A stretch of 34,494 nucleotides of DNA from an uncultured Prochlorococcus sp. (GTDB lineage Bacteria > Cyanobacteriota > Cyanobacteriia > PCC-6307 > Cyanobiaceae). Shown in pieces: positions 1 through 34,494 of this stretch. Within the stretch, counting starts at the first letter, position 1. The number at the start of each line of letters is the position of its first letter. The position numbers and the translations under genes are program-made. The stretch covers positions 1-34,494 of the forward strand of contig CACAXS010000009.1 of the NCBI GenBank assembly GCA_902536545.1. Reading direction: 5' to 3'. The notes under the pieces are model-generated. The model was not told where the DNA came from. It ran no database searches and was given only the letters and a program-made list of their open reading frames with translations.

Positions 1-1376
1 AATCTGTTTTATCGCACGCAGAAAATAATATTAAATTTTCAGAAAAATGGTCTGAAGAATCTGATAATTTATCCACTCAATTAATTTTGGCAAGGCAATG
101 GTTAAAGGATGTCAAGATAACAAAAGAGCAAATAACCTATTTAGTTAATGAAGCTCTTAGAGGAGGAGTAGAAGGTCATAGGTCAGAATTATTTGCAGCA
201 AAAGTAGCAAAGGCTAATGCAGCTCTTCGAGGCGATGAGAATGTTAATTCTGAAGACCTAAAAGTCGCAGTTAGGTTAGTTATTCTCCCACGAGCAATGC
301 AAATTCCTCCAGAAGATGATGATATTCAACCTCCCCCTCCAGAGGATCAGAGTCCCCCACCTCCACCTCAATCAAATAATGAAGAGTCTGAACCTGAGGC
401 TAGTGAAAATGATAATGAGCAAGACCAAGAACAAGAAGAAGATAATCTTGATGGAGAAGAAGAATCTACGCCCGAAATACCTGAAGAATTCATTTTAGAT
501 CCTGAGTCATGTATGGTTGATCCTGATTTGTTACTGTTTTCATCAGCCAAAGCAAAAGCAGGAAATAGTGGAAGTAGATCAGTAATATTCAGTGATAGCA
601 GAGGAAGGTATGTGAAACCTATAATCCCAAGAGGTAAAGTAAAAAGAATTGCGGTAGATGCGACTTTGCGAGCTGCAGCTCCTTATCAAAAATCACGAAG
701 ATTAAGGAATCCTAATAAATCAATAGTTATTGAAGAGAATGATTTTAGGGCAAAGCTTCTCCAAAAAAAGGCGGGTGCTTTAGTCATTTTTCTTGTTGAT
801 GCCAGTGGCTCTATGGCTCTTAATAGAATGCAAAGTGCTAAAGGTGCAGTTATCAGACTTTTGACCGAGGCATATGAGAATAGAGATGAAGTTGCCCTAA
901 TTCCCTTTAGAGGTAATCAGGCAGAAGTTCTTTTGCCTCCAACAAGATCAATAACTGCAGCGAAAAGAAGGCTAGAAACAATGCCATGCGGAGGAGGATC
1001 GCCTTTAGCTCATGGACTAACGCAATCAGCAAAAGTAGCAAAAAATGCTCTTTCAACAGGAGATATAGGTCAAGTTATTGTTGTTGGAATTACCGATGGA
1101 AGAGGAAATGTTCCATTAGGATTATCTTTAGGGCAAAATGAGGTTGAGGGAAAAGATAATGAAAATCTCAATTTAAAACAGGAGGTTTTAGATATCGCTG
1201 CAAAATATCCTATGCTCGGGATAAAACTCTTAGTAATTGATACAGAGAGAAAATTTATAGCAAGTGGATTTGGTAAAGAGTTAGCAGAGGCTGCTCAAGG
1301 GAAATACGTCCAATTGCCAAAAGCTACAGATAAAGCAATCGCAGCTATGGCTTTAAATGCTATCAATGAATTCTAA
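1..1376 (+). CDS. chlD: Magnesium chelatase subunit ChlD, 5'-truncated by window edge
   Basis: ChlD is the AAA+/VWA subunit that works with ChlI and ChlH to insert Mg2+ into protoporphyrin IX, the first committed step of chlorophyll synthesis. The reading frame is open from base 3 with no stop, so the start lies upstream of the window. What is visible is the end of the AAA+ domain (helical segment with [22 protein letters not shown], of which EGHRSELFA is typical of the family), then a Pro-rich and Asp/Glu-rich linker (about bases 300-490), then a C-terminal VWA domain. The VWA metal site is the DASGSM motif near base 798. The linker composition is the usual ChlD hallmark and separates it from ChlI. 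The gene ends 7 bp from the convergent MCE-protein gene, with no room for a dedicated terminator. Identification is secure; only the N-terminal part is missing. Confidence 0.95.
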
Positions 1377-1383
1377 ATATTCC

Positions 1384-2229
1384 TTATGGATAAATTTCGT
1401 TAAGGAATTTTGAAAGTCCAATCGTTAAATCTCTTATAGATTTAGTTAATTCTTTATCTTGTGTTAATTTTTCAAATTCATCACTCATATCATTTATTTT
1501 GGTTGAGATAGAACTAGCAGCATTAATTGTCAATTTAATGTCATTAAGGGTTTCTTCGTCATCAATAGTAGACAATATGTTATTTAAATGATTAGCAGCA
1601 ATTGTAATTTCTTTTATTAGAGGTTCAACTCTTTGTAGTTCTTGTTTCGATAAGTAAATTAATTCATCAAGATTTTCTTGTGTTCTGTCAAATTGGTCAA
1701 TTGAGTTAACGATGTTTTCAATTAAGTTTTCTTGATTTGTGTCTTTTAAAAGTTGACTTATTTTATTAGTTATATTTGAGAGACTTGATAATTGTTTACC
1801 TGTAATAGTGTCTCCCTGACAAATAATTAATTTTGTGTCGCATTTTTCGGATGTAGGTTTTGCAATGTTTTTAGGAATTGTCTTGTCACTAGTTTCTAAA
1901 GCAACTTGTACATCTCCCCCAAGGAAAGAATTTGTTACTACCCTTGCAAATGCTGGCCTTGGAAGAATAATTTCAGGATTATTTAAAACTATTTTTGCTT
2001 TAATTGATTCATTAGTGAACAAGATATCTTCTATTGATCCAACTAAGATTCCTCTGTAAGTAACTGGAGATTTTTTTGATAAACCACTTGCGTTATTGAA
2101 TTCAGCGAAGAGGTGCCAATTTTTTGAAGATAATCTGACTCCTCTTAGCCAAAAAGAAAAAAATGTGAATATTAAAATTCCTCCTAATAAGGAAAAACCA
2201 ACTATTGAGTCTCTTAAGCTTCTACGCAT
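1384..2229 (-). CDS. MCE/MlaD-family ABC transporter substrate-binding protein
   Basis: A 281-residue protein with one N-terminal membrane helix (about residues 10-30) followed by an MCE/MlaD domain (about 35-115, with the typical SGLSKKSPVTYRGILVGSI stretch). The long polar C-terminal half (about 145-281) is predicted helical and Asn/Ile/Glu-rich. MCE proteins shuttle lipids between membranes; the closest functional parallels are bacterial MlaD and chloroplast TGD2. Its start lies 5 bp downstream of the stop of the ABC ATPase gene on the same strand, so the two should form one operon. The MlaE/TGD1-type permease is not in this window and would have to be encoded elsewhere. The family call is firm; the substrate (phospholipid or glycolipid) is inferred. 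Confidence 0.85.
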   Translation of the reverse strand: MRRSLRDSIVGFSLLGGILIFTFFSFWLRGVRLSSKNWHLFAEFNNASGLSKKSPVTYRGILVGSIEDILFTNESIKAKIVLNNPEIILPRPAFARVVTNSFLGGDVQVALETSDKTIPKNIAKPTSEKCDTKLIICQGDTITGKQLSSLSNITNKISQLLKDTNQENLIENIVNSIDQFDRTQENLDELIYLSKQELQRVEPLIKEITIAANHLNNILSTIDDEETLNDIKLTINAASSISTKINDMSDEFEKLTQDKELTKSIRDLTIGLSKFLNEIYP

Positions 2230-2234
2230 AATTT

Positions 2235-3020
2235 CTAAATGTCTTTGGGTTGCATGGGACCATCAAGTTTTCCATTCCTAAATTGAAATACATAGGGATC
2301 TTTACTCTTTTTAAATTCATCAATCGAGCCTGCCCATCTGAATTTGCCGCCATAAAGCATTAAAACTTTATCTGAAGTCCTCTCTATAGTACTAAGAACA
2401 TGGCTAACTACAATAGATGATCCGCTAGCTTTATCATTTGTCTTATTAATTAAATCTTCAATTCTTGATGAGGCAATTGGATCGAGGCCAGCAGTTGGTT
2501 CATCAAAAAGTAATAGAGGTTTAGACTTTGCATTGAGAGTTTGATCAGTAATTAATGCTCTAGCAAAACTTACTCTTTTTTGCATGCCTCCGCTTAATTC
2601 ATTTGGAAGTTTATTCTCAACATTAAATAATCCTACCTCAGCTAAGCATTCACGTACTATTTCATTAATTAACTTTTTAGATAGGTTTTTATTTCTTTTA
2701 AGGAGAAAACCTACATTTTCTTCAATAGTTAGAGATCCTAATAAAGCCGGGTTCTGAAAAACTAGTCTTACATCAGGAGGATTATTTTGATCTAATCTCA
2801 GATATGTTTGCTTCTCACCAAATATTCTTAATTCTCCTTTGGTAGGTAAAATAAGTCCTGCTAATATTTTTAATATGGTTGATTTACCAGAACCTGAGGG
2901 GCCAACAATAGCTAATTTCTCTCCATCATTAAGTTCAAAATTTATTTGATTAAGCACATTGACTTCGCCCCAGCTTATTGAGAGGTTTTTTGTTTCAACT
3001 GCATGTTTTGATTTTTTCAA
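2235..3020 (-). CDS. ABC transporter ATP-binding protein, MlaF/TGD3-like
   Basis: A 261-residue ABC ATPase with all catalytic motifs: Walker A GPSGSGKS (40-47), Q-loop Gln at 89, signature LSGGMQKR (142-149), Walker B LLLFDEP (169-175) and H-loop His at 207. The signature with Met-Gln after SGG is typical of the Mla/TGD branch, which fits the MCE-domain gene directly downstream (5-bp gap). The likely role is to energise lipid movement between the envelope membranes, or towards the thylakoid, together with a permease encoded elsewhere. It is divergent from the yvcK-like gene, with 130 bp between the starts. The ATPase call is certain; the lipid-transport assignment comes from signature and context. 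Confidence 0.88.
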   Translation of the reverse strand: MKKSKHAVETKNLSISWGEVNVLNQINFELNDGEKLAIVGPSGSGKSTILKILAGLILPTKGELRIFGEKQTYLRLDQNNPPDVRLVFQNPALLGSLTIEENVGFLLKRNKNLSKKLINEIVRECLAEVGLFNVENKLPNELSGGMQKRVSFARALITDQTLNAKSKPLLLFDEPTAGLDPIASSRIEDLINKTNDKASGSSIVVSHVLSTIERTSDKVLMLYGGKFRWAGSIDEFKKSKDPYVFQFRNGKLDGPMQPKDI

Positions 3021-3095
3021 AACTTATATAAAGAGCATCTATATATATCATTTTGCCTATTTTTATAAATAAAAAAAGGATGTATGAATTTGATT

Positions 3096-3144
3096 TATAA
3101 TGATTTTATATAGTTTTTAAATTTGAGAAAAATAATTTAAGAGG
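3096..3144 (+). promoter_or_regulatory. Candidate -10 box and ribosome binding site of the yvcK-like gene
   Basis: A perfect TATAAT lies at 3096-3101 in the 130-bp divergent spacer. The sequence AAGAGG at 3139-3144 sits six bases before the ATG at 3151 and is a good Shine-Dalgarno match. No convincing -35 box is seen, and the region is very AT-rich, so the -10 match could be chance. Confidence 0.35.
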
Positions 3145-3150
3145 TTTTTA

Positions 3151-4536
3151 ATGAATAAGCGTAAAAAAAGAGTAATAAGGCACTATAAAAATTTTAAAAA
3201 GTCTAATTTTGACTTATTGAAGAAAATCTTAAGAATTTTGAGTTGGCTTTTGCCAGGATTGCTAATAAAAAGATGGATGCTTACATCTGCGATAGGTTTT
3301 TTGACTACATTATTAGGCGTGGCAATTTGGACAAATTTAAGACCGCTCTATTGGCTTATTGAAATATTTTTTTCGGTAATTACAGGTTTAACCAGTATTT
3401 TGCCTGTTTCATTGATGGGACCATTGATTTTTGTTATTGGAATATTATTAATAGGGATTGGACAAAATAGAAGTATTAATTCTATTCAAAAAGCACTTGT
3501 TCCAGAAAAAGATACATTTTTAGTTGATGCACTAAGAGTAAAAAGTAAATTAAACAGAGGCCCAAATATTGTTGCAATTGGGGGCGGTACAGGCTTATCT
3601 ACTTTACTGAAAGGCTTAAAAAATTATAGTAGTAACATTACAGCAATTGTAAATGTATCCGATGACGGTGGAAGTAGTGGAATTCTCAGAAAACAATTAG
3701 GTGTGCAACCTCCAGGAGATATTAGAAATTGTTTGGCAGCCTTATCAAACGAAGAACCTACTTTAACTAGATTATTTCAGTACAGATTTTCAGGGGGAAG
3801 TGGTTTGGAAGGTCATAGTTTTGGAAATCTATTCTTGTCAGCTTTAACAACAATTACAGGCAGTTTAGAAAAAGCAGTTCAAGCCTCTAGTAAGGTTTTG
3901 GCGGTACAAGGTCAAGTTTTACCTGCAACAAATATTGATGTAATGTTATGGGCCGAATTAGAAGATGGCGAAAAAATTTATGGTGAAAGCAAGATTAGTA
4001 AATCAAAAAAATTAATTTCGAGGATTGGTTACTTACCAGAAAATCCCTCAGCTCTACCAAGTGCTCTTGAATCTATAAAAGAAGCTGATTTAATTGTTCT
4101 TGGCCCAGGCAGTCTATACACTTCTTTATTGCCCAATCTTTTAGTACCAGAGATAGTAGATGCCTTATTGCAAAGTAATGCTCCTAAAATTTATATAAGT
4201 AATTTGATGACTCAGCCTGGAGAAACAGATGGACTTGATGTATATCAACATATCAAAGCAATAGAAAAACAATTATCAAATTTTGGAGTTAATACTCGAA
4301 TTTTTAACTCAATATTATCTCAGATTCAATTTGAAAAGTCTCCATTAGTAGACTATTACGAAAGTAGAGGGGCAGAGCCTGTCCAATGCAATAAAGAAAA
4401 ATTATTATCTGAAGGTTATTATGTTTTGCAAGCACCATTATATTCAAAAAGAATAACTCCAACTCTTAGACATGATCCAAGAAGATTATCAAGAGCAGTT
4501 ATGTTTATTTATCGCAAATTAAAAAAATTAAATTGA
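3151..4536 (+). CDS. YvcK/CofD-like protein with N-terminal membrane region
   Basis: A 461-residue protein. The C-terminal 320 residues (from about 139) are a CofD/YvcK domain: nucleotide-binding GGGTGLS at 144-150, DDGGSSG at 171-177, PPGDIRNCLAALS, GHSFGNLFLSAL and VLGPGSLYTSLLPNLLV. Family members such as B. subtilis YvcK bind UDP-sugars and affect gluconeogenic growth and cell-wall metabolism; CofD itself makes F420, for which there is no sign here. The first 130 residues are an extra segment with a basic head and about three hydrophobic helices (about 44-60, 67-85, 90-104), so the protein should be membrane-anchored. It ends 1 bp from the convergent ndhJ stop. The family assignment is firm; the biochemical role in cyanobacteria is not established here. 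Confidence 0.88.
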   Translation: MNKRKKRVIRHYKNFKKSNFDLLKKILRILSWLLPGLLIKRWMLTSAIGFLTTLLGVAIWTNLRPLYWLIEIFFSVITGLTSILPVSLMGPLIFVIGILLIGIGQNRSINSIQKALVPEKDTFLVDALRVKSKLNRGPNIVAIGGGTGLSTLLKGLKNYSSNITAIVNVSDDGGSSGILRKQLGVQPPGDIRNCLAALSNEEPTLTRLFQYRFSGGSGLEGHSFGNLFLSALTTITGSLEKAVQASSKVLAVQGQVLPATNIDVMLWAELEDGEKIYGESKISKSKKLISRIGYLPENPSALPSALESIKEADLIVLGPGSLYTSLLPNLLVPEIVDALLQSNAPKIYISNLMTQPGETDGLDVYQHIKAIEKQLSNFGVNTRIFNSILSQIQFEKSPLVDYYESRGAEPVQCNKEKLLSEGYYVLQAPLYSKRITPTLRHDPRRLSRAVMFIYRKLKKLN

Positions 4537-4537
4537 A

Positions 4538-5068
4538 TTAATAAGCATCTTGAAGTTCATAGAAATCTGGCTGAATATAATCTTTTCGTAATGGCCATCC
4601 TCTCCAATCTTCAGGCATTAATAATCTTTTGGGATTGGGATGATCAATAAAATTTATTCCATACATATCAAAAGTTTCTCTTTCTTGCCAATCACTTCCT
4701 TTAAAAATTTTATACAAACTAGGAATTGATAAATCAGAATCTCTTTTTAAGAAAACTTTTAATCTGACTTCCTTAATTTTTTTAATTTTTTGTAAATCAT
4801 CTACAGTTATAAAATGGTAGAAGCTTACAAGATTTTTGCCTGGTCCCTCATCATATCCTCCTTGACATTGGAGATAGTTGAAACCGTAATTTCTCAAGGC
4901 AGATACTGCTTCATATAATTTGCTAGGTTCCACTGAAATGTTTTCAATTCCTATGTGATCATCAGATAAAGATTTATTTGGAATTCCATCTTTAGACAAA
5001 GATTGGCTTATAAACCCTTCTTTTTCTATTGAAGTATCTGAGGATGTGGCTAAACCGTCTTTTTCCAT
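4538..5068 (-). CDS. ndhJ: NAD(P)H-quinone oxidoreductase subunit J
   Basis: A 176-residue homologue of the 30-kDa (NuoC-type) subunit of the NDH-1 complex, which passes electrons from ferredoxin to plastoquinone in cyclic flow and respiration. The signature [36 protein letters not shown] near the C-terminus is unmistakable. The first 40 residues are a Ser/Asp/Lys-rich tail with near-repeats (SLSKDG and SLSDDH), looser than the conserved body. Its ATG overlaps the ndhK stop by one base (TAATG on the minus strand), which implies translational coupling in an ndhC-ndhK-ndhJ operon. Confidence 0.96.
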
Positions 5069-5802
5069 TAATCTTCTTCAGAATTAATAATTTCAGTTTT
5101 TTCGGTATTTTCAGGTAATTCGGTTATTTTCTCTTTTTTGGAGGGAGGTATTACGTTAGCTGAGGTTTTGTTTAGATATTCACCTGTATTTTCTGAGAAA
5201 ACAAGATTCATTTCGTGATCAGATGTTATGTATCTGTGAGTTTGTTCTGTTTTAGTGCGCTCTAAAAATGATTCATTACCAACTTTTTTTCTTAATTTAA
5301 TTACAGCATCAAAAATTGCTTCTGGTCTTGGTGGACATCCTGGGAGGTATAAATCAACTGGTATCAATTTATCAACGCCTCTTACAGCAGTTGTAGAATC
5401 TGCACTAAACATCCCCCCTGTGATTGTGCAAGCACCCATAGCGATGACGTACTTTGGTTCAGGCATCTGTTCATAAAGTCTTACAAGCGCGGGTGCCATC
5501 TTCATTGTTACTGTCCCTGCAACTATTAGTAAATCTGCTTGCCGTGGCGAGCTTCTAGGTACTAATCCAAATCTATCAAAGTCAAATCTTGATCCAATTA
5601 AGGCAGCAAATTCTATAAAACAACAAGCTGTTCCATAAAGGAGGGGCCATAGACTGCTTAATCTAGCCCAATTATGTAGATCGTCTAAACTTGTCAATAT
5701 AATGTTTTCGCTTAAATCTGTAGTAACTTGGGGTGCACCAAGTGGATTGCAAGTTCCTTCTCGGATTTCTCTTATTGCTTTTGGGGATAGTTGTGGATTC
5801 AA
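5068..5802 (-). CDS. ndhK: NAD(P)H-quinone oxidoreductase subunit K
   Basis: A 244-residue NuoB/PSST-type subunit that carries the last 4Fe-4S cluster (N2) next to the plastoquinone site of NDH-1. The four cluster ligands are visible: the Cys-Cys pair in TACCFIEFA, the Cys in GACTITGG and the Cys in PGCPPRPEA. The core ends near residue 190. The remaining 50 residues are a polar, Glu/Thr/Asn-rich tail typical of the cyanobacterial form. It lies between ndhC (4-bp gap) and ndhJ (1-base overlap). Confidence 0.97.
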
Positions 5803-5806
5803 TTTT

Positions 5807-6169
5807 TTAACTCCATTCTAAAGCACCTTTTCTCCATGCATATGCCAGAGCGATAACAAGTATTGCAATGAAAATCAAAGCCTCAATAAAAGCTAATAAG
5901 CCTAATCTACTGAAGGCAACAGCCCAAGGATAAAGGAATACTGTCTCAACATCAAATATAACGAAAACCAAGGCAAACATGTAATAACGAATATTAAATT
6001 GAATCCATGCTCCTCCTATAGGCTCCATTCCGGATTCATAAGTAAGTTTTCTTTCACCTGTTCTACCTTTTGGGGCAACAATGAGATTAGTAACTAGAGC
6101 TAATACTGGGACAGCTGCTGCAATCAGAAGGAACCCTAAAAAATATTCATAGCCTGTTAATACAAACAT
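5807..6169 (-). CDS. ndhC: NAD(P)H-quinone oxidoreductase subunit 3
   Basis: A 120-residue membrane subunit with three hydrophobic helices (about 8-30, 62-82, 88-110). The conserved loop [43 protein letters not shown] identifies NuoA/NdhC. It is the first gene of the ndhC-ndhK-ndhJ operon and starts 77 bp from the divergent rubredoxin gene, so both promoters must share that short spacer. Confidence 0.97.
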
Positions 6170-6197
6170 CTTAAAAAAATAATTTTGAATAAAAGTC

Positions 6198-6209
6198 GCT
6201 TAATTAAGC
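6198..6209. promoter_or_regulatory. 12-base perfect palindrome in the ndhC/rubA divergent spacer
   Basis: GCTTAATTAAGC is a perfect palindrome in the middle of the 77-bp spacer between the divergent ndhC and rubredoxin genes. Its position would suit a shared operator, but AT-rich palindromes arise easily and no known regulator motif is recognised. Confidence 0.3.
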
Positions 6210-6221
6210 AAAATCTTTTAA

Positions 6222-6241
6222 AGTTCTTAAAGAACTATAAT
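6222..6241 (+). promoter_or_regulatory. Inverted repeat merging into a consensus -10 box before rubA
   Basis: A perfect 15-base inverted repeat (AGTTCTT, A, AAGAACT; 6222-6236) runs directly into TATAAT (6236-6241). The GTG start codon of the rubredoxin gene is only five bases further on. A normal -10 to start-site distance would put transcription start at the GTG itself, which suggests a leaderless mRNA with an operator covering the promoter. No -35 box and no Shine-Dalgarno sequence are seen. Confidence 0.4.
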
Positions 6242-6246
6242 AAACC

Positions 6247-6675
6247 GTGAGTGAAAACATTCAACCAGCCTCTGAGGAAAACAAAATAGTTGAAGCCTTT
6301 GAGAAAGAAAAACTTTCTGAAAACCCCTCAGGAGAAAATGTTGAACAATCTATTCTTAATCTAGAACAAAATAGATTCGAATGTAGAAGTTGTGGATATA
6401 TTTATGATCCGTCGGAAGGAAATAAAAAATTAAATATACCAAAAAATACCCCTTTTTCCGAGTTGGATGGGAATACTTTTGCTTGCCCTGTTTGTAGAGC
6501 CGGTAAAAATTTTTATAAGGATATTGGATCCAGAGCAAAACCTAGTGGATTTGAAGAGAATTTAGTTTATGGATTTGGATTTAATAGTTTACCTCCTGGA
6601 CAAAAAAATATCTTGATTTTTGGAGGATTGGCATTTGCTGCTGCTATGTTCCTTTCTTTGTACTCTTTACATTAA
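6247..6675 (+). CDS. rubA: Membrane-anchored rubredoxin, photosystem assembly type
   Basis: A 142-residue protein starting with GTG. It has an acidic N-terminal extension (1-42), a rubredoxin domain with the four iron ligands Cys46, Cys49, Cys80 and Cys83 (ECRSCGYIYDP and ACPVCRAGKN), a short linker, and one C-terminal membrane helix (about 120-140). This is the architecture of cyanobacterial and plastid RubA, which is needed for photosystem assembly at the thylakoid. The chromosomal order rubA, ycf48, psbEFLJ is conserved in cyanobacteria and supports the role. The next gene follows after 9 bp on the same strand. The start has no Shine-Dalgarno sequence and may be leaderless. Confidence 0.92.
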   Translation: MSENIQPASEENKIVEAFEKEKLSENPSGENVEQSILNLEQNRFECRSCGYIYDPSEGNKKLNIPKNTPFSELDGNTFACPVCRAGKNFYKDIGSRAKPSGFEENLVYGFGFNSLPPGQKNILIFGGLAFAAAMFLSLYSLH

Positions 6676-6684
6676 TATAATTAA

Positions 6685-7698
6685 ATGAAAAAATTTTTTA
6701 TCAGTATTCCTAACCTTCTTTTGTCTGTAGTTCTCTGTTTTGTTTTAAGCAGTTGTTCATCTACAGGTGTAAAGATGAATGAAAGCAGCCCTTGGAAAAC
6801 AATTCAGTTTGAAGATCAGGCTAATGCTTTAGATGTTGATTTTATAGATGATAATCATGGGTTTTTAGTAGGCTCAAACAGATTGATTATGGAATCAACT
6901 AATGGTGGTGAAACATGGGAAAAAAGATCATTAGATATTTCTGCTGAAGAGAACTTTCGTCTTCTCGATATTGATTTCAAGGGTTCTGAAGGTTGGTTAA
7001 TAGGACAACCCTCTCTCGTAATGCATACTGTCGATGAAGGTAAAAACTGGACTAGGCTTTCACTTGGGAAGTTACCAGGCCAGCCTTTTTTAGTAACTAC
7101 TATTGATGAAGGGGCTGCACAATTGGCGACAACCTCAGCAGCTATTTATGAAACATCCAATAGCGGTGAAACATGGGAGGCAAAAGTATCAGACCCTTCG
7201 GAACAGGGAGGTATAAGAGACTTAAGAAGAACATCTAGTGGTGATTATGTGAGCGTAAGCAGTCTTGGAAATTTCTTCTCTACTCTTGATAGCGATAGTA
7301 ATACTTGGATTGCTCACCAAAGAGCAAGTAGCAAGAGAGTGCAAAGCATTGGTTTCAATCCAGAAGGAAGTTTATGGATGCTTTCAAGAGGTGCGGAAAT
7401 TAGATTTAATGAAGATTCTAATGATCTAGAAAGTTGGTCAAAACCTATAATTCCTATTCTTAATGGTTACAATTATTTAGACATGGGATGGGATCCAAAT
7501 GGTGATATATGGGCTGGCGGTGGTAATGGCACTTTAATAGTAAGTAAAGATCAAGGTGAAACTTGGAATTCAGATCCTCTTGCTTCTGCATTGCCTACTA
7601 ACTACATAAAAATAGTTTTTCTTGAGAAGGAGTCTTTAGAAAATAAAAAAGGATTCATACTTGGCGAGCGTGGGTACATTCTTAAATGGAATGGCTAA
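6685..7698 (+). CDS. ycf48: Photosystem II assembly factor Ycf48 (HCF136-like), lipoprotein
   Basis: A 337-residue protein with an N-terminal signal peptide ending in a lipobox (VLSSCSS, Cys at about 24), then repeated beta-propeller blades marked by [30 protein letters not shown] and [10 protein letters not shown]. Ycf48 binds newly made D1 on the lumenal side early in PSII assembly and repair. It sits between rubA and psbEFLJ, all on the plus strand; the 137-bp gap after it probably holds the psbE promoter. Length and repeat pattern match the family. Confidence 0.95.
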
Positions 7699-7835
7699 AT
7701 CTGTAATAATTTAAGAAAATAATAAAAAAATTCTTAATTTTGGATGAATTTAACAACTGTCTGTAACCAAGCTGTTAATTTCTTCACGAACTTATGATTT
7801 TACACTGTAAGATCGTATGGTAAACATTTGTGATT

Positions 7836-8084
7836 ATGGCCGCAGGTTCAACGGGTGAACGCCCCTTCTTTGAAATAATCACCAGTATTAGGTACTGGAT
7901 TATTCATGCAGTAACATTGCCAGCTATTTTTATAGCAGGTTTCTTATTCGTATACACAGGTTTGGCTTACGACGCTTTCGGTACTCCTCGTCCGGACAGT
8001 TATTTTCAGGCATCTGAAGCAAAAGCTCCTGTTGTAACACAAAGATTTGATGCGAAATCTCAACTTGATTTAAGAACAAAATAA
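7836..8084 (+). CDS. psbE: Cytochrome b559 alpha subunit
   Basis: 82 residues. The conserved segment [40 protein letters not shown] contains the axial haem-ligand His and the single membrane helix. With PsbF it forms the haem-binding cytochrome b559 heterodimer of the PSII core. The ATG at 7836 was chosen over a GTG two codons upstream because it gives the family-typical start [11 protein letters not shown]. It is the first gene of psbE-psbF-psbL-psbJ. Confidence 0.97.
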
Positions 8085-8086
8085 CT

Positions 8087-8233
8087 ATGTCTAATTCTCA
8101 AGCTCCAATGCAGGCTGCGGAAGTCCGCGTTTATCCTATATTTACTGTTCGTTGGCTAGCAGTTCATGCTTTAGCTATCCCATCAGTATTCTTTTTGGGT
8201 TCTATTGCTGCAATGCAATTCGTAGCCCGATAA
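8087..8233 (+). CDS. psbF: Cytochrome b559 beta subunit
   Basis: A 48-residue reading frame, translated by eye: a short polar head, then [36 protein letters not shown]. The His in the membrane helix ([10 protein letters not shown]) is the second axial ligand of the cytochrome b559 haem. It starts two bases after the psbE stop and is followed by psbL after 11 bp. Length and sequence match PsbF across cyanobacteria. Confidence 0.97.
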
Positions 8234-8244
8234 ATCTAACAATC

Positions 8245-8364
8245 ATGCAAGTAAACGAAAATCCAAACAAAGTTCCAGTTGAACTTAATCGTACAAGTCT
8301 TTATTTAGGCTTATTATCAGTTTTTGTATTGGGAATTTTATTTTCCAGTTACTTTTTCAATTAA
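8245..8364 (+). CDS. psbL: Photosystem II protein L
   Basis: A 39-residue protein beginning [20 protein letters not shown] and ending in one membrane helix ([19 protein letters not shown]), the canonical PsbL form. PsbL lies at the PSII monomer interface near the plastoquinone site. The ATG at 8245 is correct; a longer in-frame reading upstream runs over psbF in the wrong frame. It is the third gene of psbEFLJ. Confidence 0.97.
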
Positions 8365-8373
8365 ATTAAAACT

Positions 8374-8571
8374 ATGAGTAAATTAAAAGGACCTGATGGA
8401 AGAATTCCAGATCGACTTCCCGACGGTAGACCAGCAGTTGCATGGGAAAGAAGATGGACTGAAGGAACACTTCCTCTATGGCTTGTTGCTACAGCAGGTG
8501 GAATTGCAGTTATCTTCGTTTTAGGAATCTTCTTCTATGGCTCATACCAAGGAGTTGGAGCTGGAGGCTAA
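8374..8571 (+). CDS. psbJ: Photosystem II protein J
   Basis: A 65-residue protein with a polar, Arg/Pro-rich N-terminal half (about 1-32) and one membrane helix ([28 protein letters not shown]). The ending [10 protein letters not shown] (the GSY-GxGS-type tail) is diagnostic of PsbJ. The N-terminal extension makes it longer than the 39-40 residues usual elsewhere, a trait of marine picocyanobacteria. It is the last gene of the psbEFLJ operon, and the following gene is convergent. Confidence 0.95.
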
Positions 8572-8614
8572 CAAATCATTACCCTGGCTTGACAATCACT
8601 TAAATTTAACAAGT

Positions 8615-9508
8615 TTAATAAGAATCAGTAAATATCTTTAGTTTCTCTTTTGTGAAACTTGGGATATTTTCTTTTTGGGTTATCAATCCATCTTTTAATG
8701 AAAAATGAGACTTACTTTTTGGTCTTTCTTTTTCAATTAATTTAGCTACTTCGAAGATTATTTTATTAGCTACTTCAGTATTCGATCTAAGATTATCTAA
8801 AACCATATCTACAGAAACTTCTTGATGCGTTTGATGCCAGCAATCATAATCAGTAACCATAGACAATGAGGAGTAAGCTATCTCAGCCTCTTTAGCTAAT
8901 CTTGCTTCTGTATGGTTCGTCATTCCTATTATTGAACATCCCCAACTTCTATATAAATTAGATTCTGCTCTAGTTGAGAAAGCGGGCCCCTCCATGGCTA
9001 GATAGGTACCCCCTCTGTGCAATTGTCTACCACCAGGAATATTTTTTTCTCCGATTTCACTTAATATACGAGATAAATTTGTGCAGAAGGGATCTCCCAT
9101 AGTTACGTGTGCTACAGCTCCCTCGTTAAAGAATGTTGCTGGTCTATTTTTTGTCCGGTCTATAAATTGATCTGGCACGACTATATCAAGTGGCCTTATC
9201 TGTTCTTGTAATGAACCAACTGCTGATGGAGCAATAATCCATCTTACTCCAATTGACCTTAGAGCCCAAATATTAGCTTTGTAAGGGATTTCAGTAGGAT
9301 TTAACCTATGTGTTCTGCCATGTCTAGGAATGAATGCTATCTCAAGATTTCCAAGGTTATATACTCTTATTGAATCGGAAGGTTTACCATAGGGAGTATT
9401 GATTTCAATTTCTCTTAAGTATTCCATTTGATCTATTGAATAAAATCCACTCCCACCAATTATTCCTAATCTTGATTTTTCAATTGGTAATAAATGTTCT
9501 TTATTCAT
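8615..9508 (-). CDS. mtnP: S-methyl-5'-thioadenosine phosphorylase
   Basis: A 297-residue PNP-family enzyme that splits methylthioadenosine (a polyamine-synthesis by-product) into adenine and methylthioribose-1-phosphate. Motifs seen are IIGGSGFY at the N-terminus, PRHGRTHRLNPTEIPYKANIWAL, APSAVGSLQE, LAMEGPAFSTRAES and GMTNHTEARLAKEAEIAYSSLSMVTDYDCW. The last stretch is typical of MTA phosphorylase rather than purine nucleoside phosphorylase. Only 10 bp separate its start from that of the divergent selD-fusion gene, so the two promoters must overlap or lie inside the genes. Confidence 0.93.
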   Translation of the reverse strand: MNKEHLLPIEKSRLGIIGGSGFYSIDQMEYLREIEINTPYGKPSDSIRVYNLGNLEIAFIPRHGRTHRLNPTEIPYKANIWALRSIGVRWIIAPSAVGSLQEQIRPLDIVVPDQFIDRTKNRPATFFNEGAVAHVTMGDPFCTNLSRILSEIGEKNIPGGRQLHRGGTYLAMEGPAFSTRAESNLYRSWGCSIIGMTNHTEARLAKEAEIAYSSLSMVTDYDCWHQTHQEVSVDMVLDNLRSNTEVANKIIFEVAKLIEKERPKSKSHFSLKDGLITQKENIPSFTKEKLKIFTDSY

Positions 9509-9518
9509 GATGATGTAA

Positions 9519-11690
9519 ATGACTTTTAATCACCTAATACTAATTGGAGGAGGACACACAAATGTTCTTTTAATGAAGAAATGGTTAATGCGTCCGAAAT
9601 TAATGCCAGAAAATCCTGTTTCAATTATATCTAGAGATTCTCATTTGGTTTATTCGGCGATGTTCCCATCGGTACTTTCAAAATCCATTTCTCTAGAAGA
9701 AAGTTTAATTGATATAAGATCTTTAGCAAAAAATGCAAAAGTATCTTTTATAGAAGAAGAAGTAAAGGATATTGATTTCAATTTAAAGAAAATTATTTTA
9801 AGCAATAGACCCTCAGTTAATTATTCCAAGTTGGTTCTTAATTATGGAAGTCAAACATTAATTCCAAAAGAATTTGAGTCACATGTTAAAAATCAAAATG
9901 CTTTTACAATTAAACCTTTTTTGAGGGCTTATGAATTAATACAAAGAGAGGACATTTTGGATTCAATTAATGAACTCCCATTTGTAATAGTTGGGAGTGG
10001 CCTTGCAGCAATTGAAGTATCATATGCTTTGAGAAAAAGATGGAGAGCTAGATCTTTAAAATTATTATGTAATTCAAGAAAAATTAATAATAAAATTCTA
10101 AAGAGTTTACGGAATTCTAATATTGATTTAGTTCAAAACCTTAATTTTGATTATGGCAAGATTCTTTTATGCACTGGGAATACATCTCCTTTATGGGCAC
10201 AAAAAAAATATTTAGATTCCGATTCTCATGGCAGAATAATCACAAATTATAATTTGCAGTTGAAAAGTTTCTCTGGGATCTTTGCTGCGGGTGATTGCGC
10301 AGTTGTAGATTCAGCAAAAAGACCAGCATCGGGAGTTTTTGCAGTTAAAGTTGTAAATACATTAGTCAAAAATTTAAAAAAGGATATAGAAGGGGGATCA
10401 TTCAAAAAGTGGCTTCCTCAAAAGATTGGATTACAAATAGTTAATATATTTCCAGGCCATCATCAAAAGGCTTTTGCTATTTATCGCAATTTTGTTTTTG
10501 GCCCTTCTTTTATTTTTTGGATATTAAAGCAAAAAATTGATCTGAACTTTATTAAAAAGCTCAGATCAAAAAGGCTAATTATGAAAGGTAGTGGAAAAAA
10601 TATTTCATTGAGTGATTGCAGGGGTTGTGCAGCAAAAATTCCTCAGATTGTTTTGAATAAATCATTAATAAATTCTAATTTAGATTCTTTTGCTTCATCC
10701 CCCGAAGATTCAGTTGAGATTTATCAAAATGGTAAAGATATTATCTTGCAAAGTGTAGATGGATTTCCTGCTTTGGTAAGTGATCCTTGGCTTAATGCAA
10801 AAATTACTACTTTGCATGCATGCTCGGATTTGTGGGCATGCGGAGCAAAACTTTCTTCCGCGCAGGCTTTAATATCATTACCAAAAGTTGAACGGGAATT
10901 TCAGAGTTACCTCTTTTCTCAATCCCTTCAAGGTATTAAATCAACAGTTGAGGATCATGGAGGTGAATTACTTGGAGGCCATACTTTCGAGGCAAGAAGT
11001 TTAGTGAAAAAACCTTATTCATTAGGAATAGATATTTCTTTAACTGTCCAAGGCATTCTGAAAAATGGAGCAAAACCATGGCTTAAATCTGGAATGAATG
11101 ATGGCGATATTCTTATGATGTCTAGACCTCTCGGTGTTGGGATTTGCTTTGCCGGTCAAATGCAAAATATTAATATGCTAGGTAGTTCCACTGAAATGAT
11201 TAATAATTTAGTAAAGAGTCAACAATATTTGATTGATGAGATTTATCTTTTTCAAGATCAATTTAAAGAATCATTAGTCAATGCTGCTACTGACATTACT
11301 GGATATGGATTTATTGGACATCTGAAAGAGATGGTTGAATCATCTAATTTATATAGGAAAAGAAATAATCTTGAGCCACTAAAAGTTTTATTAGATTTAT
11401 TTGCATTTAAAGCTTATCCTGGAGTATTTGATTTAATAAGAAAAGATGTTAAAAGTAGTTTCTTTGAATCTAATAAAGAAATTTTTGACAAAATTTATGA
11501 AGTAAATCAGCAAAAAAGAATAATTAATTTTTTAAATGAAAATTTATTTGATAAAAAGGCTTTTAACGAGAGAATATCATTACTATTAGATCCTCAAACA
11601 TGTGGACCCTTGTTGATTAGTTGTAATCGTAAATATGAAAATACTCTTAAAGATAAATGGTACAAGGTAGGAGAAGTTGTAAGAATGTAA
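9519..11690 (+). CDS. selD: FAD/NAD(P)-oxidoreductase fused to selenide, water dikinase (SelD)
   Basis: A 723-residue fusion. Residues 1 to about 340 form a pyridine-nucleotide-disulphide/NDH-2-like oxidoreductase: first dinucleotide motif IGGGHTNVLLMKKW, second motif VIVGSGLAAIEVSYAL, and FAAGDCAVVD near the FAD site. Residues about 360-723 are SelD, which makes selenophosphate from selenide and ATP: the catalytic Cys370 and Lys373 sit in CRGCAAK, followed by SVDGFPALVSDPWLNAKITTLHACSDLWACGA and LGGHTFEARS. The catalytic residue is Cys, not selenocysteine. The N-terminal partner may supply or handle reduced sulfur or selenium; that is inference. The stop abuts the cca stop with no gap. No selenocysteine gene is seen in this window. 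Confidence 0.92.
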   Translation: MTFNHLILIGGGHTNVLLMKKWLMRPKLMPENPVSIISRDSHLVYSAMFPSVLSKSISLEESLIDIRSLAKNAKVSFIEEEVKDIDFNLKKIILSNRPSVNYSKLVLNYGSQTLIPKEFESHVKNQNAFTIKPFLRAYELIQREDILDSINELPFVIVGSGLAAIEVSYALRKRWRARSLKLLCNSRKINNKILKSLRNSNIDLVQNLNFDYGKILLCTGNTSPLWAQKKYLDSDSHGRIITNYNLQLKSFSGIFAAGDCAVVDSAKRPASGVFAVKVVNTLVKNLKKDIEGGSFKKWLPQKIGLQIVNIFPGHHQKAFAIYRNFVFGPSFIFWILKQKIDLNFIKKLRSKRLIMKGSGKNISLSDCRGCAAKIPQIVLNKSLINSNLDSFASSPEDSVEIYQNGKDIILQSVDGFPALVSDPWLNAKITTLHACSDLWACGAKLSSAQALISLPKVEREFQSYLFSQSLQGIKSTVEDHGGELLGGHTFEARSLVKKPYSLGIDISLTVQGILKNGAKPWLKSGMNDGDILMMSRPLGVGICFAGQMQNINMLGSSTEMINNLVKSQQYLIDEIYLFQDQFKESLVNAATDITGYGFIGHLKEMVESSNLYRKRNNLEPLKVLLDLFAFKAYPGVFDLIRKDVKSSFFESNKEIFDKIYEVNQQKRIINFLNENLFDKKAFNERISLLLDPQTCGPLLISCNRKYENTLKDKWYKVGEVVRM

Positions 11691-12938
11691 TCAATTTCTA
11701 TTTAATTTGTCAATTTCCAAATATCTTAATCTTTTGATTTCCTTTCCCATTTCCTGTCCAGGATCCCATCCTTCTTTTTTTAATGTTTCTCCATCTTTTT
11801 TTGATTTTATGAATTTGTAAATAAATAACCACTTAAACAAGTTACGCCAGTACGGACTTCCATCACAAATTAATAATTTGACTGTCTCATCATTAAGATT
11901 TCTGTCCTCAATCAATTCTGTCCAACTTGATGGAGAAAAATGATTCAATTTTTTTGGGTTGGTTTTTAATATCTTTTTTATATTGGAATAATCTTCTAAT
12001 ATCTTTATCTCACTATTATTTAACAAAAATCTTTGACTTGCTGTTTCTAAATCTTCTGAATCTTTTAACAAGTAAAGCATATAATTTCCATTCAACTTCT
12101 TAATCCAATTTAGTCCTCTTAAAAACCTTTTATCGACTTTAATATTTTCATTTAAGATTGAGATAATTTCCCATTTATGAATTAACGAAATTACATTATT
12201 CAAATTATCATGTTTGCATATTTCAGCTAGTTCCATCCTTATTCGTATGCCGAGTGCAGGAGGGTAAATCATTTTCTGATCAGTTTCTGAACTTTTCCAT
12301 GGCCATTGTTTAACTGTCTCTTGAGATTGTTTGAGGGAATTATTTGAAATATTGAAATCTAACCTTGAAGCATATTTTGCACATCTAATTAATCTACTTG
12401 GATCATCTGAAATACTTTTGCTGTGAAGTAGGTTCAATTTTTTGCTTTTTATATCAGAAATTCCTCCATAAAGATCATAGACTTTCCTTGTCGAGATCTC
12501 GAATGCTATTGAATTTATAGTGAAATCTCTTCTTTTAAGATCATCCTCAATAGTACTACTAGTTACTTTGGGATTTAAGCCTGGAGCAGAATAAATCTCT
12601 TTTCTCGCAGAAGCAATATCAATTTTATATTCATTAATATTTATTTCTACTGTGTTGTAAAGATTAAATTCCTTGATTAAACATAAATCTACATTTACAA
12701 CATTTTTTTTTAAAAATTTTGCAAGAGAAATAGAGGAGCCTTCAATAACAAGATCTATATCTATAGGTTTAGAAAAAGATTTTTTGTGGAATTTACTAAT
12801 TAATAAATCTCTTAAATAACCGCCTACAAAAGCTACTTTAATATTGTTATTAGATTCTATGTATTTAGTAATTAAGTAATATAAATTAAATGGAGTTTTG
12901 ATTAATTCCGTTTGGATGTAATCAGAGATATCGTTCAT
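11691..12938 (-). CDS. cca: tRNA nucleotidyltransferase / poly(A) polymerase family (CCA-adding type)
   Basis: A 415-residue class II nucleotidyltransferase. Visible motifs are FVGGYLRDLL, the metal-binding PIDIDLVIEG (DxD), RRDFTINSIAFE, DLYGGISDIKSKKLN and DDPSRLIRCAKYASRLDF. The enzyme adds or repairs the 3' CCA of tRNAs; neither tRNA in this window encodes a full CCA, so such an activity is needed. In some cyanobacteria CCA addition and poly(A) addition are divided among related proteins, so the exact specificity (CCA, A or poly(A)) cannot be read from sequence alone. It starts 5 bp after the helicase stop and is probably cotranscribed. Confidence 0.88.
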   Translation of the reverse strand: MNDISDYIQTELIKTPFNLYYLITKYIESNNNIKVAFVGGYLRDLLISKFHKKSFSKPIDIDLVIEGSSISLAKFLKKNVVNVDLCLIKEFNLYNTVEININEYKIDIASARKEIYSAPGLNPKVTSSTIEDDLKRRDFTINSIAFEISTRKVYDLYGGISDIKSKKLNLLHSKSISDDPSRLIRCAKYASRLDFNISNNSLKQSQETVKQWPWKSSETDQKMIYPPALGIRIRMELAEICKHDNLNNVISLIHKWEIISILNENIKVDKRFLRGLNWIKKLNGNYMLYLLKDSEDLETASQRFLLNNSEIKILEDYSNIKKILKTNPKKLNHFSPSSWTELIEDRNLNDETVKLLICDGSPYWRNLFKWLFIYKFIKSKKDGETLKKEGWDPGQEMGKEIKRLRYLEIDKLNRN

Positions 12939-12943
12939 TAGTT

Positions 12944-15352
12944 TTAACTTAAATAACGAATTGGAGCTAATCTGGGATCTATAATTTTACTTCCTTTATC
13001 ACCGAATTTTACTGCTAAAGATATTTTTTCCCCACTCCCAAAAATATGTATGATTTCACCTTTCCCAAATTTTGAGTGAATTAGCTTATCTCCAACTATC
13101 CAGCTTTTCCCTTTACTAGGTCCTGAATATAATTTCCTTACTGCATTTATTGGTTTGTTAACGAATTCATTTGGATTGTTTCGATCAACTCTTGTTAAAC
13201 GATCAAGATGCCAATCTCTTCTAATTGAAGCACCACCAGTTTGTGGTAGTTCCCCATCTATTAAATCTTCAGGTATTTCTGAAAGAAATATTGAAGGAAT
13301 TGTTGCTTCACGCATTCCACCCCATAATCTTCTTTCTCTAGCATGACTTAAGAAAACTCTTTCTTTGGCTCTTGTAATACCTACATAGCATAATCTTCTT
13401 TCCTCTTCAAGAAGTGAGGGATTATCTACTGATCTATGGCTAGGGAAGAGTCCTTGTTCTAGTCCAGTTACAAAAACATTTTGGAATTCTAAACCTTTAC
13501 TATTGTGTAAAGTCATAAGAGTTACAGAGTTGGGATTATTTTTCTTCGTGTCATTATCAGTTGTTAAGGCTGCTGTAGAAAGAAATCCCTCTACATCTCC
13601 ACTTTCTGTCTCTTCTTCATATTGAGTAGCTGCATTAATTAGTTCTTGTAAGTTATTTCTTCTATCTTCAGATTCTTCAGTCCCACTAGATAGCAAGTCA
13701 CTTAAGTAACCACTTTTTTCTAATATAAGTTGTAGTAATTGAGCAGGGCCTGAATTTTCTAGATAACACAGTAGATCATTCATAACTTCAGTAAATTTAT
13801 TAATTCCTTTTGATGATCTGCCTATTGTATCTTCAAGACTTTGCTTATCATTAATAACTTCCCATAATGGAATATTTAACTTGTTAGATAATTCATTAAG
13901 TTTTTGAATAGTAGTCTTACCAACCCCCCTTCTGGGAACATTTATGATGCGTAAAAGACTAACGTTATCAGAAGAATTAACAAGAACTTTCAAATATGCT
14001 ATTGCATCTTTAATTTCCCTTCTATCATAAAAACGCAATCCCCCAAAAATTGTATAAGGAATGCGCCACCTTACAAGAGATTCCTCTAATACTCTTGACT
14101 GAGCCCTAGTTCGATATAAAATTGCAAAATTTCTCCAAATTGGTTTCTGATTATAATTGTTTAGTGATTTAATTTTATTGGTAATTGCTTCTGCCTCGGA
14201 AATTTCATCATCACAGCTGAGTAATTTTAAAAGCTCCCCTTTTTCTTTAGTAGCCCTTAAAACTTTCTCAATTCTTTCAGAGTTGTTTTCAATTAGTGAA
14301 TTTGCAGCATCAAGAATATTAGATGATGACCTATAATTTTCCTCTAATTTAATTAAAGACGATTTTGTATCTTCATTAAGTGAAGTTTTAAAATCTTCTT
14401 GAAAACCAATTAGAATTCTGAAGTCAGCTGCTCTAAAACTATAAATACTTTGATCAGCATCTCCTACTACAAAAATTGACCTATCTTCCCAACTAAAGAA
14501 TTTATTTGGTTCAGTATTTCCAGCAGTAATTAATTTTATAAGTTCATATTGTGTTCTATTTGTATCTTGATATTCGTCAACCAAAATATGTTTAAATCTT
14601 TTGTGCCAGTAATCTCTGACTATATCATTTTGCCTCAATAAAAAAACAGGCAAAAGTAAAAGATCATCAAAATCTAAAGAATTATTTTTTGAAAGCGAAA
14701 TTCTATATCTCTTGTAGGCTTCTGAAACTGTTTTATCAAAATTATTATCTGCTTTTTCTAAAAGATCATTCGAAGTTAGGCATTGATTTTTAGCATTACT
14801 TATTAATCTTTTAATCTTTTTGGGATCATATTTTTTAGGGTCAAGATTCATATCTTGACTGATAATTTCTTTTACTAATGTTTGAGAATCTGTTTCATCG
14901 TAAATTGAAAATTGCCTTGTCCATCTTAACCCTTCTGGATCAGTATATTTTTCAATATCGTATCTCAGAAGTCTTGAAAATAAAGAATGGAAAGTACCGA
15001 TCCAAAGGTTCTGAAGCCTTTCTTGGTGAACGTTTGTTCTTAATTGATTTTGATCAATTTCTTTGAGAGTTGTCCAAGGCTGACCAAATTGATTTAAAGC
15101 TAACTCTTGGGCTAGAAGAACTTCTAATCTTGCTTTCATTTCTTTAGCAGCTTTGTTAGTAAAAGTGACTGCGAGAATGTTATAAGGATCTATAGAATTA
15201 TTTTCAATAAGATTTGCAATTCTGTGTGTAAGAGCTTTTGTCTTTCCACTACCTGCACCTGCCACAACTAATAGTGGCCCATAAACATGTTTTACTGCTT
15301 GAAGTTGCTCATTATTTAAAGATTTAAAAAGAAAATTGTTGGTTTGAGACAC
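12944..15352 (-). CDS. uvrD: ATP-dependent DNA helicase, UvrD/PcrA/Rep family
   Basis: An 802-residue superfamily 1A helicase. Motifs in order: Q-motif region LNNEQLQAVKH, Walker A AGAGSGKT (31-38), NILAVTFTNKAAKEMKARLE (Ia), GTFHSLFSRLLR, DEYQDTN (motif II), VGDADQSIYSFRAAD (III), EENYRSS (IV), TLMTLHNSKGLEFQNVFVTGLEQGLFP (V) and EEERRLCYVGITRAKE (VI). It unwinds DNA in repair and replication restart. The C-terminus has the short Tudor-like stretch (VGDKLIHSKFGKGEIIHIFG) seen in PcrA/UvrD. The precise paralogue name (uvrD, pcrA or rep) is uncertain. Confidence 0.93.
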   Translation of the reverse strand: MSQTNNFLFKSLNNEQLQAVKHVYGPLLVVAGAGSGKTKALTHRIANLIENNSIDPYNILAVTFTNKAAKEMKARLEVLLAQELALNQFGQPWTTLKEIDQNQLRTNVHQERLQNLWIGTFHSLFSRLLRYDIEKYTDPEGLRWTRQFSIYDETDSQTLVKEIISQDMNLDPKKYDPKKIKRLISNAKNQCLTSNDLLEKADNNFDKTVSEAYKRYRISLSKNNSLDFDDLLLLPVFLLRQNDIVRDYWHKRFKHILVDEYQDTNRTQYELIKLITAGNTEPNKFFSWEDRSIFVVGDADQSIYSFRAADFRILIGFQEDFKTSLNEDTKSSLIKLEENYRSSSNILDAANSLIENNSERIEKVLRATKEKGELLKLLSCDDEISEAEAITNKIKSLNNYNQKPIWRNFAILYRTRAQSRVLEESLVRWRIPYTIFGGLRFYDRREIKDAIAYLKVLVNSSDNVSLLRIINVPRRGVGKTTIQKLNELSNKLNIPLWEVINDKQSLEDTIGRSSKGINKFTEVMNDLLCYLENSGPAQLLQLILEKSGYLSDLLSSGTEESEDRRNNLQELINAATQYEEETESGDVEGFLSTAALTTDNDTKKNNPNSVTLMTLHNSKGLEFQNVFVTGLEQGLFPSHRSVDNPSLLEEERRLCYVGITRAKERVFLSHARERRLWGGMREATIPSIFLSEIPEDLIDGELPQTGGASIRRDWHLDRLTRVDRNNPNEFVNKPINAVRKLYSGPSKGKSWIVGDKLIHSKFGKGEIIHIFGSGEKISLAVKFGDKGSKIIDPRLAPIRYLS

Positions 15353-15374
15353 TTTTGGAAAGGTTTTTCAAAAA

Positions 15375-15581
15375 TTAGACTTTACTATGAGGTTCGGATT
15401 CCGTTTCTAGGTCTTTTAACGCTTTTTTTAAATTTATAAGTTCATTATTGTTAATAATTATTTCTTCAAATTTATTTTGAGGCATCCTTAATTTAATACT
15501 CCGATCAAGAATTTCTTTTTCCAATCTCTTTTTATACGAGGAAATAAGTTTCTTTGATAATTTTAAATCTTCTTGATCCAA
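15375..15581 (-). CDS. Small conserved-looking protein of unknown function upstream of uvrD
   Basis: A 68-residue, highly charged, Lys/Glu/Leu-rich protein probably made of one or two long helices (LSKKLISSYKKRLEKEILDRSIKLRMPQNKFEEIIINNNELINLKKALKDLE). No signal peptide or membrane segment. No ATG or GTG start is available; the reading frame upstream is closed by TAA within nine codons, so the start taken is TTG at 15581. It lies 22 bp upstream of the helicase gene on the same strand and is likely cotranscribed with it. Function not recognised. The unusual start lowers confidence, although an open frame of this composition in a tightly packed genome is probably real. Confidence 0.6.
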   Translation of the reverse strand: MDQEDLKLSKKLISSYKKRLEKEILDRSIKLRMPQNKFEEIIINNNELINLKKALKDLETESEPHSKV

Positions 15582-15758
15582 AACTTTATTAAAAACGTAA
15601 CTTTATATTAGCGGAAAAAAATTTTTATTTGAATTATTTCAACTACCACTTTGGAATAAAGTTATTAATTAAGAAGCGTTGCGTTAATTTTGAAATTGTA
15701 TTATTTTTACTAGCTTTGTATTAATCTAAAATTCTAACTTTAAATTTTTACTTCCGGA

Positions 15759-16271
15759 ATGTCAGTTTCAAAGATTAATAAACTATTGTCCGCTGATATG
15801 AAATTAAATGATTTAAGTAATATAAAAGAATATATTAATAGTGCAAACTCAAGATTAGATTCTATAGTCTCAATAACCAATAATTCGCATGCAATTGCAG
15901 CAGACGCTGTTACAGCAATGATTTGCGAAAATCAAGATTCAGTTAATTCAAAAATATCTTTAAATACAACTAACAAGATGTCCGTTTGTTTAAGAGATGG
16001 AGAAATAATATTAAGGATTGTTGCTTATCTTTTAATTTCTAATGACGAATCAGTTTTAGAAAAAAGTTGTTTGAAGGATCTTAAAAATACTTATCTTGCT
16101 CTTGGTGTGCCTTTAAGAAATGCAAGAAGGGTTATGGAATTAATGCGAGATGCAACAATCTCTGATTTAAATTCTACGGTTAATAATATGCAGGGAAACA
16201 AAGGCTTCCTTCCTGATTTAATTTCTGAAACAGAGTTTCAATTTAAAAGGATAATTAATCTTTTAAATTAG
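15759..16271 (+). CDS. cpeB: Degenerate phycoerythrin beta subunit
   Basis: A 170-residue phycobiliprotein. The core [10 protein letters not shown] and [19 protein letters not shown], followed by [15 protein letters not shown], is plainly CpeB. Cys77 in the CLRDGE motif matches the chromophore site called Cys82, and Cys56 (ICEN) matches Cys61. The partner Cys50 is replaced by His44 ([10 protein letters not shown]), and the C-terminal Cys165 site is lost ([11 protein letters not shown]), so the doubly linked and the third chromophores cannot be bound as usual. No cpeA or linker gene is present here. High-light Prochlorococcus carries just such a lone beta subunit, thought to be a photoreceptor-like or vestigial protein rather than a bulk antenna. 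Its 3' end overlaps the convergent cpeS by 17 bases. Confidence 0.93.
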
Positions 16272-16806
16272 CTAAATTTCTTATTTCAGAAGTATGTGAA
16301 GTCTGTATTAATGAATTATTTTCAAGATTTCTAAGAGTAGAAAATCTGGATCTTATATGAGTAGATAACAAGGAAATTCTTTCTTCAGATACAGTTGTTT
16401 TGTAAAAAGTTTTAATGTGTAAATTATTTCGTTCATCAACGAAATAATTTGATGAAGAAATAAAAGATTCTGTATAACCTTTATTTCGTAAAACAATTCC
16501 TGAATTTTTATCCTTGGGTAAAAATATCAAAATTGTTTCATCTCCCTCACTTATATCATCATCTTTCCAATCACTAATAGCTTGCCATTTTATAGAAATG
16601 GCTATGCTCTCTAAGTTTAAACTTAAGTTGTAATTTTTAAAAATTTCAATAATTTTTTTATTATTCGGGTTGATATGCTCTATATATATTTTACTAGTTG
16701 AGTTTTCAAATTCCTGAAAAGCTAAAGTGTGAGTGCTTCTCATAGATTTCCACTCTCCTATGCTTTTATCGATAAATTGATTAATTATTGTTAGATTCTT
16801 CGTCAA
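16255..16806 (-). CDS. cpeS: Phycoerythrobilin lyase CpeS
   Basis: A 183-residue CpcS/CpeS-type lyase with a lipocalin-like fold. The opening [24 protein letters not shown] is the family hallmark (the -GxWxSxRSxHxLAF- pattern). In Prochlorococcus MED4, CpeS attaches phycoerythrobilin to Cys82 of the beta subunit, exactly the Cys kept in the convergent neighbour cpeB. No ATG exists near the expected start; TTG at 16806 gives the normal N-terminal length. It overlaps the 3' end of the upstream 59-residue gene by 26 bases, suggesting translational coupling. Pairing of enzyme and single remaining site indicates that the system is still functional. Confidence 0.93.
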
Positions 16807-16960
16807 GTTTATCTTCTGCAGAATGATTTTCTGCTTTCTGAATCATTCGTACCATTGAATCCACCATTAATCTCTTTGCAGAAGTTACTTTTAATCCAGA
16901 GGGTGTTGTTGATATTTGTTCTCCAGGACGATTATATGAAGTTGGTCTAAATGGAGTCAT
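16781..16960 (-). CDS. 59-residue protein of unknown function overlapping cpeS
   Basis: An open frame translated by eye: it begins [20 protein letters not shown] and ends [12 protein letters not shown]. It has a Pro/Arg/Thr-rich head, a central amphipathic helix (about 25-48, [21 protein letters not shown]) and an acidic tail. The ATG is at 16960 and the TAA overlaps the start region of cpeS by 26 bases in another frame, so the two are probably one transcript. No known domain is recognised; it is too short and dissimilar to call a phycobilisome linker. Evidence for reality is the clean ATG, protein-like composition, position in an otherwise empty 270-bp gap, and coupling to cpeS. Confidence 0.7.
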
Positions 16961-17076
16961 CTAAGAACTTTAAAAAATTAATCGATTTCTATTGTTGCAT
17001 GAATTTTTATTCATATGGTTCTTGTTTGCAAAAATGTCATATCTCTCTTCTTTAATTCAGAATTTTCACTGTTTTG

Positions 17077-17712
17077 TTATTTAGGCATTTTATTTTTTGC
17101 TAATCCTGAAAGAGTCGCTAAAGCAAACATTCCTAGTAAAGCAATTCCTAAAAATAATCCTGCTCCTTGGCTTACTCCTGCCCCCACTGCTACAAGTATA
17201 GAGTCACTGATTAGAAGACTTATTAATAATGCTGGAGTAAATATTTTCCAGCGAGTGCCTCCAATACCAATTGCGTAGCTTAGAAAATCAAAAAGGCCAG
17301 TCATTAATAAACCAGTCATAAGAAAAAAATTTTCCTCTAGTTGGTTCTGATTAAAACTTTCAATCTTTTTCATCGCTTTCGGGCCTACTAAATTACGTAC
17401 AGGAACCCGACCATAATTTCTTGCAATAAGGAAAGCAGCTTGGCAAAAAACGATATCAGAAAAGATTATTGTCATGTAACCTTTTTGAAATCCTAGTAAT
17501 GAACCAGCTAGCAAAGAATAAGCTGAACTTGGAAGGGCAGGTAAAATAATACTTACTCCTCTAAGTATAAATATTCCAAAAGGAGCCCAAATTCCCATAC
17601 TTTCTATTTTATTCCTTAGAGGTTCAATCCCATAATTTTGGATTAAATAAATCAATACAACAAATATTGCTATAAAAAAAACTACTGAGAAAAATTTCTG
17701 TATTTTATTCAT
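17077..17712 (-). CDS. TVP38/TMEM64 (DedA-like, SNARE-associated) membrane protein
   Basis: A 211-residue integral membrane protein with about five to six hydrophobic segments. The family core is visible: FGIFILRGVSIILPALPSSAYSLLAGSLLGFQKGYMTIIFSDIVFCQAAFLIARNYGR, including the Pro-rich re-entrant loop and the downstream Arg. A conserved FDFLSYAIGIGGTRWKIFTPALLIS follows. Members are thought to move phospholipids (scramblase or flippase-like) or maintain envelope homeostasis; the role in cyanobacteria is not settled. It is transcribed in the same direction as the unknown gene and cpeS, but 116 bp upstream of them, so cotranscription is uncertain. Confidence 0.85.
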   Translation of the reverse strand: MNKIQKFFSVVFFIAIFVVLIYLIQNYGIEPLRNKIESMGIWAPFGIFILRGVSIILPALPSSAYSLLAGSLLGFQKGYMTIIFSDIVFCQAAFLIARNYGRVPVRNLVGPKAMKKIESFNQNQLEENFFLMTGLLMTGLFDFLSYAIGIGGTRWKIFTPALLISLLISDSILVAVGAGVSQGAGLFLGIALLGMFALATLSGLAKNKMPK

Positions 17713-17861
17713 TATTTTTATAATAAATTTATTCGAAGTAAATTTTTAATTCTAAAATTTGATTCTATCTATAATAGAAATACTAATCAATAAAAATTTT
17801 TACAAATTTTTTAATCTTATATTTCCCTCTAATAAAAGATTTTTGTATTCCATAAGTAGCC

Positions 17862-18281
17862 ATGATTTATTCTAAGAATAAAGTTAATTTAATATTTTTT
17901 AGAAATATCACTTATTTAGTCCTTTCGATTATCCTTTTCTTTTGTATTTCAATAAAAAAATCAGATGCTTTGCCTCATGAATGGGTTGGAATTCCTAAAA
18001 GTGAATATGGAGAGCAATTATGGGATAGGCAAAGTATAAAAAGGAATAAGGATGGTTCTGTGAGAGTATTGAGTAAATTTATTCCCAAAACAAAAAGTGA
18101 AATTACTAAGGATATTTTCTATACAATGGATATAAATTGTTTTGAAAAATCATTTAGAGATGTTGATGTCTCAATAGATGAAGCAAATAGTAATTTCAAT
18201 GATTTAGCTGATTGGCAAGATCCAAATGGCGATGAACTGATTTTGGGTGTTATTGGTCAAGTCTGTAGAGTCGAAAACTAA
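17862..18281 (+). CDS. Secreted protein of unknown function
   Basis: A 139-residue protein with a long basic N-terminus and hydrophobic core (about 11-30), with a likely signal-peptidase site after SDA at 36. The mature part opens HEWVGIPKSEYGEQLWDRQSIKRNKDGSVRVLSKFIPK and contains two Cys (DINCFEK and GQVCRVEN) placed to form a disulphide. The pattern Trp-x, then Asp-x-x-Ser-Ile-x-Arg, then VRV, then Cys resembles small periplasmic surface-adhesin-E-like domains, but this is a weak resemblance from memory. The gene lies just outside the tRNA-Phe insertion, upstream of the left repeat. Confidence 0.7.
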   Translation: MIYSKNKVNLIFFRNITYLVLSIILFFCISIKKSDALPHEWVGIPKSEYGEQLWDRQSIKRNKDGSVRVLSKFIPKTKSEITKDIFYTMDINCFEKSFRDVDVSIDEANSNFNDLADWQDPNGDELILGVIGQVCRVEN

Positions 18282-18340
18282 AAACTTTAATTTATAAAAA
18301 AAATACGAAAAAATTACGATTTCCTAATGTCTTGAAAGTA

Positions 18341-18366
18341 TAAAACCGTGTTATAGAAAGGGTTTA
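18341..18366 (-). terminator. Relic of a tRNA-Phe downstream hairpin at the left repeat
   Basis: The 26 bases left of the duplicated tRNA end share about two thirds of their positions, without gaps, with the sequence in the same place beside the intact tRNA. They can form an imperfect AAACC/GGTTT stem. This looks like a diverged copy of the tRNA-Phe terminator. Confidence 0.45.
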
Positions 18367-18390
18367 AAGGTGCCAGGACCCAGATTTGAA
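18362..18390 (-). repeat. Left direct repeat: displaced 3' end of tRNA-Phe (att-like)
   Basis: 29 bases match 19795-19823 with one mismatch (18366 versus 19799); 24 of them (18367-18390) are identical. Bases 18371-18390 are exactly the last 20 bases of tRNA-Phe from the start of the T-loop to the discriminator base. The similarity stops sharply at the T-loop boundary, so this is not a whole tRNA pseudogene. The pattern is what integration into a tRNA 3' end leaves behind: the old 3' end is pushed to the far side of the insert. Confidence 0.85.
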
Positions 18391-18682
18391 GAGGATCCTA
18401 GTTCCTTGTAACATAAGTTATATCAGGGTGTCTGAGAGATATATGATCGCCTGTACTGCATGAAATGTACTGCAAAAATTATATTATTCATTTCTATGAA
18501 CGGATTTTTGATAATTCAATGCAGTACAAAAAATTGGTAAAATTACCTGATTTGTTTTGGTCTGATGGAAATCAGAGATCTCCATACAAACAAAAGCGAA
18601 ACAAAAATACTTTATTACTAATAAGTGATTGCTAGGGTTATTTTTGAACTAGAGTATATCCAAATAAAAGGGTGTTTACATT
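18391..18682. other. Non-coding left end of the element
   Basis: This 292-base stretch is part of the 401-base gap before the cargo gene and has no plausible gene. It contains three copies of the 9-base repeat (18452-18528) and a 7-base inverted repeat (CTGATTT at 18547-18553, AAATCAG at 18569-18575, 15-base loop). The sequence AAAGGGTG at 18667-18674 is a possible ribosome binding site for the ATG at 18683. Confidence 0.6.
18452..18528. repeat. Left cluster of TGTACTGCA repeats
   Basis: Exact TGTACTGCA occurs at 18452-18460 and 18466-18474 in direct orientation, and its reverse complement TGCAGTACA at 18520-18528. A matching cluster lies at the right end of the element in mirrored order. 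Such short repeats near both ends of an integrative element are typical of arm-type binding sites for a recombinase or its directionality factor; that role is inferred. Confidence 0.7.
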
Positions 18683-19660
18683 ATGAGCAAGTATAATCTT
18701 GGACTCAAATTCAAAGAAAGTATCCTTCGCTTATCAAGCCTGACAAGTAAACAAAAACTTGAACTTTTAGAAAATTTAGCGAACGAAGAAGGTGAAAAAG
18801 ATATAGAAATTTTGAAAGCTATTGTAAGAACTAAAAATATATTGGACTTGTTTTTGAAAGATGAAAAAAGTAAAGAAGAAAAAGTCAATATAAAAAATGA
18901 AATTTTCAGACTTGAAAAATTTTATAGTCAACATCAAACTTTAGAATTATGTGATTTCATGAGTGCTTTTGATTCCTTCTATGGTGAGATCAAGGATGAA
19001 ATATTATTACCTAAGGAAGAAAAAGAAATCCTAGATACAAATAATTCTTCTTTCCAAAATCTAGAAATCAACAGAACATCAAAATCAAAGAATAAAGATT
19101 CCCTTTTAGGAAAATTACAAAGTTTCGGAGGATCCTTTGGAAGCTTTCTGTTCATAGTTGGGATATTTACGCTAAAGGATATTATCAGAGCAAATTTATC
19201 TTTTTGGTTTCGTATCAACAGAATGGAATTAGGTTTTATTCAGGCAAAACTTTTTTCAGCAGGATCTTTTGCTTTAGGAGGCATAATATTAGCCTCTTAC
19301 GGATTTTTTGCTATGGAACTCTTTTCTCGATCATCTACTGAGATAAAAATAATTCCTAAGGAAACTCTAAAGCCATTTCAACAAAGACAGAAAAATAGTA
19401 AACCTTGGCTTGTTGGGATTTTAGTAGGTTTAGTTTCTCCACTAGTCTTTAGTCTTATTTATGCAGTGAGGCATAAAGACTGGAGAATATTTGTTTATCC
19501 AATGTGGATATTCTTTTCCATCTCATTTTTAGTAATCCCAGCGGTGATTGGGATGAATTCTTATAAAATATATTTGCAGATATTCTCAGGCTTTATAGCC
19601 TATGTAATTGTAAGAAACAATAAATCATCAATCAAAATTGAGGATAATTCAAGTATCTAA
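18683..19660 (+). CDS. Cargo gene: unknown protein with soluble helical head and membrane C-terminal half
   Basis: A 325-residue protein. Residues 1-140 are soluble, highly charged and probably helical (Lys/Glu/Leu-rich, no catalytic motif recognised). From about 147 there are about five hydrophobic segments: 150-168, 188-212, 241-262, 270-291 and 296-310. Between the second and third lies a polar loop (213-240) with several Lys/Gln. The segment SKPWLVGILVGLVSPLVFSLIYAVRHKDWRIFVYPMWIFF is a striking membrane hairpin. No known family recognised. As the only gene between the two tRNA-Phe repeats it is the element's cargo; a defence, exclusion or envelope role is possible but not shown. The ATG at 18683 has an upstream AAAGGG at reasonable spacing. 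Confidence 0.82.
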   Translation: MSKYNLGLKFKESILRLSSLTSKQKLELLENLANEEGEKDIEILKAIVRTKNILDLFLKDEKSKEEKVNIKNEIFRLEKFYSQHQTLELCDFMSAFDSFYGEIKDEILLPKEEKEILDTNNSSFQNLEINRTSKSKNKDSLLGKLQSFGGSFGSFLFIVGIFTLKDIIRANLSFWFRINRMELGFIQAKLFSAGSFALGGIILASYGFFAMELFSRSSTEIKIIPKETLKPFQQRQKNSKPWLVGILVGLVSPLVFSLIYAVRHKDWRIFVYPMWIFFSISFLVIPAVIGMNSYKIYLQIFSGFIAYVIVRNNKSSIKIEDNSSI

Positions 19661-19704
19661 GTATTTTTTTATCCAAGAAAATTTTATGGACGTATCACCG
19701 AAAA

Positions 19705-19761
19705 TGCAGGACAGTTCTGGGTATCTACTTATATCAAATTATGAACTGCAACTGTACTGCA
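19705..19761. repeat. Right cluster of TGTACTGCA-type repeats
   Basis: One exact copy lies at 19753-19761 in direct orientation. A one-mismatch direct copy (TGAACTGCA) lies at 19742-19750, and a one-mismatch inverted copy (TGCAGGACA) at 19705-19713. The order reverse-forward-forward mirrors the left cluster's forward-forward-reverse. All lie between the cargo gene stop and the tRNA. Confidence 0.62.
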
Positions 19762-19773
19762 CTCTAAAAAACG

Positions 19774-19798
19774 AAAAACCCTGTCTATGACAGAGTTT
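19774..19798 (-). terminator. Intrinsic terminator downstream of tRNA-Phe
   Basis: AAAC (19776-19779) pairs with GTTT (19795-19798), then one mismatch, then CTGTC (19781-19785) pairs with GACAG (19789-19793) around a three-base loop. Read on the minus strand the hairpin is followed by a run of T. It starts 5 bases beyond the tRNA 3' end and should end tRNA-Phe transcription. Confidence 0.7.
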
Positions 19799-19823
19799 GA
19801 AGGTGCCAGGACCCAGATTTGAA
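19795..19823 (-). repeat. Right direct repeat at the 3' end of intact tRNA-Phe (att-like)
   Basis: This is the partner of 18362-18390: 24 identical bases (19800-19823) and 28 of 29 over the longer span. It covers the tRNA 3' end from the T-loop to the discriminator plus 9 bases downstream. The element is presumed to have brought this copy in, restoring a complete tRNA. Confidence 0.85.
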
Positions 19824-19876
19824 CTGGGGACACGGCGATTTTCAGTCGCCTGCTCTACCAACTGAGCTATCCCGGC
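19804..19876 (-). tRNA. trnF: tRNA-Phe (GAA)
   Basis: 73 bases fold as a full cloverleaf. The acceptor GCCGGGA pairs with TCCTGGC (one G-U). The D-arm is GCTC/GAGC, and the anticodon arm GGCGA/TCGCC holds loop CTGAAAA with anticodon GAA. The T-arm CCCAG/CTGGG has loop TTCAAAT, and the discriminator is A. A complete CCA is not encoded. Its last 20 bases are duplicated 1,433 bp away. Confidence 0.97.
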
Positions 19877-19967
19877 TCTAACATCTATACTCTAAATTAA
19901 GATGCGTAGTTTGTGAAACCCTTTTGATTAAAAATTTTATATCTTCATCAAATATCCAAAAAAACTT

Positions 19968-21197
19968 TTATTTTGAGTTAATCGCAAGCAAGGCAGTACC
20001 AAATGAAGTAGTTTTTCTACAAGAAGCTATTGGTATATTGATAATTTTTTCTCTTATTTTTCTCCACTGAGGGTTTTTTGAACCTCCACCAATAGTAATA
20101 ATTTTTTTTGGAAATGAACCTGTTAGTTCGCCTAGTTTTTCCCAACCTCTCAATTCGATCCTAGCAAGACCCTCGAATAATGCATGTAGATAAAGTGAGT
20201 CACTTACTGGCCTTGGACCAAGTATCGGTTCTAAATTAGAATTATTAACAGGAAATCTCTCTCCTTTACTATTAAGAGGTAAAAGATTTAATGAAGTGTT
20301 TTCTGATGGATTTATTTGTCGACTGAGCTCCTTTATTTCTAAATCAGAGAAAAACTTTGACAGGATACCGCATCCTGCGTTTGATGCTCCTCCACATATC
20401 CAATGGCCGTTTACTCTATGGTTTGTAATTCCTTGTTTTTTTATAGGGTTATCAATAATTTTTTTTACTACAAGAGTTGTTCCTAAAACTGTGAGACCAT
20501 CTTCTTTACCTAAACCTGCAGCTATTACACTTGCATTAGAGTCAGTGGTGCCTGAGATTAATATTAATTTCTTATTCAAGTTAAATCTCTCTGCTAAATC
20601 AAAATTCACTTGTCCAATAATTTTCCCACTTTTTATTATTTGAGGTAGGCATTTTTGCCATGAAGTATTGAGATAACTTTTTGGCCATGATTCTTTTTTT
20701 AGATCCCAACCAAGTTTTAAATTATTGCCTTCTTCTCCATGAGTCCAATCTTTTAAAAACCAACCTGTGATCCAATCAGATTGATGTCGTAAAAGTATAT
20801 TTGTCCCATATTTATCTATCAGTTTTAATGCTTTAGCAAGACTACTGTATGGAGTTCGCAGATGATCTTCTCCAGAAGTTAAGGATTCAAGAAGGATCTT
20901 ATGTTCATTACATGCTTGGTCATAGGGTATTGCTTCTCCTATCGGCTCTCCTTGCAAATCGGATGGGATTAACGTTCCTGATGTGCCTGATATAGCCAAT
21001 TTATTTAGATTAATTTTTACCTCTATAGGTAAACTAGCTAAAAGATTTTCACAAGAATTGATCCAAGAAATTGGATTTTTAAAGCTGTATGAATAAGGCA
21101 CTGAATTTGAATATACTAATTTCTTATCAAGATTAATTATTGATATTCTTGCACCACTGGTTCCAAAATCTAACCCTCCATAAAAATTATCAGGCAT
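19968..21197 (-). CDS. FGGY-family sugar kinase, D-ribulose/xylulose kinase-like
   Basis: A 409-residue carbohydrate kinase of the FGGY family. The N-terminal phosphate loop is GGLDFGTSGARISIINLD. Later motifs are ISGTSGTLIPSD, PYDQACNE, GTTDSNASVIAAGLGKEDGLTVLGTTLVVKK and the C-terminal adenosine-site IITIGGGSKNPQWRKIREKIINIPI. Its length and motif spacing resemble the short cyanobacterial/plant kinases (SePSK, AtXK-1), reported to act on D-ribulose rather than xylulose; the substrate here is not proven. The ATG at 21197 was chosen because it starts right before the conserved fold and avoids a 61-base overlap with metK. It leaves an 11-bp gap, so metK and the kinase are probably cotranscribed. 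Confidence 0.87.
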   Translation of the reverse strand: MPDNFYGGLDFGTSGARISIINLDKKLVYSNSVPYSYSFKNPISWINSCENLLASLPIEVKINLNKLAISGTSGTLIPSDLQGEPIGEAIPYDQACNEHKILLESLTSGEDHLRTPYSSLAKALKLIDKYGTNILLRHQSDWITGWFLKDWTHGEEGNNLKLGWDLKKESWPKSYLNTSWQKCLPQIIKSGKIIGQVNFDLAERFNLNKKLILISGTTDSNASVIAAGLGKEDGLTVLGTTLVVKKIIDNPIKKQGITNHRVNGHWICGGASNAGCGILSKFFSDLEIKELSRQINPSENTSLNLLPLNSKGERFPVNNSNLEPILGPRPVSDSLYLHALFEGLARIELRGWEKLGELTGSFPKKIITIGGGSKNPQWRKIREKIINIPIASCRKTTSFGTALLAINSK

Positions 21198-21208
21198 TGA
21201 AAAATAAC

Positions 21209-22450
21209 TTATAAAAAGATTTCGGAAGCCTCTACTAATTGGGCTGCTTTTTCTTCTACATTTTCCCAAGGGAGATCAAGATCTCTTCTACCAAAATGTC
21301 CATAGGATGCAGTTTTTCTAAAAAATTTGCCTCCCATTTTTTTGGGTAGATTTCTTAGGTTAAATTCTTTTATTATTGCTGCTGGTCTTAAATCAAAGTT
21401 GTCTTTAATTAGCTCATTCAAATTAGCTTGTGAAATAACACCTGTATCAAAAGTTTCGACGAGAATGGAAATTGGTTTTGCTACTCCAATTGCATAACTT
21501 AATTGTACTTCTGCTTTTTTTGCCAATTTCGCCTTAACTATGCTTTTAGCTACATAACGCGCGGCATAAGCGGCTGATCTATCTACTTTTGTAGGATCTT
21601 TACCTGAGAATGCCCCTCCTCCGTGTCTTGCATATCCACCATAGGTATCTACAATAATTTTTCTGCCAGTAAGCCCCGCATCTCCTTGAGGACCGCCTAC
21701 GACAAATTTCCCCGTGGGGTTTACTAGAAATCTTGTTTTGCTAATGTTTGGTTTGATTTCTAAATCTTCAGTAGCAGGAATTACAACATGGGTCCATAAA
21801 TCTTCTTTAATTCTTTGACGAATTTCTTCTTCATTTGTTATTCCGTCTATCTCAGGTTTATGTTGAGTTGAAATTAAAATTGTATTGATAGAGACTGGTA
21901 AACCTTTTTCGTAATCAATGCTTACTTGGGTTTTTCCATCAGGGAGTAGATAATTTAGGACTTCTTCATGTCTGACTTTAGCAAGTTGAATGGCTAATCT
22001 ATGAGCCAAGCTAATCGGTAAGGGCATTAATTCTGGCGTTTCATCGCATGCATAGCCGAACATAATGCCTTGGTCACCAGCTCCAGTATTATCTTCCAAA
22101 TCTTCGTTAATATCATCTGCTTCATTTACTCCTTGAGAAATATCCGGTGATTGCTCGTCAAGTGCTACTAAAACAGCACAACTATTTGAGTCAAAACCAC
22201 CTGCTTTATAGCCTTCATATCCAATTTCTCTAATAACATTTCTAACAAGTTTTATATAATCGATTTGAGCTCTTGAGGTTATTTCTCCAGTAAGTAAACA
22301 AAGACCCGTATTTACAACAGTTTCGCATGCAACCCTGCTTTCTGGATCTTCTGTCAATAAAGCATCTAAAACAGCGTCACTAATTTGATCACATATCTTG
22401 TCAGGATGACCTTCAGTAACAGATTCTGAAGTGAAAATGAAATCACTCAT
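21209..22450 (-). CDS. metK: S-adenosylmethionine synthetase
   Basis: A 413-residue enzyme that makes S-adenosylmethionine from methionine and ATP. Hallmarks are [25 protein letters not shown], the nucleotide-binding [64 protein letters not shown] and the C-terminal [13 protein letters not shown]. The length matches the family. It lies 133 bp downstream of rpsA on the same strand; no SAM-type riboswitch fold was recognised in that gap. SAM feeds chlorophyll methylation, PrmC and polyamine routes, the last linking to mtnP. Confidence 0.97.
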
Positions 22451-22583
22451 TTACAAATAATTTTGAAACTAGACTTCATCCTAAATTAGACTATCGTTAC
22501 AAATCAATCATTGTAAATTAAATAATACTTGTACGAAAATAATAAGGCTTAAGTTCTGCTATTCTTGCAAAAAAAATTAGAAT

Positions 22584-23675
22584 TTATACTTTTTCAGCTG
22601 ACGCTCTTGGGATCTCTTCGTTATCGTCTGTTTGTTCAAATAACATTTGTTTATATTTCGCAGCCATTTCTTCAGCTTTACTAAAAACTTTTTGAGGGTC
22701 AGTTAACATATCTCCTGGTTCAGGTTCAAGTGCTTTAGTAGATAATGAAATTCGCCCTCTTTCTGAATCAAGGTCAATTATCATAACTTTCATTTGGTCA
22801 TTCACATTTAAAACATTATGAGGAGTTTCAATGTGTTCATGACTAATCTCAGAAATGTGCAATAGCCCACTAACTCCACCAATATCAATAAAGGCTCCAT
22901 AAGGTTTAATACCTTTTACAGAACCAACAACAACTTCCCCTACTTCAAGCCGGTTCATTTTTTTCTCAACCAAAGCTCTTCTATGACTAAGTACTAATCT
23001 ATTTCTCTCTTCATCAACTTCAAGAAATTTTAAAGGTAAATATTCACCTTCTAAGTCATCCTTAATTTTTCGAGCACTTATATGAGAGCCTGGTATAAAA
23101 CCTCTTAAGCCTTCTACCCTAACAAGAGCTCCGCCTCTGTTTGTTGCAAAAACTTCGGAATATATGGTTGCATCTTCTTTTTGGAGTTGTCTAACCCTTT
23201 CCCATGCTCTTTGGTATTCAATTCTTCTAATGGAGAGGGCTAATTGGCCATCTTCATTTTCTTCGCTCATTATGAAAAATTCTCTACTTTCTGAAGGTTG
23301 TAAAACATCATTTAGTCCTTCAACTCTATTTATTGAAACCTCCTGAACAGGCATAAAAGCAGCTGTTTTTGCCCCTATATCTATCATGGCCCCTTTGGGC
23401 TCTAAAGCAAAAACGGTACCTTTAACAAGATCGCCAGGCTTAAAGTTATAGTCATACTTACCTAAAAGTGATGCAAATTCTTCTTGTGTGAATCCTGCGT
23501 TGTCAAAATCCGTATTTGTTCTGCTTGAAGAAGAATCTGCTGAAGGGATATCGCTCTTCTCGAATGATAAATCTTCCTCATTTTGGGATCCTGAATTATT
23601 GTTTAACTCAGAGGAATTTTTAATTTCTTGATCCTCAGAAAGTTCTTTAATAGTTTGAGAAGAATTTTCGTTCAT
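22584..23675 (-). CDS. rpsA: 30S ribosomal protein S1
   Basis: A 363-residue protein with an acidic Ser-rich N-terminal region (1-70) and three S1 RNA-binding domains: about 80-150 (GDLVKGTVFALEPKGAMIDIGAKTAAFMP), 165-235 (GGALVRVEGLRGFIPGSHIS) and 250-320 (GEVVVGSVKGIKPYGAFIDIGGVSGLLHISEIS). Three domains is the cyanobacterial and plastid S1 form, compared with six in E. coli. S1 helps load mRNA on the ribosome, which matters where Shine-Dalgarno sequences are rare, as in this window. A 15-base perfect inverted repeat lies in its 5' leader. Confidence 0.95.
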   Translation of the reverse strand: MNENSSQTIKELSEDQEIKNSSELNNNSGSQNEEDLSFEKSDIPSADSSSSRTNTDFDNAGFTQEEFASLLGKYDYNFKPGDLVKGTVFALEPKGAMIDIGAKTAAFMPVQEVSINRVEGLNDVLQPSESREFFIMSEENEDGQLALSIRRIEYQRAWERVRQLQKEDATIYSEVFATNRGGALVRVEGLRGFIPGSHISARKIKDDLEGEYLPLKFLEVDEERNRLVLSHRRALVEKKMNRLEVGEVVVGSVKGIKPYGAFIDIGGVSGLLHISEISHEHIETPHNVLNVNDQMKVMIIDLDSERGRISLSTKALEPEPGDMLTDPQKVFSKAEEMAAKYKQMLFEQTDDNEEIPRASAEKV

Positions 23676-23689
23676 TTGTTGTATCGCAG

Positions 23690-23704
23690 ACTACCTAAGG
23701 TAGT
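23690..23704. promoter_or_regulatory. Perfect inverted repeat in the rpsA leader
   Basis: ACTACCT, A, AGGTAGT forms a perfect 15-base inverted repeat 15 to 29 bases upstream of the rpsA start codon. It could be an operator for a dimeric regulator, or a small mRNA structure used in S1 autoregulation. Neither is proven. Confidence 0.4.
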
Positions 23705-23784
23705 TAGAAAGGAATGCTACTAGCCTGCAAACCAATAGCAAAAATTACTTGTGATATGTATTCTACACTTTAAGATGCTGTATT

Positions 23785-24264
23785 CTATGAAATTGATGCT
23801 AATTGGTTTTTAGAACTTCCTTTTAGAGATTCAAGGGTAGAAATAAAATCTTTTACCCCATTAAATTTTCTGTAAACTGAGGCGTATCTTATATAAGCGA
23901 CTTCGTTTTCTTTCCTAAGATTTTTAAGTATTAATTCCCCGATATGTGAAGACTTAATATCTTTATTAGAGTCTTGAACGATTTGCGATTCAATTCCATC
24001 TACGAAATTAATAATTGCTTCACTACTGAAGTTAGTCTTTTCGCAAGCTCTTGATATACCAGTAAATAGTTTTTGTTTATCAAATAATTCTCTGCCACCA
24101 TCTTTTTTTATAACAGAAACTGGCATTGATTCCACTCTTTCATAAGTTGTAAATCTAAAGCTGCAATTTAAGCACTCTCTCCTTCTCCGAACACTTTTAC
24201 CACTATCAGCAGATCTTGATTCCAAAACTCTACTATCCGTGTTTTGACAAGTTGGACACTGCAT
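23785..24264 (-). CDS. nrdR: Transcriptional regulator NrdR
   Basis: A 159-residue repressor of ribonucleotide reductase genes. It has an N-terminal zinc ribbon (Cys3, Cys6, Cys31, Cys34 in MQCPTCQ and [16 protein letters not shown]) and an ATP-cone domain (about 46-136, [31 protein letters not shown]) that senses ATP/dATP. The ATG at 24264 was chosen over an in-frame start eight codons upstream, because NrdR proteins begin directly at the first zinc-binding Cys pair. A strong terminator separates it from psbT. Confidence 0.96.
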
Positions 24265-24323
24265 ATGGTGAAATAAACTGCACTTCAACTCTAATAGTAG
24301 AGTAATATTCTAATTATGAAAAG

Positions 24324-24359
24324 TAAAAAACCTCTTGTTAAAGAGGTTTTTTTTACTTT
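24324..24359 (-). terminator. Intrinsic terminator between psbT and nrdR
   Basis: AACCTCTT (24331-24338) pairs with AAGAGGTT (24343-24350) around the loop GTTA, extended by A/T pairs on both sides. Runs of T follow in both directions, so it may work both ways. On the minus strand it lies just downstream of psbT and should end the psbB-psbT transcript. It is the clearest terminator in the window. Confidence 0.88.
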
Positions 24360-24361
24360 GT

Positions 24362-24460
24362 TCATTTTCTATCAAATTTAGGAGGGTCTCTAAAGGCGAC
24401 AGCAAAGAATAGGGTAACAACTGCGAGAGTTAGAATAAGAACGTAGGCGAAAGCTTCCAT
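24362..24460 (-). CDS. psbT: Photosystem II protein T
   Basis: A 32-residue frame translated by eye: [20 protein letters not shown], then [12 protein letters not shown] and stop. One membrane helix followed by the conserved RDPPKF tail identifies PsbT, which lies at the PSII dimer interface near the D1 acceptor side. It starts 23 bp after the psbB stop on the same strand, the usual psbB-psbT order, and is followed at once by the terminator. Confidence 0.96.
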
Positions 24461-24483
24461 AAGATTAAGTAATAAAGTTTAGT

Positions 24484-26007
24484 TTAAACCCTTCCTGGGA
24501 TTCTTCTTGTGGTTTCGTCACCAAGCTTCTTGAATAAACCAAATTCAACTTGGTCGCCAATCTCAGCATCAATACCAGCAAAGGAATTTCTATAGAGAGT
24601 TCTTGAAGCGTGCCACCAGTGGCCAAACAAGAATAGCAATCCGAAACATAAATGTGCATATGTAAACCATGCTCTTGGTGAACTTCGGAATACACCGTCA
24701 GATTTATAAGTCTCTCTGTCAAACTTGAATGCTTCTCCAAGTTGAGCCTTTCTAGCTAATCTTTTAACTACCGCAGGATCAGTAAATGTTTGACCATTAA
24801 GATCTCCACCATAGATAGTTGCAGTAATTCCTGTCTGTTCAAATGAATACTTTGCTTCAGCTCTTCTAAAAGGAATATCTGCTCTGACATTACCTTCTTT
24901 GTCTTCAAGGATGACAGGAAAGTTTTCAAAGAAATTAGGTATTCTTCTAACTTCTAATTCGTTACCTTCTTTGTCTTGAAAAGCAATATGACCTTGCCAA
25001 CCAGTTGGTAAACCATCACCATTGACGAGAGCTCCAACTCTGAATAGCCCCCCTTTTGCAGGACTATTTCCAACATAATCGTAGAAGGCTAGTTTTTCTG
25101 GAATAGATGCATATGCCTCTTCTTTAGTGGCACCATCATCGATAGCAGCTTGAACCCTTCTATTAATTTCAGTCTTGAAATAGCCGGAATCCCATTGATA
25201 TCTGGTAGGACCAAATAATTCGACTGGAGTTGTCGCTGAACCATACCACATTGTTCCTGCAACAACGAAAGAAACAAATAAAACAGCTGCTAAAGCACTA
25301 GCTAGAACTCCTTCAAGACTTCCAAGTTTTAATGCTCTATAAAGTCTTTCTCCGGGTCTATTGGTAATGTGAAAAATCCCCCCAATAATCCCCATAAGTC
25401 CAGCTGCAATATGATTAGCAACAATTCCTCCTGGATTGAAGGGGTTAAATCCTTCAACTCCCCATGAAGGGGCTACAGGCTCTACATGACCAGTTAATCC
25501 ATAAGGATCAGAAACCCAGATACCTACGTTTGCACAATGAAAAGCTCCAAAACCAAAGCATGTAAGTCCAGCTAGGAGAAGATGAATTCCGAATATTCTT
25601 GGCAAATCAAGAGCAGGCTCACCAGTTCTTGAATCTTCCCATAGATCCAAATCCCAGTATGTCCAGTGCCAAATTGAAGCTAACATCAATAGTCCACTAA
25701 ATACTATGTGTGCTGCTGCAACACCTTCGAAACTCCAGAATCCAGGTTCAACTCCTGTAGCACCTGTAATATCCCATCCGTTCCAACTACTTGTGATACC
25801 AAGTCTTGCCATAAAAGGCATAACGTACATCCCCTGTCTCCACATTGGGTTGAGAACAGCATCAGAAGGATCAAAAATGGCTAATTCATAAAGAGCCATA
25901 GAACCGGCCCAGCCGGCTAATAATGCAGTATGCATAAGATGCACAGCGAGTAGTCGACCTGGGTCATTAATAACTACCGTGTGAACTCGATACCAAGGCA
26001 ATCCCAT
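24484..26007 (-). CDS. psbB: Photosystem II CP47 chlorophyll protein
   Basis: A 507-residue inner-antenna protein of PSII. The opening [43 protein letters not shown] is canonical. Further chlorophyll-ligand His lie in [65 protein letters not shown] and [24 protein letters not shown]. Six membrane helices and one large lumenal loop (about 260-440) are as expected. The length matches the family. It is the first gene of psbB-psbT; the 222-bp upstream gap to the divergent ferredoxin gene contains an inverted repeat. Confidence 0.98.
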
Positions 26008-26082
26008 CGGTTAATTTCTAGTAACTATGCTGAATAAACAGCTAAACATCATGATAGTAAGGGTTTTTTAGTCTTTGAGTGA

Positions 26083-26114
26083 TTTTTGTAAATAAATTTA
26101 TTTTCTTACAAAAA
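26083..26114. promoter_or_regulatory. Inverted repeat in the psbB/ferredoxin divergent spacer
   Basis: TTTTTGTAA (26083-26091) and TTACAAAAA (26106-26114) are perfect 9-base arms with a 14-base spacer, 76 bases upstream of the psbB start. Spacing does not fit an NtcA site. It could bind a dimeric regulator of one or both divergent genes, or be a chance AT-rich match. Confidence 0.3.
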
Positions 26115-26229
26115 TTGGGCAAATCAATTTACAGGACTGAGTTTACAAGGAATTTTTAGCTAAAAATTGTTAATATTTTGGTCACAATTCTCAAAGTAAA
26201 ACGCCAAAATAAGAAAAATAACTAAAAAA

Positions 26230-26592
26230 ATGACAACTATCAGATTTATTCGTGAGGATTTAGAAATCCAATGCAATCCTGGTGAAAATTTAAGGGAATT
26301 GATAATGAAAGAAAATTTACAACTTTATGGATTAAAAGGTATTTTAGGAAATTGTGGTGGGGCAGGACAATGCAGTACTTGTTTTATTTCAGTTGAAGGT
26401 GGAAATAAAAATTCTTTGAGCCCTCTTACATCTGTTGAAGAAGAAAAACTCAAAAATAGACCAGAAAATTGGCGATTGGCATGCCAAACATTGATAAAGT
26501 CTTCTTCAGTAATTTTAACAAAACCACAATCCCCCCCCTCAAATTTGGAAGAACTAAAAAAAATTAGTGAAAATAAAAAATTGCCTCGTTAA
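26230..26592 (+). CDS. 2Fe-2S ferredoxin
   Basis: A 120-residue plant/adrenodoxin-fold ferredoxin. The cluster ligands are Cys42, Cys48 and Cys51 (GNCGGAGQCSTC) and Cys85 (RLACQT). The spacing with five residues between the first two Cys differs from the photosynthetic PetF loop (four between) and is nearer the adrenodoxin-type and cyanobacterial FdC-like forms, so it is probably not the main PSI acceptor. The C-terminal tail (from about 95) is Pro/Lys-rich. It lies between psbB (divergent) and psbM on the plus strand. The electron partner is unknown. Confidence 0.88.
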   Translation: MTTIRFIREDLEIQCNPGENLRELIMKENLQLYGLKGILGNCGGAGQCSTCFISVEGGNKNSLSPLTSVEEEKLKNRPENWRLACQTLIKSSSVILTKPQSPPSNLEELKKISENKKLPR

Positions 26593-26699
26593 ATTGTTTA
26601 AGACTGTTAATCAGTTTATTAAATTTGTTTATTTTTCCACTTTATTCCAAGTTATATGTCTATAGTCTTATTACCTAGTTATAGAACTACTAAAATTAA

Positions 26700-26852
26700 A
26701 TGGAAACAACTAACTTTGGATTCGTAGCCAGTCTTTTATTTGTAGGGGTACCAACAATATTCCTAATAGGTTTATTTATTTCTACTCAAGATGGAGAAAA
26801 ATCAAGCTTCTACTCTGACTCTAGTAAAGGTAGGCTTGGCCCAAAACGCTGA
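26700..26852 (+). CDS. psbM: Photosystem II protein M with C-terminal extension
   Basis: A 50-residue frame translated by eye. NFGFVASLLFVGVPTIFLIGLFISTQ is the conserved single helix of PsbM, which sits at the PSII dimer interface. Most PsbM proteins end soon after the helix (about 34-36 residues). Here a polar, basic tail of about 15 residues follows, ending KGRLGPKR. It is followed by prmC after 11 bp on the same strand. Confidence 0.92.
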   Translation: METTNFGFVASLLFVGVPTIFLIGLFISTQDGEKSSFYSDSSKGRLGPKR

Positions 26853-26863
26853 AGCCTCAATAA

Positions 26864-27733
26864 ATGCTTACTATTTCTGTAGAGGAATTTTTAATATGGA
26901 AAAAAAAGCAACTTTCTAAAGGTGGTGATCAGCAATCTTTTTCTGTTTTACTTGATTGTATAGGTGGAATTTCAGCTAGTGATCTAAACTTGATATCTAT
27001 AAATCTTGAAGGTAACTTATATTTAAACAAAAACTTAGTATTTTTAGAATCTATTTGGAACGACCATTTACTTAAATCTTGCCCAATCCAATATCTTTGT
27101 GGAATAACTTTTTGGAGAAACTTAAAATTAAAAGTTACAAACAAAGTACTCATTCCTAGACCAGAAACAGAGCTTATAGTTGATATCGTCTTCAATAAAT
27201 TTCGAAAGAAATCAGAAAAATTATTTTTTGCTGAATTAGGAACTGGATCAGGTGCTATAAGTATTGCTTTGGCATTGGCTTATCCATTTAGCAACGGAGT
27301 AGCAACTGATATAGACCAAGATGCATTAGAAATAGCCACTAAAAATTATATAAATTCTTCTAAACAATCAAATTTGAAATTTTATTGTGGAAATTGGTGG
27401 TCACCTCTTGAAAGTTTTAAAGGTAAATTAGACCTCGCTATTTCAAATCCGCCATATATTCCTAAAGATACCTATGAAAAATTACCCAAAGAAGTTAAAA
27501 ATTTCGAACCTAAAGTTGCTTTATTAGGCGGCGAAGATGGTTTAAAACATATTAGAGAAATAATACAAAAAGCACCATTATTTTTAAAAGAGAAAGGCTG
27601 GCTAATTTTAGAGAATCATTTTGATCAAGGTGAAAAAGTAAAACAACTACTTATTAAAAATAAATTTACATCAATAGAAATTGTGAAAGATCTCTCAGGT
27701 ATTGGTAGGTTTACCATTGGAAGATATAAATAA
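26864..27733 (+). CDS. prmC: Peptide chain release factor N5-glutamine methyltransferase
   Basis: A 289-residue class I SAM-dependent methyltransferase. After a helical N-terminal domain come YLCGITFWRNLKLKVTNKVLIPRPETELIVD (the conserved PRPETE), the SAM-binding ELGTGSGAISIALA, and the catalytic NPPY (ISNPPYIPKD), then GGEDGLKHIREII. PrmC methylates the Gln of the GGQ loop in release factors. It is followed by tsaC after 23 bp, giving a run of translation-related genes. Confidence 0.95.
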   Translation: MLTISVEEFLIWKKKQLSKGGDQQSFSVLLDCIGGISASDLNLISINLEGNLYLNKNLVFLESIWNDHLLKSCPIQYLCGITFWRNLKLKVTNKVLIPRPETELIVDIVFNKFRKKSEKLFFAELGTGSGAISIALALAYPFSNGVATDIDQDALEIATKNYINSSKQSNLKFYCGNWWSPLESFKGKLDLAISNPPYIPKDTYEKLPKEVKNFEPKVALLGGEDGLKHIREIIQKAPLFLKEKGWLILENHFDQGEKVKQLLIKNKFTSIEIVKDLSGIGRFTIGRYK

Positions 27734-27756
27734 ATTATTATATGTTCATAATCTAA

Positions 27757-28344
27757 ATGAATTTAGTAGACTGCAAATCCGCCTTAAAGACTCTTAAAAG
27801 TGGTTTACCTATAATTTTCCCAACTGATACATTACCTGCAATTGGATGCTTGCCAAAATTTTCTAATACTATTTATAAATTTAAAAAAAGAGATAAAGAC
27901 AAACCCTTAATTCTTATGGGATCAGAATACAAACAATTAATCGATTATGTTCACGAATCAGCTAAAGAAGATTACGAAAATATAGCTTCAAAATATTGGC
28001 CTGGAGCTCTGACAATGGTTATTCCTGCTTCAGAAAAGCAGACAACAAATACAATACTCACAAGCAATGATCTTACTCTTGGGTTGAGGATTCCAAATTC
28101 TTATGTAGCTCAATCTCTTATAAGAGAAACAGGCCCATTGTTAACTTCAAGTGCAAATATTTCAGGATTTAAAGGATCAACTACAGTTGAAGGTATTTCT
28201 ATAGAATTCCCTTCTTTAAAAATTTTGGGCCCTATCCCCTGGGAGAAAAGAAGTGGAAAAGCTAGTACAATTATATTTTGGAAGAAAAGTGGAGATTGGA
28301 GACTGATTAGAGAAGGACAAGTATTAGTTAGGGAATTGTATTAA
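27757..28344 (+). CDS. tsaC: Threonylcarbamoyl-AMP synthase, Sua5/YrdC family
   Basis: A 195-residue YrdC-fold protein that makes threonylcarbamoyl-AMP for the t6A37 modification of ANN-decoding tRNAs. Motifs are GLPIIFPTDTLPAIGCLP (substrate loop), KFKKRDKDKPLILM, YWPGALTMVIPAS, LGLRIPNS and GPLLTSSANISG. The Sua5 C-terminal extension is absent, so it is the short TsaC form. Its stop overlaps the start of the next small gene by one base (TAATG). A tRNA-Thr, a t6A-type substrate class, lies 178 bp downstream, probably by chance. Confidence 0.93.
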   Translation: MNLVDCKSALKTLKSGLPIIFPTDTLPAIGCLPKFSNTIYKFKKRDKDKPLILMGSEYKQLIDYVHESAKEDYENIASKYWPGALTMVIPASEKQTTNTILTSNDLTLGLRIPNSYVAQSLIRETGPLLTSSANISGFKGSTTVEGISIEFPSLKILGPIPWEKRSGKASTIIFWKKSGDWRLIREGQVLVRELY

Positions 28345-28511
28345 TGTTTTTATTATTATTTTTTGTTTTATTAATTCAATTTTTTACTTATTGGATATTT
28401 GAACCCCTTGCATCTTTTTTAGAGTATGTTCTCGAAATAAGATTTTTTCCTATCATTGCTCTGATAGGTTTAGTCTTTTTATTTTCAGCAAAGAATATTG
28501 AACAGAATTAA
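28344..28511 (+). CDS. Small hydrophobic membrane protein of unknown function
   Basis: A 55-residue frame translated by eye. Two hydrophobic segments (about 2-17 and 35-48) are separated by YWIFEPLASFLEYVLEIRFF. The ATG overlaps the tsaC stop by one base, so translation is likely coupled. It ends 11 bp before tRNA-Thr on the opposite strand. No family recognised. Coupling and membrane-protein composition favour a real gene over chance. Confidence 0.7.
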   Translation: MFLLLFFVLLIQFFTYWIFEPLASFLEYVLEIRFFPIIALIGLVFLFSAKNIEQN

Positions 28512-28522
28512 ATAAGTCACAA

Positions 28523-28594
28523 TGCCGGCTAACAGATTTGAACTGATGACCTTCGCTTTACAAAAGCGCTGCTCTACCGCTGAGCTAAGCCGGC
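28523..28594 (-). tRNA. trnT: tRNA-Thr (UGU)
   Basis: 72 bases fold as a cloverleaf. The acceptor GCCGGCT pairs with AGCCGGC, and the D-arm is GCTC/GAGC. The anticodon loop TTTGTAA gives anticodon TGT, on a stem whose outer pair is mismatched. The T-loop is TTCAAAT, and the discriminator is A. CCA is not encoded. No duplicated 3' end was seen nearby, unlike tRNA-Phe. Confidence 0.95.
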
Positions 28595-28658
28595 AATCTC
28601 TTAATCTTACAATTAGGGAGGGATAATTATCAGTATTTTTTAGCTTTTTTTAAATTTA

Positions 28659-29003
28659 TTACTTTTTGATATCTTTATTTACTTTACCAGTTTTATCTGT
28701 TTTATCTGTTTTTTTGAATTTTATTTCTCCAGAAATAGTTCTTTTGATTGGTAAATTTGCAACTAATGCAGTCATTCTATCCTCAGTCTCTAAACTTACT
28801 GCCACCTCATCAAAATCAATCTCAACATATTTAGCAACAACATCAAGAATTTCTTTCCTCATTTTATCTAAAAGATCAGTTGTTAAGGAACTCATATCAA
28901 CTCTGTCATGAGCAAGTACAAGTTGTAATCTTTCTCTAGCTGTATTTGCACTAGACGTTTCCCTGCCTAGTAATTTATTTATAAGATCTCTGAGAGTCAT
29001 CAT
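28659..29003 (-). CDS. minE: Cell division topological specificity factor MinE
   Basis: A 114-residue protein that releases MinD from the membrane and restricts the Min inhibitor to the poles. Seen are [19 protein letters not shown] (anti-MinCD helix/strand region) and the dimer domain [30 protein letters not shown] Lys/Thr/Asp-rich tail (about 97-114) with [10 protein letters not shown] follows. Two consecutive ATG codons are possible starts (29003 or 29000). It lies 1 bp from minD on the same strand. Confidence 0.95.
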
Positions 29004-29004
29004 T

Positions 29005-29820
29005 TTAAAAAACCTTTGTTTGCATTAATCTCATGAACTTATCTTTAAGACTTTTACCTTCTTTTTTGGGATCGATAATTGGTACATCTTTATTTGTGAG
29101 TCTTTGAGAAACGTTCAAATAACATTTTTTTGCAGGAGATCTACCATCTGAAAGTGTCAGTGGCTCTCCTCTATTGGTACTTATTATTACCTGTTCATCT
29201 TCTAAAACAATACCTAATAAAGGTAAAGAAAGGATCCCTTGAACATCTTCGATGGATAACATTTCTTGACTTGCCATCATGTTAGGGCGAACTCTATTGA
29301 TTACAAGTTGGATAGGCTCAATATCTGAAGTATTAAGAATCCCTATTACTCTATCCGCATCTCGCACTGCGGATAATTCTGGGTTAGTGACAACGATAGC
29401 TTCTTTACAGGCTGCAAGAGCATTTTTAAAGCCATCTTCGACACCAGCAGGACAATCTACTAAGACAAAATCAAAGTTCTCACTAAGTAGCTGACTAATT
29501 TTTTTCATATCTTCAGGCTTCATCCAATCCAACATCCTTGGATCTCCAGCAGGAAGAAGAGCAAGATTAGGTTCTTTTTTATGTCTAACTAATGCTTGGT
29601 CAAGACGACAATTCTTGTCAAGAACATCTTGAGCGGTATAAATGATGCGATTTTCTAATCCTAAAAGAAGATCTAAATTTCTTAATCCAAAATCAGCATC
29701 TAATACAGCAGTTGTTGCCCCGCTATTAGCTAGTGCTATGCCTAGGTTTGCAGTTAAAGTTGTTTTACCAACCCCTCCTTTACCTGAACAAATTAATATT
29801 GTGCGAGTATTCTTCCCCAC
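29005..29820 (-). CDS. minD: Septum site-determining ATPase MinD
   Basis: A 271-residue deviant Walker ATPase. The GKGGVGKTT motif (13-21) carries the signature Lys14, followed by [43 protein letters not shown] and [18 protein letters not shown]. The C-terminal amphipathic helix ([16 protein letters not shown]) is the membrane-targeting sequence. It oscillates or localises with MinC and MinE to place the division site. It lies between minC (111-bp gap) and minE. Confidence 0.97.
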
Positions 29821-29931
29821 GATTTTAAAGATTTTACAAATGATAAAGCCACTTGCAGAAAGATAAATATTTTAAAGATTAAGTAATTCTTAAATTTATC
29901 TAGTTTGAATTAATTTATTGCAAATTATTGA

Positions 29932-30594
29932 TTAATTTTTATTTTCGATTATGTGTGGTTTGATAATTATCGTTTGTTTATCTATTATCGCAATTTCTGG
30001 ATAACAATTTTTGGGCTTATCCTTTGGCCCTATAGCTATCACATCTGCAATTCTTAACTGTAAAGGGTTTAGATAAAGTGATGCAATCGAGGCATTTTTA
30101 TTTCCACTTTTCCCTGCAAATGCTATCCCTAGTAATTTCCCCCAAACGTAAATATTTTTCTTAGCTGAAACTATTGCTCCTGGATTTACGTCTCCAATAA
30201 TGCATAGGTTTCCATTTGAAGATATTCTTTCACCCGATCGTACAGTTCCTTTGTGAAGAATCTCGTCGTTCTTTCTTGAATTTAATAATAGTAACTTATT
30301 TTTAATCTCTTGTTCTTTTATAAAAGTTGAATCTATTTTTAAAGACTTTCCACTTAGAATTGTATTTCTATTATTTGAGTAAATACATAAAGAATTAGTA
30401 TTAATTTTGTCAAAATGATTTTTTAATTTTGATAATTGATGAGAACTTATTGACTCATTCACTGCGAAAATTTTTGCTTCTAAAGGTTCCTTGATGAAAG
30501 AAAATCTTTTGAAAGTTTCATGGATATCATCTAAATCTAACAAAGAAAAAGTTTCTAAATATTTGCGTTTAGTATTTTTTAAAACGATTTCCAT
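29932..30594 (-). CDS. minC: Septum site-determining protein MinC
   Basis: A 220-residue FtsZ inhibitor. The C-terminal domain (about 112-210) is clear: HKGTVRSGERISSNGNLCIIGDVNPGAIVSAKKNIYVWGKLLGIAFAGKSGNKNASIASLYLNPLQLRIADVIAIG, the beta-helix that binds MinD. The N-terminal domain (1-100) is poorly conserved, as usual in cyanobacteria. It is the first of minC-minD-minE and starts 10 bp after the HD-domain gene stop, which suggests an operon. Confidence 0.93.
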   Translation of the reverse strand: MEIVLKNTKRKYLETFSLLDLDDIHETFKRFSFIKEPLEAKIFAVNESISSHQLSKLKNHFDKINTNSLCIYSNNRNTILSGKSLKIDSTFIKEQEIKNKLLLLNSRKNDEILHKGTVRSGERISSNGNLCIIGDVNPGAIVSAKKNIYVWGKLLGIAFAGKSGNKNASIASLYLNPLQLRIADVIAIGPKDKPKNCYPEIAIIDKQTIIIKPHIIENKN

Positions 30595-30604
30595 TGAATT
30601 AAAT

Positions 30605-31861
30605 CTAGGAATTGTTTTTTATTAATAAAATTTCATTTTTAATTTCATTTTTGATTATATCTGGATAAATAATAAAAGAGCTTTCCTCGGATCTCATTAA
30701 AGTTTTTATTAATGCAGAACTATTTTCTAGTGCGCTTTGATTAGTGCCGTCCCATATTTTTAGTGCATTATTAGATTCAAAACCTTTAAAAGACCTTTCC
30801 TTAATCCCGCAAAATATTTCTGAATCGTAACCATTCTTTTCACATAATTTTGAGGCAAATGCAAGGATTTTTAGTCTGTTCATCTTACTTAAAAAACTTA
30901 TGTCTGATCCCTTTAATAAATCTCTATCAATAAACATTTTGCATAGTGTAGAAAGTGGTTCAAAAGAATCATCTTTCCATCTAATTAAATGATAATAAAA
31001 GGTTACATCATCATTTCTTATGAAATCATCAAAATCAACCTTTGAAGGTGAAAAAATCCATTTGTATAGATAATTATCTAACCAAATGTTCTTACCATAA
31101 TTATGTTTTATTGTGTTTAATATTTTTTCCAAAATCCATGTTGATATTTCGTTTATCCTGTGATTGTAGATTGTTCTATACATCAAGTTTCTAAGTACAA
31201 GGAAATGCTCAATAGCGATAACTCCTTTTGGTTTGATTCCGATATTTCCATCAGGTGAAAAGGTAAGAGCTGAAATTATTCTCTCTAAATCTACTAAGCC
31301 ATAATTAGTACCCGTGTTATAACTATCTCGTAAAAGATAATCGAGACGATCGCAATCTATCTCACTACTTATCAGTGTTTTTAAAGGTTTTGCAAATAGT
31401 TGTTTTGATTGAAATAATTCACCAATTTTTCTGGGTAATTCGTTGTCGTACTTTTTGAGGATTGAATTTATTGGCGAATAATTTGTAACTAAGTTTTCAG
31501 ACCATTGTTCGTGATCATGCTTGAATATTTTTTCACTGGTATGGCTTAAAGGTCCATGACCTAAATCATGTAGTAGAGCTGCTCCATAAAGAACAAATTT
31601 ATTTTCACAAAATGAAGATTTACTTTCAATTAATCTCTTATAAATTTTTCTAGCTATACAAAAAACACCAATTGAGTGAGTAAATCTACTTGCTTCTGCA
31701 CCATGAAAAAGTAATGATGCGGCTCCAAGTTGTTTTATTCTTCTTAGTCTTTGAAAAGCAACTGTATCAATTAATTCCATGATCATTAATTCTTCTGGAT
31801 TTCCTGCATCAAGTAATATTTCTTTATGAATTGGATCATGAAAAATTCTTTTAATACTCAT
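30605..31861 (-). CDS. HD-domain phosphohydrolase, dNTPase-like
   Basis: A 418-residue HD-superfamily hydrolase. The metal ligands are His62 (FTHSIGV), His98-Asp99 (ALLHDLGHGPLSHTSE) and an Asp in SSEIDCDRLDYLLRDSYNTGTNYG. This order (H...HD...D with DRLDYLLRDS) resembles dGTP triphosphohydrolase/SAMHD1-type proteins and the YwfO branch, which act on (d)NTPs. The substrate cannot be read from the sequence. The C-terminal third is helical without a known motif. It lies between ctpA (26-bp gap) and minC (10-bp gap), all on the minus strand. Confidence 0.88.
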   Translation of the reverse strand: MSIKRIFHDPIHKEILLDAGNPEELMIMELIDTVAFQRLRRIKQLGAASLLFHGAEASRFTHSIGVFCIARKIYKRLIESKSSFCENKFVLYGAALLHDLGHGPLSHTSEKIFKHDHEQWSENLVTNYSPINSILKKYDNELPRKIGELFQSKQLFAKPLKTLISSEIDCDRLDYLLRDSYNTGTNYGLVDLERIISALTFSPDGNIGIKPKGVIAIEHFLVLRNLMYRTIYNHRINEISTWILEKILNTIKHNYGKNIWLDNYLYKWIFSPSKVDFDDFIRNDDVTFYYHLIRWKDDSFEPLSTLCKMFIDRDLLKGSDISFLSKMNRLKILAFASKLCEKNGYDSEIFCGIKERSFKGFESNNALKIWDGTNQSALENSSALIKTLMRSEESSFIIYPDIIKNEIKNEILLIKNNS

Positions 31862-31887
31862 AATTTTAAGATTTTTATTTTCAATCT

Positions 31888-33183
31888 TTAGCCATTTAAA
31901 GATTTAATTTCTTCATTGTCTAATTCAACTGTTTGAACTGAGACCTCTTCTTTTTCTAGAAGTGATCCCAGAAATAATTCTGCATTCCTCACCCATTTAT
32001 CGTCAGTACTTCCAAAGACACTTGCTTCCGGTAGATCAAGTAATTTGTCAGGAGTCATACCTTGGCCTTGAATATTATTACCATTGGGGGTTAAGTAACT
32101 AGCCACTGTTATAGCAATACCACTATCTTCTCCCAAACTTTTTAGAGATTGAATTAAACCTTTCCCATAGGTTTGTTCTCCCATAAGAATTGACCTCTTA
32201 TTATCTTGTAAGGAACCAGCAAGTATTTCACTGGCACTTGCGGTACCTTTATTTACTAAAGTCACCATTGGTCCATCAAAAGATGTCTCTTTTTGAGAAA
32301 TAATTGCATCTTTGATTCCATTTCTATCTTTTGTCTCGACTACAGGTTTCTCACTCAATAATGAGTCTGCAACTGCTATGCCTGAGCTTACTAGTCCCCC
32401 TGAATTATTTCTAAGATCCAAGATCAAGCCCTCAACCTCTTTCTCATTTAACTCTTGAAGTGCCTCTTCAACTTTTTTGGGTACGCTTTCGCTGAATTGA
32501 GTTATCCTTAAATATCCAATTGTGTGAGAATCGTCTCTTAATCTTTTTGTCCTAACTGGTCTGAGATCTACTGATCTCCTCTCTAAATCAACTTCCCTAA
32601 TTTCTCCAAATTCCGAAGATACTTCAACTAAAACTTTTGTCCCTGATTCACCTCTTAACTTAGAGGCAGTACTTGCAAGCCCTAATTTTTCTGACGAGAT
32701 TCCGTCCACTTTTTCTATCAAATCCCCGCTTACTATTCCAGCTTCTTCAGCTGGGGAACCCCCAAGAGTAGAAATAACTTTAATTTTATTTTTATCATCT
32801 TCGCCTAATTGAAGCCCAACACCATTAATTTCACTCCCAAAATTACTTGATTTTAGAAGTTCATAATCTTTTGGGCGTAAAACTCTCGTGAAGGGATCGT
32901 CTAGAGGTCTTAACATATCTTCAATTGCGGAATAAGCCTCTTCACTTGTTTCAATTTGTTTCTGTAATGTTTTTTGTCTAATTCTTTTCCATTGGATTTC
33001 ATCAAACTTTTCTGGATCATAAAAACCTTCGTTTACCAAGGTCCAAGCGTCAAGTACTAATTGCCTGCTATCACTGAGAGCATCCACTCTTTCCACCAAC
33101 AAAAGATTGATAGAAAAGACGATGATCATTGATGCAGTGATCAAAGTTTTGAATGTTAAAAGTTTGTTAAAAGATGAATTCAT
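31888..33183 (-). CDS. ctpA: Carboxyl-terminal processing protease
   Basis: A 431-residue S41 peptidase with an N-terminal signal or anchor helix (about 6-34), then a helical region, a PDZ domain (GVGLQLGEDDKNKIKVISTLGGSPAEEAGIVSGDLIEKVDGI) and a catalytic core. The nucleophile Ser is in GTASASEILAG and the general-base Lys in TYGKGLIQS. Cyanobacterial CtpA trims the C-terminus of precursor D1 so that the Mn cluster can form; paralogues exist, so the exact substrate is inferred. The ATG at 33183 (MNSSFNKLL) was chosen over a TTG seven codons upstream. It is divergent from petB with 71 bp between the starts. Confidence 0.92.
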   Translation of the reverse strand: MNSSFNKLLTFKTLITASMIIVFSINLLLVERVDALSDSRQLVLDAWTLVNEGFYDPEKFDEIQWKRIRQKTLQKQIETSEEAYSAIEDMLRPLDDPFTRVLRPKDYELLKSSNFGSEINGVGLQLGEDDKNKIKVISTLGGSPAEEAGIVSGDLIEKVDGISSEKLGLASTASKLRGESGTKVLVEVSSEFGEIREVDLERRSVDLRPVRTKRLRDDSHTIGYLRITQFSESVPKKVEEALQELNEKEVEGLILDLRNNSGGLVSSGIAVADSLLSEKPVVETKDRNGIKDAIISQKETSFDGPMVTLVNKGTASASEILAGSLQDNKRSILMGEQTYGKGLIQSLKSLGEDSGIAITVASYLTPNGNNIQGQGMTPDKLLDLPEASVFGSTDDKWVRNAELFLGSLLEKEEVSVQTVELDNEEIKSLNG

Positions 33184-33254
33184 TGGGTTAAGTGTTAACG
33201 CCAAGTAAAAGAATTTTAAGTAAGCTCTTTATATCAAAGCTAATTTTTTTTTGG

Positions 33255-33911
33255 ATGGCGAATTCTTCATCCGTTTATGACTGGTTTCAAGAAAGGCTTG
33301 AAATTCAAGACATAACTGACGACGTTACTTCCAAGTACGTACCCCCTCACGTAAATATTTTTTATTGTTTAGGAGGCATAACTTTAGTATGCTTCCTAAT
33401 TCAATTTGCAACAGGTTTTGCAATGACTTTTTACTATAAGCCAACAGTTACACAAGCTTATAGTTCAGTCAGTTATTTAATGACCGATGTGAGTTTTGGA
33501 TGGCTAATAAGATCTGTGCATAGATGGAGTGCTTCAATGATGGTTTTGATGCTAATCCTTCATGTCTTCAGGGTTTATCTTACCGGAGGTTTTAAAAGGC
33601 CAAGAGAATTAACTTGGGTTACAGGTGTTTTAATGGCTGTTATTACTGTCGCTTTTGGAGTGACAGGATACTCCCTACCTTGGGATCAAGTAGGTTATTG
33701 GGCAGTTAAGATTGTTTCAGGTGTTCCTGCTGCAATACCTGTAATTGGTGACTTTATGGTTGAACTACTTAGAGGCGGAGAAAGTGTTGGGCAATCAACT
33801 TTAACAAGATTCTACAGTCTTCACACTTTTGTATTGCCATGGTCATTAGCAGTCTTCATGTTGATGCACTTTTTAATGATTCGTAAACAGGGTATTTCAG
33901 GTCCTCTATAA
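33255..33911 (+). CDS. petB: Cytochrome b6
   Basis: A 218-residue core subunit of the cytochrome b6f complex with four membrane helices. The haem-ligand His lie in [28 protein letters not shown] and [31 protein letters not shown]. Cys38 (NIFYCLGG) matches the Cys35 that covalently holds haem cn in other species; the offset of three fits a slightly longer N-terminus. The start [18 protein letters not shown] at 33255 was chosen over an in-frame ATG 21 codons upstream, as it matches the family length. petD follows after 33 bp. Confidence 0.97.
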
Positions 33912-33944
33912 ACTCTTATACTTAAACCATTATTAGTTCTCCAT

Positions 33945-34427
33945 ATGTCTACGTTAAAAAAACCAGATCTATCTGACCCAAAATTGAGAGCAAAGTTAGC
34001 TAAAGGTATGGGCCATAATTATTATGGTGAACCAGCTTGGCCAAATGATTTACTATACATCTTCCCAGTAGTTATCTTAGGAACTATTGCCTGCGTAGTT
34101 GGACTAGCAGTTCTTGACCCTGCAATGTTGGGAGACAAAGCTAATCCCTTTGCAACACCCCTTGAAATTCTTCCTGAATGGTACCTCTATCCAGTTTTTC
34201 AAATACTTAGAGTTGTTCCTAATAAACTTTTGGGTATTGCACTTCAAACTTTAATTCCACTGGGATTAATGATTTTGCCCTTTATAGAGAACGTAAATAA
34301 GTTTTCAAATCCATTTAGAAGGCCTATAGCAATGTCTGTTTTCTTATTCGGAACTTTTCTAACAATATATCTTGGTATTGGGGCGTGCTTGCCAATTGAT
34401 AAATCACTAACCTTAGGACTATTTTAG
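33945..34427 (+). CDS. petD: Cytochrome b6f complex subunit IV
   Basis: A 160-residue protein with three membrane helices. The opening [47 protein letters not shown] is canonical, and the quinol-site motif PEWY is present as [14 protein letters not shown]. Together with PetB it forms the quinol-oxidising core of b6f, linking PSII to PSI. It is the second gene of petB-petD. The 67 bases after it contain no recognisable gene or clear terminator before the window ends. Confidence 0.97.
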
Positions 34428-34494
34428 GCTTAAATTTTAAACATATCTAGATCGTTATACTCATTTCTTAAAAAGTGATTCATCAATAAAAATC

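Follow-up and report, generated by a model that had tools for sequence, protein, structure and literature searches.

In a 34,494-nucleotide stretch from an uncultured Prochlorococcus sp. (hereafter the window, meaning that whole stretch), we identified a small insertion at tRNA-Phe that is best explained, and in our judgement probably so, as a non-autonomous, cargo-swapping integrative element, derived from a recombinase-bearing one and moved in trans. The components of this explanation differ in strength. Site-specific insertion at tRNA-Phe is well supported by the duplicated tRNA end and by the survey of other genomes, whereas descent from, and dependence on, a recombinase family of tRNA-Phe and tRNA-Cys is likely, and present mobility of the window element is, judging from its sequence, plausible.

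A duplicated tRNA-Phe end enclosing a single gene

The intact tRNA-Phe (GAA) that constitutes the integration target was located by ARAGORN at 19802-19876 on the minus strand. A repeat search paired 18342-18390 with 19775-19823 as a direct repeat of 49 nt (84% identical, spacing 1433), the longest direct repeat listed within 17300-21000. Its exact part comprises 24 bp (18367-18390 = 19800-19823) and spans the last 22 nt of tRNA-Phe, from the T-loop to the discriminator. These exact copies define two core (att) sites, the right one (19800-19823) consisting of those 22 nt of the tRNA 3' end and 2 bp more, and the left one (18367-18390) corresponding to the displaced 3' end of the original tRNA. 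An earlier reading of the window, made from its letters without database searches (the sequence-only reading), had claimed that the end of tRNA-Phe is repeated 1,433 bp away and that the homology stops abruptly at the T-loop. Both observations were borne out: the 18362-18390 stretch is 28/29 identical and exact over 24 bp, and identity breaks off sharply at the T-loop, beyond which the bases read GAGGAT vs CTGGGG. On the other side of the core, likeness runs on into the tRNA-Phe terminator region. The terminator now behind tRNA-Phe is element-borne (19776-19798, minus strand), and its 10-pair stem with a T tail folds well (-11.1 kcal/mol, z -3.5), whereas the displaced chromosomal terminator of tRNA-Phe (18342-18364, minus strand) has lost its stable hairpin and folds poorly (-1.2 kcal/mol over 18330-18365). 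In empty-site relatives such as L036, the hairpin of this terminator appears intact from its letters. A query of the tRNA plus terminator returned three matches in the window's assembly, namely tRNA-Phe itself, the left copy, and a weak match to the neighbouring tRNA-Thr at 28533-28594. The repeat is therefore not a dispersed tRNA fragment, a possibility that the sequence-only reading had raised against its own proposal and that is ruled out by these matches.

The 1,433 bp between the cores comprise one ORF of 325 aa and two non-coding ends. This sole sizeable gene (orf325; 18683-19660, plus strand) encodes hydrophobic stretches at residues 150-170, 190-214, 240-264 and 267-294, and yielded no Pfam row up to E 1, nothing informative from NCBIfam (two rows, E 0.07 and 0.09), and nothing beyond chance level in phages or PHROGs. 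Only one close relative of orf325 came to light. The initial description of a single gene between structured non-coding ends, without a recombinase, thus stands: no recombinase was recognised in the element from the ORF list, by Pfam, or by the family profile described below, and, with one ORF only, a small serine recombinase is likewise absent.

To place this locus among its relatives, we surveyed genomes of the genus, 242/266 of which gave a tRNA-Phe match. The site was read in 150 of those 242 genomes (156 loci; 6 genomes twice), a sample that leans toward sites with a terminator resembling the window's and that omits G143 and G353, whose contigs end within ~400 bp. An empty site was found in 117/150 genomes, with the neighbouring gene orf139 ending 51-108 bp from the tRNA end, and the window flanks, when joined in script, aligned in one piece to 116/156 loci. 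Empty-site alleles and other inserts at the same tRNA-Phe, which the sequence-only reading had named as a check, were thus both found, and the empty sites rule out an ordinary conserved chromosomal segment. A duplicated tRNA end, denoting an insert, was identified in 19/150 genomes: that of the window (G000), G137, G330, G084, G018, G021, G306, G136, G030, G346, G310, G332, G317, G104, G003, G038, G081, G380 and G345. The remaining 14/150 comprise sites with an insert or an extended gap that lack a second intact core (G061, G022, G058, G073, G095, G145, G149, G326, G301 and G002), a misplaced neighbour gene (G333), a recombinase at a contig end (G054), and two further contig ends (G365 and G170). 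In G306, tRNA-Phe lies on another contig and the core is degenerate.

Core-to-core size ranges from 142 bp to 7.6 kb across the 18 inserts measured. The idea that the window's one-gene unit would be an extreme small case did not survive this comparison, as seven inserts at the same site are smaller (142, 146, 653, 687, 973, 998 and 1,155 bp); those of 142 and 146 bp have no ORF of at least 60 aa. Signs of decay were also evident, in the form of core mismatches (2 in G317 and 3 in G345), the degenerate core of G306, and a remnant in G031. In a host tree built from two neighbour proteins, 18/140 tips are occupied and 17 Fitch changes were counted vs a shuffled mean of 17.3, the other class in the tree (‘e’, 122 tips) denoting no duplicated core. 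Occupied tips are scattered over this tree.

Shared ends, arm-like sites and varied cargo

The two ends of the window element were also found in G137 (1,155 bp), G330 (1,673 bp) and G084 (4,355 bp), and its right end only in G073. BLAST comparison of the window element with the first three revealed likeness confined to the two ends, extending inside the cores for about 80-165 bp on the left and 103-167 bp on the right; among G137, G330 and G084 themselves there is one extra inner match, of 28 bp, between G137 and G330. In the window, the conserved left end, common to elements with different cargo, covers 18384-18540 (85% identity with G137, 78% with G330 and 69% with G084), and the conserved right end covers 19685-19790 (91% each with G073, G137 and G330, and 87% with G084). 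Between such ends, G137 has two ORFs (175 and 65 aa), G330 encodes a protein of 329 aa, and G084 encodes three proteins, one of them a GSCFA protein (PF08885). Among elements whose ends differ from these, the cargo includes TPR proteins, DUF2130, a superinfection-immunity domain (PF14373), a SHOCT protein and a DUF4956-CotH-VTC set, and two such elements, G346 and G104, have ~1.3 kb of cargo in common (86%). Among all 26 cargo ORFs of at least 100 aa, Pfam identified no recombinase other than the resolvase of G021, and the Pfam matches of the cargo proteins covered by a general scan included no conjugation family.

The shared ends possess a repeated 9-mer, TGTACTGCA, which has 4 exact copies in the 34.5-kb window, every one inside the element near its ends (shuffle mean 0.17; 0/100 shuffles reach 4). 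With one mismatch allowed, the window contains 8 copies, a count reached by 11/100 shuffles. On the left, putative arm sites 1 and 2 lie on the plus strand at 18452-18460 (+79 from the core) and 18466-18474 (+93), followed by an inverted copy as site 3 (18520-18528, minus strand). On the right, putative site 1 is the one-mismatch variant TGAACTGCA (19742-19750, plus strand, -64) and site 2 is again TGTACTGCA (19753-19761, plus strand, -53), with a possible further site, TGTCCTGCA (one mismatch), at 19705-19713 on the minus strand. From their sequence and placement these 9-mers may be arm sites of a recombinase, and the arrangement of two direct, one inverted and two far-end sites recalls, by analogy, the arm sites of lambda-type integrases.

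When repeated words were sought at element ends with positions left free, elements did not stand apart from controls, and a test at set positions was used instead. Each of the four same-end elements repeats its 8-mer of position +79 at +93, as an inverted copy at +147 to +151, and twice more near the opposite core, at -64 and -53; the elements match at 31, 31, 32 and 32 of 32 letters, scores that are partly by construction because the test was devised after the arm positions were known in the window, G137, G330 and G084. None of 20,000 random placements reached at least 24 of 32 letters. Independent backing is provided by elements with other arm words: the same layout with TGTACTCC scored 31 in G346, 32 in G310 and 24 in G104, and a layout of TTCCATAC with left sites shifted by 6-9 bp scored 32 in G136 and 31 in G317 (control of at least 24 in 0/20,000). 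Nine of the 18 inserts fit neither layout at a score of at least 24 (G018, G021, G030, G038, G081, G380, G345 and the 142- and 146-bp ones). By eye, similar arm pairs occur at other offsets in G018, G021 and G038.

By-eye comparison with recombinase N-termini also indicated a probable vestige of a recombinase start, KKLVKLPDLFWSDG, at 18528-18569 on the plus strand of the window, where ~14 codons resemble the start of the G084-type recombinase; the corresponding stretches of relatives read KLKKKLPDKWDT, KLRKKLPNK and KIKKKLPKNW. A K/R-rich LP(D/N/K) stretch follows the inverted arm in the window, G137, G330 and G084, which are all four of the elements with the TGTACTGCA-type arm word. Its likeness to the recombinase's own start suggests descent from a recombinase-bearing element, such that the window element would once have had a recombinase gene that was since lost.

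A divergent recombinase family and probable transfer between genomes

The G084 element encodes a divergent tyrosine recombinase, the frame of which starts approximately at the inverted arm (arm 3). It is the only recombinase found with the window's arm word, and it is broken: one in-frame TAG interrupts it, and close to its start the frame appears to change. The intact enzymes identified at tRNA-Phe, those of Prochlorococcus W8 and AG-321-E21, have other arm words. Relatives were identified in 9/266 genus genomes, one being a weak partial match, and at 19 loci in named Prochlorococcus and Synechococcus genomes, 12 of which include a tRNA (4 Phe and 8 Cys). Where absence denotes no profile match at E 0.001 in frames of at least 40 codons, the family profile detects a recombinase in 3/19 duplicated-core inserts (G084, G021 and G306) as well as in G054. 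The assembly that holds the window, 1.05 Mb in size and 67% complete, yielded no recombinase of the tRNA-Phe/Cys family. Residues R317, K346, R422-H423 and Y461 are kept in 16/16 aligned recombinases. A structural model of one member (W8; pLDDT 84.2, pTM 0.53) gave 8 matches in the PDB at E <=0.001, all of them tyrosine recombinases (XerA, XerH, Tn1549 Int and lambda Int), with Cre just below; TM-scores of 0.28-0.40 by query length suggest that the overall arrangement of the model is not closely matched. Sequence databases were less informative: four of the recombinases gave nothing above cut-off in Pfam (one with rows at E 0.036 and 0.14), three gave nothing in NCBIfam and rows of E 0.028 or worse in PHROGs, and the pieces of the G084 recombinase gave nothing in Pfam and rows of E 0.01-0.03 only in PHROGs. 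Searches of PDB sequences and viral contigs returned no recombinase match, those of phages no more than chance level, and neither of two DNA patterns sought in viral contigs was found there.

A 2023 preprint (PMC10187409) reports that Prochlorococcus and Synechococcus have a family of integrases located upstream of tRNA-Phe or tRNA-Cys, frequently, though not universally, with a small serine recombinase nearby, and states that how it is mobilised or integrated has yet to be established. Because the hosts, the tRNA targets, the nearby serine recombinase of G021 and the lambda-Int-like model agree with this account, we take the recombinase found here to belong to that family, a match made by description. 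The main text of PMC10187409 makes no mention of direct repeats, attachment sites or arms, and element boundaries therefore seem not to be described in it.

At the second target of the family, tRNA-Cys, a duplicated core was identified in 7/8 recombinase-bearing loci, with one copy at most a few hundred bp ahead of the recombinase and the other at the tRNA. Among 30 further tRNA-Cys loci with flanks of <=1.5 kb, including that of the window's own genome, one (G032) contains an insert of 813 bp, which could not accommodate the recombinase, with a pair of TTTCCTACC at each end plus an inverted copy. This insert, with yet another arm word, fits the wider proposal of a cassette pool made below.

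Two comparisons provide insight into the movement of such insertions. The inserts of G081 and G380, ~1 kb and without a detected recombinase, are 93% identical (1,139-bp match including the tRNA), whereas the host stretches flanking them are 71-75% identical, implying horizontal transfer. In addition, a cargo block of the window (18602-19665, plus strand) is 91.5% identical to a block within an island beside tRNA-Ser in G031, as compared with 80-82% for host genes of the two genomes, which implies horizontal transfer of the cargo separately from the ends. Neither case proves movement in trans, and homologous recombination at the tRNA is a possible alternative for the spread between G081 and G380.

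Proposed origin, alternatives and known systems

Under the preferred explanation, the ancestor would have been larger and would have encoded a divergent tyrosine recombinase of the picocyanobacterial tRNA-Phe/tRNA-Cys integrase family, before losing that gene and gaining a one-gene cargo block. What such a recombinase should require in cis would have been retained, comprising the tRNA-derived core at both ends and five arm-like sites at set spacing, and the spare tRNA terminator that it carries would render insertion harmless to the tRNA. The recombinase would come in trans from an autonomous relative, either already present in the cell or newly arrived there; once bound to the arms, it would recombine the two cores to release the element as a circle, which it would then insert at another tRNA-Phe. 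How the element travels between cells we likewise infer. Several observations stand against this explanation. Recombinases of the family are rare, with none found in the window's 67%-complete genome and that of G084 broken; fixed insertions could be spread by homologous recombination around the tRNA; some inserts (G317, G345, G306 and G031) are decaying; and half of the inserts (9/18) fit neither arm layout, with the free-position word search being null.

The sequence-only reading had left open a choice between a satellite moved in trans and a remnant; our results favour the satellite, short of proof, with the remnant less favoured. As a dead remnant, the locus would derive from an autonomous insertion that lost its recombinase by deletion, the remaining 1.4 kb being immobile and decaying. 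The scarcity of recombinases and the lack of a helper in the window's assembly are compatible with this account, as are the likely vestige of a recombinase start that persists and the decay seen at other sites (the G031 remnant and degenerate cores). We nevertheless regard it as unlikely, given that the two core copies show no mismatch over 24 bp and that four copies of the arm word remain exact even though the adjoining displaced terminator no longer folds, that a similar element lacking a recombinase reaches 93% identity between two hosts with 71-75% identical flanks, and that 3/19 duplicated-core inserts are positive for the recombinase profile. Movement by an unrelated recombinase, for example a PF00589 enzyme of the host, is far less probable still. 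The window's genome does possess one PF00589 match, in a 389-aa frame on contig C16; such a gene is expected anyway because 14/14 control genomes have members, and the element that has the same ends as the window element encodes a different recombinase. That the locus is not mobile at all, and consists of an ordinary chromosomal gene flanked by a tRNA fragment that was duplicated by chance, is scarcely credible. Other routes can duplicate tRNA fragments too, but 117/150 genomes have no insert, different inserts occur at the same site, three of them with the same ends, and the arm layout is not chance; the existence of empty-site and alternative-insert alleles already refutes it.

Returning to the non-autonomous element, a broader proposal can be made tentatively, as possible though rather doubtful: a large pool of cassettes lacking a recombinase might use tRNA-Phe and tRNA-Cys of marine picocyanobacteria as landing sites, with arm sets forming a specificity code for rare divergent recombinases, and few helpers moving many one-gene cassettes between cells in an integron-like exchange on tRNA ends. 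The locus bears on the gain and loss of single genes in small Prochlorococcus genomes, and with its relatives gives a recently proposed integrase family candidate cores, arm sites and boundaries at both tRNA targets. Together, these findings suggest that many tRNA-Phe insertions travel without their own enzyme and would be missed by integrase-based island surveys, and they allow the mechanism to be tested on a short synthetic substrate. Literature on picocyanobacterial integrases and Prochlorococcus tRNA-Phe, in which coverage of subscription papers was thin, yielded no account of recombinase-less elements of this kind; their novelty is accordingly provisional.

Among known systems, the integrase elements of PMC10187409, as described there, resemble the window element in host (Prochlorococcus), tRNA target (the 3' end of tRNA-Phe) and variable cargo, and by a criterion set in this analysis it shares ends and arm layout with the recombinase-bearing G084 element; unlike them, it has no integrase, save the probable vestige of a start, and no serine recombinase. 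Tycheposons are likewise cargo-bearing insertions at tRNA genes in Prochlorococcus, and kinship with them had been suggested from the sequence. According to the second-hand description in PMC10872708, however, they span 4-200 kb, compared with 1.43 kb here, and carry a tyrosine recombinase, compared with none recognised and one gene here. With size outside this range, and the same-end recombinase fitting a family that PMC10187409 calls distinct from tycheposon integrases, membership is unsupported. CIMEs, described in PMC5704250 as cis-mobilizable, decayed ICEs or IMEs that have lost their integration genes and kept attL and attR, are similar in the retained ends, in tandem accretion and in a loss of integration genes, which in the window the vestige suggests; they differ in that no conjugation gene was recognised here and that the exchange of cargo between common ends is closer to the behaviour of cassettes. 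Finally, MITEs and CALINs, as described in PMC11389934, also lack their own enzyme and need that of a helper, but rely on transposases or integron attC sites, as opposed to tRNA cores with arm-like repeats.

Gene-free, apparently tandem and tRNA-Cys inserts

We identified two gene-free tRNA-Phe inserts with both tRNA ends, of 146 bp (L167, 8936-9082) and 142 bp (L126, 8885-9027); in G003, which carries one of the two, the right end directly abuts the putative left arms. Also identified, beside the described elements of three further genomes, G137, G306 and G081 (L052, L074 and L190), were more copies of the core (the duplicated tRNA 3' end) or end-like sequence. Judged by sequence, tRNA-Phe inserts appear to lie in tandem in these three genomes.

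At tRNA-Cys, an 813-bp insert of G032 (contig C2; L233, about 687-1520, numbered so that the minus strand encodes the tRNA) possesses TTTCCTACC arm-like pairs at each end and contains a small ORF rich in repeats, and a recombinase-length frame is absent from it.

Cargo of other inserts and relatives of orf325

Among other inserts, the cargo of a 1.4-kb G030 insert includes a PF14373 superinfection-immunity domain (L093, 492-1064), a possible anti-phage function. A 5-kb tRNA-Phe insert in G345 carries a DUF4956-CotH-VTC gene set (L193, 639-4716), and no recombinase was detected in this insert with the family profile (E 0.001, frames of at least 40 codons) and Pfam scans of cargo ORFs. For the C-terminal part of orf325, the ORF of the window element, short relatives (26-37%) were found in G071, G039, G073, G060 and G104 (L006-L010), that of G071 adjoining tRNA-Ser.

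Recombinases

The single PF00589 recombinase match in the window's genome (G000:C16:11392-11823; L216) lies in a 389-aa frame. The G021 element possesses a serine resolvase (PF00239; L075, 8525-9055), which agrees with a preprint that reports a serine recombinase for the tRNA-Phe/tRNA-Cys integrase family (PMC10187409).
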